Source of the DNA: Methanolobus chelungpuianus
GTDB lineage: Archaea; Halobacteriota; Methanosarcinia; Methanosarcinales; Methanosarcinaceae
Length of the DNA stretch: 64,000 bases
NCBI RefSeq assembly: GCF_024500045.1
Contig: NZ_JTEO01000004.1
Location: forward strand, 62,001-126,000
Direction of reading: 5' to 3'
Shown piece after piece: positions 1 to 64,000 of this stretch (positions within the stretch are counted from its first letter, which is position 1; each line of letters opens with the position of its first letter). Below the pieces are notes generated by a model. The model worked only from the letters and a program-made list of their open reading frames with translations, searched no databases and was not told where the DNA came from. A program made the translations under genes and the position numbers.

Positions 1-115
1 CAATATAGTGTTCGATGGTTTCAGTGAAGAGGAAAAGGAACTCTTCATCAGGATGATAAGGCGTGCCGCCTTCAATATTGCACACGAGAATGACCTCAGG
101 AAGGCCCAGAAATGA
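1..115 (+). CDS. 3' end of a probable MarR-type transcriptional regulator (partial)
   Basis: The open frame runs in from the window edge and ends at TGA (113-115). The 37 visible residues include GFSEEEKELFIRMIRRA and a charged end, which resembles the C-terminal dimerisation helix of MarR-family regulators. The stop overlaps the start of the MATE exporter gene in an ATGA arrangement, so the two are translationally coupled. A regulator/exporter operon is a common MarR arrangement, but family assignment from this fragment is inference. The DNA-binding domain lies outside the window. Confidence 0.5.
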   Translation, partial: NIVFDGFSEEEKELFIRMIRRAAFNIAHENDLRKAQK

Positions 116-1512
116 AAGAGGACACCACAGAAGGCAGTTCAGGGATGCGGACGCTGGCAGGCGATCCAAAGAAAGCCATTCTCAAGCTGGGCCTGCCTAT
201 GATGTTCGCAATGTCCATCCAGACAATATACAACCTGGTTGACACTTTCTGGGTATCGGGCCTGGGTTCCGATGCACTTGCAGCGGTGGGCTTTGTGTTC
301 CCTTTCTTCTTTGCTTCCATAGCCCTCTCCACAGGTCTTGGCGTAGGCGGAGGCTCAGCAATATCCCGCAGGCTTGGTGCGAAAGACAAGCAGGGCGCTG
401 ATAACGTGGCAGTGCACACCATGATACTGATGCTTGCACTGTCACTGCTGTTCGCTGTGCCGCTGTTCTTCTTTGCAGAGAGCATCCTGAGTGCCATCGG
501 TGCGGGGAATACCCTGGACATGGCAGCTTCCTACGGGAAGATCATTTTTGCAGGCACTCTGTTCATATTCTTCCCAAACGTTGCAAACGCCATCCTCCGC
601 AGCGAGGGTGACACCAGGCGAGCCATGCATGCGATGATCCTCGGCTCGGTACTCAATATCATACTGGATCCTATCCTGATATACAGCTTTGACATGGGCG
701 TGGCAGGTGCTGCATGGGCAACGGTGATATCCCTTGCCGTGACTGCTGTCCTGATGGCAAACTGGCTGTTCTTCAGGAAGGACACCTATATTTCCTTTGA
801 TTTCAGGGACTTCAGCTTTGACAGGGGAATCCTCAGGGACATATTCAGGGTGGGCCTGCCCGCATCGGTACAGCAGTCCTCCATGGCGCTGATGATGCTT
901 ATCATGAACGTCATCATAATATCTGTCAGCAACACGGACGGGGTTGCCGTATATACCGTGGGCTGGCGGGTAGCTACCATCGCGATCTCCCCGCTGATGG
1001 GAATTTCAACCGCCGTTGTTACCATGAGCGGGTTTGCGTATGGCGAGGGCTCCTATGGGAAGCTGTCCTCTTCTCATATCTATGCCACAAAGATCTCCCT
1101 TCTGGTGGAGACCGCGATAGCTGCCCTGACCTTTGTCCTGGCTCCTCAGATAGCCTACGTTTTCACCATGTCGGAGAGCGCCTCCCATATAACCGGCGAT
1201 CTGGTAATATTCCTGCGGATCATCTGCCTGTTCTATCCTATGGTGTCGCTGGGTATGCTCTCCTCGTCGCTCTTCCAGGGAATAGGCAAGGGTGTCAACG
1301 CGCTTATTGCAACTATCCTGCGTGCCCTCATATTCGTGCCTGCCTTTGCGGCCTTCTTTGCAGTGTACCTGGGCCACGGACTTGCAGGTATATGGTGGGG
1401 TATTGTGGTCGGCAACATCCTCGGGTCCTTTTTTATCTTCACCTGGGCAAGGATGCACGTTGGATCGCTGCTCAGAAAAGAAGCAGCTTTTGCAGTCGCA
1501 GAGGCTGCCTAA
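112..1512 (+). CDS. MATE family multidrug/cation efflux protein
   Basis: The 466-residue protein has about 12 hydrophobic segments and the usual length for MATE transporters, which export drugs or metabolites in exchange for Na+ or H+. Recognisable family features are the first membrane helix region (SIQTIYNLVDTFWVSGLG, about residues 35-52), the glycine-rich stretch TGLGVGGGSAISRRLGAKD (about 80-98) and the second-half repeat beginning near DIFRVGLPASVQQSS. ATG at 112 overlaps the stop of the upstream regulator fragment. An internal ATG 12 codons later (before RTLAGDPKKAIL) is also possible. The substrate cannot be told from sequence. Confidence 0.9.
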   Translation: MKEDTTEGSSGMRTLAGDPKKAILKLGLPMMFAMSIQTIYNLVDTFWVSGLGSDALAAVGFVFPFFFASIALSTGLGVGGGSAISRRLGAKDKQGADNVAVHTMILMLALSLLFAVPLFFFAESILSAIGAGNTLDMAASYGKIIFAGTLFIFFPNVANAILRSEGDTRRAMHAMILGSVLNIILDPILIYSFDMGVAGAAWATVISLAVTAVLMANWLFFRKDTYISFDFRDFSFDRGILRDIFRVGLPASVQQSSMALMMLIMNVIIISVSNTDGVAVYTVGWRVATIAISPLMGISTAVVTMSGFAYGEGSYGKLSSSHIYATKISLLVETAIAALTFVLAPQIAYVFTMSESASHITGDLVIFLRIICLFYPMVSLGMLSSSLFQGIGKGVNALIATILRALIFVPAFAAFFAVYLGHGLAGIWWGIVVGNILGSFFIFTWARMHVGSLLRKEAAFAVAEAA

Positions 1513-1740
1513 GCTCCTGCTGGTAAGGGCTTTGCGCCCGTCCCTGAGAGCCTGTATCTCTTGAAAACCTATTTAATCAAGCCCTGATAATACCTATGTG
1601 GTTTCACGTGATCAGTACATCAACACTTGATATTGTCCAGCCGCTAAAGCCGCTGCCTGCATAAACAACAGGTATGGAGGTGCTCTGGATGGACAAGTTG
1701 GGTTTAATCGAATGTTGCTGTAGAATATGAAGGCGATCTT

Positions 1741-2964
1741 ATGGTAAAAAATGAGGATACCGTCTGCAGTACAGATAGCCATCCGGAAGATCCTGTGCTT
1801 TCTGCCCACAAAGGTGCTGTCATACTGCTGGAAACATCCTCCGGGGAAAGGGTGTACAGGCACGATGATTCACTTGTCGTTACGCTGCCCCTCGGCAGGA
1901 GCACTCTCACTACTTCGTGGGTGGGGGGCGGATACAGGGAAGACCTTCAGGCAGTTTTCAATCATCACGTGTCCAGGGATAAGCACTCTGCAAAGGAGCT
2001 TGAGGGCGGCAGCATCCCTGCGTACCTGGAGATAGTTTCCCGCAGGCTCGGGCTTGACCCTCAGAGGTCTTCGGGACTGCTGACCGCAGCCTGCATGGAG
2101 AATGCCGCAATATCCACGCGCTCTTTCAGAGGAGTCGAGGTCACCGTAATCGTTACTGCGGGGATCGATGGCAATGGCGGAAGGGTGGGCGATCCAGCCT
2201 CCTATTATGAGGAGGACGGGAAATTCCTGTTCATCCCGGGCACCATTAACACTATACTGCTGGTAGGTGCGAACCTGCCTCCACATACAATGGCCAGGGC
2301 CCTCGTGACAGCAAGCGAGGCAAAAGCCGCAGCCCTGCAGCAGCTTATGGCCCCAAGCCGGTATTCACAGGGAATTGCCACAGGGTCGGGTACCGATATG
2401 AGTGCCGTGATCGCCGACAGGACGAGCCCCTGCTGCCTGACGGATGCAGGAAAGCACTCCAAGCTGGGGGAGATGATAGGCCTGTGCGTGCTTGAGGCGG
2501 CCACAAGGGCGCTGGAAATGGAGTCAGGAATAACGCCCCTGTCCCAGAGGGATATGCTGCTGCGCCTTGAGCGATTCGGTGTGGATGAGGCCATGTACTG
2601 GAAAACGGCATCAAAGCTGGAGGGCAGCAACCACAGAACAGATTTCCTGAAGGCCCTGCGGGAAGTGTCAAGAGCCCCGTCCCTTGTTGGAAGCACGTCT
2701 GCTGTCCTGCATATAATGGACGAGATCTCCTGGGGACTGCTGCCTGAAACAGCAGGGAGGAAGGCTGCAATATCGATCATGAAAGGCCTGCCTGACATGC
2801 TGGGATGCGCTGACGGAGTTCCCCTGGACCGCCTCCTTGATGAGAAGGATTGCATAATCGACAACTGGTTAAGGATAACTGCATGGATCATCAAGAACGG
2901 TAAATGGAGGGGAGTGTGCGGGCAGGTCCCCGGGCCTGAGATAAAAGAAGGGGGCCCGACATGA
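1741..2964 (+). CDS. cbiZ: Adenosylcobinamide amidohydrolase CbiZ with a C-terminal extension
   Basis: CbiZ cleaves the aminopropanol side chain from adenosylcobinamide to give adenosylcobyric acid, letting archaea salvage incomplete corrinoids. The first ~260 of 407 residues match the family, with TTSWVGGGYREDLQAVFNHH (about 59-78), the glycine-rich VTAGIDGNGGRVGDPASYYE (about 138-157), INTILLVGANLPPHTMARA and the late SGTDMSAVI segment. The remaining ~140 residues are mostly helical and charged, and I do not recognise them as a domain. They do not look like the CobZ phosphatase found near cbiZ in some methanogens. The stop overlaps the next gene's ATG (ATGA), so the TIM-barrel protein is probably co-translated. 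About 230 bp upstream hold no gene. Confidence 0.88.
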   Translation: MVKNEDTVCSTDSHPEDPVLSAHKGAVILLETSSGERVYRHDDSLVVTLPLGRSTLTTSWVGGGYREDLQAVFNHHVSRDKHSAKELEGGSIPAYLEIVSRRLGLDPQRSSGLLTAACMENAAISTRSFRGVEVTVIVTAGIDGNGGRVGDPASYYEEDGKFLFIPGTINTILLVGANLPPHTMARALVTASEAKAAALQQLMAPSRYSQGIATGSGTDMSAVIADRTSPCCLTDAGKHSKLGEMIGLCVLEAATRALEMESGITPLSQRDMLLRLERFGVDEAMYWKTASKLEGSNHRTDFLKALREVSRAPSLVGSTSAVLHIMDEISWGLLPETAGRKAAISIMKGLPDMLGCADGVPLDRLLDEKDCIIDNWLRITAWIIKNGKWRGVCGQVPGPEIKEGGPT

Positions 2965-3968
2965 AGGAACTTATGAATCTCTCGACCTACGCGGTCGAGC
3001 TGGACATATTTGATTCTGACTGGGGCAAGGTCGAGGGTTTCCTGGCAAGGCACCGGCTTGACGGGTTAGAACTGTACGTGGACCAGTCAACCCTTACGGA
3101 AGGAATTCCCTCCCGGCTCATTCAGGGTGCTCACCTGCCGTACTGGATGGGGCGCCACAGGGCGTGGGTGGATGATAAGGCTTTCTCCTGCGGGATCGAT
3201 GATTCTGAGAAAATATATCTTTTCGGCGGTCTCAGCCGCGATGAGGTGGTCGGGAGCTTCAGCAGGGCTATGGGAAATGCGCATTCCCTGGGAGCTGCAT
3301 ATGGTGTCTTCCACGTTGCCTACGTGGAGCTTGAGCATGTATTCACCCGTTCCTTCAACTGCACGGACAGGGATGTTATGGCTACTACAGCGGAATTCCT
3401 TAACGAAGCCGTGAGGTCCTTTCCCAATGAGGAACCTCCCGTGCGTCTCTTCTTTGAGAATCTCTGGTGGCCGGGGCTTACTTTCCTGGACCCGGAGACT
3501 GTGACTTATTTTACAGAGCTCCTTGATTTCGATAACTGGGCCTTTGTGCTTGATGTCGGGCACCTGATGGCTGCCACCATGCAGTGCACCAGGGAGGAGG
3601 ATGCGGTGGATACTGTGCTGGAAGTGCTTTCAAGGCACTCAGACGACCTGATCGACCGCATAGAGGGGATGCACTTCCACTGCAGCCTGTCAGGCGAATA
3701 CATGCGTGGGGGCCTGGGTATGGATATGCCTGAAGGATTCGGAGAGCTTCCTTTCTACGACCGTCTGGGCAAGGTAATGCAGATAGTTGAAAGAATGGAC
3801 CAGCATATGCCCTTCACCCATGAGCGATGCGCCGATATAGTCGACTACGTCAGGCCTGATTACCTGACACATGAGTTCATACTTCAGGACCTGCTGTCAA
3901 CGGATCACAAGCTCAGTACGCAGAGGGCTGCTCTTGCCAGTGGGACGTACAGGGATCTAAAGAGATGA
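2961..3968 (+). CDS. TIM-barrel protein of the sugar phosphate isomerase/AP endonuclease 2 fold
   Basis: The 335-residue protein has the pattern of the xylose-isomerase-like TIM barrel. Strand ends carry likely metal ligands: His in GVFHVAYVE (about 115), Glu in LFFENLWWPG (about 160), Asp/His in FVLDVGHL (about 193) and His in GMHFHCS (about 235). The family includes sugar isomerases, epimerases and endonuclease IV. Nothing here fixes the reaction. Its start overlaps the stop of cbiZ, so a role in corrinoid side-chain or lower-ligand metabolism is a reasonable inference from context only. The start may instead be the ATG four codons in. Confidence 0.7.
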   Translation: MKELMNLSTYAVELDIFDSDWGKVEGFLARHRLDGLELYVDQSTLTEGIPSRLIQGAHLPYWMGRHRAWVDDKAFSCGIDDSEKIYLFGGLSRDEVVGSFSRAMGNAHSLGAAYGVFHVAYVELEHVFTRSFNCTDRDVMATTAEFLNEAVRSFPNEEPPVRLFFENLWWPGLTFLDPETVTYFTELLDFDNWAFVLDVGHLMAATMQCTREEDAVDTVLEVLSRHSDDLIDRIEGMHFHCSLSGEYMRGGLGMDMPEGFGELPFYDRLGKVMQIVERMDQHMPFTHERCADIVDYVRPDYLTHEFILQDLLSTDHKLSTQRAALASGTYRDLKR

Positions 3969-4030
3969 CCGGGTGTTTTCCTGCTGCACCGTTTTCATCA
4001 GCGTCCCTTCAGGTATTGATTATCAGGAAC

Positions 4031-4061
4031 ATATTTATATAAGTCTATATATCCCTTATAT
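4031..4061 (+). promoter_or_regulatory. TATA-like sequence and 7-bp inverted repeat before a regulator gene
   Basis: The stretch ATTTATATAAG (4033-4043) contains an archaeal TATA box. ATATAAG (4037-4043) and CTTATAT (4055-4061) form an inverted repeat ending two bases before the ATG of the winged-helix regulator. Such placement suits autoregulation by that regulator, which is inference. Confidence 0.4.
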
Positions 4062-4063
4062 TT

Positions 4064-4630
4064 ATGAGCATGCCCGATAACAACGATATTGAAGACCCTG
4101 AACATGCGGACCGCCTGAAACTGTTCAGCGCACTTGGGAGCGAGACCCGTCTGAGGATGCTGGAAAAGCTGACAGAGGGAGAAATGCATATCTCTGAACT
4201 TGCCAGGGAGCTCGACATATCTGTCCCCGTGGCGGCAAAACATGCCAATATCCTTGAGGCTGCCGCGCTGATCCAGAGAAAGGTCTACGGGAAAACGCAC
4301 GTGCTTAAACTGAACAACAGGAACCTCTTCAATGCCCTTGACATGTTTGCGCCGTCAAAGACCGTTGAGATCGAGAAGGGTGCCACACTGCTTGAAACAC
4401 TCAAAAAGGTGGCTGTTGTTGAAGTAAGGAATATACGCGGTCAGGAGAACGTCGTTTCCACCAATGGCGAGGAAGGCTTCTTCGTTTACGAGGTCAATGG
4501 CGAGTTCTCGGACAAGACCGTGAGTAATTTCACCTTCGATAAGAACTCCACCGTCATGTGGAAAAAACTGGAACCCGTAAGCGTCCTTAAGGTCAAGGTC
4601 AAGGTCAGGGACAAAGGACCGGAAAACTGA
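4064..4630 (+). CDS. ArsR-like winged helix-turn-helix transcriptional regulator
   Basis: The 188-residue protein begins with a classic ArsR-type winged helix: LKLFSALGSETRLRMLEKL (about 17-35), then HISELARELDISVPVAAKHANIL as the helix-turn-helix, then a wing ending GKTHVLKLN (about 82-90). The C-terminal half carries no motif I recognise and may sense a ligand or dimerise. No metal-binding cysteine box of classical ArsR/SmtB proteins is present. It stands alone behind its own promoter, with an inverted repeat touching the start codon. Confidence 0.75.
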   Translation: MSMPDNNDIEDPEHADRLKLFSALGSETRLRMLEKLTEGEMHISELARELDISVPVAAKHANILEAAALIQRKVYGKTHVLKLNNRNLFNALDMFAPSKTVEIEKGATLLETLKKVAVVEVRNIRGQENVVSTNGEEGFFVYEVNGEFSDKTVSNFTFDKNSTVMWKKLEPVSVLKVKVKVRDKGPEN

Positions 4631-4750
4631 AGCCCTATCCGGACCTGTTGCTCATCCATTTTTGCTGCCCTTGCCTTCTAATTCTTTCTTCTGCTCAGCC
4701 TGAGCCATTTCCTCTTTGCACATAATACTTTCACCCCGCACGGCTCCGGC

Positions 4751-4758
4751 TTATATAT
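4751..4758 (+). promoter_or_regulatory. TATA box for the radical SAM/MutS-like gene cluster
   Basis: TTATATAT begins 30 bp before the ATG at 4781. With archaeal initiation about 25 bp downstream of the box, the transcript would start within a few bases of the ATG, so it is probably leaderless. Confidence 0.5.
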
Positions 4759-4780
4759 TACTGAACTGCATTACTGTGCA

Positions 4781-5923
4781 ATGACAAACCAGCACGCTGC
4801 AGGCGAACATCATTTCACCCTTACCGAGAGGATGAAGATACTCTCCGAGGGGACAAAATATGACAGCTGTAACCAGAGTGCTGTGTGTCACGCCTTCGGT
4901 CCTGACGGGCGCTGCATACAACTGTACAAGACCCTTCTCACAAATGCGTGCGCAGGCGAATGTACATATTGTCCCAACAGATGTGGACGCCACTCCACAC
5001 GCACTTCCCTGACACCAGAGGAGATCGTCAGGATCACCTGGTCCTTTTACAGGAGAAATGCAGTGGAGGGACTGTTCCTTTCCTCCGGGATAATAGGGGA
5101 TGCTGAAAGGACTGCGGAGAAGCAGCTTGAGGTGGCGAGGCTGCTGCGCAGCCAGGGCTTCACAGGTTACATCCATATGCGTGTGATGCCGGGAACCCCT
5201 CTGTACCTGCTGGAGGAAATTGCGGACTACGCCAACAAGTTCGGCGTGAATGCCGAAACGACCAGCTCGGTCAACTATTCGGAGATATGCCCTAATTTCG
5301 ATTACACCAGCGATGTGCTCCAGCGTCTCCAGTGGACAAGGGACCTGATAAAGAGAAAGAGGCATGAGGTCGGATACGGTGGGCGGATAGTCGGTGCCAA
5401 CGACACGCAGTTTGTGGTGGGTGCTCTCAACGAACCGGACAGGGACATCATCGGGACGGTGGACAAGTTCATGGTGGAGTATGAGCTGAGAAGACCTTAT
5501 TTTATGAGCTTTGACCCCGTCCCGTCCACTCCTCTTGAGAATCAGCTGCCTTCTCCGAGGTGGAGGGAGATACGGCTCTACCAGACTTCATATCTTCTCA
5601 AGGATTACGGACTGAAGGCCTTTGATTTCGATGCAGTATACGATGACAACGGCTTTCTTGTAGATACGGACCCCAAGATCCTGCTGGCGATGTCACATCC
5701 CGAGCGCTTCCCGGTGAACGTGAACTCCGCCAGCAGGGAGGAACTGCTGCTGGTACCCGGTATCGGGCCGGTAAGTGCTAACCGGATAATCCAGTCCCGT
5801 CCGATCTCTTCCGAGAAGGAGCTCATGCGCATGGGTATAGTGATCTCAAGGGCAAGGCCCTATCTAGAGATAAACGGCCGCCGCCAGACAAACCTGTCAT
5901 CTTTCATGGGGGCCGGTGCATGA
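4781..5923 (+). CDS. Radical SAM protein of the putative DNA modification/repair family (TIGR03916 type)
   Basis: The 380-residue protein has the radical SAM cluster CxxxCxxC at Cys57, Cys61 and Cys64 (NACAGECTYCPN), which would bind a [4Fe-4S] cluster and cleave S-adenosylmethionine. Additional cysteines at about 30, 36 and 45 precede it. The C-terminus carries a helix-hairpin-helix pair (VNVNSASREELLLVPGIG, about 310-327), typical of DNA-binding proteins. This architecture matches the radical SAM family known to be linked to uracil-DNA-glycosylase-like proteins and a DUF4130-type partner, which is the next gene (overlap 5920-5923). The chemical reaction is not established. Confidence 0.85.
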   Translation: MTNQHAAGEHHFTLTERMKILSEGTKYDSCNQSAVCHAFGPDGRCIQLYKTLLTNACAGECTYCPNRCGRHSTRTSLTPEEIVRITWSFYRRNAVEGLFLSSGIIGDAERTAEKQLEVARLLRSQGFTGYIHMRVMPGTPLYLLEEIADYANKFGVNAETTSSVNYSEICPNFDYTSDVLQRLQWTRDLIKRKRHEVGYGGRIVGANDTQFVVGALNEPDRDIIGTVDKFMVEYELRRPYFMSFDPVPSTPLENQLPSPRWREIRLYQTSYLLKDYGLKAFDFDAVYDDNGFLVDTDPKILLAMSHPERFPVNVNSASREELLLVPGIGPVSANRIIQSRPISSEKELMRMGIVISRARPYLEINGRRQTNLSSFMGAGA

Positions 5924-6765
5924 GCCTGCGTGTTATAGCGTTCAGGGATAATGTTGAGGGAGTGCTCCTTGCAGCATATGAGTTATTGCAGGACCCCTCT
6001 GCAGAGCTTCTTTTTGCAAAAGACATGAATGAGCTCAGGAGCAAGATCGCTTTCTCGGGAACAGAACGTGAGCTGAAGGCTGTGGGCTTCAGGCCGCCGG
6101 CAGACTGTACCACCCTTGCACACAAACTGCTCGGTAAAAGGACGGGCCGCCTGTCCCCACGGGACCCGGATGTGGAGGGTTATATAAGTCTCGTCCTGCG
6201 CCATTCATCGTGCGATCCGGCTTCACTGGTGCGCTTCATCTGCTCATGCAACGGCAGCGCAGACATGCTTTACTCGGGCAAGACCCCTGCCGGTAAGAGA
6301 TATTATACTTACATGCGCGATGTATCGCGTTCATATCACCGGCTGTCCATGTTCGCACGTCCGGAGCTTGTCAACGGGATACTCTCGGTGAAGGTGGATT
6401 CCCCTCACAGGATAGGTGACATGTTCTGCCGCTGGCTTGCCGGGAAGAACCCCGACCTTCCTGTAGCTGTCCTGGAGAAGGAAACAGCATGGATAGGCAA
6501 TGGGCGTTACCTGGGACTTGAGAACTTCACACATATCCGTTCTTCTTTCCTTGGAAGCCTGAGCTTCTCCGGCGCTCCCGATGATATAGATGACCTGTGG
6601 GATGTCTACTATGATTCCCAGATGATACAGGGAAGAAGGAATAAGAGACATGCCAAGCACCTTCAGCCAAAGGCTTCCTCTTCCATAAGTGAAATGTCCG
6701 CACGGGACAGGTACAAGGTCGAAAGAGGCATTTCCAGCTGCACCCTGGACAATTTTACCGGATAG
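5920..6765 (+). CDS. Partner protein of the radical SAM DNA-repair family (TIGR03915/DUF4130 type)
   Basis: The 281-residue protein starts in a 4-bp overlap with the radical SAM gene. Its middle part, with KRYYTYMRDVSRSYHRLSMFARPELVNG (read in parts, about 127-154) and the downstream HRIGDMFCRWLAGKNPDLP, resembles the DUF4130 domain that in other genomes is fused or adjacent to uracil-DNA-glycosylase-like domains. Together with the radical SAM protein and the MutS-like ATPase that follows, it suggests a DNA lesion or base-modification pathway. The C-terminal segment (GRRNKRHAKHLQPKASSS) is basic and could contact nucleic acid. Function is inferred from association only. Confidence 0.8.
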   Translation: MSLRVIAFRDNVEGVLLAAYELLQDPSAELLFAKDMNELRSKIAFSGTERELKAVGFRPPADCTTLAHKLLGKRTGRLSPRDPDVEGYISLVLRHSSCDPASLVRFICSCNGSADMLYSGKTPAGKRYYTYMRDVSRSYHRLSMFARPELVNGILSVKVDSPHRIGDMFCRWLAGKNPDLPVAVLEKETAWIGNGRYLGLENFTHIRSSFLGSLSFSGAPDDIDDLWDVYYDSQMIQGRRNKRHAKHLQPKASSSISEMSARDRYKVERGISSCTLDNFTG

Positions 6766-6780
6766 TGGTCTGGATAAGTG

Positions 6781-6790
6781 TTTATATTTA
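6781..6790 (+). promoter_or_regulatory. TATA box before the MutS-like gene
   Basis: TTTATATTTA lies 29 bp before the ATG at 6810. The MutS-like gene may therefore have its own, probably leaderless, transcript besides any read-through from the radical SAM pair. Confidence 0.45.
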
Positions 6791-6809
6791 AAAATGAAAG
6801 GTAGTTTTT

Positions 6810-8924
6810 ATGTCGGTTGATATCAGGAGCTTACGTGATATACCCCGCATAGGGGACAAGATGGCCAAGCGCCTCATTGAGCATTTCGGAAGTGAGAGCC
6901 TGGCCCTCGAAGCCATTGTAGGTGGCGATATTGCCAGCATCTCCCAGGTCGAGGGCATGGGCCAGCGTTATGCCATCACCCTCGTGCATGATGTCCGCTC
7001 CAGGAAGGAAGGAGTGACAGCGTGTGATTTCCTGAAGACCAGGGAAGCCATGGATGTTTACGAGAAGGTCCTTGACCTTGTAAAGGGCTTCGCCCACACT
7101 TCCTATGCCAGGGACAAACTGAACATCTATATTCCCTATCCATCCAGCAGGTCCGACATTATAATGGAGCTGCGCAGCTCAGTCTCATCCTGCATGGACA
7201 CCGCGAGGCTCCTGAAGGATGATGAGGAGATACTCGCCCTGCTTCCCAAGGTAAAGCAGCTCAGCTTCAAGTTCACGATTCCCAAGGTGCGGGACCGGGT
7301 TATCGTAACTGCGGACCAGAAAGTGTTCGAGTATGCCCGTGAGAGATTCGGGTCGATGCTGGATGTGCACCTTGCAAGGTCACTGTCCGAGTTCATTGAC
7401 ACAGCAAGGGGATATTCCCATGTTATCGCAGCTGATGATGCATATCTCTCTTTTGATTTCCCGGAGGATGTAAGGCCGGAGTTCATCACTGACCTTAAGG
7501 GTGCAGAGAACTGGCAGATCATTCCCGAGAAGGATATATCCACCTTTGCAAGGAACCTCGAGAGCATCACCTGCTCGATACGGGTGGTGCAGCTGCTACG
7601 CTCAAAAGGTATTGGCTTCTATGCCGGCGTGCCTGATAAAGATCTCGGGAAACTTGCTTCCGTTCTCTCGGTGATAGATGAGAATGGCAATATAACCGCA
7701 GGCACTGACAAGGAGGTTGACAGGCTGCGTTATGTGATGGCCGGCCTTGACCAGTCCGTTTCCATCGCCGTGAGGAATGCCAATGCAAAACTGGATGAAT
7801 GTCTCGTGAACAGTGAGTTCACATTGCGCGGGCAGGAGATGCTGAAGGTGATGAAGGGGTCGGTGGAGCTGAAGGATCTGGTGGGTAAAAAGCTGCGCGC
7901 TTCCTATCATACGGTGGTCAGGGAGTGCGCCGGTGAGGTATGCAGCACCCTGAGCCTTGAAAAGAAGGAAGCCCTCTTTGTTGACTCGCTCTTTCCTGAG
8001 GAGATCACGCATCCGCTTGAAGCCGATCGTGAGCAATTGAATGTTCTCAGGCAGCATATTGAAAAAAAGATCCTGAAAAGGCAGCTTGAGCACAAGCGTG
8101 AGGTTTCCAGGGTACTTGCATCTTCTCTTGACACTGTCAGGGGCATGGTCAGGGAAGTACTGGATTTCGACGTCGGCTTTGCAATAGGATGCTTTGCGTC
8201 TTCTCACAACCTCGTCATGCCGGAGATAGTAGAGGGTCCAGGTTTTGGTTTTGAGAAGGGCAGGAACATGTTCATCCTCTCCAGGCATGGCAAGGTCGTC
8301 CCGATAGATTATTCAGTAGGCGGAACCCGCTTCAGCCCTCAGGGAGATCCAAAACGGGTCGTGCTCCTCAGCGGTGTCAATTCGGGAGGTAAGACTTCCA
8401 TGCTGGAGTTGCTGGCGCAGTCCGTCATACTGGCACACATGGGCTTCCCGGTGCCTGCATCAGCCTTCGAGCTTTCCTTCACTGACGGGATGTACTATTT
8501 CGCCAAATCCAAGGGCACCTTGGATGCGGGGGCCTTTGAGACCACGCTGACCGAGTTTGCAGTCGTTGCGGACGACACAAGCAAGCTGGTGCTGGTGGAT
8601 GAGCTTGAATCCATAACCGAACCGGGAGCCTCGGCTAAGATCATAGCAGGCATACTCGAAGTGCTGACAGAGAACAGGCGGAGCATGGCAGTATTCGTAT
8701 CGCACCTGTCGGAACTGATCCTTGAGAATACGAAAAGCAGCATCCGTGTGGACGGTATAGAAGCCAGCGGACTTGATGCGGACCTGAACCTCATCGTGGA
8801 CCGCAGTCCAAGATACGATTATATTGCAAAGAGCACGCCTGAGCTCATTGTGGAGAGGCTCTCGAAGAAAACAAGTGGAAAGGAACAGGAATTCTATGCA
8901 AGGTTAAGGGAAAAGTTCAGGTAA
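6810..8924 (+). CDS. MutS-related ATPase with N-terminal helix-hairpin-helix domain
   Basis: The 704-residue protein starts with a double helix-hairpin-helix region (LRDIPRIGDKMAKRLIEHFG, about 7-26, then ISQVEGMGQRYAITLVHDV). The C-terminal third is a MutS-type ABC ATPase: Walker A GVNSGGKTSML near residues 519-529, Walker B LVLVDELES near 592-600, and a MutS-like SKGTLDAGAFETTLTEF segment between them. The mismatch-recognition domain of bacterial MutS is absent, as in archaeal MutS-like proteins. The middle is helical and probably forms the lever/clamp. It follows the radical SAM pair by 44 bp and converges on hisB with a 6-bp gap. A role in recognising or processing unusual DNA structures is likely but unproven. 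Confidence 0.85.
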   Translation: MSVDIRSLRDIPRIGDKMAKRLIEHFGSESLALEAIVGGDIASISQVEGMGQRYAITLVHDVRSRKEGVTACDFLKTREAMDVYEKVLDLVKGFAHTSYARDKLNIYIPYPSSRSDIIMELRSSVSSCMDTARLLKDDEEILALLPKVKQLSFKFTIPKVRDRVIVTADQKVFEYARERFGSMLDVHLARSLSEFIDTARGYSHVIAADDAYLSFDFPEDVRPEFITDLKGAENWQIIPEKDISTFARNLESITCSIRVVQLLRSKGIGFYAGVPDKDLGKLASVLSVIDENGNITAGTDKEVDRLRYVMAGLDQSVSIAVRNANAKLDECLVNSEFTLRGQEMLKVMKGSVELKDLVGKKLRASYHTVVRECAGEVCSTLSLEKKEALFVDSLFPEEITHPLEADREQLNVLRQHIEKKILKRQLEHKREVSRVLASSLDTVRGMVREVLDFDVGFAIGCFASSHNLVMPEIVEGPGFGFEKGRNMFILSRHGKVVPIDYSVGGTRFSPQGDPKRVVLLSGVNSGGKTSMLELLAQSVILAHMGFPVPASAFELSFTDGMYYFAKSKGTLDAGAFETTLTEFAVVADDTSKLVLVDELESITEPGASAKIIAGILEVLTENRRSMAVFVSHLSELILENTKSSIRVDGIEASGLDADLNLIVDRSPRYDYIAKSTPELIVERLSKKTSGKEQEFYARLREKFR

Positions 8925-8930
8925 GCCTGG

Positions 8931-9506
8931 CTATAACGTTCCCTTGGTGCTCTTAATGCCCTGTCCTTCAATGACCGCTGCTCTTTTCAGGGCGTATGCG
9001 AAAGCCTTGAAGAGTGCCTCTATCTTGTGATGGTCATTGTCTCCGTAGACGCTTGCGTGCATGTTTATCTTTGCGTGCTGGACGATGGATTCGAAGAAAT
9101 GCCTGACCATCTGGGTGCTGAACTCCCCTACTTTTGGTGATACGAATGCCGCTTCAAGCACGAGGTAGCTGCGGCCTCCTATATCCAGGGCCACGCTTGC
9201 CATCGCCTCGTCCATGGGAATGCGGGCCTCGCCGAACCTGGCAATGCCTGCCTTGTTCTCAAGTGCTGTTGCTATGGCCTGTCCGAGGACAATGCCTGTA
9301 TCCTCAATGAGGTGGTGGTCGTCCACGATAAGATCGCCCTTTGCGTCAACAGCAAGGTCGAAACCGCTGTGTTTTGAGAATGCTGTGAGCATGTGATCAA
9401 AGAACCCTATGCCCGTACTGATGGTGGATGAACCTGTCCCGTCAAGCTTCAGCTCAATGCGGATATCGGTCTCAGCTGTCCTGCGTGAAATTTTAGCTTC
9501 TCTCAT
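8931..9506 (-). CDS. hisB: Imidazoleglycerol-phosphate dehydratase
   Basis: This enzyme catalyses the sixth step of histidine synthesis, dehydrating imidazoleglycerol phosphate to imidazoleacetol phosphate. The 191 residues are the normal length for a stand-alone HisB. Manganese-binding motifs are visible: [13 protein letters not shown] (about 34-46), [11 protein letters not shown] (about 62-72) and the second pair near [14 protein letters not shown] and [15 protein letters not shown]. It is the last gene of hisG-hisA-hisB, 41 bp after hisA. Confidence 0.96.
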
Positions 9507-9547
9507 GGGTGCACCTGTGGTATTTGCCTGGAAACGTCCTTATATCT

Positions 9548-10291
9548 TTAATTTATATCTTCATTAATAATATTTATCGCTTCTGCGAGCGTGAACTTGC
9601 CGGTGTACAGCGCACTTCCCACAACAACTGCCGAGGCGCCTGTTCTTTTGATGGCGATGAGGTCTGAGAGTCCCGTAACCCCTCCGGATGCGATCACGGG
9701 AATGTTTACTGATCTTACCAGCTCTTCGGTAGGTTTCGTATTGACTCCTTTCATAAGGCCTTCCGTGTCTATATTGGTGAAAAGCAGGCTTCCGGCCCCA
9801 AGCTCCTCAAACCTGGACCCCATCTCGACGGCAGTGTGTTCGGACTGCTTTTTCCAGCCTTCTATGGATATTTTCCCGTTCCTGGAATCAAGGGCGACGT
9901 TGACACGCTCGCTGCCGAAGGAGCCTGCCAGCTGCTTCACTAGGTCGGGATTCTTAATGGCAGCCGTACTGAGTATCACCCTGTCGACACCAAGTTCCAG
10001 CAGGCCTGCAGCATCCTCGAATGAACGGATGCCTCCGCCCACCTGGATGACCACGCCCATGGGCTTGCACTCCTTCACGATTCTCTCAATAATAGGAGCG
10101 TTATGGCGCTTGCCTTCTATGGCGCCGTCAAGGTCTATCAGGTGAAGGGTCCTTGCGCCCTGGGACACCCAGTCCTTTGCAACTGCCACCGGGTCGTCAA
10201 GGCTTACCAGCTCGCTGCCGGGCACGCCCTGCACCAGCTGTACACACTTGCCGTTCCTCATATCCACTGCAGGGATTATCTCAAAACTCAC
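9548..10291 (-). CDS. hisA: ProFAR isomerase, histidine biosynthesis
   Basis: HisA opens the ribose ring of ProFAR to form PRFAR. The 247-residue (beta/alpha)8 barrel has the expected signature at both halves: IIPAVDMRNGKCVQLVQG (about 5-22) with the catalytic Asp, and the phosphate-binding IQVGGGIRSFEDA (about 76-88) and VIASGGVTGLSDL. The start codon lies 9 bp after the hisG stop, so the genes are co-transcribed. Confidence 0.96.
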   Translation of the reverse strand: MSFEIIPAVDMRNGKCVQLVQGVPGSELVSLDDPVAVAKDWVSQGARTLHLIDLDGAIEGKRHNAPIIERIVKECKPMGVVIQVGGGIRSFEDAAGLLELGVDRVILSTAAIKNPDLVKQLAGSFGSERVNVALDSRNGKISIEGWKKQSEHTAVEMGSRFEELGAGSLLFTNIDTEGLMKGVNTKPTEELVRSVNIPVIASGGVTGLSDLIAIKRTGASAVVVGSALYTGKFTLAEAINIINEDIN

Positions 10292-10300
10292 GTTAATACC

Positions 10301-11155
10301 TCAGGGCATCATCCTTTCGATGGGCACGACCAGGATGTCCCTGGCTCCTGCTGCCTTAAGTTCGCCGACTGTTGCAAATATCGTGTCTGATCCGACCACT
10401 GCATGGACTGCAAGCATGGACTCGTCGGATTCCACCTTCATGACTGTAGGTCCGGCAAGCCCCGGGAGCACTTTCTTCACCTGTTCAAGGTATTCCGCAG
10501 GCACGTTCATCATCAGGTAGCGCTTGCCCTTGGCACGCAGCACGCTCTCGACTGCAGTCTTTATCTGTTCGATCTTGCCATCCTTCTGCATGCTTTTCCT
10601 GTTGGCTATCAGGTAGACCGATGAAGAGAACACCTTCTCGATCATCTTCAGATGGTTCGTGACAAGGGTGGTGCCCGAGCTTGAGATATCCACAATGGCA
10701 TCTGCAATGCCAACGTGAGGGGTCATCTCGCATGCCCCGCTTACCCTTATGATCTCTATCTTCACTCCTGCGTTGTCAAAGTACTTGCGGGTGATATTCG
10801 GGAAAACCGTCGCCACACGCATGCCTTCAAGTTGTTCTGCAGAGGATATGGGTGAGTCCTCAGGGACAGCGAGCACGAGGTTGGCGGCTCCGAACTTAAG
10901 GTCCAGCAGAACCTCTACCTTGGCATCGGTCTCGTTTATCAGGTCAAGCCCGGTGATACCCACATCTGCCGCACCGTCCTGGACATACTCGGGTATATCC
11001 GCAGCCCTTGCAAAAAGATATGTTATCTCAGGGTCCGTGGTTTTTGCAAAAAGCTTCCTTGTGCTGCCTTCAAGCACAGGCAGTCCCGCTTCCCTGAGCA
11101 GGCTGACCGTGGGGTCGTGCAGGCGTCCTTTATTAGGTATGGCAATACGTATCAT
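10301..11155 (-). CDS. hisG: ATP phosphoribosyltransferase (long form)
   Basis: HisG condenses ATP with PRPP in the first, feedback-controlled step of histidine synthesis. The protein starts MIRIAIPNKGRL at 11155. An AGAAGGA ribosome site lies just upstream, so a longer frame reaching 11242 is rejected. At 284 residues it is the long form, carrying the C-terminal ACT-like regulatory domain (about 200-284) and not needing HisZ. The phosphate-binding loop is visible in VDISSSGTTLVTNHL. It is first in the hisG-hisA-hisB operon and divergent from the AdoMet synthetase gene. Confidence 0.95.
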   Translation of the reverse strand: MIRIAIPNKGRLHDPTVSLLREAGLPVLEGSTRKLFAKTTDPEITYLFARAADIPEYVQDGAADVGITGLDLINETDAKVEVLLDLKFGAANLVLAVPEDSPISSAEQLEGMRVATVFPNITRKYFDNAGVKIEIIRVSGACEMTPHVGIADAIVDISSSGTTLVTNHLKMIEKVFSSSVYLIANRKSMQKDGKIEQIKTAVESVLRAKGKRYLMMNVPAEYLEQVKKVLPGLAGPTVMKVESDESMLAVHAVVGSDTIFATVGELKAAGARDILVVPIERMMP

Positions 11156-11466
11156 GTATGATCCTTCTGGTAAAAGTGAACGGCCGGACGTATGGCTTCG
11201 ATAGGTATCGATGAGCGATATTGCTGCCAGGATATCCGGCACTTATATGGATTGTTCTCTGAAAGTCCTTTATATGATATAGATTTCACGCTGACGGATG
11301 TATTATCCTATATTGCATATACGCATAATTAATTACTGAGAGTAATACGGATGGAGAGTTAATATTAAATAATACGTGGGTAGTTGATACAGAAAGAATA
11401 CTTAATTATCTGTCCGATTATCTATTCTTTCGCAGTGTGTTACTTAATTCACATGAGGATCAAAAA

Positions 11467-12663
11467 ATGATGCGTAATATCAATGTCGAACACCTGATAC
11501 AGACGCCTATTGAAAAGCAAAAGATCGAAATTGTGGAAAGGAAGGGTATTGGTCACCCTGACAGCATTTCTGATGGTCTTTCAGAGGCAGTGAGCCGTGC
11601 GCTATGTAAAGAGTACATTAAGAAGTGCGGCGTGGTCCTGCACCACAATACCGATGAGACGCAGATCGTGGCAGGCAGGTCAAGCCCGAAGTTCGGCGGC
11701 GGAGAGGTCATCCAGCCCATATACGCCCTGCTTGTGGGAAGGGCCACGAAGGAGTTCGAAGGTGTGGAGATCCCTGCTGAGGCAGTGGCTCTCTCAGCTG
11801 CAAGGGAATACATCCGCAGGAATATAGTCGACCTTGATCTTGAAAGGGACATGATAATCGACTGCAAGATGGGTACCGGCTCATCCGACCTCAGGGATGT
11901 CTTTAACAGGGCAAGGGTGCCCGTTGCAAACGACACATCCTTTGGTATCGGCCATGCTCCCTTCTCTGAGCTTGAACAGATCGTCTACGAGACCGAAAGG
12001 AAGCTCATCACGGACCTCAAGAAGAAGATACCGGGCATAGGGACCGACATCAAGGTAATGGGCCTCAGGGATGATAACGACATCACTCTTACCATATGCT
12101 GCGGAATGGTAGGTCGGCACATCGACGATATGGACCATTACATCAACCTGAAGGAGGAGATGATGGACTACGTAACGGACCTCGCCATGAAGCGTACCGA
12201 CAGGAATGTGTCTGCCTTCCTTAACACAGGCGACAATGAGAAATGCGGCTCGGTGTTCCTGACCGTAACAGGCACATCCGCGGAGATGGGTGACGATGGC
12301 TCGGTAGGACGCGGGAACCGCTGCAACGGCCTTATCACACCGGGCAGGCCCATGAGCATGGAGGCCACCAGCGGCAAGAACCCGATCAACCATATCGGCA
12401 AGATATATAACCCGCTGTCCACCCAGATGGCAAGGGATATAGTAAAGGCAGTGCCTGAGGTCCAGGACGTTTACATACGCCTGCTGTCCCAGATAGGCAA
12501 GCCAATAGACCAGCCCCTTGTGGCAAGTGCCCAGATCATTCCGGAAGACGGAGCGAACTTTGCATCCGTCAGGGCAGAGACCGAGGCTGTCATGGATGAG
12601 TGGCTGTCCAATATCACCAGGATCACCGATATGGTGAGCAAGGGTGAACTGGATACCTTCTAA
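11467..12663 (+). CDS. mat: Archaeal-type S-adenosylmethionine synthetase
   Basis: The enzyme makes S-adenosylmethionine from methionine and ATP. The 398-residue protein belongs to the archaeal family, which differs strongly from bacterial MetK. Diagnostic stretches include [20 protein letters not shown] (about 19-38), the catalytic [12 protein letters not shown] (about 161) and [20 protein letters not shown] (about 288). I chose the ATG at 11467 because GAGGAT precedes it at proper spacing and the family begins at this point. A GTG ten codons upstream is also in frame. About 220 bp of AT-rich sequence separate it from hisG. Confidence 0.95.
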
Positions 12664-12905
12664 CCCTGTCAGGTTAATTACCCGTATATCAGAAGGCACT
12701 TCAGCAGAGGTGCCCTACGATACTTCTTTTTTGATTGCGTATCTTAATGCTGAAGCCCTTATTGCTTTTTGGCTTTCCTGTATCTGTGCAGGTTCCGTGC
12801 CTTCCCGGAATCCCATGGCCTTTGCGGCGAAAGAGATAAGTATTATTATGCGTATTGGAGTGTTACATCGCACGGCACTGCCGTGACGTTGCATGGTTTG
12901 CAGGA

Positions 12906-13015
12906 CCCGCCTTAACTCAGTGGTAGAGTGCGCGGCTGTAGTATGGTTCATGTGATTCGCTCACACATACCGCGCAGGCACCGCGATGCCCCCGGTTCGA
13001 GTCTGGGAGGCGGGA
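12906..13015 (+). tRNA. tRNA-Tyr (GUA) with a 38-nt intron
   Basis: Acceptor stem CCCGCCT/AGGCGGG (12906-12912, 13008-13014), discriminator A at 13015, C1-G72 pair as in archaeal tRNA-Tyr, D stem ACTC/GAGT, anticodon stem CGCGG (12931-12935)/CCGCG (12981-12985), T stem CCCGG/CTGGG with loop TTCGAGT. The anticodon GTA is at 12938-12940. The spliced form has a normal 5-nt variable loop only if 12942-12979 is removed, placing the intron at the usual archaeal site after position 37. A bulge-helix-bulge can be drawn with CTGT (12936-12939) pairing GCAG (12974-12977). No CCA is encoded. Confidence 0.88.
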
Positions 13016-13088
13016 CTTCCAAAACCAGACAAAGGTTTATATGCTAAGAATCCCATGTAAGGGTGCTCAAAAGCGATAACCTCCGCGT

Positions 13089-13161
13089 GTCCGAATAGTG
13101 TAGAGGCCTATCATGAAGCCCTGTCGAGGCTTCGACCCGGGTTCGAATCCCGGTTCGGGCG
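13089..13161 (+). tRNA. tRNA-Asp (GUC)
   Basis: Cloverleaf elements: acceptor GTCCGAA/TTCGGGC, anticodon stem AAGCC/GGCTT with loop CTGTCGA giving anticodon GTC, T stem CCGGG/CCCGG with loop TTCGAAT, discriminator G at 13161. No CCA is encoded. It lies 73 bp after tRNA-Tyr and is followed by a hairpin terminator. Confidence 0.95.
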
Positions 13162-13171
13162 CTAAACCTCA

Positions 13172-13208
13172 AATCCCGGCTTGTCCGGGATTGATTTTCT
13201 TCTTTTTT
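13172..13208 (+). terminator. Hairpin terminator after the tRNA pair
   Basis: AATCCCGG (13172-13179) pairs perfectly with CCGGGATT (13185-13192) across a 5-nt loop, and a T-rich run follows to 13208. It probably ends the tRNA-Tyr/tRNA-Asp transcript. Confidence 0.6.
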
Positions 13209-13357
13209 AGCAAGAGCTAAACTTTTAATTTGAACTAACTTTGTAATCCGGATTGTGGCATCTCTGCAGGCATTATGGTACGGTGCGCTATATCTTCTCA
13301 TTACAGGACCAAAATTCGATAGATATTTATCTCATACTCCCTGACTAAAAATGTAGT

Positions 13358-13389
13358 ACTTCTCTAAATAAGATAACATGAAGAGAAGT
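13358..13389 (+). repeat. 8-bp inverted repeat before the SRPBCC gene
   Basis: ACTTCTCT (13358-13365) and AGAGAAGT (13382-13389) are perfect complements separated by 16 bp, ending 53 bp before the start codon at 13443. It could be an operator or a leader hairpin. Confidence 0.35.
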
Positions 13390-13442
13390 GGAATCGAAGG
13401 TCAACGGAAATTTGAAATTCAACCATGGGAGGAGAGGGTAGA

Positions 13443-13904
13443 ATGCGCAAACTGCATTATTCGATTGTTATCAATGCACCAAAGGAAAAAGTATGGAACA
13501 CTATGCTTAATCAGGATTCCTACAGGCTATGGACGGAGGTATTCGGACCCGGTTCACAATACGCAGGTGACTGGAGCAAAGGAAGCAAGATGCTTTTCCT
13601 TGCACCCGATGAAACAGGTGCTGGGTCCGGCATGGTGAGTCGGATAAAAGAGAACCGGCCATACGAGTACATATCCATAGAGCATATCGGCATTGTTCAG
13701 GGTGGAAAAGAATACACTTCAGGTGAAGCAGTGAAGGAATGGGCCGGCGCGCTTGAGAATTACACCTTTAGGGAAATGGACGGCAGAACCGAAGTAATGG
13801 TAGATGTGGATACGGCAGAGGAGGAGTACGAGGAGATGTTCCAAACTACCTGGCCCAAAGCACTGCAAAAGCTCAAGGAGCTTGCGGAGAAAGAGGCAAG
13901 CTGA
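13443..13904 (+). CDS. SRPBCC-fold protein (AHSA1/polyketide-cyclase type)
   Basis: The 153-residue protein starts MRKLHYSIVINAPKEKVWN, the usual opening of START/SRPBCC small-ligand-binding proteins: a strand followed by the APxxxVW helix. Later strands include GSGMVSRIKENRPYEYISIE and a C-terminal long helix (WPKALQKLKELAEKE). I prefer the ATG at 13443 because GGAGGAGAG lies upstream. In-frame starts further upstream encode no family sequence. The ligand is unknown. It stands alone between the tRNAs and a convergent regulator gene. Confidence 0.75.
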   Translation: MRKLHYSIVINAPKEKVWNTMLNQDSYRLWTEVFGPGSQYAGDWSKGSKMLFLAPDETGAGSGMVSRIKENRPYEYISIEHIGIVQGGKEYTSGEAVKEWAGALENYTFREMDGRTEVMVDVDTAEEEYEEMFQTTWPKALQKLKELAEKEAS

Positions 13905-14084
13905 AATTTCAATGCCGTTAAAACATTGTTTATTAACAAAAGATAGTATTATTCGTAAGATTAAGAACGGTTTATCTTATATAATGAAAAAACCTACTTA
14001 CTATTGCGGGTTGTGGGGAAAATGAACCGCAAGGGAGTGGAGTAGCAGAGAGATGTTGGGGGACATCCCGGATTCGTAAGGAGG

Positions 14085-14121
14085 GAGGCGCCTTAAAGCG
14101 TGGTGGTTTGTCCGGCGCCTC
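14085..14121. terminator. GC-rich hairpin between convergent genes
   Basis: GAGGCGCC (14085-14092) pairs with GGCGCCTC (14114-14121) around a 21-nt loop. It lies between the SRPBCC gene and the oppositely oriented DUF1724 regulator, so it may act as a shared terminator. The surrounding 240 bp (13905-14144) hold no protein gene that I can support. Confidence 0.4.
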
Positions 14122-14144
14122 ACCCTGCCTTTTAGAACAGGATC

Positions 14145-14945
14145 TTACTGTTCGACTGGTATCCTTATATCGTTTATCGGTACTGCTTCCTTCAACAGGT
14201 ATTCAAACAGCTCTTTGGCCCATTCATGCGCGCCGGGGTCAAAGCACTCGACCTGGGTACTATCGGGGCTTCCATCATTCTTGAGCAAGCGCAGCAGAAC
14301 ACTGTGATCGTTATATGTGAAACCCAAAAAGTCCATTCCAGGACAGACATACATGTGAAAGAGCTTGTTCTCCATTAATCGTGTAAGCTCTTCCCGGCCG
14401 CTGCCTATCATCTTCTCGAGTACGCTGCTGGTCGCTATATAATGAACAGCTGTTCCGTTTTTGACCATCCTGGAAAGGACCGAAGACATGTCCGTATGGT
14501 AATACGCACAAGCTGTGTGGTAGGACCCGGACCTGTAACCCGCTTCAATGATCTTTTGATTAAGCTCAAATGACTCTGTAAGGGGGGGTTTTACGATGCT
14601 GTGTTCGCCAAGTTCCGTTATTCTTTTCAGGAGATGTGGCGGGAGGAAGTCCAGCTTGTGAGTTCCCCAATAGTCGTCCTCTCCATTAAAGAATGAGACG
14701 CTGTCCATGAGAGGAATCATTTCATTAACTATCAGTTTTCCGATAGTCGTCAGTTCACAGGCATCCTTCTGGTGAATGATGAGATGATGTTTCTCCAGTA
14801 TCCTCATCTGTGGAAGTAAGACCTGTCTTGTCGTATTAACGTGACAGAGTATTTCCTCCATTTCCCTGGGACCGTCTTTCAACAACAATAACACACTTCT
14901 TCTCTTCTCAGAAGCAAATATGACATCAAGTAACGGTTTGTTCAT
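14145..14945 (-). CDS. HTH/DUF1724 (methanogen-type) transcriptional regulator
   Basis: The 266-residue protein has an N-terminal winged helix (FASEKRRSVLLLLKDGPREM, about 10-29, then ILCHVNTTRQVLLPQMRILEKHHLI) and a C-terminal DUF1724 domain running from about residue 120 to the end, with NGTAVHYIATSSVLEKMI, MYVCPGMDFLGFTYNDHSV and AHEWAKELFEYLL as recognisable parts. This two-domain family is abundant in Methanosarcinales, where members regulate methyltransferase genes. No methyltransferase lies nearby, so the target here is unknown. Confidence 0.85.
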   Translation of the reverse strand: MNKPLLDVIFASEKRRSVLLLLKDGPREMEEILCHVNTTRQVLLPQMRILEKHHLIIHQKDACELTTIGKLIVNEMIPLMDSVSFFNGEDDYWGTHKLDFLPPHLLKRITELGEHSIVKPPLTESFELNQKIIEAGYRSGSYHTACAYYHTDMSSVLSRMVKNGTAVHYIATSSVLEKMIGSGREELTRLMENKLFHMYVCPGMDFLGFTYNDHSVLLRLLKNDGSPDSTQVECFDPGAHEWAKELFEYLLKEAVPINDIRIPVEQ

Positions 14946-15247
14946 GTGTGGTACATCCTATTCAGCAGTATCTATTAACTATTATCACTTATGAACTATA
15001 TTTAATCGGTATTACTAACTAAGATGCTGATACTGGGAGGATGGAAATACTGCTATTTATATCAATTCCTTTGTAATGGTCCGGATATTCTTACTAAGTC
15101 AGCTTCTAAGTATGCTTGCTACATTATGTTCCAGGCAGCAAGAGAGGCTCATGGGCAGCATTGCGGAGAAAAGCGGATTCTCTTTAAAAATGTACCTGAT
15201 CCGCACAGAATATGGCGGCAGGGTCTGAGGCCCCGCCAATTCCCGTT
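14946..15247. other. Intergenic region of about 300 bp
   Basis: This stretch holds the probable promoter of the minus-strand DUF1724 regulator, with an AT-rich TATA-like element around 14995-15005 read on the minus strand. On the right, CCCG (15243-15246) and CGGG (15254-15257) form a short stem near the end of the next minus-strand gene. I see no convincing gene. Confidence 0.35.
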
Positions 15248-15502
15248 CTAATCGGGATATACACGTTCCATTATCTCATCCAGGATGGAGTGGTCGGCCC
15301 CAAGGACGAACATGGCCTGGTAGAGGCCGACGACCCTATCCTTGTAACTTTCCATATCCTCTATCTCCCCATTATCATGCTTCTGGCGGACCATGTATAC
15401 GTTGTCAATAAAGCTCTTGCATATCTCTCTTGTTTTCTCGTCCGGATTCTCGAACATCCCGATACATGTCCTTATATCCCTGTCAGACTCTTCTTTATCC
15501 AT
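15248..15502 (-). CDS. Small acidic helical protein of unknown function
   Basis: The 84-residue protein is rich in Glu and Asp and is predicted to be helical throughout (for example EKTREICKSFIDNVYMVRQ). A strong ribosome site (GGGGGTG, 5 nt before the ATG) supports translation. I recognise no family. Confidence 0.6.
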   Translation of the reverse strand: MDKEESDRDIRTCIGMFENPDEKTREICKSFIDNVYMVRQKHDNGEIEDMESYKDRVVGLYQAMFVLGADHSILDEIMERVYPD

Positions 15503-15675
15503 GCTGCACCCCCGGCGGGAACCATACCCGTTGTTCCCATAAATGATATGAGTTCATTTTACAAGAGGGTTACAGTCAGACACACTACTGCCTGCTTTCT
15601 GTAAAGAATCCGCCTGACACTGCACAAACTACATTAATACTGAAGACTACATTATTGAAAAACAGGAGGCACTTT

Positions 15676-16101
15676 TTGGGCGACATATTGAAAGTTCTTG
15701 CTATATCCTTTTTGATCCTGGCAGCGATAACGGCTGCAGGCAACTACTACTACGGGGCCGGAGGCTGCATGCAGGTCATCAGTGTGAGTGAAAGCAGCAT
15801 GGGCAATGACAGGTTCATAGCTGTCACAAATGCTTACGATGACCGGCTGGAGTTCAGCTATGTTCTGCGTGAAGCTGCAATGGATGGTGATTATTATATT
15901 ACCTACACCATCACAGTCGACGGCAACACCCTGGAGTCCTCCGGCAGGCAGTTACGTGAAAATGTAACGGTTGAGGAGCCCGTGATGATCACTATCCTTC
16001 GGCAGAGTTCTTCCTTGTACGAAATAGAAATGCTCATAGAGGACATGCAGGGAAATGCCGTACACAGAAGCACCATAAGGATAGGTCCGCAGGCTCAGTG
16101 A
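15676..16101 (+). CDS. Membrane-anchored small exported protein, unknown function
   Basis: I place the start at TTG 15676 because AGGAGG lies 6 nt before it. A TTG seven codons upstream has no ribosome site. The 141-residue product begins GDILKVLAISFLILAAITAAG, a single membrane helix. It is followed by an ectodomain of about 115 residues rich in beta-strand patterns (YYITYTITVDGNTLESS, EEPVMITILRQSSSLYEIE). This resembles secreted immunoglobulin-like or pilin-accessory proteins, but I recognise no family. It stands alone, followed by a proline-peptidase gene. Confidence 0.6.
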   Translation: MGDILKVLAISFLILAAITAAGNYYYGAGGCMQVISVSESSMGNDRFIAVTNAYDDRLEFSYVLREAAMDGDYYITYTITVDGNTLESSGRQLRENVTVEEPVMITILRQSSSLYEIEMLIEDMQGNAVHRSTIRIGPQAQ

Positions 16102-16202
16102 AAAGCAGAATTATGGTTCTTATCTTTCCGGGTTTGAGGCGGGATATTCCTTCCGGACAACCTTAACAACAATTTTGTACTAGCAGATACAAGATAATCA
16201 GC

Positions 16203-17378
16203 ATGAAGACCGGAAAGAACGTACTTGATATCACTGAGACTCTCAGGGCCCACAGGTCCGATGCCTTCCTGATCGTAGGGAACTCGAATAACCCGGACAT
16301 CTTTTATTCCACTCATTTCTTTGCCTCCGACGCATACGCCTATGTGCAGACAAAGGATGCTGCAGAGGTCATTCTCGTATCCGATATGGAGCGCACACGG
16401 GCGGAGAAGGAGTCCCGGGTTCCCAGAGTGCGCACCCTTCAGGATTACGGCTACCGCGACAAGATAAAAGCAAGGGGAGACCCCGCACTTGCATATTGCG
16501 ACTGCCTGGCCCAGATGTTCCAGGAACTGGGGGTTCGCAGGATAGCCGTGCCCCGCGATTTCCCATATCATATAGCCCAGGTCCTCAAGGAGGAAGGTTT
16601 TGCATTCGAGGCTGTCAAAAGCCCGTTCCAGCAGCTGCGCGCCAGGAAAAATGCAGAAGAGATCGAGAAGGTCAGGAAGGCCCAGGATGCATGCAACCTT
16701 GCCATGAAAGCAGCAGTGGAGATGATCCACAAGTCTGAGATTGTCAACGGGCATCTCAACTACCACGGATATGACCTGACCGCCGAAAAAGTGCGTGCAG
16801 CCATAGACCTCACGCTCATCGAGCATGGCTGCGAGGCCGAGGGCACGATCGTTGCCTGCGGGAAAGGCTCGGCCAATCCCCACTGGGAAGGTTCAGGCCT
16901 GATTATGGCGGATGAGCCCGTAGTCATTGACATTTTCCCCCGCAACAAGCGCGACAGGTATTTTGCGGACATGTCCCGCACAGTGCTCAAAGGCAAATCC
17001 CCTGAAAGGCTTGAGGATATGTACAAGGCTGTCCTTGAGGCACAGGAGGAGGCCATAGCAATGGTCAGGCCGGGTGTCCTCTGCAGCGACATACACAACA
17101 GGGTATGTGAGATATTCGGGGAGAAAGGGTATGCAACATACAAGAGCGGATCCAGTGTAGGTTTCATCCACTCTACCGGTCACGGTGTGGGTCTTGAGAT
17201 ACACGAGGCTCCCTCCGTGGGAGAGCGCGAGGTGGCACTTGAGGAAGGTAATATCATCACCATTGAGCCCGGCCTGTACTATCCGGACATCGGCGGCATC
17301 CGCCTGGAGGACCTTATCCTCGTTACAGCTGACGGGCACGAGAACCTGACAGAGATGGAAAAGCGCTTCGCGGTATGA
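16203..17378 (+). CDS. M24 family Xaa-Pro peptidase (creatinase-like)
   Basis: The 391-residue protein has the two-domain M24 layout: an N-terminal creatinase-like domain (1-150) and a pita-bread catalytic domain. Metal ligands are visible: Asp in VVIDIFPRNK (about 240), Asp in YFADMSRT (about 251), His in STGHGVGLEIHE (about 324), Glu in ITIEPGLYYP (about 357) and Glu in GIRLEDLIL (about 371). It should remove an N-terminal residue before proline. A methionine aminopeptidase of the same superfamily follows 41 bp later. Confidence 0.88.
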   Translation: MKTGKNVLDITETLRAHRSDAFLIVGNSNNPDIFYSTHFFASDAYAYVQTKDAAEVILVSDMERTRAEKESRVPRVRTLQDYGYRDKIKARGDPALAYCDCLAQMFQELGVRRIAVPRDFPYHIAQVLKEEGFAFEAVKSPFQQLRARKNAEEIEKVRKAQDACNLAMKAAVEMIHKSEIVNGHLNYHGYDLTAEKVRAAIDLTLIEHGCEAEGTIVACGKGSANPHWEGSGLIMADEPVVIDIFPRNKRDRYFADMSRTVLKGKSPERLEDMYKAVLEAQEEAIAMVRPGVLCSDIHNRVCEIFGEKGYATYKSGSSVGFIHSTGHGVGLEIHEAPSVGEREVALEEGNIITIEPGLYYPDIGGIRLEDLILVTADGHENLTEMEKRFAV

Positions 17379-17419
17379 TCCGCAAAAAGTTTATTTTATT
17401 TAAGGACAGGAGATAGCAT

Positions 17420-18316
17420 ATGAAAGAAGGACCCAGGATGACGGATGAGATAGTTGAGAAATACTTCAGCGCAGGCAGGATACTCTCGCAGGTAAGGAGT
17501 GAGGCAAAGGACAGGATAAAGGTCGGCGCCAGCATGCTGGAAGTGGCCGAGTTCGTGGAGAACCGCGCGGTCGAGCTGGGAGCCGATGGCTCGGCTTTCC
17601 CCTGCAATCTCTCCCGCAATGACGAGGCTGCGCATGCAACTCCCCTGCCGGGAGATGAGACCCTCTTCGGGGAGGATGTCGTAAAGCTCGACCTTGGTGT
17701 CCATGTTGATGGCTACATCGCAGACTCAGCCATAACCGTGGACCTGACCGGCAGGTACGGCGACCTTGTAAAAGCATCCGAGGCAGGCTTGGATGCTGCC
17801 ATCGATACTGTAAAGAACGGCGTCACCACCGCAGAGATCGGCGCTGCCATAGAGGATGCCATCACATCATACGGCTTCAAACCCATAGGCAATCTCACAG
17901 GTCATGGCGTGGCCCGATATATTCCCCATGCTCCTCCCAGCGTTCCAAACCGCAGGATCGGGGGCGGTTCCGTACTGCACACCGGCGATGTCATTGCTAT
18001 CGAGCCTTTTGCAACAGACGGCGCAGGCAAGGTGTTTGACGGCAGTCTCACGGAGATCTTCCAGGTGATACGCAGCAAGCCTGTAAGGTTGCCTGCTGTC
18101 AGGCAATTGCTCAAGGACCTGGAACCATACAGGACACTGCCCTTTGCAAGAAGGTGGCTGAAGGGTGATAAGATCGAGTATTCCCTGCTCCAGCTTGAGA
18201 AGGCAGGTATCATCCACTCCTTCCCGGTGCTCAAGGAAGCAGCGGGCGGAATGGTCTCCCAGACCGAGCACACGCTCATAGTGACAGAGGACGGGTGCCA
18301 TATAACGACAAAGTGA
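17420..18316 (+). CDS. map: Methionine aminopeptidase, type II (archaeal)
   Basis: The enzyme removes the initiator methionine from new proteins. The 298-residue chain has the M24 metal ligands: Asp in VVKLDLGVHVDGYIADSAIT (about 92 and 103), His in GNLTGHGVARYIPH (about 161), Glu in VIAIEPFATDG (about 195) and Glu in TEHTLIVTEDG (about 286). The insertion of about 60 residues before the last motif (KPVRLPAVRQLLKDLEPY) marks type II. ATG at 17420 has GGAG upstream. The ATG six codons later is also preceded by a plausible site. Confidence 0.95.
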   Translation: MKEGPRMTDEIVEKYFSAGRILSQVRSEAKDRIKVGASMLEVAEFVENRAVELGADGSAFPCNLSRNDEAAHATPLPGDETLFGEDVVKLDLGVHVDGYIADSAITVDLTGRYGDLVKASEAGLDAAIDTVKNGVTTAEIGAAIEDAITSYGFKPIGNLTGHGVARYIPHAPPSVPNRRIGGGSVLHTGDVIAIEPFATDGAGKVFDGSLTEIFQVIRSKPVRLPAVRQLLKDLEPYRTLPFARRWLKGDKIEYSLLQLEKAGIIHSFPVLKEAAGGMVSQTEHTLIVTEDGCHITTK

Positions 18317-18330
18317 GCGGTACCGATAAC

Positions 18331-19101
18331 ATGAGGCTGAATAACGTACTTCGCTCCCTCTGCCTTGTATTTATCTTTTACACCATGCTCGTTGCTCCAG
18401 CGGCTGCTTCCTATTCCTGGGAGAACAACATCACTGTGGGTATGGAAGGCATGACCTGGGAATATACGGAGGAGTATTCGGGACTCCAGTGCATCCTCTT
18501 CAGATCTGCCATCGATTCGGAACTGGGTAACGGCGACGGCTTTGTTGCCGCCTGGGAGGTCCTTAAGATGGATACTGTCAGCAGAAAGAACCTTCACGGT
18601 TCCGTAAGCCGGAAAATGGATGTGAGGATCAACGATTCCTCTTCCCGTATCCTGCTGTCAGGAGTGGAATGCGTCCTGTCTAAGAAACTCCTTGGCCCTG
18701 TATCGAAGCAGGAGCAGGTTCTCAATACCTACAGGGTCCGGTACAATTTCAGAGCACCTCTTTATGATCAGGGCGACAGGATATGGTTCCAGGGAGAACC
18801 AGGCACGTCTGTTCTTATAACCATGCCTGAAGGTATTGATATCCTGGAAGTGGAAGGCATCGGTAATGCAACTATCCGGAAGCAGGGCTCTGTTCAAAAA
18901 GTGAAGGGCGATTTTGACTTCACCGGCGAAGCAGTGCTTGTGTTCAGGGAGAACCGCACAGCAGCGCAAACAGGGGCAACTGTGGTGGTTACTGAGCTCA
19001 GGCCTGCCCAGGCCCGCAGATATCCTTCCACCCTGGACGGCGTCTTTCCAGGCACCACAGACAGGCTCCTTGAGATACTGGACAGGAGTTCAAAACTTTA
19101 A
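18331..19101 (+). CDS. Exported protein with signal peptide, unknown function
   Basis: Read from ATG 18331, the product begins with a clear signal peptide (MRLNNVLRSLCLVFIFYTML then APAAA), giving about 225 mature residues dominated by beta strands (VLITMPEGIDILEVEG, GEAVLVFRENRT). I recognise no family. An in-frame ATG at 18295 would overlap the map gene and put charged residues before the signal, so it is less likely. There is no obvious C-terminal anchor. It resembles other methanogen surface proteins in composition only. Confidence 0.6.
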   Translation: MRLNNVLRSLCLVFIFYTMLVAPAAASYSWENNITVGMEGMTWEYTEEYSGLQCILFRSAIDSELGNGDGFVAAWEVLKMDTVSRKNLHGSVSRKMDVRINDSSSRILLSGVECVLSKKLLGPVSKQEQVLNTYRVRYNFRAPLYDQGDRIWFQGEPGTSVLITMPEGIDILEVEGIGNATIRKQGSVQKVKGDFDFTGEAVLVFRENRTAAQTGATVVVTELRPAQARRYPSTLDGVFPGTTDRLLEILDRSSKL

Positions 19102-19137
19102 TTTATATCCTTCTCAATCTGTAATATGTGATCCCTT

Positions 19138-19425
19138 ATGCTCATCGAGAAGATAGAACTTAATAACGGAACGGCAATCGGTCTCAGTTATCAGATGCAA
19201 AAGGCTCCCATTATTGTGATCAATGCCGATAAGGGCTTTGTCATGTGCGGCTACCTTGACCTGGAAGCTGCAACAGCTCTTGATGATGTGGCTGTCAAGG
19301 TAAAGGGAGTCAGGACCTTTGAGGATGTACTTGAGGCGCCTGTGGTTGGTGCAACCCCATCAGCCATCAGCCTTGGAGTGAAGGTTGGGATGACAGGCAG
19401 GGAAGCCCTTGAACTAATGTTCTGA
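19138..19425 (+). CDS. DUF1805 domain protein (YunC-like)
   Basis: The 95-residue protein matches the DUF1805 family shared by methanogens and Bacillus YunC. It has KAPIIVINADKGFVMCGYLD (about 22-41) with the conserved Cys, and VGMTGREALELM at the end. The biochemical function is not known. The start ATG at 19138 lies 36 bp after the preceding gene. Confidence 0.8.
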   Translation: MLIEKIELNNGTAIGLSYQMQKAPIIVINADKGFVMCGYLDLEAATALDDVAVKVKGVRTFEDVLEAPVVGATPSAISLGVKVGMTGREALELMF

Positions 19426-19472
19426 GTCCCATTGAAACACTTTAATAGTACTTCCTGCTTCTATTGCGGTAC

Positions 19473-20513
19473 ATGCTGTATGCTTTTGAATTGTCAGGGG
19501 AGCATGAAGGACTTCCCCGAAAGGAGATCCTATCCTGTCTCAGGCTGACAGGGTTCGTGTTCAGGGAACATGCCTGCCTGGACCAGTGCCTTGTAGTTGA
19601 TATCGAGGGAGACGCCCTTGATACCGACAGAAGGCTTGTGTCAGTGGCAGAGCGGCTTGCCATGTCACATCATATAATCAGGGTCGCAGGCATATGTGAT
19701 GTAAAGGCTGAAGATATCATATCACTGGCTGAGGAGAGCGATCTCTCCGGCCATATCGCACCCGGCAGCACTTATGTTGTGCGTGCCAAAAGGATCAAGC
19801 ACTATGGGGAAGGTGTCAAAAGGGAGGATATCGAGGGAAAGCTCGGAGGCGCCATATTCCGCAAAGGCCACCAGGCAGATCTCAGGTCCCCTGATGTAAG
19901 TTTCCGCCTGGTCATAACGGACAGGGCTGTGTTCGGGTCCGTGGTAGCATCGATCGACAGGAGCAGCTACGAGCACAGGGCTCCCCATAAGAAACCCTTC
20001 TTCTATCCGGGTGTCCTGATGCCCAGGGTCGCCAGGGCCCTTGTGAATATCAGTGAGGTAAAGCCGGGAGAAGTGCTCCTTGACCCTTTCAGCGGTACGG
20101 CAGGCATACTTGTAGAGGCAGGCATGCTTTCCGTCCATGTGATAGGGCTTGAGGTCAGGCGGATGATATCCCATGGCGCGAGGATGAACCTGGAGCTTTT
20201 CGGTGCAGACCACTCGCTCATAACCGGGGATGCCTGCAGGGTCCCGCTGAAGGACTGCAGTATGGATGCAATTGCAACAGACCCTCCTTACGGGCGCTCG
20301 GCGGCAATAAAGGCAGAATCCCTTCATCACCTGTATTCTGGCTCGTTCTCGGAAATGTACAGAGTACTGAAAAAGGGCAGGCTTGCAGTGGTGGTATCGG
20401 AGATAGCGGTACTTGAGTACGCCACAGAAGCCGGTTTTTCGGTTGTGGATGTGTTCACCCAGCGGGTGCACCGGAGCCTCACAAGGACCTTTACCGTGCT
20501 GCGCAAGGACTGA
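19473..20513 (+). CDS. tRNA (guanine-N2-)-methyltransferase, Trm-G10 type
   Basis: This family methylates G10 of archaeal tRNA. The N-terminal half contains a THUMP-like region (about 50-160). The C-terminal half is a Rossmann methyltransferase with SAM motif LDPFSGTAGILVEAG (about 206-220) and catalytic DPPYGRSAA (about 271), the N2-G type signature. The length of about 346 residues fits the archaeal enzyme. A TTG at 19464 is an alternative start. The 3' end overlaps the convergent metallopeptidase gene by 23 bp. Confidence 0.9.
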   Translation: MLYAFELSGEHEGLPRKEILSCLRLTGFVFREHACLDQCLVVDIEGDALDTDRRLVSVAERLAMSHHIIRVAGICDVKAEDIISLAEESDLSGHIAPGSTYVVRAKRIKHYGEGVKREDIEGKLGGAIFRKGHQADLRSPDVSFRLVITDRAVFGSVVASIDRSSYEHRAPHKKPFFYPGVLMPRVARALVNISEVKPGEVLLDPFSGTAGILVEAGMLSVHVIGLEVRRMISHGARMNLELFGADHSLITGDACRVPLKDCSMDAIATDPPYGRSAAIKAESLHHLYSGSFSEMYRVLKKGRLAVVVSEIAVLEYATEAGFSVVDVFTQRVHRSLTRTFTVLRKD

Positions 20514-21078
20514 TGCTGTTAACATGCTGCTGTATCAGGAGCCAGTAAGCTGAAAGTTTCCGGTCACAGTCCTTATGCTCACTGAAGCGCGTCCTGATAA
20601 GGCTCTGGAAGGCAGGGCCGTGATTGAGTTCTATGAGATGCACCATCTCATGAAATACGATATACTCCATCAGCTTCTCAGGAAGGAACCTGATATGTGT
20701 GTTGAAACAGAGATTCCCTTTTGAACTGCAGCTTCCCCACTTCGTTCTCATCTTCCTGAAACGCACAGCCTTCGGGGCAACTCCCAGTTCCTCTGATATG
20801 GCGTCTGTCATCCGGTTCACAAGGGACCTGAACTCTTCTTCCTGCCTGTCGGTGACAAGCTCTGCTCCCTCTGCCAGGGCAAGCATATCCCGGGCCCGGC
20901 AGTGCCGGTTGTAGATCCATCTTCTGTGGCGGTGGATGATACTCTCAGGTCCGGCATAGTTCTTCGGGAGTATGAGTCTCAGCCTGCCTTCCCTGAACTC
21001 AAGCCTCGGGTTCTTGACGCTGCGCCGGATGACATCATAGCAGATGACGGCATCCTTTATAGTGACCTGGTGTTCCAT
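20491..21078 (-). CDS. YgjP-like (DUF45) zinc metallopeptidase-fold protein
   Basis: The 195-residue protein has the family motif HEMVHLIELNHGPAFQSL (about 143-160), with HExxH zinc ligands and the following NHGPxF, and the upstream TKWGSCSSKGNLCFNTHIRF (about 112-131). The family is widespread and has been linked to UTP pyrophosphatase activity in E. coli YgjP. The archaeal role is not established. It is followed, on the same strand and upstream, by truA with only 13 bp between them, so the two may form an operon. Confidence 0.88.
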   Translation of the reverse strand: MEHQVTIKDAVICYDVIRRSVKNPRLEFREGRLRLILPKNYAGPESIIHRHRRWIYNRHCRARDMLALAEGAELVTDRQEEEFRSLVNRMTDAISEELGVAPKAVRFRKMRTKWGSCSSKGNLCFNTHIRFLPEKLMEYIVFHEMVHLIELNHGPAFQSLIRTRFSEHKDCDRKLSAYWLLIQQHVNSISPCAAR

Positions 21079-21091
21079 GCAGTGCGACCCT

Positions 21092-21901
21092 TTATTCCCT
21101 GGGTACCAGATGGTCCATCACTTCTGCCATGACACGGTGACGTATCATGTATTCGTGGAAATTCTCATTGGCCTTGCGGATGGAATATGCATCTTCCTGC
21201 CAGTCTATCGGCTCGGGATATATTATCTCCATAAGGGTGAGTCCGTAGGCCGGTGCAGGTTCGAGCCCTTCCTCATAGACCTCGGGCTCAAGCATCTGCT
21301 GCAGCCAGGCCTCGTCCCTGGCACCGCTTCCCACAAGGGTAAGGGCTGTCACTATCTTGCGCACCATGTTCCAGAGGAAACTGTTGGCCTGGATATCGAT
21401 CTTGGTCAGTGTCCCGCTGACCCTCACATCGACCTTCTCTATGGTGCGGACAGTGCTTTTCTCGCCTTCCTTCACGCAGAAGTTAGCAAAATCATGGGTA
21501 CCAAGCAGGATCTTTGAGGCCGACCTTATTCTGGATATATCATATTGCTCTCCGCTCATGATATACCGGTACTTTCTTGCGATAGCTGCTCTCCGGGGAT
21601 CAAAGTCATCGGCTATCGGGGAATGTGCCCAGGCCCATATGGCGCTCGGCAGTTTGGAGTTGATGACCCTGGGAATGGCAAGGTTGACCTTATCGGTATC
21701 AAAAGCAATGACCAGTTCCCTTGCATGTACTCCGGCATCCGTCCTTCCCGCACTTGTGAAGTTGGCGGATTTTGGGTCCTTTATTATTTCCAGCTCTGTG
21801 AGCGCCCTGAAGATCTCCCCTTCAATGGTTGCTACATTCGGCTGTATCTGTGACCCGTGGAATCCCGTGCCAACGTATGCTATCTTAAGTGCGACTCTCA
21901 T
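21092..21901 (-). CDS. truA: tRNA pseudouridine synthase A
   Basis: TruA isomerises uridines 38-40 in the tRNA anticodon arm. The 269-residue protein shows the catalytic-Asp loop SAGRTDAGVHARELVIAFD (about 50-68), the YRYIMSG segment (about 112) and the late FLWNMVRKIVTALTLVGSG motif (about 184-202). It lies upstream of the YgjP-like gene in the same orientation and 16 bp downstream of the membrane-bound regulator gene, so all three may share a transcript. Confidence 0.95.
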   Translation of the reverse strand: MRVALKIAYVGTGFHGSQIQPNVATIEGEIFRALTELEIIKDPKSANFTSAGRTDAGVHARELVIAFDTDKVNLAIPRVINSKLPSAIWAWAHSPIADDFDPRRAAIARKYRYIMSGEQYDISRIRSASKILLGTHDFANFCVKEGEKSTVRTIEKVDVRVSGTLTKIDIQANSFLWNMVRKIVTALTLVGSGARDEAWLQQMLEPEVYEEGLEPAPAYGLTLMEIIYPEPIDWQEDAYSIRKANENFHEYMIRHRVMAEVMDHLVPRE

Positions 21902-21917
21902 GGCAATTCACAGAGGG

Positions 21918-22880
21918 TCATATATTCTTTTTTCTATAATACAGTTCTCTCACCAGCAGCAGGGTGATGATGAACAGGCACCCGAACAGGAACCATACGC
22001 TCACATGGGACAGCAGGTCGTAGGGTATTAGCCCCGATACCTGGTCGGAGGCTGCGGACAGGTTGTCTGATGCTATCCGGGAACTGTCCATGGCAGGTGC
22101 GCCTGTCATGTTGGTACTATCAAAAGTGTCCTGCGGCATCGAGGATACAAGTCCGGGATCTGCATCTTCCGGTACATATCCGTCAAGACCGGAACTGTCT
22201 GCAGCATAGTCCGGGCCCGGTGCTGTGTCTCCTGCGCTTGTTTTAAAGGCGCCGGCCTCATTGAGTGCATCCTCATCGATCCCCAGTCCCTTAACGCTCT
22301 CTTCGGTACCGGGAACACTCCCATTAGCCATAAGAGGTTCAGATCCGGGCATCTCCTGCGAAGCGCTCTCATAGACGTCCGCCATGGGGACATATTCCGC
22401 ATTACGGTAAGCTGCATCTGCAGCTGTGTATGTTGTGGGGGCAGCTCCGATGCCAAATCCCCTGCTCCTGGCAAGAGCCTCCAGGCCCGTAGCCCCGAAA
22501 ACAGCCCCTGCAACCAGTGCAAGATATTTCTTGAGCATGCTGAGCACTGAGGATTTGTCTTTCATGGAGCCAGGTGCCACTACAATGAACTTCTGGACAG
22601 GCTCGTATATCTTGATCTCCCTGCCCTTCTTGCTCCATTTCGTCTGCTTGACCTTGATAAGATCGACCTCGACCAGCGCATCTATATTATACTTGACCGT
22701 GGTCAGCGGCATTCCCATCTTCTCGGCCACATCCGTTGCCGACATGGGCTTATCTGTGAGGATCTCCAGGACCTTCATGGCCTTGTCATTGGAAAGGATC
22801 TGGGTGATCTTCTTTGAATCCTCACTCAGGGGCAAGATCAGAACTTTTTCCGAACTTGACGTTGTTTCGTTTTCTTGCAT
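21918..22880 (-). CDS. Membrane-anchored winged-helix regulator with long acidic linker
   Basis: The 320-residue protein starts with a winged helix (NDKAMKVLEILTDKPMSATD, about 31-50, then MGMPLTTVKYNIDALVEVDLI and a wing ending GREIKIYEP). A weak hydrophobic stretch near 120-140 is followed by a low-complexity linker of about 140 residues rich in Ala, Asp, Gly, Ser and Pro. The end is a clear membrane helix (VSWFLFGCLFIITLLLVREL type, about 295-314). Similar membrane-tethered ArsR-like regulators are common in methanogens. Signals sensed are unknown. A perfect palindrome lies 43 bp before its start. Confidence 0.75.
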   Translation of the reverse strand: MQENETTSSSEKVLILPLSEDSKKITQILSNDKAMKVLEILTDKPMSATDVAEKMGMPLTTVKYNIDALVEVDLIKVKQTKWSKKGREIKIYEPVQKFIVVAPGSMKDKSSVLSMLKKYLALVAGAVFGATGLEALARSRGFGIGAAPTTYTAADAAYRNAEYVPMADVYESASQEMPGSEPLMANGSVPGTEESVKGLGIDEDALNEAGAFKTSAGDTAPGPDYAADSSGLDGYVPEDADPGLVSSMPQDTFDSTNMTGAPAMDSSRIASDNLSAASDQVSGLIPYDLLSHVSVWFLFGCLFIITLLLVRELYYRKKNI

Positions 22881-22922
22881 GAGGGTTACTATAGATCTAG
22901 GTAATTATATCGTTTCCTTAAG

Positions 22923-22940
22923 CTTCGAACCGGTTCGAAG
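22923..22940. promoter_or_regulatory. Perfect 18-bp palindrome, likely operator
   Basis: CTTCGAACCGGTTCGAAG reads the same on both strands. It sits between the membrane-anchored regulator (start 22880, minus) and purP (start 23010, plus), 43 and 69 bp away. A binding site for the adjacent winged-helix protein is the simplest reading. This is inference. Confidence 0.55.
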
Positions 22941-23009
22941 TCTTCCCGGGGTAACTCGTAAAGTTAAAGAATGAGCAGGACAATATGGGGTAAATTTCGG
23001 GGCTATATT

Positions 23010-24077
23010 ATGATTACTAAAGAACGTATAATGGAAATCATCGGGAACTACGACCTTGACAAGCTCAGTATTGCAACGGTCTGTTCCCACTCAAGCCTTC
23101 AGATCTTTGATGGGGCAAGGAAAGAAGGTTTCAGGACCATAGGGATATGTGTGAAGAAGCCTCCAAGATTTTACGATGCATTCCCTAAGTCAAAGCCTGA
23201 TGAGTTCATTATAGTCGACAGCTACAAGGACATTCCTGGTATCGTCGACCAGCTTGTTGCAAGGAACGCTATTGTGATACCCCACGGTTCGTTTGTGGAG
23301 TATCTGGGACATGAGAGGTTCGTGGACCTGGCAGTCCCTTCCTTCGGTAACAGGGCTGTGCTTGAATGGGAGTCAGACAGGGAGAAAGAGAGGGTCTGGC
23401 TTGAGGGTGCGGGTATACACATGCCCAAAAAGGTGAACCCGAGGGAGATTAACGGACCTGTCATGGTCAAGTACCACGGTGCAAAGGGCGGCAAGGGCTT
23501 TTTCATAGCCAAGAACTATGAGGAGTTCCAGGAACATGTCAAGCCGGATGAGAAATACACCATCCAGGAATTCATAACGGGTACAAGGTACTACTTCCAT
23601 TACTTCTATTCCCCTCTGCGCCAGGAAGGCTACCGCCTGAGCGAAGGCATACTTGAGATGCTGAGCATGGACCGCAGGGTCGAGTCCAATGCAGATGAGA
23701 TCTTCAGGCTCGGCTCCCCGCGGGAACTGGAAGAGGCAGGCATACACCCGACATATGTTGTCACGGGCAATGTTCCCCTGGTAGCCAGGGAGTCCCTGCT
23801 GCCTCTCATATTCGAGCTGGGGGAGAAGGTCGTCGAGGAATCCCTCAGCCTCTTTGGCGGCATGATCGGTCCGTTCTGTCTTGAGACCGTGGTCACTGAC
23901 AACCTTGAGATCAAGGTTTTCGAAATATCCGCGAGGATAGTTGCAGGTACCAACCTCTACCTGAACGGTTCTCCATACTCCGATCTTATAGAACCCGGCC
24001 TGTCCACCGGAAAAAGGATCGCCCAGGAGATAAAGTACGCAAGGTCCGTGGGCCAACTGGACAAGATTTTATCATAA
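23010..24077 (+). CDS. purP: FAICAR synthetase (formate-dependent AICAR ligase)
   Basis: PurP formylates AICAR with formate and ATP in archaeal purine synthesis, replacing the folate-dependent bacterial step. The 355-residue protein has the ATP-grasp layout and family stretches: IATVCSHSSLQIFDGARKEG (about 20-39), VMVKYHGAKGGKGFFIAKNY (about 152-171), EFITGTRYYFHYFYSP (about 187) and FEISARIVAGTNLYLNGSPY near 306. I choose ATG 23010 because the family begins here and GGGG precedes it. An ATG at 22971 would add 13 atypical residues. Confidence 0.93.
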   Translation: MITKERIMEIIGNYDLDKLSIATVCSHSSLQIFDGARKEGFRTIGICVKKPPRFYDAFPKSKPDEFIIVDSYKDIPGIVDQLVARNAIVIPHGSFVEYLGHERFVDLAVPSFGNRAVLEWESDREKERVWLEGAGIHMPKKVNPREINGPVMVKYHGAKGGKGFFIAKNYEEFQEHVKPDEKYTIQEFITGTRYYFHYFYSPLRQEGYRLSEGILEMLSMDRRVESNADEIFRLGSPRELEEAGIHPTYVVTGNVPLVARESLLPLIFELGEKVVEESLSLFGGMIGPFCLETVVTDNLEIKVFEISARIVAGTNLYLNGSPYSDLIEPGLSTGKRIAQEIKYARSVGQLDKILS

Positions 24078-24134
24078 GGACACCAACATACCCATGGATA
24101 CCCTGTTTCGCGGCATCCGTGGGTGTGATATGTT

Positions 24135-25541
24135 TTGAGATTCTCTGATCCTGATTATGATGTTGTGATCGTGGGTGCCGGACCCGCAGGTCTCTTTGCG
24201 GCACATGAGCTTATGCTATCCGGCCTTTCTGTACTGGTCATTGAAGCGGGCAGGGATATAAGCGCGAGGATCTGCCCCATGAACGATGTTGTCAACTGCA
24301 GGCACTGCCATCCCTGCTCCATACTGCGCGGGGTTGGCGGTTCGGGTGCCTACTCTGACGGGACACTCAATCTGCATCCTGATATAGGGGGCACCCTTTC
24401 AGAATTCACAGGCGACCAGGGTTCTGCCTGGCGCCTGGTGGATGATGTGGATCGGATATTCCTGAAATACGGCGCCCCGGAGAACATATCGTCTCCTCCT
24501 TCCGTGGAAATAGAGTCCCTCAAAAGGAGGGCTGCCTCTTCAGGTGCAAGGTTCATTGATATCAGGCAGCGTCACATAGGATCTGATAATTCCATAGCCC
24601 TGATATCCGAGCTTAAGAATGAGCTTGAATCCAGCGGAATAAGTTTCCTGCTTAACACCGAGGTAAGTGATATTGTCATAGACAACGGTGCCTGCCAGGG
24701 TGTGATCCTTAAGGACGGCAGACGCCTGCATTCCCGATATACACTGCTTGCACCGGGCAGGGTGGGATGTGACTGGGTCAACGAGCTCGTGAACAGGTAT
24801 TCGATAGCTTATTCCTTCAGCGGGGTTGACATAGGGGTGCGTGTTGAGGTACCATCTATTATTATGGACCCTGTGACCAGGATAAACCACGATCCCAAGT
24901 TCCACATACGCACAAAGCGCTATGATGATTCCGTCAGAACATTCTGTACCAATGAGCATGGTTTTGTGGTAAAGGAGGAATATGAAGGGTTTGTTGCCAC
25001 GAACGGTCATTCGATGCATACCAAAGGCTCGGATAACACCAACTTCGCCTTCCTTGTACATGTGGAACTGACCCATCCCATGGAGAATACCATAAAATAT
25101 GCACGGTCCGTGGCCAAACTTGCAACTACGATAGGTGGCGGGAAGCCTGTCCTCCAGAGAATGGGCGACCTGCGCAGGGGACGGCGCTCCACGGAGCAGC
25201 GCATAGGACGGAACGCGGTTGTGAACACCCTGAAAGATGTCACTCCGGGAGACATCTCCATGGCGATGCCTCACAGGATAGTCATGGACATTATAGAAGG
25301 CCTGGAAGTCCTGAACGAGATAATTCCCGGAGTGGATTCGGATTCGACCCTCCTGTACGCTCCGGAGGTCAAGTTCTATTCGATAAAACTGCAGGTGGAC
25401 CGCCACATGCAGACCAGTATAGCAAACCTGTTCGCAGCTGGTGACGGCGCAGGCCTCTCCAGGGACCTGGTGAACTCGGCGGCTACAGGAGTGCTTGCAG
25501 CAAGAGGGATAAAGTCTCTGAATGCCGGAAAGCAAGCCTGA
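24135..25541 (+). CDS. FAD-dependent oxidoreductase (uncharacterised archaeal/bacterial family)
   Basis: The 468-residue protein begins with a dinucleotide-binding fold (YDVVIVGAGPAGLFAAHELM, about 7-26), has a cysteine-rich stretch CRHCHPCSILRGVGGSGAYS (about 56-75), and ends with the FAD-binding NLFAAGDGAGLSRDLVNSAA (about 430-449). It resembles the COG2509-type dehydrogenases. The substrate is unknown. The four nearby cysteines could bind metal or an Fe-S cluster, which is inference. A TTG start at 24135 is used because no in-frame ATG fits the conserved beginning. Confidence 0.82.
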   Translation: MRFSDPDYDVVIVGAGPAGLFAAHELMLSGLSVLVIEAGRDISARICPMNDVVNCRHCHPCSILRGVGGSGAYSDGTLNLHPDIGGTLSEFTGDQGSAWRLVDDVDRIFLKYGAPENISSPPSVEIESLKRRAASSGARFIDIRQRHIGSDNSIALISELKNELESSGISFLLNTEVSDIVIDNGACQGVILKDGRRLHSRYTLLAPGRVGCDWVNELVNRYSIAYSFSGVDIGVRVEVPSIIMDPVTRINHDPKFHIRTKRYDDSVRTFCTNEHGFVVKEEYEGFVATNGHSMHTKGSDNTNFAFLVHVELTHPMENTIKYARSVAKLATTIGGGKPVLQRMGDLRRGRRSTEQRIGRNAVVNTLKDVTPGDISMAMPHRIVMDIIEGLEVLNEIIPGVDSDSTLLYAPEVKFYSIKLQVDRHMQTSIANLFAAGDGAGLSRDLVNSAATGVLAARGIKSLNAGKQA

Positions 25542-26039
25542 TAAAAGGATGTAGTGATGCAGCTGTAGGCGGGAAAGAACGTAAGAGGAATCCTGCATTG
25601 GTTGGTTGGGTTGTGGGTGTGATATGTCCGTTAAAGAAGGACTGATGTATTGAGAGGGGAACTATTGGATGCAGGCTTTCCTCCGGGCGGTAAATAACCA
25701 TTTCCATATATAAGCCTTGCTACTTGATCGCCCTTGGTTCGTGGCTCTTGCTATCTTTTCCTTTTTCTGTGAGTTACATGTGAATTACATTCTGTGCTAT
25801 GTAAAATGTATATATTGCAGCAGCTCTTTCTTGGCAGGAAACGAAAAATCATTATGGCAGCACACTTGCTTCCGGTATTCTCATTAACCAGTGGCTCAGG
25901 CAGGGCCGCCAGCCGGGAATGTCGTCGTCTGCATGTCCTCAAAAGTTCCTTTTCACCATTACTATTTAGTATTATTGTATGTATTATATGCACTCAACGT
26001 TGACTATCATATACTCATAGATTGCAACCCGGTGTTAAA
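25542..26039. other. Long intergenic region (about 500 bp) before the leuD-type gene
   Basis: The first 150 bp are mixed in composition and the rest is AT-rich. I see a TATA-like ATTATATG near 25984-25991, about 50 bp before the leuD start, as the probable promoter. Open frames on either strand here lack ribosome sites and family features. I see no RNA gene. Confidence 0.4.
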
Positions 26040-26519
26040 ATGAAAGGAAGAGTCTGGAAATTCGGAGATGATGTTGATACGGATGCTGTTATTCCCGGCA
26101 GGTATCTTATCCTCAATACGCCAAAAGAGCTTGCAGCCCATGCCTTCGAAGGTGTGAGGCCGGAATTTGCGAAGCAGGTAAAAGAAGGCGATATCATTGT
26201 CGCAGGGAACAACTTCGGCTGCGGCTCCTCAAGGGAACATGCGCCTATCGCCCTGAAGGGCACCAGGATCTCATGCGTGATAGCAAAATCCTTTGCACGT
26301 ATCTTCTTCAGGAACTCCATCAATATTGGAGTGGCACTCCTGGAGTGCCCTGACACTGACAGGATATCAGACGGTGATGAGCTGGATGTGGATTTTGCAA
26401 CAGGTGTTATCACAAACCTCACAAGGAACGAGAAATACCAGGCGACCCCACTTCCTGACTTCGTGAGAGGCATCATGGACGCTGGCGGCCTGATAGAGTA
26501 TACCAGGAAGATCATCTGA
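26040..26519 (+). CDS. leuD: 3-isopropylmalate dehydratase/homoaconitase small subunit
   Basis: This swivel-domain subunit pairs with an aconitase-like large subunit (not in the window) to isomerise isopropylmalate in leucine synthesis. Methanogens also use a close homologue for coenzyme B chain elongation (homoaconitase). The 159-residue protein has WKFGDDVDTDAVIPGRYL (about 5-22) and the substrate-binding NFGCGSSREHAPIALKG (about 57-73). The start is taken at ATG 26040, where the family begins, with GGTG upstream. The dehydrogenase gene follows 31 bp later. Leucine versus coenzyme B pathway cannot be decided by eye. Confidence 0.9.
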   Translation: MKGRVWKFGDDVDTDAVIPGRYLILNTPKELAAHAFEGVRPEFAKQVKEGDIIVAGNNFGCGSSREHAPIALKGTRISCVIAKSFARIFFRNSINIGVALLECPDTDRISDGDELDVDFATGVITNLTRNEKYQATPLPDFVRGIMDAGGLIEYTRKII

Positions 26520-26550
26520 AATCCCATAATAACGATAGCAGGAGAATAAC

Positions 26551-27678
26551 ATGACACAGTACAAGATACCGGTGATACCCGGTGACGGTATAGGACCGGA
26601 GATCATCGCCGAGGGCTGCAAGGTAATCGATGCGGCAGGCGAGAAGTTTGGCTTCGATGTTGAATGGGTCGAGTATCCTCACGGTGCCGACCACTACCTT
26701 AAGACCGGTGAGCTTATCTCTGAGGATACGCTTGCGGAACTGAACAGGAACCCTGTAATCTACCTTGGCTCCATAGGAGACCCCAGGGTGGCACCCGGTG
26801 TGCTCGAGAAGGGTATACTACTTGCCGCCAGGTTCTACTTTGATGAGTACGTCAACCTGCGTCCCATCAAGCTGCTCGAGGGTGTCTGGACACCGATCAA
26901 GGACAAGACTCCCAAGGACATTGACTTCGTGGTTGTCAGGGAGAACACCGAGGACTTCTACATCGGTATTGGCGGAAAGGCCGGCAGGGGCACCAGCAAG
27001 GATCTGCTTGAAGTGTCTAGGAACCTGTACTCTGCAAAGTTCGGCCTCGATATCGAGACTGACAGCGAGGAGATAGCCTATCAGATAGGCATGATCTCCA
27101 AGGAAGGCACCCAGAGAGTCATCAGCTATGCATTCGACCTGGCCGAGAAGAGGAAAAAGCATGTATCCTCCGTTGACAAGGCAAACGTGCTCTCCGACAT
27201 CTATGGCTTCTGGAGAAAGGAGTTCGAGGCAATTGCAGCAAAGCACCCCGGAGTGACCACTGATTTCAATTATGTGGATGCTATGACCATGTGGTTCGTT
27301 AAGAACCCGGAGTGGTTCGATGTCGTAGTAACCCCCAACATGTTCGGTGATATCATCACTGACCTTGGCGCAATGGTCCAGGGCGGTCTCGGCCTAGCCC
27401 CGGGAGGTAACATCAACCCCAAGGGTACCAGCATGTTCGAGCCAATCCACGGTTCAGCACCCAAGTACAAGGGGCAGAACAAGGTCAACCCCATAGCAAC
27501 CATCTGGGCGGGTGCCATGATGATGGAACAGCTCGGCGAGAAGGAAGCTGCCGATACGATTGTCTCTGCAATTGAGACCAACATTCTCCAGGCCAAGGTA
27601 AGGACCTACGATATGGGCGGCTCCTCCACAACCTCCGATGTCGGTGACGACATTGCAAGGATAGTGCAGGGTAAGTAA
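26551..27678 (+). CDS. leuB: Isopropylmalate/homoisocitrate dehydrogenase
   Basis: The NAD(P)-dependent beta-decarboxylating dehydrogenase acts after the dehydratase. The 375 residues carry [17 protein letters not shown] (about 5-21), [15 protein letters not shown] (about 129-143), the metal-binding [19 protein letters not shown] (about 263-281) and the nucleotide-binding [18 protein letters not shown] (about 298-315). It is the second gene of a two-gene operon with leuD. As for its neighbour, it may serve leucine or coenzyme B synthesis (AksF). Confidence 0.9.
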
Positions 27679-27950
27679 CTTAATAAGCTGACCATCTGTT
27701 TCTGCATCCTCAAGGCATGCAGACCCTTTTTTCTTTTCTCTATGCTTCCTTTTTCATCCCGGCAGCTGATCGGGGTTTAGCCTCATCATTATGATAAGCA
27801 TTATCTACAATTCTATAGATATCTTTTTATATTTAAAGCCAGACACTATCATGTAACTGATATTGATGCATCAGTTATCGGATACCGGTATATGGAATGC
27901 CCCGGTCAGATCCGTTCATTCATGCTAATTGGATTGTGAGGTGTATGTTA

Positions 27951-28259
27951 ATGGTAAGATCAATCGAAGACCTTGAAAAGGACCTGGATACTATGAATGA
28001 GATGTTCCGGAAGTATGTGAAGCTCTCCGAGCATTATCAGAAGCAGGTCGACAGTGCGAACATTCCTGAAGAACAGCGCAGGATGCTGCTGGAGAGGTTG
28101 GCACAGGAAAACGAAAAGGTCCAGAAGGCAAAAATGCAGATAGAAACCTTTGAGAGGACCATCCAGACACTGAAGGACTCCCGGGAAAAGCTGAAAGAAG
28201 TGGTCCACAAGACCGAAAAGCCGCCCTGCGAAACGGAATATCTTGTGGCCTATAACTGA
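27951..28259 (+). CDS. Small coiled-coil protein, unknown function
   Basis: The 102-residue product is almost entirely helical and charged, with heptad-like spacing from LEKDLDTMNEMFRKYVKLSE to TIQTLKDSREKLKEVV. It looks prefoldin-like in general character but has no confirmed match. I use ATG 27951 because GAGGTG lies 7 nt before it. A TATA-like TTTTTATATTTAAA at 27825-27838 is the likely promoter. It converges on the UMP kinase gene. Confidence 0.6.
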   Translation: MVRSIEDLEKDLDTMNEMFRKYVKLSEHYQKQVDSANIPEEQRRMLLERLAQENEKVQKAKMQIETFERTIQTLKDSREKLKEVVHKTEKPPCETEYLVAYN

Positions 28260-28299
28260 TATTATTTGATCACTTATTGGAAGGCTGTCCGGAAGGTCT

Positions 28300-29004
28300 T
28301 CAGCCTCTGATGCGGGTCCCCAGGTGGACTCCCTTCAGAGGTTCTGTCCTTATGCTCTCCTGAATGATCGCTTGCAACACGTTCCGGGCGTTTGTTCCGT
28401 CCATGACTATTGTCTCTATGTTGCAGCGCTCGATTATCTTTGCTGCGAGCGGGTCAACAGGTGACTTGGAGCCGGCCTTCATCTCAATGCTCATGACAAT
28501 GCTCACAAGTTCCTTTGGGGACATTATCTCATACTTCTTTGCATTGGGATACTGCTTCGGGTCGGCTGTGTAGACGCCGTCCACTGCGGTAGCGATGACA
28601 AAAAGGTCCGCACGCAGGTATTCTGCAAGTATGGCTGCCACTGCGTCTGTGGTCTGTCCGGGTATGACCCCTCCCATGACAACTATCTTTCCTGAGGACA
28701 GTGCCTCCTGGGCTTCCACATAGTCGTGGGGAGGCTGCGGATATGCATCCTTGCCGAGAGCGGATATCAGTAGTTTCGCATTCAGCCGGGTTATGTCTAT
28801 CCCTATATAATCGCACTCGACCTCGTTACATCCGGCACAGCGTGCCACGTTTATGTAGTCCCGTGCAGCAGTGCCGCCGCCTGTTACAACGGCAACTGTG
28901 TTTTCCTTTGCAAGCTCCTTCAGTACGGCAGCATAGGCCAGAAAGCTTTCCGGCTTCAGGTCCCTTGCCAGGATGGACCCGCCAACAGATAATACGATCA
29001 ACAT
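28300..29004 (-). CDS. pyrH: Uridylate kinase (archaeal type)
   Basis: PyrH phosphorylates UMP to UDP. The 234-residue amino-acid-kinase fold starts MLIVLSVGGSILARDL with the family glycine motif (about 7-11), then VVTGGGTAARDYI (about 39-51) and VDGVYTADPKQYPNAKKYE (about 147-165), the ATP-binding end. A ribosome site GGAG precedes the start. It is followed upstream by a surface-protein gene 15 bp away in the same orientation. Confidence 0.93.
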   Translation of the reverse strand: MLIVLSVGGSILARDLKPESFLAYAAVLKELAKENTVAVVTGGGTAARDYINVARCAGCNEVECDYIGIDITRLNAKLLISALGKDAYPQPPHDYVEAQEALSSGKIVVMGGVIPGQTTDAVAAILAEYLRADLFVIATAVDGVYTADPKQYPNAKKYEIMSPKELVSIVMSIEMKAGSKSPVDPLAAKIIERCNIETIVMDGTNARNVLQAIIQESIRTEPLKGVHLGTRIRG

Positions 29005-29019
29005 GATAATCTCCAGTCC

Positions 29020-29751
29020 TTAACGCTGTCTTTGGCTTAAAAGTATCGCCACCCCTCCAAGGGCAGCAAGGGACATCACGACCGAAAATCCCGGGACAAG
29101 GGCGGTAAGGGACAAAGGCGAGCGGTTCTTTGCCATGTTCTCGCTATGAAGGATGCCGCTATTGTAGAGTCCATACACTTTTACCTCCTCTCCGCCTTTG
29201 AGATCAGTGGCCCCGTAATAGAATACTTTAGTCTGTTCGCCAGTGTCTTCCTCTGTGACCATGGCCTTATAGCTTCCAGCCGAGAGCTCAATGCTGCTCA
29301 GGTTTCCGGTGATTGTCACGTATCTGCCGTTGTATAAGGCCTGATTCCCATTAATGTCGCTTATGCTGGCCTGGCCGGCATTCTGTACAGGGTAATGCAG
29401 TACGTAGCTGGGGTGCATGATGTCATCACCCAGGGAATTGTGCCTGAACTCACCGGTCAGCATCACCTGCTCTCCCAGCTCGAAACCCTCAAAAAGCTGG
29501 ATTCTTGTAACATCGACCTTAAGCGCTGACCTATCGTCTGCAATGCTTGCAGAGTGTTTGTTTAATTCAGAAAGATTGCCCACCACGCTTATCTTACGGT
29601 ATGCGAGGGTACTGTCATATACTGAAGGCTGCTCGATGAGCTTCGAGACAGGCACTATCTCCAGCTCGAACATCGAAGCACCTGCAAAAGTGGCAGTGCA
29701 TGTGACCAACAGCAAGGATGCCATTAATTTCGCTGCACTGCCGTTTTTCAA
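29020..29751 (-). CDS. Exported OB-fold protein with probable PGF-CTERM anchor
   Basis: The 243-residue product begins with a signal peptide (about 1-25, ending ATFAGA). Two repeated beta-rich units (SVVGNLSELNKHSASIADD and VTITGNLSSIELSAGSYKA) look like OB-fold modules of the tRNA/helicase-associated kind. The end, VPGFSVVMSLAALGGVAILL then SQRQR, has Pro-Gly-Phe, a membrane helix and a basic tail, the pattern of archaeosortase-processed PGF-CTERM proteins. The start is TTG at 29751, with GGTGG just before it. It sits between pyrH and asd in the same orientation. Confidence 0.72.
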   Translation of the reverse strand: MKNGSAAKLMASLLLVTCTATFAGASMFELEIVPVSKLIEQPSVYDSTLAYRKISVVGNLSELNKHSASIADDRSALKVDVTRIQLFEGFELGEQVMLTGEFRHNSLGDDIMHPSYVLHYPVQNAGQASISDINGNQALYNGRYVTITGNLSSIELSAGSYKAMVTEEDTGEQTKVFYYGATDLKGGEEVKVYGLYNSGILHSENMAKNRSPLSLTALVPGFSVVMSLAALGGVAILLSQRQR

Positions 29752-29760
29752 TTTACCACC

Positions 29761-30792
29761 TTAGAGTTTGCCCATCTTGTGCAGCAGCTCGGCATTGAGC
29801 ACGCTGGCACCTGCAGCTCCACGGATGGTGTTATGTCCCATGGCCATGTAGCGGATACCTTCCCTTATCCTGCCGACTGTGATGCTCATACCCTTGCCCA
29901 TGCTCCTGTCAAGGCGGGGCTGCGGCCTGTCCGGCTCGTCCCTGACGATGAGCACCTGCTCGGGCTCAGTGGGGAGGTCTCCAAGATCTGGCTTGAAATT
30001 GAGGAATGCCTGCCTGACCTGCTCAGGCGTAGGATTATCTGTCATCTTTGCCCATATGGCTTCCGTGTGCCCGTCCATCACAGGTACCCTGTTGCAGGAT
30101 GCACTGATCTTTATATCCGCAGGGACCACTTCGGAACCGTCGAACTCACCCAGCAGCTTCAGGGGTTCGCTCTCCATCTTCTCTTCCTCGCTTCCGATGT
30201 ATGGGATAATGTTATCCATTATTGCCATGGAGGCAACTCCGTCATAACCTGCGCCTGATACTGCCTGCATGGTGGCGACCTGGACAGACTCGAGGCCAAA
30301 GGCCATCAGCGGTTTGAGTGTCGGCACCATGATGATCGTTGAACAGTTGGGGTTTGTCACTATATAGCCGTCCCAGCCGCGCTTGTCCTGCTGTACGTCT
30401 ATCAGCCCGAGATGGTCAGCGTTAACTTCCGGGACGACCAGGGGGACATCTTTCTCCATCCTGAACGCAGATGCATTGCTTGCCACCACGAAGCCTTCCT
30501 TTGCAAACTCGGCTTCAACTGTTTTGGCAAAGCTTGATGGAAGCGCTGAGAATACAACGTCAGCGTCAACCTTCTTCGGATCGACCGGCACGATCTCCAT
30601 GCCTGTGACACTGTCCGGCATTTTGCTCTCGAGCCTCCAGTTGGCTGCCTTGCCGTATTTCTTGCCTGCACTCTTCTCTGATGCTGCAAGACATGTGATC
30701 TCGAACCAGGGGTGGTTCTCCAATGCCTGTATGAATCTCTGTCCTACCGCGCCGGTAGCACCCAGAATACCTGCTCTGATTGTCTCTGGCAT
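29761..30792 (-). CDS. asd: Aspartate-semialdehyde dehydrogenase
   Basis: The enzyme reduces aspartyl phosphate to the semialdehyde leading to lysine, threonine and methionine. The 343-residue protein has the nucleotide fold [19 protein letters not shown] (about 5-23), the active-site Cys in [16 protein letters not shown] (about 146) and a catalytic-His region [14 protein letters not shown] (about 239). The archaeal/fungal-type family is implied by these motifs. A short ferredoxin gene lies 65 bp upstream in the same orientation. Confidence 0.95.
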
Positions 30793-30857
30793 AACCTTTC
30801 CTCGGGGAATGATGATAAAAAGTGTAAAAATAAGAATTTACGGAATAAACAGTTCGC

Positions 30858-31034
30858 TTATTCCATTTTAATTGCATTTGTCGGGCACACGTCGACACAT
30901 GCACCGCAATCCAGACATTCGTCTGCATCCACGACTGCAATATTGTCGCCATTAAGGACAATTGCCTCTGCAGGGCACTCATCGATACATGTTCCGCAAC
31001 CTACGCATTCATCGACAATGATTATTGCTACCAT
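30858..31034 (-). CDS. 2[4Fe-4S] ferredoxin (58 residues)
   Basis: The small protein has two cluster motifs: [12 protein letters not shown] (Cys 10, 13, 16, 20) and [12 protein letters not shown] (Cys 39, 42, 45, 49). It matches the clostridial-type ferredoxins used as low-potential electron carriers in methanogens. AAGGAG precedes the ATG at good spacing. It is upstream of asd on the same strand. The redox partner cannot be read from the context. Confidence 0.95.
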
Positions 31035-31339
31035 TTTACTTTTCTCCTTAATTCGTTCGCTTATATTGTATATTAGTCTATACTATATTAGTAGAAACCT
31101 ACACTCTATCATAACAGAAATGAAATAAAAAGTTATCGTTATCTATCTAAAAACAGCATGCGTTCGGAGACTTGAGGGCGCATTTCCTTCGGTCCTGTAG
31201 TTCCTCTTTCCTAAACTAGCGCTCTGGAAACCGGACAGATAAATTAGTAATTCTCCCTAGTTTATTTATGAAAACATGACTGAAAATTATAATAGGCGAA
31301 TTAAGCAAAATTTATATAGTTGCCTTCTAACAAGTCACT
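31035..31339. other. Intergenic region of about 300 bp between ferredoxin and pilin genes
   Basis: The region is AT-rich and holds divergent promoters. Towards the pilin gene it carries the TATA box listed separately. Towards the ferredoxin gene there are TATA-like stretches around 31060-31090. I see no further gene or RNA. Confidence 0.4.
31311..31318 (+). promoter_or_regulatory. TATA box for the type IV pilin gene
   Basis: TTTATATA preceded by an A-rich run lies 29 bp before the ATG at 31340, which suggests a leaderless or very short-leader transcript. Confidence 0.5.
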
Positions 31340-32011
31340 ATGAAAAGATTATTGCCTGCAATGCCAAGTTCTAAGCACCTGCGTAAAAACAATATTGCTA
31401 TTTCTCCCGTTATCGGAGTCATATTATTAATACTCCTGACCATTTTGCTTGCAGGCATCACCGTTTCTGCTGTCTACGGGAAGGACTATTCCACTTCACT
31501 GGAGCCTGCTCCCATGGCAGTGATAGAGATTGAAAGCGTGGTGGGCGGCGTGCCATATATAGGGTATCCTTATGGCATTAGATATGAGAAAAATTTCATA
31601 GTTCTGCAGCATAAAAGTGGAGATCCTCTGGATGTTGACTCTACATATCTCATAATAACCGGTGAAGGTGCTTCCACTATAGGAACGAGGCCACGCTATG
31701 CCATTCCCAAAGGTGAGATAGTCGTTATCTATGGAAATCTGGATTATGGGGGAAAAGAAAGACCGTACAAAACAAGAAATCCAGATATTTCCGATGGGAT
31801 GTGGTCTGCGGGAGAAAGACTGGTTTTTAACGGTTATGACAGTATTGATGGGACCGCTAGATCTTCCGTACATGTAACCATTAATGGAATAAGCAACACT
31901 TACAACAATTACGGCCTCAAGGAAAACAGCGTCATCACAATAAAAATATTTGACCGGAAGAGCAACAAGATCATCGCCGAAGCGAAGTACAAGGTCACCC
32001 CTGCAAAATGA
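31340..32011 (+). CDS. Archaeal type IV pilin
   Basis: The 223-residue protein carries the archaeal pilin N-terminus: a basic leader followed by AISPVIGVILLILLTILLAG (about 20-39), the hydrophobic assembly helix of the DUF1628/pilin family. A prepilin-peptidase cleavage near KNNIAISP is expected. The ectodomain is beta-rich with charged loops and gives no further family clue. No pilus assembly genes lie next to it. Confidence 0.82.
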   Translation: MKRLLPAMPSSKHLRKNNIAISPVIGVILLILLTILLAGITVSAVYGKDYSTSLEPAPMAVIEIESVVGGVPYIGYPYGIRYEKNFIVLQHKSGDPLDVDSTYLIITGEGASTIGTRPRYAIPKGEIVVIYGNLDYGGKERPYKTRNPDISDGMWSAGERLVFNGYDSIDGTARSSVHVTINGISNTYNNYGLKENSVITIKIFDRKSNKIIAEAKYKVTPAK

Positions 32012-32060
32012 GCTTGCAATCAAAACCGTTTAAGTAATGTGAGTTCATAGGGGTAGTGAA

Positions 32061-34241
32061 ATGAGCGAGAAACGCGGCTATATGAAATACTTCCCCAAGG
32101 GCGCCTGTTACCCTAATCAGCAGGATGCGATGGACAGGATGCATTCCGCACTTATGAACAGAGAGATCATCCTGTTCGAGGGAGCCTGCGGTACGGGCAA
32201 GACACTCAGTGCGCTCGCCCCTTCCTTGCATGTGGGAAAACAGCTTCAGAAAACAGTCATAATTGCAACCAACGTACACCAGCAAATGGTGCAGTTCATC
32301 AGCGAGGCCCGCGAGATAAAGCAGTCCAATGACGTCAAGGTGGCTGTGGTCAAGGGTAAGACCACCATGTGTCCCAATGGCGTGGACTACGAGGAATGCG
32401 CGGTAAAGCGGGACAACACCTTCGAGCTGCTTGAGACCGAACGCGAGCTGGCATTGAAGAAACAGGAGATGAAGTCCGCAACGGAGAATTACAAGCGCTC
32501 CAAGGACCATTCCCTGATAGCCCTCCGCGATGCCCTTGCAAAGGAAATGGATGTTGGAGAGGGAAAGATGAAGGAGCTGAGGGACAGGTCATGCAACCAC
32601 CTTTACGAGGTGCTGCGCTCTGACAGTGAATCCTTCAGGCAGTGGCTCTTTGCGGACGTGCGTACTCCTGAAGAGGTGAATGACTACGCTTTCCATAGGG
32701 GCATGTGCGGCTATGAGCTGCTCAAACGGGAGCTGAAGCATGCAGACTTTGTTATATGCAATTATCATCATGTGCTCAATGCCGACATCTTCTCAACGGT
32801 CCTGAACTGGCTGGAAAAGGAGCCCCAGGATGTCATAGTTATCTTCGACGAGGCCCATAATATAGAATCCGCCGCAAGGTCCCATTCATCTATTACCATC
32901 ACGGAGCATACGATTGACAAGGCCATCTCCGAGATAGAGGCGAACCTTGACCAGATGCCGGATGGCGGTGCCCATAATCTTTTCAAGATACTTCTCAACG
33001 TCACAAGGGAGACTTACACATCCCGTTTCAAGTTCGGGGAGCGTGAGCGCGTCGGCAGGAACTGGTATGATATACGCATAAGCGACCCCTATGAGCGCAA
33101 CGACATGATCAGCGGTAAGTTCCTCAAGCTTGCAAAGGAAGCGGGATTCGGGGACGAGCCTGATATCCAGAGGACTCTCGCCGAAGCAAGCGCTTTCGGG
33201 GCCATGCTCGATGACAATTACCGTGACCAGTACAAGAAGGGGCTGAGCAAGGTGCTGAAACGCTCTCACATCCGCTATGCTGCTGACTTCCTTTCCTCGT
33301 ATCTCGTACTGGCAAACAATCTAAACTACTATCCCGTACTCAACGTCAAGCGTGACATGAACGATGAGATATACGGCAGGGTGGAACTTTTCACATGCAT
33401 ACCCAAGAATGTGACAGAACCCCTGTTTGACTCAGTGTTCTCTGCTATCCTCATGTCTGCCACGCTGCGCCCCTTCGATATGGTGAAGTCCACTCTCGGC
33501 ATCCGCAGGGAGACCTGCGAGATGGCTTACGGCACATCATTTCCCCCTGACAGGCGCCTCACCATTGCAGTATCGGTGCCGCCTCTCTTTGCAAAGAGCA
33601 GGGATGATCCCCACGCACTTCAGGCCGTCGAGGAAACCATATTCGATGCTGTAGAGAACACTCCGGGTAATGTCATTATCTTCTTCCAGAGCTATTTTGA
33701 AGCCAAGCGCTACCATGGCAAACTGAGCGAGCAGTTCGATATCCCGGTCTACCTTGATGAGGTTGGCATCTCCTCCCAGGAAGTAAGGGAAGAGTTCTTC
33801 AGGATCGGTGAGCAGGGGGGCAAGGCCATATTGCTCTCCTACCTCTGGGGCACGCTCAGCGAGGGCATCGATTACCGCGATGGCAGGGGCAGGACGGTCA
33901 TAGTCGTGGGTGTGGGATATCCGGCCCTGAATGACCGGATGAATGCGGTGGAATCGGCATACGACCATATGTTCGGTTACGGCGCCGGATGGGATTATGC
34001 CGTACAGATACCCACCATCCGTAAGATCCGGCAGGCCATGGGAAGGGTTGTGCGCTCTCCAAGTGACTATGGTGTGAGGATATTGCTGGACGGACGCTTC
34101 ATGACAGAGGCGCCGGCGAAGTTTGGAAAGTTCTCGGTATTTGAGGTGTTTCCGCCCGAGGAGAGGGATGAGTTCATCGATGTGGATCCTGCAAAGGTGA
34201 AATACTCGCTGCTCAACTTCTTCCAGGATAACAGGACATAA
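32061..34241 (+). CDS. XPD/Rad3-DinG type ATP-dependent DNA helicase
   Basis: The 726-residue superfamily 2 helicase has Walker A GACGTGKT (41-48), DEAH in VIVIFDEAHNIES (about 258-270), motif III-like ILMSATLRP (about 471) and the final QAMGRVVRSPSDYGVRILLD (about 657-676) with the arginine finger region. Four cysteines between motifs I and II (104, 113, about 178, about 215) are placed as in the Fe-S cluster domain of XPD/DinG. It should unwind DNA 5'-to-3' in repair. GTAGTG lies just upstream of the ATG. Confidence 0.92.
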   Translation: MSEKRGYMKYFPKGACYPNQQDAMDRMHSALMNREIILFEGACGTGKTLSALAPSLHVGKQLQKTVIIATNVHQQMVQFISEAREIKQSNDVKVAVVKGKTTMCPNGVDYEECAVKRDNTFELLETERELALKKQEMKSATENYKRSKDHSLIALRDALAKEMDVGEGKMKELRDRSCNHLYEVLRSDSESFRQWLFADVRTPEEVNDYAFHRGMCGYELLKRELKHADFVICNYHHVLNADIFSTVLNWLEKEPQDVIVIFDEAHNIESAARSHSSITITEHTIDKAISEIEANLDQMPDGGAHNLFKILLNVTRETYTSRFKFGERERVGRNWYDIRISDPYERNDMISGKFLKLAKEAGFGDEPDIQRTLAEASAFGAMLDDNYRDQYKKGLSKVLKRSHIRYAADFLSSYLVLANNLNYYPVLNVKRDMNDEIYGRVELFTCIPKNVTEPLFDSVFSAILMSATLRPFDMVKSTLGIRRETCEMAYGTSFPPDRRLTIAVSVPPLFAKSRDDPHALQAVEETIFDAVENTPGNVIIFFQSYFEAKRYHGKLSEQFDIPVYLDEVGISSQEVREEFFRIGEQGGKAILLSYLWGTLSEGIDYRDGRGRTVIVVGVGYPALNDRMNAVESAYDHMFGYGAGWDYAVQIPTIRKIRQAMGRVVRSPSDYGVRILLDGRFMTEAPAKFGKFSVFEVFPPEERDEFIDVDPAKVKYSLLNFFQDNRT

Positions 34242-34332
34242 GCTCCTTACAATATTCCAGATACACTTTTTTAGTAGGAATATCCTATAGTTATTAAGGA
34301 GGAAATATTTCTTCATTCAAAGGGGTTGTAGT

Positions 34333-34770
34333 ATGGCGCTTGAAGACGTAATTAAAGGAGTATCCTGCGAACTTGAACGGCTTGTGAACACAAAGACCAT
34401 AATTGGCGAGCCTATTGTATTTGGAGCCAATACCATTATACCTGTGAGCAAGGTCTCGTTCGGGTTCGGGACTGGAGGAGGAGAGGGCAGGAAGAAAGGA
34501 GAGGAAGAAGGATTTGGCGGTGGCGGAGGGGCCGGTGCCAAGATAGAGCCTGTCGCATTCATTCATATATCTCCCGATGGTGTAAAACTGTTACCTGTCT
34601 CAGGAAAGGCCGATATAGGCCAGATAATTGATTCCGTTCCCGACCTTATCGACAGGATGAAGTCCATGAAGGACAAGGTCAAAAAGGGGAAAGGCAACGA
34701 GGGTCAGGGTTTACAGGAAGAGGAATGCGAGATCATAATTGAGCCTGTCGTGGAAACAAGAAGGGGCTAA
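34333..34770 (+). CDS. GerW/YtfJ family protein
   Basis: The 145-residue protein has the family core IIGEPIVFGANTIIPVSKVS (about 23-42) followed by a glycine/glutamate-rich stretch and AKIEPVAFIHISPDGVKLLP (about 73-92). YtfJ/GerW is a spore protein of Bacillus, but the family is widespread in non-spore-formers and archaea with no known role. The next gene (DUF2953) is the same partner seen in bacteria, 44 bp away, so the pair is a conserved unit. Confidence 0.88.
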   Translation: MALEDVIKGVSCELERLVNTKTIIGEPIVFGANTIIPVSKVSFGFGTGGGEGRKKGEEEGFGGGGGAGAKIEPVAFIHISPDGVKLLPVSGKADIGQIIDSVPDLIDRMKSMKDKVKKGKGNEGQGLQEEECEIIIEPVVETRRG

Positions 34771-34814
34771 CGCCTGCCCCTCTGTTCCAGGATACTGTAT
34801 CTGCGGAGAGGCTT

Positions 34815-35561
34815 ATGGTCGTAGAGATAATCTTACTATTGATAGCGGTGCTAATACTGCTGATCCTGTTCGTTTCTTTTCACATCATGCTCGTTGCTGA
34901 TAAAAAAGGGGAGCAGTCATATTATAAGTTGATTGTGAAATGGCTTTTCCTGAGCTATACAGTCAGCAAAGGCAGGATATCAGGTTCTGATGATCTTGCT
35001 AGGGGTGAGATCATAGGGGAAATGCCTGAGAATGTCATTGTCTGCAAGGTGCGTGAAGGCACTCCCACGGAGATCCGGAATCTTTCCCGCGACGACCGCG
35101 ACGAGATAATCGGGGCTGAGACAAAGAAGAAGCCTGCTGAAGAAGCGATGATTGGTCTTGAAGAGGAAAAGGAAGGGGAGAACAAATGGACCTTCGGAAA
35201 GGTCGTACACCTGGCAAGGATGCTCTTTCATCCCATACTTCAGCTCGTTGAGGATGTCCTGAAGAAGATCCACATTTCCGAGATCAAATGCAATCTGCTG
35301 TACGGATTCGACAACCCCGCAGACACCGGGATAGTAAGCGGTTATGTATATGCGCTGAGAGGATACCTGCATGCCCAGTATGACCGGATCAGGTTGTATG
35401 CGGAGCCTACCTTCGTTGAGGAGAAAATGGACGTGCACATGCTGGCCGATATCAGCTTCAGGATAGCGAGCCTGGTGCCTGCGGTTATGACCTTCCTGCT
35501 CAACAGGGATGTAAGGCGGATTTCGTGGGCTCTTATCAGGAAAAAGGACCTGCCTGAATGA
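34815..35561 (+). CDS. DUF2953 family membrane protein
   Basis: The 248-residue protein begins with a single membrane helix (EIILLLIAVLILLILFVSFH, about 4-23), then strand-rich segments and a charged, low-complexity middle (about 95-125). The DUF2953 core follows: ILQLVEDVLKKIHISEIKCN then YGFDNPADTGIVSGYVYALR. GGAGAGG precedes the start. The pairing with a GerW homologue matches the ytfI-ytfJ order of Bacillus. Function is unknown. Confidence 0.82.
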   Translation: MVVEIILLLIAVLILLILFVSFHIMLVADKKGEQSYYKLIVKWLFLSYTVSKGRISGSDDLARGEIIGEMPENVIVCKVREGTPTEIRNLSRDDRDEIIGAETKKKPAEEAMIGLEEEKEGENKWTFGKVVHLARMLFHPILQLVEDVLKKIHISEIKCNLLYGFDNPADTGIVSGYVYALRGYLHAQYDRIRLYAEPTFVEEKMDVHMLADISFRIASLVPAVMTFLLNRDVRRISWALIRKKDLPE

Positions 35562-35615
35562 AAGCATTACTTGAGTGCTAAAGTTTAATAGTATGCTGAA
35601 CTGATAAACACCTTC

Positions 35616-36575
35616 ATGATAAGAATAACGTCGCCTTCCAGGTTACATCTGACACTTATCGATATGAATGCGTCACTGGGCAGGATCGATGGCGGTGCAG
35701 GTATATCCCTGACCTCTCCTCATGTTGTCATATCGGCGCAGAGGTCAGATATAGTGGAGGTAACAGCTGGTTCCGTACTGACGGACAGGATGGTGGCTGC
35801 AGCCAGGAAGGTCCTCCCGGAAGGCGAAGGTGTACGTATCACTATTGAAGAGGATATGTTCGCGCATGTAGGTCTGGGTTCAGGCACTCAGGCAGCGCTG
35901 TCTGCTGCTGCTGCTGTCAATGAACTGTACGGCCTGGGGATGAGCGTGCGCGAGCTTGCGATAGCAGTAGGTCGAGGAGGCACATCGGGGATTGGAGTCG
36001 CATCCTTTGAGTCGGGCGGTTTTATCGTTGACGGAGGTCATAGGTTCAGTGACAAGGGCTCCTTCATACCTTCATCTGCAAGCAGGGCAGCCCCGGCTCC
36101 GGTACTTTTCAGGCAGGATTTCCCCGACTGGGACATAGTACTTGCGCTTCCCGATGTACAGGGGGCTTACGATACGAGCGAAGTTGACATTTTCCGCAGG
36201 GCATGCCCCATACCCCTGAACCAGGTTCAGGAGCTGTCTCATTTAGTTCTCATGAAACTTATGCCTGCGGTTGTTGAAAAGGATATTGAGGCCTTCGGCC
36301 ATGCAGTCAACCACATACAGACCCTGGGTTTCAAGAGATGTGAAGTAGAACTCCAGCATCAGGTGGTGCGGGATGTGATGACGCTCATGCAGGAATCCGG
36401 TGCATATGGTGCAGGCATGAGCTCCTTTGGCCCTGCGGTATACGGGGTTGTTGATAATAAAGAGGATGCCGCCTACATTATGGAGGATGTGCAGGATCTG
36501 CTGGACAGCACCATAGGCGGAAAGGTCATGATAACAAGTGCCAACAATACAGGCGCAGAGATAAGGGAGGTGTAG
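35616..36575 (+). CDS. Beta-ribofuranosylaminobenzene 5'-phosphate synthase
   Basis: RFAP synthase joins PRPP with 4-hydroxybenzoate (or 4-aminobenzoate) in the first committed step of methanopterin synthesis. The 319-residue GHMP-kinase-fold protein starts MIRITSPSRLHLTLIDM, with LGSGTQAALSAAAAVNELYG (about 88-107) as the phosphate loop and AYGAGMSSFGPAVYGVV near 264-280. The stop is directly followed by the NOP5 gene, with only 2 bp between the stop and the probable CTG start. Confidence 0.92.
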   Translation: MIRITSPSRLHLTLIDMNASLGRIDGGAGISLTSPHVVISAQRSDIVEVTAGSVLTDRMVAAARKVLPEGEGVRITIEEDMFAHVGLGSGTQAALSAAAAVNELYGLGMSVRELAIAVGRGGTSGIGVASFESGGFIVDGGHRFSDKGSFIPSSASRAAPAPVLFRQDFPDWDIVLALPDVQGAYDTSEVDIFRRACPIPLNQVQELSHLVLMKLMPAVVEKDIEAFGHAVNHIQTLGFKRCEVELQHQVVRDVMTLMQESGAYGAGMSSFGPAVYGVVDNKEDAAYIMEDVQDLLDSTIGGKVMITSANNTGAEIREV

Positions 36576-36577
36576 TT

Positions 36578-37612
36578 CTGGAGTTCACTGCATGGTTTGG
36601 CAGGCTTAACATCAATGAGCAGGGTGAGGTCACGGACTGTCAGCCTTTCAGTAAGGATCCGGATGAGCTGGCTGAGAGACTCCTTGCATTTCAGGAGAGC
36701 GGTCAGAACGTTCGCCTGCAGGGTATTGACCTGAGGCAGACTGCATCAGATTGTGGTTTCGTGGAGCTTGACGAGGAATATGATGTTCTTCTGAGGGATG
36801 TCTGCATAAGGGCCGCCAAGAGCAGGATCTCAAGCAACGATACCGATGATGTGCGCATCATCCAGGCCGTGCAGGCACTGGATGATATTGACCGTAATGT
36901 CAACGAACTGAGCGAGCGCCTGCTGGAATGGTACGGCGCCTATTTCCCTGAGCTTGAACTGACAGGTGAAGCCCTGGCAAGCTTTGTCACTTCCTTCGGA
37001 TCGCGGGCAAATGTACCGGCGGGCCATCCCCTGCATGAGAAAGCGTCAGGCTCCATGGGAGCTGAGATATCCTTCGCCGATGAGGAACTGCTGAGAACTT
37101 TCGCTTCGAACCTGTGCAGTCTCTATGATACCCGCAGGCATATTGAGAGTTACATCGTAACGGGCATGGGTTCCCTGGCGCCTAACCTGTCCGATATTGC
37201 AGGTGCACTGCTTGGAGCCAGGCTGATAAGCATGGCCGGGAGCCTGCAGAAACTTGCAAGCTTCCCTTCGAGTACGGTGCAGGTGATAGGTGCTCACAGG
37301 GCGCTGTTCAAGCACCTCAGGAGCAACACACCCTCCCCGAAGCACGGTATCATTTACAATAACATCATTATCAAGAACGCACCCTGGTGGCAGAGAGGCA
37401 AACTTGCCAGGGCCTTTGCCTCAAAGATAAGCCTTGCTGCAAGGACCGATCTATATTCAGGCAAGAAGAATCCCTCTATCAGGGAGAGCATGGAGAAGAA
37501 GCTGAATGCTATTCGCGCAGCCAATCCCTCGCCGCCAAAAAGGGAGTCAAAGCCTACAGGAAAACCCGGTCCGAAAGGCAGGGGCAGGAACAGGAAAGGA
37601 GGCAGACGCTAA
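36578..37612 (+). CDS. nop5: NOP5/NOP56-family C/D RNP core protein, probable CTG start
   Basis: NOP5 bridges L7Ae and fibrillarin on C/D guide RNAs for rRNA and tRNA 2'-O-methylation. The NOP domain is clear: GSLAPNLSDIAGALLGARLI, then IGAHRALFKHL, then KHGIIYNNIIIKNAPWWQRG, with a basic tail (GPKGRGRNRKGG). The conserved N-terminus (EFTAWFGRLNINEQGE) lies upstream of the first GTG (36761). The frame is open only through AAG GGA GGT GTA GTT CTG GAG, without ATG, GTG or TTG. CTG at 36578 has GGAGGTG 5 nt before it and gives 344 residues, the usual size. The stop overlaps the flpA start (TAATG). Confidence 0.88.
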   Translation: MEFTAWFGRLNINEQGEVTDCQPFSKDPDELAERLLAFQESGQNVRLQGIDLRQTASDCGFVELDEEYDVLLRDVCIRAAKSRISSNDTDDVRIIQAVQALDDIDRNVNELSERLLEWYGAYFPELELTGEALASFVTSFGSRANVPAGHPLHEKASGSMGAEISFADEELLRTFASNLCSLYDTRRHIESYIVTGMGSLAPNLSDIAGALLGARLISMAGSLQKLASFPSSTVQVIGAHRALFKHLRSNTPSPKHGIIYNNIIIKNAPWWQRGKLARAFASKISLAARTDLYSGKKNPSIRESMEKKLNAIRAANPSPPKRESKPTGKPGPKGRGRNRKGGRR

Positions 37613-38313
37613 TGCCGGTGGAAGAATTAAGTGACGGGATATTCAATCTCAGTATCGATGACCGGCAAATGCTTGCCACCAGGAACCTCATGCCAGGTAT
37701 AAGCGTGTACGGAGAGCGTCTCATAGTGGAGGATGACGTGGAATACCGCCAGTGGGACCCGAGCAGGAGCAAGTTAGGAGCCATGGTGCTCAGGAACTTC
37801 GAGATTCCCCTTACCTATGACTCCACAGTGCTATACCTGGGCGCAGCCTCTGGAACGACGGTAAGCCACGTATCCGACATACTCAGGGACGGCCTGGTTT
37901 ACGCAGTGGAATTCTCTCCCCGCACCATGCGTGACCTGCTGCAGCTCTGCGACCAGCGCCCCAACATCATCCCGATACTTGCGGACGCCAACAAGCCCCA
38001 GTCCTACGCCCACATCGTGGAAAAAGTGGATGTCATCTTCCAGGACGTGGCCCAGCCCAACCAGGCCGAGATAGCAGCCGTCAACTCAAAGTATTTCCTA
38101 GAAGAGAACGGCCACCTGATGCTCTCCATCAAGTCCAGGAGCATCGATACAGTAGCCAGCCCCAAAAAAATATTCAAGGATGAGGTCCGCAAACTGGAAA
38201 GCGGCTTTGACGTGGAGTTCGAGGTGCTGCAGAGAAAGGAACTGGAGCCCTTCCATGAGGATCACCTGGGCGTGCTGGCGCGGATGTTCGTGGATCATGA
38301 GGAGAAGGAGTGA
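37612..38313 (+). CDS. flpA: Fibrillarin-like rRNA/tRNA 2'-O-methyltransferase
   Basis: FlpA is the methyltransferase of the C/D RNP, partner of NOP5 just upstream. The 233-residue protein has the SAM fold VLYLGAASGTTVSHVSDIL (about 75-93), VYAVEFSPRTMRDLLQLC (about 99-116) and VDVIFQDVAQPNQAEI (about 142-157). AAAGGAGGC precedes the ATG. It ends EDHLGVLARMFVDHEEKE. The last ~50 bp recur at 39072-39123 with a separate stop, after a toxin-antitoxin module. Confidence 0.95.
   Translation: MPVEELSDGIFNLSIDDRQMLATRNLMPGISVYGERLIVEDDVEYRQWDPSRSKLGAMVLRNFEIPLTYDSTVLYLGAASGTTVSHVSDILRDGLVYAVEFSPRTMRDLLQLCDQRPNIIPILADANKPQSYAHIVEKVDVIFQDVAQPNQAEIAAVNSKYFLEENGHLMLSIKSRSIDTVASPKKIFKDEVRKLESGFDVEFEVLQRKELEPFHEDHLGVLARMFVDHEEKE
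38257..38313 (+). repeat. flpA 3'-end repeat, copy A (within the gene)
   Basis: Copy A is the last 57 bp of flpA, from GAGGATCACCTG to the stop. It matches 39072-39123 with only a few differences (GG versus AA, C versus G, then the variable charged end). Confidence 0.85.
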
Positions 38314-38361
38314 TTTCGGAAACGCAGATGATGAACGGAAGATCATCCCTGGCAGCAGTCG

Positions 38362-38700
38362 TCAGTTAGTGTCTTGAAGGATGTGATTCATCTTTTGTTT
38401 TAAATCCGGCAGATCCTGTTGAATAATATCCCAAGTAAGTTCAAGATCGACTCCGAAATACCCATGAATCAGCTTGTCCCTAGTTCTTGCCATTTCACTC
38501 CAAGGTACATCTCCGTATCGTCTTTTGAAATCTTCAGGGATATTCTTTGATGCTTCACCTATTATCTCTATTCTTCTGATAGTTGCATCCTGGAGCTGGA
38601 CATCTTCAAGAAAATCATCTTTAGTTTTATTGTTGGTGAAGTCTTCTATCCTCTCAATAGAATCTATTATATGCTTTATGAAGACAGAGGGATCTTTCAT
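38362..38700 (-). CDS. HepT-like HEPN (DUF86) toxin of a type VII TA pair
   Basis: HepT proteins are HEPN-fold RNases held inactive by adenylylation from their MntA partner. The 112-residue protein has the DUF86 helices (IKHIIDSIERIEDFTNN, RRIEIIGEASKNIPEDFK) and the catalytic-type RxxxxHxY motif in ARTRDKLIHGYFGVD (about 73-87). It overlaps the preceding mntA stop by 4 bp (ATGA), the standard mntA-hepT order. It sits between two copies of the flpA 3' end. Confidence 0.92.
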   Translation of the reverse strand: MKDPSVFIKHIIDSIERIEDFTNNKTKDDFLEDVQLQDATIRRIEIIGEASKNIPEDFKRRYGDVPWSEMARTRDKLIHGYFGVDLELTWDIIQQDLPDLKQKMNHILQDTN

Positions 38701-39011
38701 AGTATCTTCACTTCTTCTTTCAGGACCCTTTCTCTGATGAGAGGACTTATGGAATCATAGGTAATCACTTCTACCTTCCTCTTTGATTCCTTTTCAAGTT
38801 CCAGCTCGAGCCTGGCAAGGTCGAAAAGGCTCTTTCTGCCTTTGAACTTAACAAGAATATCGATGTCACTATCTTCTGTGGCTTCGTTTCTTGCAAACGA
38901 TCCGAAGATCCCAGCTTCATTAACATCGTTTTTGATAAGTATCGGAACGATTGTAGGTTTGTACTTATCAATTTGGTTTTCGGTCTCTTTATCAGCGTTC
39001 ATGTTCAACAT
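38697..39011 (-). CDS. MntA-like nucleotidyltransferase antitoxin
   Basis: The 104-residue minimal nucleotidyltransferase has the motif GSFARNEATEDSDIDILV (about 37-54), with the two Asp of the metal site. Family members add AMP to the HepT partner's tyrosine to neutralise it. The start is uncertain: ATG 39011 or 39002. A longer frame to 39080 runs into the repeated flpA end and is unlikely to be the native start. Confidence 0.9.
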   Translation of the reverse strand: MLNMNADKETENQIDKYKPTIVPILIKNDVNEAGIFGSFARNEATEDSDIDILVKFKGRKSLFDLARLELELEKESKRKVEVITYDSISPLIRERVLKEEVKIL

Positions 39012-39071
39012 AATATTGGCTTCTTTCTTATTATTCTTTATTCCGACAGCATTGAACTGTGGTTTTCCAAC

Positions 39072-39123
39072 GAGGATCACCTGAACGTGCTGGCGCGGAT
39101 GTTCGTGGATGATGAGGAAGAGT
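39072..39123 (+). repeat. flpA 3'-end repeat, copy B (displaced gene end)
   Basis: This segment reads in frame EDHLNVLARMFVDDEEE then stop, a second FlpA C-terminus detached from any gene. Compared with copy A it shares GAGGATCACCTG, then CGTGCTGGCGCGGATG and TTCGTGGAT. The module between the copies (about 760 bp) consists only of hepT-mntA. About 245 bp of AT-rich sequence without a gene follow, up to 39367. Confidence 0.85.
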
Positions 39124-39367
39124 AAAACTTAACTTCGTTTTCTTCACCTCTTCAATTGCTTCCTCAATAGCCGGGTCGATAAACATTCTCTGCAAATCAT
39201 CTGTTAACAGTCTCAATTGAAGTAGTCCGGCTGAGTATAAAATAAGGTATTTCTGAAGCAAAACCTCTGATAGGGTATTTACTGAATGGATTATACTAAG
39301 TAACTGGCCTGGTATGAAAACCAGCATATGAAAAAAGGAAAGTAAAATTAAAAAGAAAAAAGAGGAC

Positions 39368-40423
39368 TTAAGCTGTGACTGCCTTTTTCGCTTTTTCTTC
39401 CGGGGCAGCAGGAACAGCTTCTGCATCTTCTCTTGTGAGAGCTGCGATCAGGCATCCTCTTGCGATCGAATATATCGGGTCCTTAGAATCAGCCGTGGCG
39501 GATCTGTTCTTCTTGACCTTTGAGACATTGATCGGAAGGTTTGCTTCTGATATCCTCTTCTCGAATACGTCCAGGAATCCCTTTGCGCGGCTGCTGCCGC
39601 CTGCGACAGCTATCGGGAATTCGACATCCGGGGGTGCGACCTCAAGGAGCTTCTTCTTCAGGTTGGCAATGATGTAAGTTATCAGGGCATCATAGTAGAG
39701 CGCAAGGGCGCCCTGAACGCTTCCGATCTCATACTCTGAATTGAATGAGAAGTCTGTTTCCTTGATTGCGGTTACTCTCTCGTTTGGTACGCCGGTGGCG
39801 CTGGATACCTGTTCATCTATCCAGTCCCCTCCTCTTGCAATGCTGAAGGAAACTATCGGTGTTGCAAGATAGGCCACAGTGATGTTGGTCATGCCTGCGC
39901 CTACGCTTATGCCGATGCCTGTGAAATTGGAATCCCCTAGTTCAGAGAAAACCACTGCCAGTCCTTCGTCTATAAGGTTTGTCTGGTAACCGGCTCTCTT
40001 TGCAAGGGCTTCAACCGTCTTACTGTGATACAGGACATTGACCTTGCTGTCAACAGGGCTTGCAGGCACTGAAATGTAGACTATCTCTCCGTCTTTTTCA
40101 GGCTTGCCCAGCACTCTTTCAATGATCAGCTTGATCATGGGGATGGATTCTTTCTCCTCCGGACTGATGATACCCTGCTTCATCGGCCTTCTTATGGACT
40201 TGTTGAATACGTTCGAGAACTTGAAAGCATCTTCGCCCAGCACATTGATGGTGTCATCTTTCTGGGTGTAAAGTATCTTGGCGCTGTCCAGCATGTTCTG
40301 TGCCAGGTCGCCGGCTTCCATTTTCAAAAATGCGTTCCTCTGCTGTGCGAATGAAATGGAATCTCCTTTTCCCTTCTCTGCACAGATTATGTTCATTGTT
40401 CCTACATCCAATCCTTTTGCCAT
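39368..40423 (-). CDS. Actin/Hsp70-fold ATPase (MreB/ParM-like), unknown role
   Basis: The 351-residue protein has the actin-superfamily layout: phosphate-1 motif GLDVGTMN (4-11), phosphate-2 motif GIGISVGAGMTNITVAYLA (about 170-188), connecting strands with IARGGDWIDEQVS, and an adenosine-type motif PIAVAGGSSRAKGFLDVF (about 277-294). It ends in an Ala/Glu/Lys-rich tail (EDAEAVPAAPEEKAKK). I cannot assign it to MreB, FtsA or ParM. It is downstream of a membrane-protein gene, 2 bp away, so the two are surely one operon and perhaps one machine. Confidence 0.8.
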   Translation of the reverse strand: MAKGLDVGTMNIICAEKGKGDSISFAQQRNAFLKMEAGDLAQNMLDSAKILYTQKDDTINVLGEDAFKFSNVFNKSIRRPMKQGIISPEEKESIPMIKLIIERVLGKPEKDGEIVYISVPASPVDSKVNVLYHSKTVEALAKRAGYQTNLIDEGLAVVFSELGDSNFTGIGISVGAGMTNITVAYLATPIVSFSIARGGDWIDEQVSSATGVPNERVTAIKETDFSFNSEYEIGSVQGALALYYDALITYIIANLKKKLLEVAPPDVEFPIAVAGGSSRAKGFLDVFEKRISEANLPINVSKVKKNRSATADSKDPIYSIARGCLIAALTREDAEAVPAAPEEKAKKAVTA

Positions 40424-40425
40424 GT

Positions 40426-41211
40426 TTACCGCCTTATAGAGCTCAATTTCATCTTAAGTTTGTTCGACATCTTCTTGTTCTGTTCTTCGGTGTGCTGCTT
40501 CATTGTTGCACTCAGCATCTTCGTAGTCAGATCGATAGCATAATCGTTCACTTTGACCTTCCCATTGATAGCGCTCTGCAGGGACTCGACCTCGCTGATG
40601 CTATCTGTCATCTCAACTCTGTCCTGAGGTGATTCCTTCAGGGTCCTCCCATGGACAAAAACCGTTTCCTCTTCTTTTATATCCAGGTTGAATACGGAAA
40701 ACCGGCTGCCATCAGAGAGAGATCTGTTCAAGGTCTCTTCAACTTCTTTCTCAATGTCCTCTGTCGTGTAAAGGCTGGCTGCAATCTCACGCAACTGCAC
40801 GGAGCGCTCTTCAATAAGCTTTATCACTGCGTTCCCAAAGGCATTTCCTGAGAGCAGGCAGATCCCGGCAGCATATGCAAAAGAAACGTAGGTGACAGTT
40901 GGATACACCCAGTTGCTTCCATAGGTCCTTGCAAAGGACCATACACCGAGGATCGAGAATATAAAACCGAATATCATAACCCAGTTACTATAAAGACCAT
41001 AAGGTCTGCGCTGGCTTATCATAAGGTTTATCCCAAGAAGTATGAAGGAAAGCCCAACACCCAGAAGGCCATAAGTGGTGATTATTTCCGAAGGATCAGA
41101 TGTTCTCCTGAGGTGGACCATAATAGCAAACGCTATCGCACCTATGGATAAAATAAGGCCTGACAGGAATACCATCGACCCAAAATAATATCTGAGTTTC
41201 GATTCCATCAC
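40426..41211 (-). CDS. Membrane protein paired with the actin-fold protein
   Basis: The 261-residue protein has about four membrane helices in its first half (SMVFLSGLILSIGAIAFAIM, GLLGVGLSFILLGINLM, WVMIFGFIFSILGVW, YAAGICLLSGNAFGNAVIKL). A cytoplasmic-type tail with helical, charged sequence follows (RSVQLREIAASLYTTEDIEKE onwards), containing a late coiled-coil-like end. No family is recognised. As first gene of the operon it could anchor the actin-fold partner to the membrane, which is inference. Confidence 0.72.
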   Translation of the reverse strand: MMESKLRYYFGSMVFLSGLILSIGAIAFAIMVHLRRTSDPSEIITTYGLLGVGLSFILLGINLMISQRRPYGLYSNWVMIFGFIFSILGVWSFARTYGSNWVYPTVTYVSFAYAAGICLLSGNAFGNAVIKLIEERSVQLREIAASLYTTEDIEKEVEETLNRSLSDGSRFSVFNLDIKEEETVFVHGRTLKESPQDRVEMTDSISEVESLQSAINGKVKVNDYAIDLTTKMLSATMKQHTEEQNKKMSNKLKMKLSSIRR

Positions 41212-41475
41212 TCTTATTAAATAGTATCTTTAATATATAGATTACGCTATAGTTATAATTATTATATAATTAGTTTAATACATTTGTGTATCCGTACTAG
41301 TTACCTGCTGAATCATACTTTAGCAGATTGAAACTTCCAAAATGAAATATCTCCTCTGCCGTGCAGACATGAGTATCCTGGTAACACCCATGGACAATGT
41401 AAGTTGATTACTGTCACCTAGATCTTTTCAGACTCATGCCTTTCCATCACCCATCAAAACCTTTATCTCTCACTC

Positions 41476-41505
41476 CTCATATATGAGATTCTACTCATAT
41501 TTGAG
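41476..41505 (+). promoter_or_regulatory. Twin palindromes before the riboflavin kinase gene, likely RbkR operators
   Basis: CTCATATATGAG (41476-41487, perfect palindrome) and CTCATATTTGAG (41494-41505) are repeated with an 18-bp period and end directly at the ATG (41506). The gene's own product carries a DNA-binding domain, so autoregulation is likely. Confidence 0.62.
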
Positions 41506-42189
41506 ATGGCGCTATTTATGTACAGGACCGAATCCCTTAAAAAACTGGCATTGCTCGGGGCAATTGAGAAGCCGGTCAAGATCTCCTCCAGTGAGTTCAC
41601 AAGGTATACCTCTACAAGTTCCAAGACCGCTGCAAGGGTTCTCAAGCAGCTTGAGGAAGAGCAGTATATAGAGAGGCAGCTTGTGGCCGGAGGCCAGATG
41701 GTCCAGCTCAGGGAAAAAGGTGTGGACCTGCTCAAAAATGAGTATGCCGAGTACAGGAATATCTTCTGCAGGGACCGCAATGATATTGACCTCTATGGCA
41801 ATGTCATCACAGGGCTTGGGGAAGGACAGTACTACATTTCCAGGGACGGTTATATGTCCCAGTTCCGGGACAAGCTGGGTTTCATACCTTATCCCGGAAC
41901 CCTTAACGTAAGGCTTGACAGTGTCAGTGCAGAGATGAGGGAGAAGATAACTCTCATAAAGCCGATAGTGGTTCACGGTTTCAGCGACGGTGAGCGCAGT
42001 TTCGGTGGAGGGAAGTGCTATCTCATAGAGATAGAGGGCATCAGAGGTGCGGTCGTTATCCCGGACCGGACACATTACCCTGCGGACCTGCTCGAGATAA
42101 TAGCTCCCGTGAAGCTGCGGGAGATGCTCAGGATAAATGACGGGGATAAAGTAAAGATAGTGGTCAGGGACCCGCAAAGGTGTGAGTGA
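41506..42189 (+). CDS. rbkR: RbkR-type CTP-dependent riboflavin kinase with DNA-binding domain
   Basis: Archaeal RbkR both makes FMN from riboflavin and CTP and represses riboflavin genes. Residues 1-90 form a winged helix (ESLKKLALLGAIEKPVKISS, FTRYTSTSSKTAARVLKQLE). From about 95 the kinase domain follows, with GNVITGLGEGQYYISRDGYM, GFIPYPGTLNVRLD and VVIPDRTHYPADLLEIIAPV. The 227-residue length fits the bifunctional form. The ATG at 41518 is an alternative start. ribB follows, and repeated palindromes lie directly upstream. Confidence 0.9.
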   Translation: MALFMYRTESLKKLALLGAIEKPVKISSSEFTRYTSTSSKTAARVLKQLEEEQYIERQLVAGGQMVQLREKGVDLLKNEYAEYRNIFCRDRNDIDLYGNVITGLGEGQYYISRDGYMSQFRDKLGFIPYPGTLNVRLDSVSAEMREKITLIKPIVVHGFSDGERSFGGGKCYLIEIEGIRGAVVIPDRTHYPADLLEIIAPVKLREMLRINDGDKVKIVVRDPQRCE

Positions 42190-42191
42190 GA

Positions 42192-42929
42192 ATGGTTTCA
42201 AACGGATACGGCGAGAATATAAACAAGGCTATAGAGGCCCTGCAGAGCGGCAGGATGATACTTCTTTTCGATATGGAGGGCCGTGAAGCGGAGACCGATT
42301 TCACAATCCCTGCAAAGGCTGTCACTCCGTCAGACGTGAGGTGGATGCGCAAGGATGCAGGCGGCCTCATATGTGTGGCTCTTGACCCACATGCCTCAGA
42401 GAAACTGGGCCTGCCTTTCATGGCGGATATCCTCCGAGAGGCCGGGCAGTCCGGCAATTCCCTGGGCAATATCGTGGAAAAGGGCGGGGACCTCAAGTAT
42501 GATTCACGCTCTTCCTTCTCTATATGGGTCAACCACAGGGATACCCGCACTGGCATTCCCGACAATGACAGGGCGCTGACCATTAACAAACTGGGGGAAA
42601 TAGTGGACAGGGCTCTTGACGGCGAGATACCTGACTTCGGTAAGGAGTTCCGCACACCCGGCCATGTCGCAACCCTGCGTGCAGCCAGAAGGCTTGTCCA
42701 TGAGCGCATGGGCCAGACTGAACTGTCCATTGCCCTTGCCAGGATAGCAGGCATAACTCCTGCCATGGTCGTATGTGAGATGCTGGACGACAACACTGGC
42801 CGTGCCCTCTCGAAGGAAGATGCCATCAAGTACGGAAAAGATAAGGATCTGGTCTTTGTCGAAGGCGAGGAAGTAGTAAAAGCTTATAACACCTGGCTCG
42901 GTTCAGGACCGGACCATCAGAAAGAGTGA
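42192..42929 (+). CDS. ribB: 3,4-dihydroxy-2-butanone 4-phosphate synthase
   Basis: RibB supplies the four-carbon unit of riboflavin from ribulose 5-phosphate. The 245-residue protein has ALQSGRMILLFDMEGREAETD (read in parts, about 15-35) with the acidic metal-binding residues, the substrate region NHRDTRTGIPDNDRALTI (about 114-131), and GHVATLRAARRLVHERMGQTE (about 157-177) with the catalytic His. ATG 42192 is 2 bp after the kinase stop, with AGGTGTGAG upstream, so both riboflavin genes are co-transcribed. Confidence 0.92.
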   Translation: MVSNGYGENINKAIEALQSGRMILLFDMEGREAETDFTIPAKAVTPSDVRWMRKDAGGLICVALDPHASEKLGLPFMADILREAGQSGNSLGNIVEKGGDLKYDSRSSFSIWVNHRDTRTGIPDNDRALTINKLGEIVDRALDGEIPDFGKEFRTPGHVATLRAARRLVHERMGQTELSIALARIAGITPAMVVCEMLDDNTGRALSKEDAIKYGKDKDLVFVEGEEVVKAYNTWLGSGPDHQKE

Positions 42930-42962
42930 AATACTGGTACGCGTATTAAGTATCATTCCTGC

Positions 42963-43040
42963 GGGATCGTAGGGTAGCCTGGTCCATCCTGTTAGGCTGG
43001 GGGTCTAGCGACCGGAGTTCAAATCTCCGCGGTCCCACCA
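42963..43040 (+). tRNA. tRNA-Pro (GGG) with encoded CCA
   Basis: Acceptor GGGATCG/CGGTCCC, discriminator A (43037) and encoded CCA (43038-43040). T stem CGGAG/CTCCG with loop TTCAAAT, anticodon stem TTAGG/TCTAG (with G-U pairs) and loop CTGGGGG give anticodon GGG. Its 3' end is repeated 104 bp downstream. Confidence 0.93.
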
Positions 43041-43065
43041 TTTAATCAAGTTGTTTTTTATTGTT

Positions 43066-43092
43066 GAGGTATTACACGTAGTGTCATACCTC
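43066..43092. terminator. Hairpin after tRNA-Pro
   Basis: GAGGTATTACAC (43066-43077) pairs with GTGTCATACCTC (43081-43092), 11 of 12 bases, around the loop GTA. It could terminate the tRNA or be part of the decayed element between the repeated tRNA ends. Confidence 0.5.
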
Positions 43093-43126
43093 TTCTCGCG
43101 CTCCAGAAGTGTAATTCGGGTTGCAG

Positions 43127-43142
43127 ATCTCCGCGGTCCCAC
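43127..43142 (+). repeat. Repeated 3' end of tRNA-Pro (att-like)
   Basis: ATCTCCGCGGTCCCAC is an exact 16-bp copy of tRNA-Pro bases 43023-43038. The rest of the tRNA is absent, so this is not a second gene. Such repeats are left by integration at tRNA 3' ends. Confidence 0.7.
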
Positions 43143-43299
43143 TGTCCGTTGTTCCTTTGATCGATAAGCATCAGGCTGTTTTTAAAATGAAAAACGGATC
43201 ATAAACCAGAATGGCCCTGACCTGAAGTATTCTTATATAACAGCGTCTTCGATCAATCAACACAAAGCCAATGAGATATGCACTGCAGTTGCATGCAGC

Positions 43300-43479
43300 T
43301 CAGAATTTCCTGGGCGTGCTGGGTTTATGCTTCCTGTAGCATTCACCGCAGTACACGGGCCTGTCCGGGTCCGGTACAAAAGGAACTTCTGTTTCCTGGC
43401 CGCAGTCTCCGCATGTTGCCTTATGCATTTCCCTCGGACCACTTGGCCTGAAGCCACCACTACTTCTTCTACCATTCAT
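43300..43479 (-). CDS. Small CxxC zinc-ribbon protein
   Basis: The 59-residue product read from ATG 43479 (AGGTGGG upstream) has two CxxC pairs, ATCGDCGQETEVPF and PVYCGECYRKH, and a basic Ser/Gly-rich N-terminus (NGRRSSGGFRPSGPREMHK). It matches the small CxxC zinc-ribbon proteins frequent in archaea and some bacteria. They probably bind nucleic acid, but no role is established. Confidence 0.82.
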   Translation of the reverse strand: MNGRRSSGGFRPSGPREMHKATCGDCGQETEVPFVPDPDRPVYCGECYRKHKPSTPRKF

Positions 43480-43613
43480 TATCTTATCCCACCTGTTTAC
43501 CGGCCGGTCAAAAGAAATGCTATTAAGATCTACTACCCCGGGCATTCCGCAATATCAGCCGATAATATCATTTAGACACTTATGGCTTAAAGAACTTTTG
43601 TTACAGTCTGCAT

Positions 43614-44030
43614 TTATGGTATCAGTATCTCGTCAATGGCATGTATAATGCCGTTGGTGCACTCGATATCCGCTTCTATTATCCTTGCGGTATCGATCCT
43701 GAAGCCACCTTTCGTTGCATCACTTGTAATCTTCAGGGCCTTGCCACTAACGGTTTCCAGGGATGTGAGGTCCTTCAGGTCAGCTGTGGTGTATTTCCCT
43801 TTCACTATATGGTAATTGATTATCCCCAGCAGATACGGATGATCCTCGAATGACTCATCTATGACCTCGGCAGGGATGGTCTCGAAAGCGGACTCCACCG
43901 GAGCAAACACAGTATAGGGTCCTTCCTTGCTGTACTTGTCAATAAGACCAAGTACTTCAGCAGCTTTGATAAGGGTTGAGAATGCCCCCTTCTCTCTTGC
44001 GGTATCTATCAGGTTCTTCAGTTCGGCCAT
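43614..44030 (-). CDS. Fasciclin (FAS1) domain protein
   Basis: A single FAS1 domain fills the 138-residue protein: FSTLIKAAEVLGLID (about 17-31), YTVFAPVESAFETIP (about 39-53), YLLGIINYHIVKGKYT and NGIIHAIDEILIP at the end, the two conserved H boxes. There is no signal peptide, so it is probably cytoplasmic, unlike most adhesive relatives. The start at 44030 follows GAGGA. A start 4 codons upstream is possible. Confidence 0.9.
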   Translation of the reverse strand: MAELKNLIDTAREKGAFSTLIKAAEVLGLIDKYSKEGPYTVFAPVESAFETIPAEVIDESFEDHPYLLGIINYHIVKGKYTTADLKDLTSLETVSGKALKITSDATKGGFRIDTARIIEADIECTNGIIHAIDEILIP

Positions 44031-44152
44031 TTTGTTCCTCATATCACTATTCTATCTTTATGTTAAAAACCGGTTCGCTTCTCCCCGGGCACGGACGGCT
44101 AAATCGAAAAGGATAAGAATATTCCCCCCAACTTGAATAAGGGTGATTCATA

Positions 44153-45058
44153 GTGCCGGTGATAGTCGCCAGGGATCTCGTAAAGAAATATAAGGATACT
44201 CTTGCGGTGGACAACATAACCTTCTCTATAGAGGAAGGGGAGGTGTTCGGTTTCCTGGGGCCTAACGGTGCCGGAAAGACCACTACCATGCGCATGATCC
44301 AGTGCGTTTCTCCCGTTACTTCAGGCAGCCTGGAAATATTCGGGATGGATGCCATGTCGCACCCCCGGGAAATAAAATCCCGTCTGGGGGTGGTTCCCCA
44401 GGAGAACAACCTTGATATGGATTTCACGGTGTATGAGAACCTTGTTGTGTTCTCAAGATATTTCGACATACCCCGCGGCGAGGCCGAAAGAAGGGCCACT
44501 GAGCTGCTGGAGTTCGTCCATCTGGAAGACAAGAAGGACACAATGACAGAAAGCCTTTCAGGAGGGATGAAACGCCGTCTCATACTTGCCCGTGCGCTTA
44601 TAAACCGTCCCCGGATGCTTATACTGGATGAGCCCACGGTAGGCCTGGACCCACAGGCACGGCACATGATATGGGACAAGCTCCGTGCCCTGAAAAAACA
44701 GGGAGTGACAGTGGTGCTGACATCCCATTATCTCGACGAGGTCGAGAAACTCTGTGACCGGCTGGTCGTGATGGATTACGGTAAGATCCTTGTTGAGGGC
44801 AGCCCCTCGCAGGTCATCAGGGAATATGTGGGCTCCGGTATCGTCGAGGCTGAGAACAACCCTGAGCTTATTGAATGCCTGAAGAGGAAAGAGGCCTCCT
44901 ATGAGGTCATAGGGGACCTCGTTCATATCTATACCGATAACCCTAAACAGATAGCAGAGTTCCTGACAATGGAATGTTCCATATCCAAGATGAGTGCAAG
45001 GCCGGCAACCCTTGAAGATGTTTTCCTCAAGCTTACGGGCAGGAGGCTGAGGGAGTGA
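44153..45058 (+). CDS. ABC transporter ATP-binding protein (drug/daunorubicin-resistance type)
   Basis: The 301-residue ATPase has Walker A GPNGAGKTTTMR (about 39-50), signature ESLSGGMKRRL (about 134-144), Walker B LILDEPTVGLDP (about 158-169) and the H-loop TSHYLDE. The C-terminal extension fits the DrrA/ABC-2 exporter subclass. GTG at 44153 is preceded by AAGGGTGA. The permease gene begins in a 4-bp overlap (GTGA). Confidence 0.93.
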   Translation: MPVIVARDLVKKYKDTLAVDNITFSIEEGEVFGFLGPNGAGKTTTMRMIQCVSPVTSGSLEIFGMDAMSHPREIKSRLGVVPQENNLDMDFTVYENLVVFSRYFDIPRGEAERRATELLEFVHLEDKKDTMTESLSGGMKRRLILARALINRPRMLILDEPTVGLDPQARHMIWDKLRALKKQGVTVVLTSHYLDEVEKLCDRLVVMDYGKILVEGSPSQVIREYVGSGIVEAENNPELIECLKRKEASYEVIGDLVHIYTDNPKQIAEFLTMECSISKMSARPATLEDVFLKLTGRRLRE

Positions 45059-45846
45059 GAATATCCGAATATTTCCGGCTTCCTAGGGTGAGCTCCAAAG
45101 CGTATACTGTCTGGCAGCGGAACAAGGATGTTTTCATGAAGGATATCAAGCTCAATTTCCTCCCTCCTTTCATCGAGCCCCTGCTCTATCTGGTGGCCCT
45201 GGGATTCGGGCTCGGCAGGTTCGTGGAGAGCATAGACGGCGTACCCTATGCCAAGTTCATAGCTCCTGCCCTCATTGCTATTTCCGTGATGTACGCCTCG
45301 TTCTTTGAATGCAGCTACAGCTCCTACGTGCGCATGTACTACCAGAAGACCTTCGATGCCATTATCGCAACCCCTGTGACCATAGAGGACGTCATCGCGG
45401 GGGAATTGCTCTGGGGTGCCACCAGGAGCATGGTGAATGCCACAGTGATGATCCCCGTGATAGCACTGTTCGGGCTGATAGACATCCGCTATGCATTGCT
45501 CATAATCCCCTTCGCGTTCCTGGGCGGCCTGTTATTCGGGGCTATCGGCATGTGTTTTACGGCAGTGACTCCCAATATAATGTCCATCAACTATCCTGTG
45601 CTGTTGTTCATCACTCCCATGTTCCTGTTCAGCGGCACCTTCTTCCCGCTGAACGCACTTCCTGAACCCATACAGTACTTTGCCATAGCTTTCCTGCCGC
45701 TCACTCATATTGTCAACGGCATCCGGCTGATAGGCTATGGCACACTTGAACCCGTGATACTCTTTGATCTTGCGTGGATCGTGGTTGTCTGTGCTGTCCT
45801 GCTGGTGATCTCCATAAACATGATGAAGAAAAGGCTTATTGTTTAG
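45055..45846 (+). CDS. ABC-2 type transporter permease
   Basis: The 263-residue protein has six membrane segments of the ABC-2 family and the conserved region FAFLGGLLFGAIGMCFTAVT (about 156-175) followed by FITPMFLFSGTFFPLNALPE (about 184-203). With the preceding ATPase it forms an exporter. The substrate is unknown. Confidence 0.9.
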   Translation: MRISEYFRLPRVSSKAYTVWQRNKDVFMKDIKLNFLPPFIEPLLYLVALGFGLGRFVESIDGVPYAKFIAPALIAISVMYASFFECSYSSYVRMYYQKTFDAIIATPVTIEDVIAGELLWGATRSMVNATVMIPVIALFGLIDIRYALLIIPFAFLGGLLFGAIGMCFTAVTPNIMSINYPVLLFITPMFLFSGTFFPLNALPEPIQYFAIAFLPLTHIVNGIRLIGYGTLEPVILFDLAWIVVVCAVLLVISINMMKKRLIV

Positions 45847-45918
45847 GATCACCTGCAACCTGTAAGCGGTCCTCATGAAAGCAGCGATATCTTGATAAAA
45901 TATCTCGCAGATTGTGTA

Positions 45919-46839
45919 ATGATGAAAAAGCGTACCATAATGGCATTTTGCATACTTATGATCCTTTTCCTTGCAGCAGGCTGCATCGACGATCTTGTTC
46001 CTGTTGACCAGCAGGCAAGTACGGGGAACATATCCTCCTATGAGTTCGAGGCATTCACCAACCACAGTTTCATCGATGGGGATTTCCTGCCCACTGCCAC
46101 TTTCTATCTATCCCGGGAAGGCCATGCAAATGTTGTCTACATGGTACAGAATGAATCTGTCATAGACATAATACCCCTTGAAGACCTGAGTTCCTCCAAT
46201 GAGGAACCTGTAACAGACATCGTTGTCATTGCAAGCAGTGCCGGTGGTGTGAATGCATCTGCCCGTATGTTCGAGGAGCTTTCAGCATCATCTGAAGCCA
46301 CCCCCGTGAACTATACTCTTTCTGAGGACGTGGTTCGCGGGCAAAAACATGTGTATCTTACGTTCAGTGAGCCTGTAACAGGCTTTGTAGCCTTCACGAT
46401 GTCAATCCCCAGGGGCCAAGATTTCCTGCATGTCACAACACCGCCATCTGTTGTGCGCTTCGTTATACCGGAGGGCTATACCACAGGTAATTCTCTGATC
46501 GGTAAGACAACTCCCGCACCCGATGATATATATTATGATTCCTCTGGCAGGAGGAACCTTGTCTGGATAAGCCCAGGAACGGCTTCAGGCGGCATACTCG
46601 AAAGGCTGCAGAGTTTCTCTAACAATACCGACTCCCAGGTAGAACAGATACCCCGTGCAATAAGTGTCAAGTACTATTCGGAGTCAGCACCCCGGGGTCT
46701 TCTGATCGCGACCCTTGTACTGGGTTTGGCCGCGTTCCTTGTGCTTTCAGGATACAGGCGTGAGAGAAAGAGACTTGCCACGATAAGGCAGGATGTTGAG
46801 AGCCGGTATAGTGACAGGGATAGGAAGAAAAAGCAATGA
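45919..46839 (+). CDS. Probable surface lipoprotein with C-terminal membrane helix
   Basis: The N-terminus has a lipobox-like sequence (MAFCILMILFLAAGCIDD), so Cys near residue 22 may be lipid-modified. A beta-rich ectodomain of about 240 residues follows. Then comes a membrane helix (GLLIATLVLGLAAFLVLSGY) and a short basic tail. Its start is uncertain (45919 preferred, TTG 45892 possible). It follows the ABC exporter by 72 bp. I recognise no precise family. Confidence 0.6.
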   Translation: MMKKRTIMAFCILMILFLAAGCIDDLVPVDQQASTGNISSYEFEAFTNHSFIDGDFLPTATFYLSREGHANVVYMVQNESVIDIIPLEDLSSSNEEPVTDIVVIASSAGGVNASARMFEELSASSEATPVNYTLSEDVVRGQKHVYLTFSEPVTGFVAFTMSIPRGQDFLHVTTPPSVVRFVIPEGYTTGNSLIGKTTPAPDDIYYDSSGRRNLVWISPGTASGGILERLQSFSNNTDSQVEQIPRAISVKYYSESAPRGLLIATLVLGLAAFLVLSGYRRERKRLATIRQDVESRYSDRDRKKKQ

Positions 46840-46867
46840 CTGCAGATCCTGGATTCTGCTCCTTTCT

Positions 46868-47608
46868 TTATAATTCAAAGCTCATGCCGTCATAGGCCAG
46901 GGGATATTCCTTTGCCGCCTCATCATGCGGTTTGAAGAAGTGGCTTAGGTGAGTGAATATGACTTCCTTTGCCCCGATCTCCCTGGCAAGGTCCCATGCC
47001 TCCTCCGTGTTCATGTGCTTCTTGACGCCTACAGTGGGAGGCACTATGGCATCTGTTATCAGCAGGTCCGGGTCCATGATATGCTGCATGCTTCTTTTGG
47101 GAATGTTCCTCTGGGAATCCCCTGTTATCACGACTTTTTTCCCGGCGTGCCTTATGATGACCCCCACGGGCTTCTTAGCAGGCGGGTGCACCACGTCGAA
47201 CAGGGTAAATTCCAGTCCTATAAGGCTGAAAGGCTCGTAGGGAGACACAATATGTCTTTTGGGGTGCATGAATTTCAGGTAGTCGAAGATATAGTCTACT
47301 GTTTCTTTCAATCCGTATACATCCACATTGTACTGTACCCTGTGGAATTCGGGAAAGCCTGCAAAATGATCATAATGGGCGTGAGTCCATATCACCCCGT
47401 CAATGCGCCCTGTCCCGTGTTCGAGCATCTGGGCCCGCAGGTCCGGCCCGGTATCTATCAGTACAGATCCGCTGTCAGACTCCACCAGCACCGCAGCCCT
47501 GCTTCTCCGGCTCTTGCCTCCGCGATGAGCATCCTGGCATGCCGGACAACTACATCCGATCACAGGTGTCCCGGTAGCGTCACCTGTACCCAGAAGAGTT
47601 ATTCTCAT
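46868..47608 (-). CDS. Metallo-beta-lactamase fold phosphodiesterase (PhnP-like)
   Basis: The 246-residue protein starts RITLLGTGDATGTPVIGCSC (2-21), with the zinc-site THAHYDHFAGFPE (about 79-91), VVITGDSQR (about 151) and late FTHLSHFF. Two conserved cysteines (CSCPAC) recall PhnP-type cyclic phosphate phosphodiesterases. It follows the AAA ATPase gene on the same strand with about 10 bp between them. Confidence 0.85.
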   Translation of the reverse strand: MRITLLGTGDATGTPVIGCSCPACQDAHRGGKSRRSRAAVLVESDSGSVLIDTGPDLRAQMLEHGTGRIDGVIWTHAHYDHFAGFPEFHRVQYNVDVYGLKETVDYIFDYLKFMHPKRHIVSPYEPFSLIGLEFTLFDVVHPPAKKPVGVIIRHAGKKVVITGDSQRNIPKRSMQHIMDPDLLITDAIVPPTVGVKKHMNTEEAWDLAREIGAKEVIFTHLSHFFKPHDEAAKEYPLAYDGMSFEL

Positions 47609-47617
47609 GAAAACCAC

Positions 47618-48895
47618 TTAGGTCGTAGCATCGTACTCATTGGTCTTGAGCATGGCCCGCTCGTCAAACTTTGCAATGGCACTGAGCAGGTCCTTCTGGT
47701 TCAGCTCCATGCGCTCGGTCACAAGTGCACTGAGCACACATTCCCTGATGACCATACGCAGGTCTGAACCACTGTAGCCATGTGTAAGGGATGCGATCTC
47801 CTGCGTGTCGAAATCTCCCTGGATCTCCTTTGTGACGATATCAAGTATCTTCTTGCGCATGTCGGTGTCCGGAAGCGGGAACTGCATGATGTCGTCAAAA
47901 CGCCTCCATGCAGCTGTATCAAGCATCTTGGGATGGTTGGTGGCGGCCAGCAGGAGCACGCCGTCATTGGTGAGGCTGATGCCGTCGATGGCCTTGAGGA
48001 GGGTGTTGACCGCTCTCTTCAGGGCCGCGTGCTCATCCGAGGAGCGGGTCTTTGCGATAAAGTCGAACTCATCAATGAAAAGTATGCAGGGGCTCAGTCT
48101 TTTTGCAAGCGCGAAGACCCTGTCGATGTTCTTGGCTGTCTCACCCAGGTACTGGTCAGTGATCATGGACAGGCGCACTTCCACAAAGGGGATGGCAAGG
48201 TGCTCTGACATTGCCTTTGCAAGTGATGTCTTTCCGGTCCCGGGCGGCCCTACCATCAGGATCTTTCCAACGTCATAGAGGCCGATACGCTTCAGGTATT
48301 CCCTATACTGGATGGCCTTGACGATCTTACGGACATCATCTTCCTGGGCAGGGGTGAGGATAAAGTCTTTCAATGTCTGCCGGATGTCCTCGGGGGCACT
48401 GATATGGGCGAGCTTGAGCATATCTGCGCCTCCATCCTCTTTTTCTATCTCCTGCATGAGGGATTCTATCCACTCCCTGTCTACTTCCTTGGGCCTGACC
48501 TTTGTCCTGGCGGTGCCGTAGTCCGCACCACTCACATGCTTCTTCTCATAGTAGTAGGCCAGCGTGGGGTTCTGGGAGATCCTGTCCATTGCTCCTTCCC
48601 TCTTCTGGAACCAGTCCGCGCCCACTTCAAGGGCTGTAATCTTGACCGAGAAATCCACTTCATCTATGCTGACAAAGGGCAGCGAGTTCAGCATACCGTT
48701 TATCTTGCTGATCTCGAACATCTTTTCAATGTCCAGTGTTTTCATTCTGATGGGTTTGGGTACAGTTCTCTGCTCCCTGTTCCAGTAGTACTTACGGATG
48801 TTCTTGGGAAGGTCGTTCACATCCAGTTGCGGGTACTTGTTATATACTTGTGCAGTGAGCAGCAGCTCAATGATATCAAACGTTGTATCGGACAT
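47618..48895 (-). CDS. Archaeal AAA ATPase
   Basis: The 425-residue protein has a single AAA domain: Walker A VGPPGTGKTSLAKA (about 214-227), Walker B CILFIDEFDFIAKTR (about 270-284), sensor-1 LLAATNHPKM and the arginine finger in AAWRRFDD. The N-terminal 190 residues are helical and lack the CDC48 N-domain. The start is taken at ATG 48895, with AGGT upstream. The substrate is unknown. It may act with the MBL-fold protein just downstream. Confidence 0.85.
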   Translation of the reverse strand: MSDTTFDIIELLLTAQVYNKYPQLDVNDLPKNIRKYYWNREQRTVPKPIRMKTLDIEKMFEISKINGMLNSLPFVSIDEVDFSVKITALEVGADWFQKREGAMDRISQNPTLAYYYEKKHVSGADYGTARTKVRPKEVDREWIESLMQEIEKEDGGADMLKLAHISAPEDIRQTLKDFILTPAQEDDVRKIVKAIQYREYLKRIGLYDVGKILMVGPPGTGKTSLAKAMSEHLAIPFVEVRLSMITDQYLGETAKNIDRVFALAKRLSPCILFIDEFDFIAKTRSSDEHAALKRAVNTLLKAIDGISLTNDGVLLLAATNHPKMLDTAAWRRFDDIMQFPLPDTDMRKKILDIVTKEIQGDFDTQEIASLTHGYSGSDLRMVIRECVLSALVTERMELNQKDLLSAIAKFDERAMLKTNEYDATT

Positions 48896-49031
48896 ATTCT
48901 TACCTGATAGCATGAAGTCAAACTAAGGGTTTGCAGGTTTTTGTAATCGTTCAGACATTACATATAAGGCTTCATTTCAAATATATCTTTTGTATAGAAG
49001 TAATTTAATAAGCTCCTTAATATGCCGGCAA

Positions 49032-49559
49032 TTATTTCCGTAAAACCTCGTCCGCAAGACAGAGCCTGCCTGAGGAGGGTTCGTATATCTCTCCGGAGCT
49101 TTTCATCTTCTCAAGGATTGTCTCCAGCTGCTGTTCATTGATCCCATGCTCCAGTGCAAGGGCTTCCAGCATCCCTGTCTCCAGTTGTCCCCCGTTCGAG
49201 CTGAGCAGCTTAAGAATTATCTGCCTCGGGTTCCTTTTGGATGGCTGCCTTTTGTCCTTAAAACCTGCGGGGTCGATCTCAGGCTCATCCGATACAAGGG
49301 ATGCCCTGTTATCCTCGATCCCGGATATGACCGCAAGCTCGCCCTTCATCTGCTCTTCCAGATTGTGCACTCTGGCCTGCAGGACCGTTCTTGCAGATAC
49401 TGCCTCTTCCAGGCTGTCAGATGTATGGAGAAGGCGCAGTTTGCGGATATCAAGGGATGCTCCGCATTTCTGGCACCTGGTCTTCTTCGCTCCTCCAAGT
49501 TCAAGTATCTGGGCGTGTTCCCTGCACCTGGGACAGACTATCACTCCGAATGCCGGCAT
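49032..49559 (-). CDS. Zinc-ribbon/winged-helix protein (DUF5817 type)
   Basis: The 175-residue protein has a zinc ribbon at the start (VCPRCREHAQ, then TRCQKCGASL, Cys at about 9, 12, 29, 32), a coiled-coil middle (SARTVLQARVHNLEEQMKGE) and a C-terminal winged-helix region (RQIILKLLSSNGGQLETGML). The family occurs in methanogens and haloarchaea. Its role, probably in nucleic-acid handling, is not known. Confidence 0.75.
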   Translation of the reverse strand: MPAFGVIVCPRCREHAQILELGGAKKTRCQKCGASLDIRKLRLLHTSDSLEEAVSARTVLQARVHNLEEQMKGELAVISGIEDNRASLVSDEPEIDPAGFKDKRQPSKRNPRQIILKLLSSNGGQLETGMLEALALEHGINEQQLETILEKMKSSGEIYEPSSGRLCLADEVLRK

Positions 49560-49646
49560 GTCAGCTCCTTAAAACTCCTTAGTTATCCAGGAAGTATTAA
49601 CTATAAATACTAGTTGCATAAATGATTGAACGTCCGGGATGAGAAC

Positions 49647-50090
49647 ATGATACGCAGGGCTATACTGGCTGACATACCTCAGATGGTGCAGGTGGAGAAC
49701 CTGTGTTTCCCCGTGCCATGGCCTGATTTTTTGTTCAAGGCCCATCTTAATAATCCGGGCTTTGTGGCGTATGAGGAGGAAGGCCTTGTCCTCGGCTATG
49801 CCATGGTTGGTGACTTCAGAGGGAAGGCCCATCTCCAGAACATTGCAGTGCACCCTGACTTCCGCAGGCAGGGTATTGGGACGGAGCTGATTGAGTGGTG
49901 TATAGACCTCGTAAGGCTTTACGGCTATCGTGAGATGGTGCTTGAGGTCAGGGAAAAGAACACCGGCTCACAGGCATTCTATTCAAGCAACGGCTTTAAG
50001 GTAAGCAGGACTGTCGAAGGATATTATATGGATGACAATGCGATCGTTATGAGCAGGAAGATATATGCTCTTCCCCTTCCCGAGGCTTAG
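49647..50090 (+). CDS. rimI: Ribosomal-protein-alanine N-acetyltransferase RimI
   Basis: The 147-residue GNAT enzyme has NLCFPVPWPDFLFKAHL (about 17-33), the acetyl-CoA motif LQNIAVHPDFRRQGIGTELI (about 68-87) and VREKNTGSQAFYSSNGFK (about 108-125). Archaeal RimI-type enzymes acetylate protein N-termini. ATG 49647 is preceded by GGGATGAG. A TTG seven codons upstream is unlikely. Confidence 0.92.
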   Translation: MIRRAILADIPQMVQVENLCFPVPWPDFLFKAHLNNPGFVAYEEEGLVLGYAMVGDFRGKAHLQNIAVHPDFRRQGIGTELIEWCIDLVRLYGYREMVLEVREKNTGSQAFYSSNGFKVSRTVEGYYMDDNAIVMSRKIYALPLPEA

Positions 50091-50102
50091 GTGCCTGCAC
50101 AG

Positions 50103-50768
50103 CTATTTTCCAAACCTTCTCTGCCGCTTCTGGAAATCCCGTATTATCCTGAGGATGTCCAGTTTCCTCATGTTGCGCCAGTTCACATCCGTAAAATAGA
50201 GCTCAGAGTATACGGACTGCCAGATAAGGAAATCCGACAGGTGCTTGCCTCCCGAGCGGATGAAGATGTCCGGCTCGTGCTTTACCTTCAGCCGGGATTC
50301 GATGGTCGCCTCCGTGATATCTGAAGGCGATATCTTCCCCTCCTCTACTTCTGAGAGAACAGATAACACAGCTTTAGTGACCTCTTTTCGCCCTCCGAAC
50401 CCTACCGAGATGTACACCAGCAGTTCCTTACCCTTCCTGCCGGCACTGAGTTCGCCGTCAGCGGTGTAGATCTCATAGCCCACTTCAGGTGGCATCTTTG
50501 AGAGTAGGTCCGAGAGCTTGTGTGCGAGCTTTCCTATCATTTCCGTCCTGAGCAGCTCCTCGGTGTCCAGTACATCTACGTAGATGCTTGTAATGCTGAT
50601 ATCCAGCTGCCTGCACCATGATATGTAGTCCTTCATCTTCCCGAGGCCGTTTGAATATAGCAGGTCTGTCTCGGAAAGCACGAGGGATACATGCTTGGGC
50701 ACTCTTGCAGATGTTCTTTCTATCTGCCCCAGCAGGTAACTCTCGTACATAGATGTGATAACGCTCAT
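50103..50768 (-). CDS. Cis-prenyltransferase homologue lacking the catalytic start motif (NgBR/Nus1-like)
   Basis: The 221-residue protein shares the second half of UppS enzymes: SGGKHLSDFLIWQSVYSELY (about 171-190) and FTDVNWRNM. The N-terminal motif that should carry the catalytic Asp (MDGNxRWA in active enzymes) is replaced by LSETDLLYSNGLGKMK. That is the pattern of the non-catalytic subunit of heteromeric enzymes, which are known in eukaryotes and reported for Methanosarcina. A catalytic partner is expected elsewhere in the genome. A role in dolichol-type lipid carrier synthesis is inferred. Confidence 0.82.
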   Translation of the reverse strand: MSVITSMYESYLLGQIERTSARVPKHVSLVLSETDLLYSNGLGKMKDYISWCRQLDISITSIYVDVLDTEELLRTEMIGKLAHKLSDLLSKMPPEVGYEIYTADGELSAGRKGKELLVYISVGFGGRKEVTKAVLSVLSEVEEGKISPSDITEATIESRLKVKHEPDIFIRSGGKHLSDFLIWQSVYSELYFTDVNWRNMRKLDILRIIRDFQKRQRRFGK

Positions 50769-50818
50769 GGACTATCCCTGAAAATGTGTTGTCTGCTGTT
50801 CATTTTGTGGGTGAGTGG

Positions 50819-52000
50819 TCACTTTGCGGTGGATACTATCTTCACAACGTCACCGTTGTTGAGCTCGTGCTTCTCGCCCAGGCGCATTTTCGTCTTTGCA
50901 TCCACTGCATAAAGGAAGTGGCTTCCTATATCGGTGTGTATCTTGTAGGCGAGATCATGGGCTGTTGAGCCTTTCTTCATGAGGAACGCGTCAGGGAGCA
51001 TCCTGTCGTTCTTGTCGGACCATTTGCCTTCATCCTCCACCGGGTACACGACTATGAGGTTGAGCAGTTCGAAAACCGCCTTGTTGATGCATTCCTGGAT
51101 GCCTGTACCGCCAGTCTTCATGAGCAGGGCATGTACGCTCTCCAGGCCTTTTTTCTGGGCGGGCGTGAGGTCCGGCTTGATGATCGTGAAGTCGTCATCC
51201 CCTGAGTTATACCTGATGGCTCCTCCCTTTGATGCTGATCTGAGCACAACCTCGGCGGCTGCGCTGGTGGGCACCACTATCTGGTCCAGTGACTTCAGGT
51301 TGCTCACAAACTCCGCAGGGGCGATGTCCGCCTTGTTGGCTGCTATCATCATTGGCTTGCTGAGGATGCGCACGGCATCACATAGCCTGACGAGGTCGTC
51401 GTCGCTCCATTTGACATGGTTGTGGTCGAGCCTGCATTCGGAAAGTGAGCATATTACATGGTACTCGTCAACCCCCGCGCCGGCAAGCTGTTCGGAGAGG
51501 ACTTTCTCGATCTTGAGCCCTTCGGCCTGTATCTTGCGTGCCAGCCGGTCCCAGTTGCGTTTGAGGATGCCGAACATCCACATGGTTATCTCGCGGTTGA
51601 GGAAATCGATGTCATCCATCGGATTGTGGCTGCCCACGTCTATGGGGTTGCCCTCGATGTCGGTACCCCCCGAGGCGTCAATGACATGAATGATGGCCTG
51701 CGCCTGCCGCAGCTCGTCCAGGAAGGTGTTGCCAAGCCCCCTGCCGAGATGGGCATCCGGCACGAGCCCTGCGACGTCAATGAGCTCCACAGGCACGTAG
51801 CGGATGCCGTCAACGCAGTGCCCGCAGCGCTTTGGCCGCGCCACGCAGGGACACTCGGTGCGCACATAGGTAACCCCGCGGTTGGCATTGATGGTGGTGA
51901 ACGGATAATTCGCTATCTCCACATCCGCCATTGTGGCGGCCTTGAAGAATGTGGATTTCCCCGCATTGGGTTTGCCTGCAAGTCCTATGGTCATTGACAT
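50819..52000 (-). CDS. ychF: YchF-type Obg-family GTPase/ATPase
   Basis: The 393-residue protein starts MSMTIGLAGKPNAGKSTFFK with the P-loop (about 9-16). It has the Obg-type VELIDVAGLVPDAHLGRGLG (about 71-90), base-specificity region IAANKAD (about 219) and a C-terminal TGS-like domain. Archaeal YchF proteins bind ribosomes and hydrolyse NTP. The next feature upstream is tRNA-Arg. Confidence 0.93.
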   Translation of the reverse strand: MSMTIGLAGKPNAGKSTFFKAATMADVEIANYPFTTINANRGVTYVRTECPCVARPKRCGHCVDGIRYVPVELIDVAGLVPDAHLGRGLGNTFLDELRQAQAIIHVIDASGGTDIEGNPIDVGSHNPMDDIDFLNREITMWMFGILKRNWDRLARKIQAEGLKIEKVLSEQLAGAGVDEYHVICSLSECRLDHNHVKWSDDDLVRLCDAVRILSKPMMIAANKADIAPAEFVSNLKSLDQIVVPTSAAAEVVLRSASKGGAIRYNSGDDDFTIIKPDLTPAQKKGLESVHALLMKTGGTGIQECINKAVFELLNLIVVYPVEDEGKWSDKNDRMLPDAFLMKKGSTAHDLAYKIHTDIGSHFLYAVDAKTKMRLGEKHELNNGDVVKIVSTAK

Positions 52001-52123
52001 GCTTAACTAATCACTGTTGCAGGATTTAACTTTTATCAATGCTTTTCCCCTGTCCCGCAAGTTCAATATCCTTTCAGGCGATAATCTTTATATCCAAGCA
52101 GGACATTAGAACACGAACCAAGT

Positions 52124-52195
52124 GTCCCGGTAGGGTAGCGGATATCCTTGAGGCCTGCGGAGCCTTAGACCCGAGTTCGATCCTCGGTCGGGACG
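52124..52195 (+). tRNA. tRNA-Arg (GCG)
   Basis: Acceptor GTCCCGG/TCGGGAC, anticodon stem GAGGC/GCCTT with loop CTGCGGA giving anticodon GCG, T stem CCGAG/CTCGG with loop TTCGATC, discriminator G. No CCA is encoded. An AT-rich island begins directly behind it, and I found no repeat of its 3' end by eye. Confidence 0.93.
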
Positions 52196-52364
52196 TAAAT
52201 TTTTATCCTTTTTTTGGGTTGGGTTGATGATGTCCACTCTTTCTTCAAGGAAATAATGTTCTGGGCACCTTTATTGTTTTGTGACGCTATAGCCATTAAA
52301 GATCGATGAAGTTAGTTTTCAAAACAGCCTATATATAATAATATAATTAAATTATATTAATACG

Positions 52365-52545
52365 AGACTGTCGAAAAAGTTGGCTCGTATGAAGATTAAA
52401 ACTAATTATAGCAACAATAGATAAGAATATACCAATTTCAGTTATATTCATAGTGGCCATTAATATTGATTTCTTAATTGTCTATTGCTATTTGACTCTG
52501 CTCACCGGGAGAAATTATCTTGTTTGGGGACTTTTCCGACAGTCT
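52365..52545. mobile_element. MITE-like element with 16-bp terminal inverted repeats
   Basis: AGACTGTCGAAAAAGT (52365-52380) and its inverted partner ACTTTTCCGACAGTCT (52530-52545) match at 15 of 16 positions. The 181-bp span holds no gene, and I see no clear target-site duplication. Together with the flanking AT-rich sequence this fills most of 52196-52720, which has no protein gene. Confidence 0.65.
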
Positions 52546-52558
52546 TTTTTAATCTAAC

Positions 52559-52577
52559 TTTGACAGTCAAACTTGAG
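52559..52577. repeat. Left palindromic flank of the PRTase-DprA cassette
   Basis: TTTGACAGTCAAACTTGAG. Read in inverse orientation, the sequence at 54692-54710 matches it in 17 of 19 positions. The core TTTGACAGTCAAA is nearly palindromic, so the pair can be read as direct or inverted repeats. Confidence 0.65.
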
Positions 52578-52720
52578 CTGAAAGATTTTAAAATTCGCTA
52601 TTTAGAGAATACAACTATTACTAACATCTTTTTATAGTATACAGTAGCCTAAAACACTAAATGAAATTTATAACTTTCTACTTGAAATGAGTATTTGCAA
52701 AAAATATTATTGGTGAAATA

Positions 52721-53548
52721 ATGGAAGTCTGTAGTTTTCTAAGACTAAAGGAAAGTCAGATGTTTGGTAACACATATTTCTGCGAGCTTAATAATTTTGT
52801 TACATGTTGGCCAAACAATAATCCCTTTTGTCGTTTTTGTAAACACAACCCAAATAAAAAATCTCATAGTGCTGTTTATACCTTATCAGATAATGTTATA
52901 GCGGATTCAAAAAATATATGTGGGATGTTTTGCAGTCCTGAAGAGCATGAATTTATTTTAAAGAAAATATTCATAAACCCTCAAGAACATAAGTTAGCTA
53001 CGGAGCTTATTAAAAAATTTTCTCGAGAGGAGTACTTTGCCTTAGCGCTAAAATCGAATGTATGTTTTGGATTTTATTATCCAAAAAATAGAGGAGTAAA
53101 GTCCGAATTTAGCTCGTTGATTTTAGCTGTTAAGAATCAGAAAAAGGCTGCAGTTGAATTTTTCGTAAAGTTACTTATTGTTATTCTTTCAGATAAGGAA
53201 GAGTTCGTTATATGCGTTATACCCAGCCATGAAGCAGGACTAAAACCCTCGGGCATAAGAGACATCGCGAAAAGATTATGCAAAGAGCCTATAATTGACG
53301 GAACTGATATATTGGTCAGAAGTAAAACGATACCCTCAAAACATCAAAGTGGAGTTCGGGACTTGAGATTAGAGAGAGAATCCTTGGATGTTATAAATAA
53401 AAATAAAATAAAAGGTAGAAACATACTGCTTTTAGATGATGTAGCAACAACTGGTACTTCCTTAGTGGCCGGAAGAAGTAAACTATTGGAGGCAGGTGCT
53501 AAATCTGTTGCATCAATTGCATTAGGGCATACTCATATTACCTCTTGA
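52721..53548 (+). CDS. Phosphoribosyltransferase-fold protein, ShosT-like
   Basis: The 275-residue protein ends with a type I phosphoribosyltransferase core: PRPP loop ILLLDDVATTGTSLVAG (about 235-251) with two acidic residues and the TTGTS turn. The N-terminus carries a probable zinc site (Cys 21, 29, 37, 40 in ELNNFVTCWPNNNPFCRFCK). It lies 17 bp before a DprA-like gene. The same pair defines ShosTA, where the PRTase is the toxin and the DprA homologue the antitoxin. Base composition is much more AT-rich than the rest of the window, pointing to transfer. ComF-like competence function is the alternative reading, but this is a methanogen without a competence locus nearby. Confidence 0.78.
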   Translation: MEVCSFLRLKESQMFGNTYFCELNNFVTCWPNNNPFCRFCKHNPNKKSHSAVYTLSDNVIADSKNICGMFCSPEEHEFILKKIFINPQEHKLATELIKKFSREEYFALALKSNVCFGFYYPKNRGVKSEFSSLILAVKNQKKAAVEFFVKLLIVILSDKEEFVICVIPSHEAGLKPSGIRDIAKRLCKEPIIDGTDILVRSKTIPSKHQSGVRDLRLERESLDVINKNKIKGRNILLLDDVATTGTSLVAGRSKLLEAGAKSVASIALGHTHITS

Positions 53549-53565
53549 TAATATAGGGAGACAAC

Positions 53566-54636
53566 ATGAAACCAATACCGTTGTTAGCATTACAAAAAAT
53601 GCCTGGTATAGGTACAAAAACAATTGAGAAAGTACTTTCTTTACCAAATATCGATGAATCCGCCACCCCAGAAGAATTGATAGATATTCTTAAAACAGCA
53701 AAGGCAAGTTTTGGAAAGATAATAGTACCCGATATTCAAGCCGCTCAAATTGCCTGGAAGAAAGCTCACTATATATGGGAGATTTCAAAAGAACATAATA
53801 TTCATATTATTACAAGAGGTGAAGATGAGTATCCAGAGCTATTGGCACAAATACCTGATTCACCTGCGTTATTACATGTAAAAGGTAATATCAATGCCTT
53901 GAAAAAGGACTGCATCGCAATTATAGGGACTCGAAAGCCAATAGAGTTCAGCAAAGCTCAAGCACGGAAAATAAGTTCATCATACGCATCTGAAGGGTAT
54001 GCGGTTATTAGTGGCTTGGCTGCAGGTATAGATACAGCAGCTCATAGAGGCGCTTTGGATGTTGATGGAACAACAATTGCAGTTTTAGCTCACGGATTAG
54101 ACACAATCTATCCCGCCAGTAATAGAGAACTTGCGGAGTCAATTCTTAACAAAAACGGTGCGCTTATTTCAGAGTATCCATATGGTACAAAGATTAATCA
54201 AAGTTACTTCGTTGCCCGCGATAGAATTCAGAGTGGATTGTCATTAGGAGTTTTCGTGATTGAAACTAATATAAAAGGTGGCACAATGCATACGGTAAAT
54301 TTCTCTGAAAAACAGAAAAGAGCTCTTTATGTATTGAAGCATCCTGAAATATTAAAAAATAATCCAAATATAGCTGGTAATGCACAGTTAATCGAGGGAA
54401 AAAGAGGAATTGCATTTGATGCTGATAATGATATTAGCTCAATCAAAATTGAACTAGAAAGAGTAAAACATAAATTCAACTCAAAGCTTTTTCTTCAAAG
54501 TGTACAGGAATGGGAAACATTTAACAAAATATCTGAAGCCAGCGAGAGCGAAAAAAACTCTTTGCTCGAGAAGCAAATGAATGATGAAGTAAAAAAGAAG
54601 AAAACTATCAAAACTACTTTTGCAGATTTCCTTTAA
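53566..54636 (+). CDS. DprA/Smf-like Rossmann protein, ShosA-like
   Basis: The 356-residue protein has an N-terminal helix-hairpin-helix (ALQKMPGIGTKTIEKVLSL, about 8-26). A DprA core follows: IAIIGTRKPIEFSKAQA (about 117-133), AVISGLAAGIDTAAHRGAL (about 144-162), LAHGLDTIYPASN and the late YFVARDRIQSGLSLG. Typical DprA binds single-stranded DNA and RecA. Here the coupling to a PRTase fits a ShosTA-type toxin-antitoxin/antiphage pair. The C-terminus is charged and coiled-coil-like (SEKNSLLEKQMNDEVKKKKT). Both genes are AT-rich. Confidence 0.85.
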   Translation: MKPIPLLALQKMPGIGTKTIEKVLSLPNIDESATPEELIDILKTAKASFGKIIVPDIQAAQIAWKKAHYIWEISKEHNIHIITRGEDEYPELLAQIPDSPALLHVKGNINALKKDCIAIIGTRKPIEFSKAQARKISSSYASEGYAVISGLAAGIDTAAHRGALDVDGTTIAVLAHGLDTIYPASNRELAESILNKNGALISEYPYGTKINQSYFVARDRIQSGLSLGVFVIETNIKGGTMHTVNFSEKQKRALYVLKHPEILKNNPNIAGNAQLIEGKRGIAFDADNDISSIKIELERVKHKFNSKLFLQSVQEWETFNKISEASESEKNSLLEKQMNDEVKKKKTIKTTFADFL

Positions 54637-54691
54637 ATTATTTCTAAAGGTCAGCTGTATGAGAGATAAAGAAATATTCAAGTTAGTACCC

Positions 54692-54710
54692 CAAGTTTGA
54701 CAGTCAAACT
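54692..54710. repeat. Right palindromic flank of the PRTase-DprA cassette
   Basis: CCAAGTTTGACAGTCAAACT contains AGTTTGAC-A-GTCAAACT, a 17-bp palindrome with one central base. It lies 56 bp after the DprA-like stop and mirrors the repeat at 52559-52577. The following stretch to 54922 (about 210 bp) has no gene I can support. Confidence 0.65.
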
Positions 54711-54922
54711 CGGGTGGCATATCTGCCCTTCTGCAACCAGTTATTAGGACAAAGAGAATCCCACTGATGAACTTACGGTCATCAGCTCTCTTCTCCCGAC
54801 AATAAGTTGTGGTGACAAATATACCTTAATAAAATTCTATTGTTCCTCATAGAGGTCTCTGAATTTAATTCATATTCCCATATACCAGCGGAGGAAATGG
54901 TATTTACAGTTTTTACACGGGC

Positions 54923-55357
54923 TCATAATCTAATATCATTGTTATCCTCATAAAGATGGAAACCTTCGTCACCTTCAAAGTCAGATGATGTTGATTTTAG
55001 ATATAGATTACCATCTGATAAAAGTCCGAATTTTGAAAACAATTCAAATTTATCTTCTATCCTTTGTTTGAATGCATTCTCTAACTTTGTATTTCGAGGG
55101 TGCAAAATGGAATGACATTTAATACAAATGCATGACAAATTACTCAAATCATCACTTCCACCTTCACTGCGATGAATCATGTGATGAGTGTGAAGTTCTA
55201 TTCCTCCTTCCAAACAGTATCGGCAATGACCATTCTCTCTTCTAAAAGCTTCTTTTCTTAAAAATTGCCAGTTACTAGGATAACCTATTGGGATTTTAGC
55301 TGATTTTCTTTTAGTTGCATTTTGAGTAGCTGCGTAAGTATTTCCATAAACAGACAT
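54923..55357 (-). CDS. HNH endonuclease
   Basis: The 144-residue protein has a C-terminal HNH domain: GHCRYCLEGGIELHTHHMIH (about 43-62) with the zinc Cys pair and the His-His, then LSNLSCICIKCHSILHPRN (about 72-90) with the second CxxC and the final His. The N-terminal part is basic. I take ATG 55357 (GGTGAG upstream); GTG 55369 is possible. It lies on the right side of the AT-rich island, on the opposite strand to the PRTase-DprA pair. It may be a homing or defence nuclease. Confidence 0.85.
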   Translation of the reverse strand: MSVYGNTYAATQNATKRKSAKIPIGYPSNWQFLRKEAFRRENGHCRYCLEGGIELHTHHMIHRSEGGSDDLSNLSCICIKCHSILHPRNTKLENAFKQRIEDKFELFSKFGLLSDGNLYLKSTSSDFEGDEGFHLYEDNNDIRL

Positions 55358-55573
55358 TCTTCTCACCACTTTAGAAAGTAATGTGAAATATTATCTATTT
55401 AATGCAAGCATAGTGAAAGTAATCCATAAGACCTTCTGTAATATGCCAGTAATAGAAAAATATGTAGAAACCCTCAGGGAGTAGTACTTTTTAAATTATA
55501 TGTAAATAATAGTAATTTAGTTTTCCACATAGCCTGTATGCATGTATCTTGTAATCCCCTATACTCCTTTACC

Positions 55574-56170
55574 TCAAAACGACCCCGTTTCCACTCCCCC
55601 ACCACGCCTGTAATAAGCTACTATCACGCCCCTCGGCGACTTTTTCAAATCTTGCAGAGTAAAGGCAGCGGGAATAGTGCCTTCGGCAAACAGGCGCTTG
55701 CCTGTTCCGAGCGTGATGGGAAATATCATGAGCCATAACTCGTCAACGAGGTCGTGCTTCAACAGCGTCTGAACGAGGTTGCCGCTGCCAAGAACCTGCA
55801 GCTGCGGGCCTTCCTGCGCCTTAAGCTTTTTTATTTCCTCTACGACATTGCCTTTCAACAGGACCGAATTACTCCACTCCGTCTGCAGAGGGGAATGAGA
55901 GGCTACATACTTCCTTGCTTTATTGAGTGCTTCTCCCTCTTCATTGTGGTCCGGCCAGTAGCCGGCAAATATCTCATATGTTCTCCTGCCAAGCAGGAGG
56001 TCAAACGGCCTGCTCATCTGCTCGGTCATTACCCCGCCAAGAAAGTCGTCAAAGTAAGGAAAGGTCCAGCCGCCATACCTGAAACCGCCTGAAGTATCTT
56101 CCTCCGGCCCGCCCGGAGCCTGCACAACGCCGTCAAGCGTTATAAAAGACGAGACAATTATCTCTCCCAT
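55574..56170 (-). CDS. Dihydrofolate reductase-family (RibD C-terminal) protein
   Basis: The 198-residue protein begins EIIVSSFITLDGVVQAPGG (3-21), contains FDLLLGRRTYEIFAGYWP (about 56-73) and LQVLGSGNLVQTLLKHDLVD (about 123-142), and ends PRGVIVAYYRRG. These are marks of the YyaP/RibD-C type reductase family. Its substrate is unknown. Methanogens use methanopterin, so it is probably not a true dihydrofolate reductase. A TATA-like CTATATAT (56226-56233) is the probable promoter of the next gene. Confidence 0.88.
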   Translation of the reverse strand: MGEIIVSSFITLDGVVQAPGGPEEDTSGGFRYGGWTFPYFDDFLGGVMTEQMSRPFDLLLGRRTYEIFAGYWPDHNEEGEALNKARKYVASHSPLQTEWSNSVLLKGNVVEEIKKLKAQEGPQLQVLGSGNLVQTLLKHDLVDELWLMIFPITLGTGKRLFAEGTIPAAFTLQDLKKSPRGVIVAYYRRGGGVETGSF

Positions 56171-56292
56171 AATGTTTCCTCCCCAAGTTCAAATGTGCCT
56201 GATCTATTATTTTTGTCCTCTCAACTATATATCCTGTACGGCATTTGTCCTGATTCATCTCACTTAAATACAGTCCCCACATTCTACTCTAC

Positions 56293-57096
56293 ATGACCGC
56301 CCCCGACATCGCCACCTGCATCACGGAAGCCGAAGCGATAGAAGAAATGTACATGGACCTGCTGGAAGGTACGATCCAGAAACGGATGAGGCATGCTGAT
56401 GATGGTTCTACGGGATTGCAGAATTCTCAATATAAAGTGTGTGTCATCAATTCCGCAAATGAGCCGCTGCAGCGCGCTCTCTTGGTAAAGTACGGGGTCT
56501 GGTATGAACTTTGCAGGAGGCTTGCTCTTGAACATTTGGGCAGGGGGAGGGATGCGAAGTATGAGGGCTTCACAGGGCTGCATGAAAAGATACTGAGCCT
56601 TATCAACCTGAAGGACCCTGCCACCAACTCCAACGAGAAGAAGCATCTGAAAGACGGTTTTCTCTCTTCTTTCGATACCCAGGTCAACATGCTCTACACA
56701 ATAGAACCCCTCATAGCCTCAGCTAAGGACAGCTACAGGAAAATGATCACCGCAGAGCTGGTGAGTTCGGCACTTGACGAGGCTGAAAGCCTGTATCGGC
56801 AGGGCCTGCTCCGCGCTGCCGGTATCATGGCCGGTTTTGCTCTTGAAAGATACCTGAGGACACTGTGCGAGGTAAGCGGCATCGGACTGGAGCCGGATGA
56901 CAAGATGGCTACGATGGCCCGGAAGCTTCTTTCATCTGATGGGCTGTATGGACTCGATCCTGAAATCCTCGGACCGATAGACCATTTTGCATTTCTGAGG
57001 GATGAATGCACCCGCCAGGAAGAGGAACCGCAGGAACATGAGGTCAGGGAACTGATCGATAAGGCACGCGAGATAATCTTCCTGGCCTTCTGTTGA
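56293..57096 (+). CDS. Helical protein with HEPN/DUF4145-like C-terminal region
   Basis: The 267-residue protein is helical throughout. The stretch YRQGLLRAAGIMAGFALERY (about 167-186) followed by LRTLCEVSGI resembles HEPN-like DUF4145 proteins found beside restriction and defence genes. The first half (1-150) gives no match, and I see no RNase RxxxxH motif. It stands alone between the reductase and the di-heme peroxidase. Confidence 0.6.
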   Translation: MTAPDIATCITEAEAIEEMYMDLLEGTIQKRMRHADDGSTGLQNSQYKVCVINSANEPLQRALLVKYGVWYELCRRLALEHLGRGRDAKYEGFTGLHEKILSLINLKDPATNSNEKKHLKDGFLSSFDTQVNMLYTIEPLIASAKDSYRKMITAELVSSALDEAESLYRQGLLRAAGIMAGFALERYLRTLCEVSGIGLEPDDKMATMARKLLSSDGLYGLDPEILGPIDHFAFLRDECTRQEEEPQEHEVRELIDKAREIIFLAFC

Positions 57097-57321
57097 GCAA
57101 ATAAGTGTTTAGGTTCTAAATTATCCTCTATGGGTTCTCATAAACCGAACTGAGGTAAGTATATATCTTTCCAGGCTCAACTTCTAGCATTTAAGCATTG
57201 GAATGAGGTCTGTGTGGGTGGGGCCTTGCCAGCAAAAAAAGATATAGGTGGGCTTCTCACCTGATCTCGCCTCTGAGCGGTACTCGTTGTTCTGACCTGA
57301 TTCTGATTGCGGGGGTACATT

Positions 57322-58449
57322 ATGGGTAAGATACTTTTAGTTCTAATTGCAGTTGCCTTGCTGGCAACGGTCGGAACATGCGCTGCTCTCTCGGATGAGG
57401 AGGAGCTTGGAAAGTTGTTGTATTTCGATGAGAACCTGTCAACACCTGCCGGTCAGTCGTGCGCAAGCTGCCATCACCCGTCAGTGGGCTTTGCCGGTTC
57501 TAATGGGCTGCCGGTCTCCCAGGGTGTGCTTCCGAACCGCTTTGGTAACAGGAACAGTCCCACGGCGGCTTATGCAGCCTACAGCCCTGACTTTGGCACC
57601 GTTACCGAAGATGATGAAACTCTTTACGTGGGAGGCCAGTTCTGGGACGGGCGCGCAAACGACCTGGCCGAGCAGGCAAAGGGTCCCTTCCTGAATCCCC
57701 TGGAGATGAACAATCCCAACAAGAGAACTGTGATCGTCAAGATCAAGAATTCCGCCTATGCAGGCTTCTTCGAGCAGGTGACTGGGGTAAGCCTGAAAGA
57801 CCTTTCGGACGGCAATGTGGAGCTGGCCTACGATAAGGTCGCCGAGGCCATCGCTGCATACGAACGCACTTCCGAGCTCAACCAGTTCTCCTCGAAGTAT
57901 GATCTCTATGTGGCAGAGGAAGTCGAGCTCACAGAGGAAGAAATGCTGGGCCTGGACCTCTTCAATGGCAAGGCAATGTGTTCGCAGTGCCATCCAAGCC
58001 AACCCGGACCCTATGCGGATCAGGCCCTGTTCACGGATTATACCTATGACAACCTGGGCACTCCTAAGAACGTGGACAGTCCCTTCTACGATCTCCCCAG
58101 GAAGTTCAATCCCGACGGAGCCGGATACATCGATTACGGCCTTGGGGGATTCCTGAAATCTGTCGGCACTCCGGGATGGGAACTGGAGGCCGGCAAGATG
58201 AAGGTGCCAACTCTCAGGAACATCGCTGCCACTTCTCCATATATGCATAACGGAGCGTTCAATACTCTCACGGAAGTCGTGGACTTCTATAATACGAGGG
58301 ATAACGCCACTGCGAACTGGCCTGAGCCTGAGGTCGCTGAGAATGTCAATGTGGACGAGCTCGGGGACCTTGGCCTGAACGAGACAGAGGTTTCAGCCCT
58401 CGTAGCCTTCATGGAAACGCTCACTGATGGCTATACAATTCCTGAGTGA
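57322..58449 (+). CDS. Di-heme cytochrome c peroxidase (CcpA/MauG family), exported
   Basis: The 375-residue protein starts with a signal peptide (GKILLVLIAVALLATVGTCA). It has two c-type heme sites: CASCH (47-51) and CSQCH (220-224). Family features include TPAGQSCASCHHPSVGF, WDGRANDLAEQAKGPFLNPLE (read in parts, about 108-128), the region PTLRNIAATSPYMHNGAFN and the C-terminal FYNTRD. It should act outside the membrane, reducing H2O2 or oxidising partner proteins. ATG 57322 has GGGGGT upstream. Cytochrome c maturation genes are not in the window. Confidence 0.93.
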   Translation: MGKILLVLIAVALLATVGTCAALSDEEELGKLLYFDENLSTPAGQSCASCHHPSVGFAGSNGLPVSQGVLPNRFGNRNSPTAAYAAYSPDFGTVTEDDETLYVGGQFWDGRANDLAEQAKGPFLNPLEMNNPNKRTVIVKIKNSAYAGFFEQVTGVSLKDLSDGNVELAYDKVAEAIAAYERTSELNQFSSKYDLYVAEEVELTEEEMLGLDLFNGKAMCSQCHPSQPGPYADQALFTDYTYDNLGTPKNVDSPFYDLPRKFNPDGAGYIDYGLGGFLKSVGTPGWELEAGKMKVPTLRNIAATSPYMHNGAFNTLTEVVDFYNTRDNATANWPEPEVAENVNVDELGDLGLNETEVSALVAFMETLTDGYTIPE

Positions 58450-58625
58450 GCTTTTCTCCATATCCGGATGCGCGCACTGCGCACGCACTTTTATTCTTTT
58501 ATGTGGTTCTGCAAGAATGCCATATTAGGCAACAGGATACTTGTTGCAGCATGAGCTGTAGCACGGATGGCGCAGGATCCATTTTGTCCTGCCTCACGGG
58601 CCAGGGCGGGCCCGTGCCTGCTATC

Positions 58626-58913
58626 TCATATCATCATCAGCAAAGCGATCAGGGCAAGGAGGCCCAGCAGGAAGAATCCAGCAAGCGCCAGGATGATTTT
58701 CTTTCTTTGCCTGTCATCTTCAACTGAGATCGGTAAGGGGTTCGGGTTATACTTTTTCTCCATATATGCCCCTATCCCTGCTCCGATGGCAACTCCAATC
58801 AATGGCCCGATGACGATCATGTCTATCAGGAGGCCTATAGGAAGGCCAAGAGGGATGCCGATAGCCATTCCCACTGCCATGAAATGGCCCCTGGGGTATC
58901 TTTTTTCCTGCAT
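58626..58913 (-). CDS. Small glycine-rich membrane protein
   Basis: The 95-residue protein has a glycine-zipper region (MAVGMAIGIPLGLPIGLLID, then IGPLIGVAIGAGIGAYMEKK) and a C-terminal membrane helix (IILALAGFFLLGLLALIALL). Function is unknown. It lies alone between the peroxidase and an exported-protein gene. Confidence 0.65.
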   Translation of the reverse strand: MQEKRYPRGHFMAVGMAIGIPLGLPIGLLIDMIVIGPLIGVAIGAGIGAYMEKKYNPNPLPISVEDDRQRKKIILALAGFFLLGLLALIALLMMI

Positions 58914-59176
58914 GGGCTAACCTATAAGTTTAATATATAAATACTAAACTATGCAAAAGGTCCGCGTACTGTCAGGCCATTCTCATTTGCCTGTATTGTT
59001 GCAACCTGAATGCTCCTGTCTGGTTCGTATCAAATTCTATCGATATCAGGTCCTATCTGATATTTCTCATATCGTCACTCCCTGCCATTTATAACTGCGA
59101 ACTGCACTGAAGTTTACACAATTATTTAATAAGTGTAATGCCTACCATTATGTTGAGAACACAAGAGGTGCGATAC

Positions 59177-60508
59177 ATGAAAAAATCTCTAATTTATATG
59201 GTGGGGCTGCTGTTTGTCAGCTCTCTTTTCGCGTCGGGGGCAATGGCAGATGATGTTGCTCTCTTGATAAGGCCGCTGACTACGGAGGTAAAGATGGTTT
59301 CATCATCGTCTGGATATGGTGTGTCTTCCACGCCTGCGATCGCAGAAGATGCAGTGATCTATCCTTACGGGGAAATGAGCAAACTAGTTGTAAAGCCAAG
59401 CTATTCCAACATCAGGCTCCAGCCCGGTGAGAACAGGGAAGTAAAGGTCACTGTAACCAACAGGGGAGAAGAAACAGCTTCCATTAATCCCACGCTGGTC
59501 ATCCAGCCTTATACCCAGAACTACCTCAAGGAAGAATGGGTGACTGTCACCCCACAGTCCTTTGAGCTGGCACCGGACGCAAAACAGCAGTTCGTGGTAA
59601 AGGTCAGCATACCGAAGGACGCGGATATCGGGTACTACTACGCATCCATGGTATTCGGAAAGTTCGATGAGCAGAACTATACTAAATACCCGGTCTATGG
59701 CGGTTCCATGGAAATGTCCATAGATGTCTGGACACCTCCAAGTGTGCAGATAGGTACAACTTATATCAATGACCGTGTTGAGGCCGGGAAAGGTTATGAC
59801 TATGAGGTAAAGATCACAAATGTGGGCAAGCAGGATATAGCAATGGACCCCGAAGTGCTCATGAACACTGTCTACTATGCTGAAGCCGTATCTTCCATCA
59901 GGTATGATGCAGGCGCTTCTAACGTAGTAATGGATGAGAGCTCAGTCACCATAAGCGCCCCTTCAATCATTAAAGCAGGTGAAACGGTAACAGTCAAAGT
60001 TCACCTTGACGTGCCGGAAGACGCAACAGGGTCCTTCAGCGGAACACTGGACCTTGGCATCGACGATTCTGCACTGCGCGACTGGGAAGGCCAGGTGCAG
60101 CTCTACTTCACAGTATGGGAGAAACCCTCTGAACCGTTCGTGAAGGAGTTTACCACCACTACCGACGGTACCATGAGAATTGAGATCACTACCAGCATCT
60201 ATGACTATGGGATGTATGGCAGCACCACATCGGGAAGCCTCTCTCCATCCTTCCAGGTCTCAATGAAGCAGGGAAGCCAGCAGGTGGGTATGCAGCTCGT
60301 AGGGAGCACTACCAGGGGTCAGGTTGTCTACGGTTCTGGCAACGTCAGGCCGCTGGCATCCTCCGGTTCTCTCGGTTACCAGAACACAAGCACGGTCTAT
60401 ACAGAGGTGTATGAGGTTTCAGGTGCTGCAGGTGAGTGGACACTCAGTATACTTCCTGTAAACACTGATAACTTTGAGTATAGTATCACTACGGGTGAAT
60501 TCAGATAA
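59177..60508 (+). CDS. Large exported beta-rich protein (CARDB/WxL-associated-like)
   Basis: Read from ATG 59177 (GAGGTG upstream), the 443-residue protein begins with a signal peptide (KKSLIYMVGLLFVSSLFASG). It contains repeated beta-sandwich units of the DUF916/CARDB sort: NIRLQPGENREVKVTVTNRG (about 86-105), FELAPDAKQQFVVKVSIPKD, and later VEAGKGYDYEVKITNVG. There is no C-terminal anchor in sight. It probably belongs to the cell surface. A hairpin terminator follows directly. Confidence 0.7.
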   Translation: MKKSLIYMVGLLFVSSLFASGAMADDVALLIRPLTTEVKMVSSSSGYGVSSTPAIAEDAVIYPYGEMSKLVVKPSYSNIRLQPGENREVKVTVTNRGEETASINPTLVIQPYTQNYLKEEWVTVTPQSFELAPDAKQQFVVKVSIPKDADIGYYYASMVFGKFDEQNYTKYPVYGGSMEMSIDVWTPPSVQIGTTYINDRVEAGKGYDYEVKITNVGKQDIAMDPEVLMNTVYYAEAVSSIRYDAGASNVVMDESSVTISAPSIIKAGETVTVKVHLDVPEDATGSFSGTLDLGIDDSALRDWEGQVQLYFTVWEKPSEPFVKEFTTTTDGTMRIEITTSIYDYGMYGSTTSGSLSPSFQVSMKQGSQQVGMQLVGSTTRGQVVYGSGNVRPLASSGSLGYQNTSTVYTEVYEVSGAAGEWTLSILPVNTDNFEYSITTGEFR

Positions 60509-60509
60509 G

Positions 60510-60540
60510 GCAGGGTTATTGACCCTGCAGTTTTTATTGA
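60510..60540 (+). terminator. Hairpin terminator after the exported beta-rich protein
   Basis: GCAGGGT (60510-60516) pairs perfectly with ACCCTGC (60522-60528) around TATTG, followed by a T run (AGTTTTTATTG). Confidence 0.68.
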
Positions 60541-60761
60541 TCTATCCTTGTCTCTTTTTATTAGGTCTAACTGTAATGGTGGTCTGGATGACTGGGCATC
60601 TGTCTACTAAACCAGCGATAGTGCTGGTATTTTTGATGTTGTATGTGCTTGTACTGGTGAGCATTGCTCTTGCAGGGCTTGGCACCATTTAGAATACTGT
60701 CGCTATCATGGGACGTCGGATACTAACTTTCTTGCAGCAGAGGCATTATAATAGATAATTA

Positions 60762-60769
60762 TTTATATA
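60762..60769 (+). promoter_or_regulatory. TATA box for the short 51-residue gene
   Basis: TTTATATA lies 53 bp before the ATG at 60815, inside a strongly AT-rich stretch (60755-60785). Confidence 0.45.
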
Positions 60770-60814
60770 TATTTTTACAATAATATATTCAGGATTGTTC
60801 ATAGGGAGTATTAC

Positions 60815-60970
60815 ATGAACAAAAAAGATGAAGCTACATTCAATGAGTTCAAGGAAGTATTTCACAGATACCTGGATACAGATGACCTTTCGGATCAGGA
60901 GTTCCTCCTCAGGGATGATATGATCCAGTTTATCAAGAACGCCTGCATAAGGAGTCTTGTGGTCTGTTAG
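60815..60970 (+). CDS. Short acidic protein (51 residues), unknown function
   Basis: ATG 60815 is preceded by GGGAG at normal spacing and by a TATA box. The product starts MNKKDEATFNEFKEVFHRYL and continues with DTDDLSDQEFLLRDDMIQFI and KNACIRSLVVC. It is acidic and helical, with a Cys at the end. I recognise no family. The clear translation signals are the main support. Confidence 0.6.
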   Translation: MNKKDEATFNEFKEVFHRYLDTDDLSDQEFLLRDDMIQFIKNACIRSLVVC

Positions 60971-61175
60971 GTATCTGATCCTGGTGAGTCTTAGCAGGAG
61001 CCCTTTACTTGCTGTGTGCATGCAGAGGCAGGTCTCTTCAACTGCTGATAGCTCCCGCTGCCCATTGTCTTCCATGTTAGCTTATGCAGGTCCTTTTGTA
61101 CTCCCGGACAAAATACTTATCTTATTGTATCCTATCTTTTAATCGGAACAATTATTCCATTAGCGGGGTATTATT

Positions 61176-61616
61176 ATGGGTAAGCCGGAAATCTTTCTTG
61201 AGAAGTCAAAAAATAACTCCTTTAGGGCCTATGACATTCCCTTGATGATGAAAAGCCTGAAACAGGATGCACTTAGGGGTATCATTGACCTGAGTGAGGA
61301 TGATCTGCAGTGGTTCAGGACGTATAGCTTCGCGCTGCAGCAACTGGAACTCAATGCCGGGGGCAGGTCCCCGAATTTCAATGAGAGTGACTGGGGAGGT
61401 ACGATCGAGGATTTCGGGAAGGTCAAATCCATGGTGGATGAGATGGAAAGGGTGGGTGTGGTCACCAATGTGGGCTGGACCGCAGGAGGCAACTCCCTTT
61501 TTAATGCTCCTAACCCTGGTATGTCCTTTTTCAATATTCCTGCACCTGCACGTTACAGGCAGCATGTTTACTGCCTGATAGATGCACATCTTGACAAACT
61601 ATATAACCGGGGCTGA
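61176..61616 (+). CDS. Protein of unknown function (146 residues)
   Basis: The protein is soluble, with an N-terminal helical half (IPLMMKSLKQDALRGIIDLS) and a more beta/loop C-terminal half containing NVGWTAGGNSLFNAPNPGMS and RYRQHVYCLIDAHLDKLYN. I recognise no domain. It lies upstream of the thermosome gene, separated by the thermosome promoter region. Confidence 0.55.
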   Translation: MGKPEIFLEKSKNNSFRAYDIPLMMKSLKQDALRGIIDLSEDDLQWFRTYSFALQQLELNAGGRSPNFNESDWGGTIEDFGKVKSMVDEMERVGVVTNVGWTAGGNSLFNAPNPGMSFFNIPAPARYRQHVYCLIDAHLDKLYNRG

Positions 61617-61669
61617 GCCCTATTTATCTTCCTCCTCTTATTTTATTCCGTACATTACAGGCGGTTAAA

Positions 61670-61677
61670 TTTATATA
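61670..61677 (+). promoter_or_regulatory. TATA box for the thermosome gene
   Basis: TTTATATA, preceded by the purine-rich GGTTAAA (a plausible BRE), lies 118 bp before the TTG start, giving a leader of about 90 nt. Confidence 0.5.
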
Positions 61678-61787
61678 GAACTGCTTGCATTTAGATTGAG
61701 CAGTATGAGTATCCCGTATACTCGATGGCAACTAATGCTAACTTTCCATATTGATAGAATGACTCATGGTTATAAGGAGGTTATAAT

Positions 61788-63410
61788 TTGGCAGGACAGC
61801 CCAGGTACGTTTTAGGAAGCGGTGGCAGGAGATCTTCACGCGGAAGAGATGCACAGAGCATTAATATCCTTGCAGGTAAAGCCGTGGCAAAGGCAGTAAG
61901 AACCACACTTGGCCCCAAGGGTATGGACAAGATGCTTGTGGACTCCCTCGGTGATATTGTAATTACCAACGATGGTGCGACCATTCTCAGGGAAATGGAT
62001 ATCGAGCACCCGGCAGCCAAGATGGTGGTCGAGGTCTCGAAGACGCAGGATGATGAGGTCGGCGACGGTACTACCACGGCAGCTGTACTCACCGGAGAGC
62101 TTCTCGCAAAGGCAGAAGAGCTCCTGGAGAAAGGTGTCCACCCCACGATCATAGCTTCAGGATACAGGCACGCCGCAAAAAAATGTGCTGAGATCCTCGA
62201 CACAATTACAATTGACGTTTCTAAGGATGACAGGGAAACTCTGAAGAAACTTGCCAGGACCGCCCTTACAGGGAAAGGCGCAGGCGAGTACAAGGAGTTC
62301 CTTGCAGATATCGTGCTCGATGCCGTTCTTTCCGTAGCGGAGGAGACCGATGATGGCATAAAGGTGGATGTGGGTGACATCACCATTGAAAAGAAAGAAG
62401 GCGGAAGCATTCTTGATACTGAGATGATCCCCGGCCTTGTTATTGACAAAGAGCGCGTCAGGCCCAACATGCCAAAGAAGATCCAGAACGCTAAGATCCT
62501 GCTGGCAAGCTTCGGCATAGAGTTCCATAAGATCGAGAAGGATGCTGAGATCAAGATCACCTCACCTGACCAGATGCAGCTTTTCGTTGAGCAGGAAGAA
62601 AGGATGGTCAAGGAAATGGTGGACAGGATCATCGCAAGTGGAGCCAATGTAGTGTTCTCCCAGAAGGCGATTGACGATCTTGCACAGTACTACCTGGAGA
62701 AGGCAGGCATATACGCATGCAGGAGAATCAAGAAGAGCGACCTCCAGAAGCTGGCAAAGGCAACCGGAGCAACCCTGTTCCAGGATGTCACCGATATCAG
62801 GCCAGGCGACCTCGGATCTGCCGAAATGGTGGAAGAGAGGGATATCGGCGGTGCCAAGATGACCGTTCTTACCGGATGCAGGGAAGAGAAGACAGTCTCA
62901 CTTGTCCTCCACGGCGGTACAACACATATCGTGGATGCACTCAAGCGTGCGCTCAATGACGCACTTTGTGTGGTAGGCGTTGCACTGGAAGACAAGAAGA
63001 TCGTTGCAGGCGGCGGCTCGCCGGAAATAGAGCTTGCACTCAGGCTCAGGGAATATGCTGCAACCCTCAAGGGCAGGGAACAGCTCGCAGTAAGCAAGTT
63101 CGCTGAAGCGTTCGAGATAATCCCGCAGACGCTTGCAGAGAATGCAGGTCTGGATGCCATTGACATGCTTATCGAGCTTCGCTCCCAGCACGAGCAGGGC
63201 AACAAGAACGCAGGTCTTAACGTTTACACCGGTAAGGTCGTGAACATGTACGACATGGACGTCCTTGAGCCTCTCAGGATCAAGACACAGGCTATCAATT
63301 CCGCCACAGAGGCAACCGTAATGATCCTCAGGATCGATGACGTCGTTGCAGCAAGCGGCAAGGGCGGCGCAATGCCCCCGGGAATGCCCCAGCCTGACAT
63401 GGACATGTAA
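61788..63410 (+). CDS. ths: Thermosome (group II chaperonin) subunit
   Basis: The thermosome folds proteins in an ATP-driven double ring. The 540-residue subunit has the nucleotide-binding [20 protein letters not shown] (about 38-57) and [19 protein letters not shown] (about 85-103), the lid-region segments of group [19 protein letters not shown] (about 405-421) and a Gly/Met-rich tail ([17 protein letters not shown]). The start is TTG at 61788, with a strong AAGGAGGT just upstream. Confidence 0.96.
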
Positions 63411-63776
63411 AGTTGCTTGGATTTACTTTGTAGTGCCGGAGTTCCCGGCATTATTCTCTTTTCTGTCTTATATCCGCTCCTATTGTTTCCTATACCAGCA
63501 TGATGATACTGGCAATAGTGGTGGCTGGAGCAGTTTCCCTGTGATTGTAAACCCTGCAGTCAGTTGTATACGATAAGTCTTTTATATCATGTAAACCATC
63601 TACAGAAAAAGGTTGACATAGCTTGTACAGCCTGGTATTGGTGCTTACATGGTGCAGTATTCTCAGTTTTGCACTCGGGCATTGTTCCAATTGTAAACCT
63701 CAGCCCTTAGCTGGAAATGTATCCTGCAGGACTGAGGTCATCATCGGCTTACAGCTCAGGTAAAGACGGGAGAATC
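63411..63776. other. Long intergenic/leader region before bioY
   Basis: No gene is visible. It carries three TTGTAAACC-like half-sites (near 63545, 63589 and 63691), the inverted half GGTTGACAT, and a TATA box. The last ~160 bp form the probable leader of bioY. Confidence 0.45.
63579..63619 (+). promoter_or_regulatory. Promoter with BirA-like operator for bioY
   Basis: CTTTTATATC (63579-63588) is a TATA box. ATGTAAACC (63589-63597) and GGTTGACAT (63611-63619) form an inverted repeat (8 of 9) with 13 nt between halves, similar to the biotin operator TTGTAAACC-N14-16-GGTTTACAA. Its position just after TATA suits repression when biotin is plentiful. Confidence 0.55.
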
Positions 63777-64000
63777 ATGAACGAAAATTACCATTACGAG
63801 AACTATTACGAGAGCGATGTCCGAAAAATGGCGATGGCATCCCTTTTTACCGCCCTGATAGCAGTCGGGGCATTTATCCGGATACCGGTCCTCATAAGTC
63901 CTGTTCCCATAACTCTGCAGGTGCTGTTCATATTCCTTGCAGGTGCCATGCTTGGTGCACGCTGGGGATCCATGAGTGTGATGATCTACCTGCTGCTTGG
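63777..64000 (+). CDS. bioY: Biotin transporter BioY (partial, 5' part)
   Basis: BioY is the substrate-binding S component of the biotin ECF transporter. The 74 visible residues include MAMASLFTALIAVGAFIRIP (about 18-37), the family signature SPVPITLQVLFIFLAGAMLG (about 41-60) and the start of the next membrane segment. ATG 63777 follows GGGAG. The gene continues beyond the window edge. The operator-like repeat upstream supports biotin control. Confidence 0.88.
   Translation, partial: MNENYHYENYYESDVRKMAMASLFTALIAVGAFIRIPVLISPVPITLQVLFIFLAGAMLGARWGSMSVMIYLLL

Follow-up and report, generated by a model that had tools for sequence, protein, structure and literature searches.

We asked whether two adjacent genes of Methanolobus chelungpuianus, encoding a phosphoribosyltransferase (PRTase) and a DprA-like protein, form an archaeal counterpart of the bacterial ShosTA toxin-antitoxin and antiphage system, and whether they travel as a cassette delimited by palindromic repeats. 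Both ideas had been put forward in a first-pass annotation of the window, the whole stretch of 64,000 nucleotides analysed here, which is part of a 2.6-Mb archaeal genome.

The PRTase-DprA pair and its family assignment

The open reading frames confirmed that a PRTase gene with an N-terminal Cys cluster is followed 17 bp later by a DprA-like gene. Both lie on the same strand in an operon-like layout, and plausible ribosome-binding sites precede the PRTase (GGTGA) and the DprA (GGGAGA). The DprA is the only full-length DprA in the genome. The pair had also been described as AT-rich, and its region indeed has a GC content of 33-36% against a background of ~51%. The features of the locus are as follows.

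52123..52196, + strand: tRNA-Arg (gcg), found with ARAGORN; left edge of a variable hotspot, homology to congeners ending at ~52195-52227
52217..55546, no strand: AT-rich accessory segment holding the pair; homology to relatives stops at ~52216 and returns at 55547-55609
52364..52546, no strand: MITE-like element of 183 bp with terminal inverted repeats GAGACTGTCGAAAAAGT / ACTTTTCCGACAGTCT (inverted repeat I6)
52559..52577, no strand: left near-palindrome TTTGACAGTCAAACTTGAG, ~144 bp ahead of the PRTase start
52721..53548, + strand: ShosT-like PRTase, 275 aa (open reading frame, PADLOC, Pfam, structure model)
53566..54636, + strand: ShosA-like DprA, 356 aa, with a SLOG/Rossmann DprA core and a low-confidence tail ending KTTFADFL
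54610..54633, + strand: DprA C-terminal tail motif KTTFADFL, possibly PIP- or clamp-motif-like
54692..54710, no strand: right near-palindrome, within the imperfect palindrome CCCAAGTTTGACAGTCAAACTCGGG
54923..55369, - strand: small HNH endonuclease gene (Pfam HNH, 1.2e-9), in the accessory segment and outside the repeats

When both proteins were searched against the ShosT and ShosA profiles, as had been suggested, these proved to be their best PADLOC models: ShosT PDLC03962 for the PRTase (E 6.4e-18) and ShosA PDLC03961 for the DprA (E 7e-76, 253 bits), with PsyrT (1.4e-7) and PsyrA (6.8e-36) as weaker matches. In Pfam, DNA_processg_A was found in the DprA (8e-63) and Pribosyltran fell slightly below its cut-off for the PRTase. 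PRTase matches were the only ones on the 275-aa protein in PADLOC and Pfam, and a RecQ-type helicase domain was absent. The type I PRTase domain carries the PRPP motif LLLDDVATTGTS at residues 236-247, an intact DDxxTTGTS-type PRPP-binding motif; its active-site residues D239, D240 and T243 are invariant and G245 near-invariant in an alignment of 17 PRTase sequences.

The E. coli P2-type prophage pair and the SopEPhi pair both had the same two best PADLOC models with similar scores (2.7e-18 and 1.4e-69 for the bacterial yardstick pair), so the window pair is of the 'short' PRTase-DprA type. In the P2-like phage hotspot, too (E. coli WAT prophage L173; SopEPhi orf14/orf15), a short PRTase directly precedes DprA, and both settings are mobile or hotspot ones. 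The window pair differs from it in the extra N-terminal Cys domain of the PRTase, in a DprA that belongs to a separate archaeal group, and in its location at a chromosomal tRNA hotspot rather than in a prophage. No close copy of the SopEPhi pair was found in E. coli by megablast, whereas a sensitive search gave 47 E. coli genomes.

Two further known systems were compared. ShosTA of E. coli APEC O1 (PDB 8zva, 8zvb-d) likewise combines a PRTase toxin with a DprA-like antitoxin, but its solved 432-aa ShosT has a different N-terminal part and appears to represent another subfamily than the window PRTase, since the long PADLOC ShosT model PDLC03012 matched the latter at only 0.008, over 40 residues, and the solved protein aligns with it over the PRTase domain only. 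The mechanism of this E. coli system is reportedly described by Pu et al. in Nat Commun (2025). PsyrTA/RqlHI shares a DprA antitoxin adjoining a protein with a C-terminal PRTase, there fused to a RecQ-type helicase; the window protein lacks the helicase domain, and the PsyrTA gene order is reversed (DprA first in L170).

The DprA model (pLDDT 87) superposed on two solved structures, DprA 3maj (Z 34.5) and ShosA 8zva of E. coli (Z 28.1, rmsd 3.9, 277 residues, 26% identity). For the PRTase, the model reaches good confidence only past ~residue 100, and its top PDB fold match, ComF 7p0h (Z 12.3), tied with ShosT 8zvd/8zvc (Z 11.8/11.4).

The tRNA-Arg hotspot and the palindromic repeats

The OBG GTPase gene is retained in 26 congeners, and homology continues from it through the tRNA-Arg and ends directly after. 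In the closest relatives homology returns at 55547-55609, at a RibD-like gene, or further right. As judged from the breakpoints at ~52216 and ~55547, the accessory segment (~3.3 kb, ~52.2-55.5 kb) is wider than the 2.15 kb between the palindromes. Relatives hold unrelated, mostly AT-rich DNA between the same breakpoints, including restriction-type and candidate defence genes as well as a methyltransferase or membrane proteins. What the site holds thus varies, and the PRTase-DprA pair is one of its contents.

Other DNA at the hotspot included, in one relative (L055:6960-9484, G023), consecutive radical-SAM, TcmP-like and DUF2971-like genes, which may make up a defence set not yet characterised. 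The DUF2971-like gene matches the candidate defence model PADLOC PDC-S31 (2e-20); the names TcmP and DUF2971 are our reading of the sequence, not tool matches. A second relative (L058:1088-6494, G015) carries consecutive genes for a GHKL ATPase, a receiver-like protein, a PtuB-like HNH protein and a methylase of the Eco57I type. The MITE-like element has one copy inside the hotspot and a diverged second copy, 71% identical, at G000:C10:58143-58329.

The repeats exceed what is expected by chance. TTTGACAGTCAAAC has two exact copies in the genome, both flanking the pair, and its core TTTGACAGTCAAA is itself palindromic, so a direct reading (15 nt, perfect) and an inverted one (17/19) are indistinguishable. 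The best direct match between the flanks scores 15, which none of 600 shuffles equalled (maximum 12); the inverted match was equalled in 6 of 600. That the sole two exact copies enclose the pair would suit a mobile cassette moved as a unit by a trans-acting recombinase, but this is very unlikely given that no target-site duplication was found at the repeats, no recombinase gene lies between them and island DNA runs past both. Moreover, none of the 16 homologous pairs at which the repeats were looked for carries them, and other genomes contain only single, scattered near-copies. The repeats are real, at 52559-52577 and 54692-54710, whereas the claim that they bound a moving unit is unsupported because they are absent around homologous pairs.

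Rejected as transposon or cassette ends for lack of a duplication and of counterparts at homologous pairs, the palindromes are most simply explained as sequences with a local role in regulation or structure, an upstream site and a 3' hairpin, although a regulatory role is a guess. The left copy lies ~50-60 bp upstream of the TATA-like TTTTATAGTA (52630-52639) and folds no better than shuffles. The right copy is a stable hairpin 56 bp past the DprA stop that folds better than shuffles (z -3.2), and neither copy is followed by a T run. A pair in Altiarchaeales (L091) is flanked by an 18-nt perfect direct repeat, TCAAATTTAAAGAATAAA, unrelated to the window repeats. Taken together, the reading frames, Cys cluster, low GC, repeats and ShosTA-like assignment of the first-pass annotation stood, and its bounded cassette found no support.

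Distribution of the pair and PRTases without DprA

Single-sequence searches found no close PRTase relatives, and an alignment query detected homologues, which are patchy in the order (16 of 186 genomes). PRTase-DprA adjacency recurs in at least 12 divergent archaeal loci: homologous PRTases adjoin DprA, at 35-57% identity, in Methanosarcinaceae, ANME-2c, Methanothrix-like archaea, Altiarchaeota, Methanomassiliicoccales, Nanohaloarchaeota and a few bacteria. In a maximum-likelihood tree, which has only two housekeeping rows and several long bacterial branches, the archaeal DprAs (Methanosarcinales, Altiarchaeota, Methanomassiliicoccales, Nanohaloarchaeota) form one group (90/91, slightly under the strict threshold). 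The window DprA sits inside starred subsets of this group, and a 100/99 branch separates it from housekeeping DprA. The match of the pair to ShosTA holds by profile for both proteins and, for the DprA, also by tree. The further suggestion of a new archaeal subtype with defined ends was borne out as to the archaeal (Methanolobus-group) origin and the Cys N-terminus; the ends are unsupported, and archaeal ShosTA was known, being already listed for Asgard archaea (PMC11291487).

The Cys-rich N-terminus of the PRTase (residues 1-75; C4, C21, C29, C37, C40, C67, C71) is real and common to three Methanosarcinaceae relatives (L085, L080, G507), of which L080 and G507 may be one genome from two collections. 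The window PRTase and L085 have in common the pattern C-x-[FY]-L-[RK]-L ... C ... [VY]-x-C ... C-x2-C-[RK]-H, and L080 and G507 show it minus one Cys. The remaining archaeal and bacterial PRTases lack the Cys domain or have different N-terminal parts, such as a possible helix-turn-helix (weak) in L167. The domain matched nothing in Pfam, PADLOC or NCBIfam, and AlphaFold gave no confident model for its 75 residues.

Variant architectures were also observed. A Methanosarcinaceae locus (L168:5943-9316, G368) encodes an 811-aa fusion of AAA_11 (SF1 helicase-type) with a ShosT-like PRTase, a parallel to the RecQ-PRTase fusion of PsyrTA, followed by a DprA whose tail ends NVTLDYFA. Bacterial plasmids (L232, L235 and neighbours L230, L233, L234) hold a variant with a third, HAD-hydrolase gene; the order is PRTase-DprA-HAD in Segatella and Sinorhizobium, and DprA adjoins the HAD gene in Priestia, Psychrobacter and Bradyrhizobium.

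These data bear on whether the two genes are simply ComF and DprA proteins of competence or housekeeping, a reading that is already largely refuted and that we regard as highly improbable. Its appeal lies in the common folds, with ComF the top PDB match, in a TIGR comF match to the PRTase at 4.5e-8 (33.2 bits, not reaching the cut-off of 233.55), and in TIGR00732 dprA, which the window DprA passes (195.6; cut-off 191.15). However, the ShosA model reaches 253 bits on the same protein, and ordinary ComF and DprA were the best matches neither for the DprA nor, by sequence, for the PRTase, the PRTase fold being tied. ComF and housekeeping DprA are as a rule not in one operon, belong to a different clade and have different best models. 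Nearly all loci of ComF-like, less similar PRTases (E 1e-7 to 1e-26) are without DprA on the DNA examined, whereas at most of the closest loci (E < 1e-30) a full-length DprA follows the PRTase directly, and at several of the others a remnant is left. An AT-rich pair of patchy occurrence in a hotspot also argues against housekeeping genes.

The loci with a remnant raise a different question, namely whether the PRTase is really a lethal toxin. Six ANME-2 genomes (G041, G053, G430-G433) have the PRTase and no detected DprA, although an undetected one is possible because their completeness is 73-94%. In the five loci examined (L084, L086, L087, L088, L089; ANME-2/Methanosarcinales MAGs), DprA is a remnant of 20-50 codons and the PRTase, directly upstream of a tRNA-like sequence (read by eye), is intact, with no stops and a pairwise dN/dS of 0.12-0.49, indicating purifying selection. 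This is incompatible with a toxin that is strictly lethal, so the PRTase is either non-lethal alone in ANME-2 hosts or has changed its role. It could then be a metabolic or signalling enzyme with DprA as a dispensable regulator, and the pair would not be a lethal toxin-antitoxin in archaea; we consider this unlikely, as PRTase-DprA adjacency is kept across archaeal phyla elsewhere, the pairwise dN/dS may partly predate the loss of DprA, and the genomes are incomplete. Also to be set against a toxin-antitoxin reading are the ComF fold similarity, which ties with ShosT, and the first 75 PRTase residues, which have neither a confident model nor a family match.

Proposed function and the DprA tail

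On balance, the pair is probably an archaeal PRTase-DprA (ShosTA-like) member of the toxin-antitoxin or abortive-infection type, acquired into the tRNA-Arg-adjacent hotspot of Methanolobus and acting as set out below. The sequence analyses established its family membership, intact PRPP motif, operon-like layout, archaeal clade and hotspot location. Rousset et al. (2022, PMC9122126) found that a related pair from the P2 hotspot gives protection from T7 and lambda, and proposed that its DprA senses phage DNA and activates the PRTase, possibly as a form of cell suicide. According to a review, nucleotide pools are altered by ShosT, whereas ShosA is a DNA-binding protein that promotes recombination; as the ShosTA mechanism it describes DNA damage and repair and a PRTase together with a pyrophosphatase, with Gp0.7 as the trigger (PMC12593503). 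The anatomy of the window pair fits these accounts. By analogy with bacterial relatives, the DprA-like protein may bind single-stranded DNA or replication intermediates and restrain the PRTase or counter its damage. Viral replication would disturb the balance between the two, and the PRTase would then use PRPP to disturb nucleotide pools, halting the infected cell.

The C-terminal tails of the DprAs offer a hint of where such control might take place: they end in a conserved QxTL-like motif reminiscent of the PCNA-binding box in FEN1 of the window genome. Qxx[LM], a motif chosen post hoc, occurs in 9 of 14 archaeal DprA tails against 1.3 expected in shuffled tails, and the archaeal tails QSTLD, QMTLD, NVTLDYFA, QFYLDSF and KTTFADFL resemble the FEN1 tail QRTLDSWF of the same genome. 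The two aromatic residues that complete a PIP box are missing from most archaeal DprA tails. Bacterial DprA tails include QPTLL, QTSMAF and QSTLDLI. The enrichment and the likeness to FEN1 tentatively suggest that archaeal ShosA-type proteins might be tethered to PCNA through a PIP-like C-terminal tail, with the PRTase controlled at the replication fork, and that bacterial relatives might have a beta-clamp-like tail instead.

In archaea, methanogens and ANME-2 among them, PRTase-DprA pairs of the defence type thus make up a group of their own that has spread horizontally; the pair described here sits at a tRNA hotspot. Two new leads are of most use, the tail motif and the PRTases without DprA: the former, through clamp tethering, makes the role of DprA in PRTase-DprA systems testable, and the latter, kept by selection, make it testable whether the PRTase is truly a lethal toxin.
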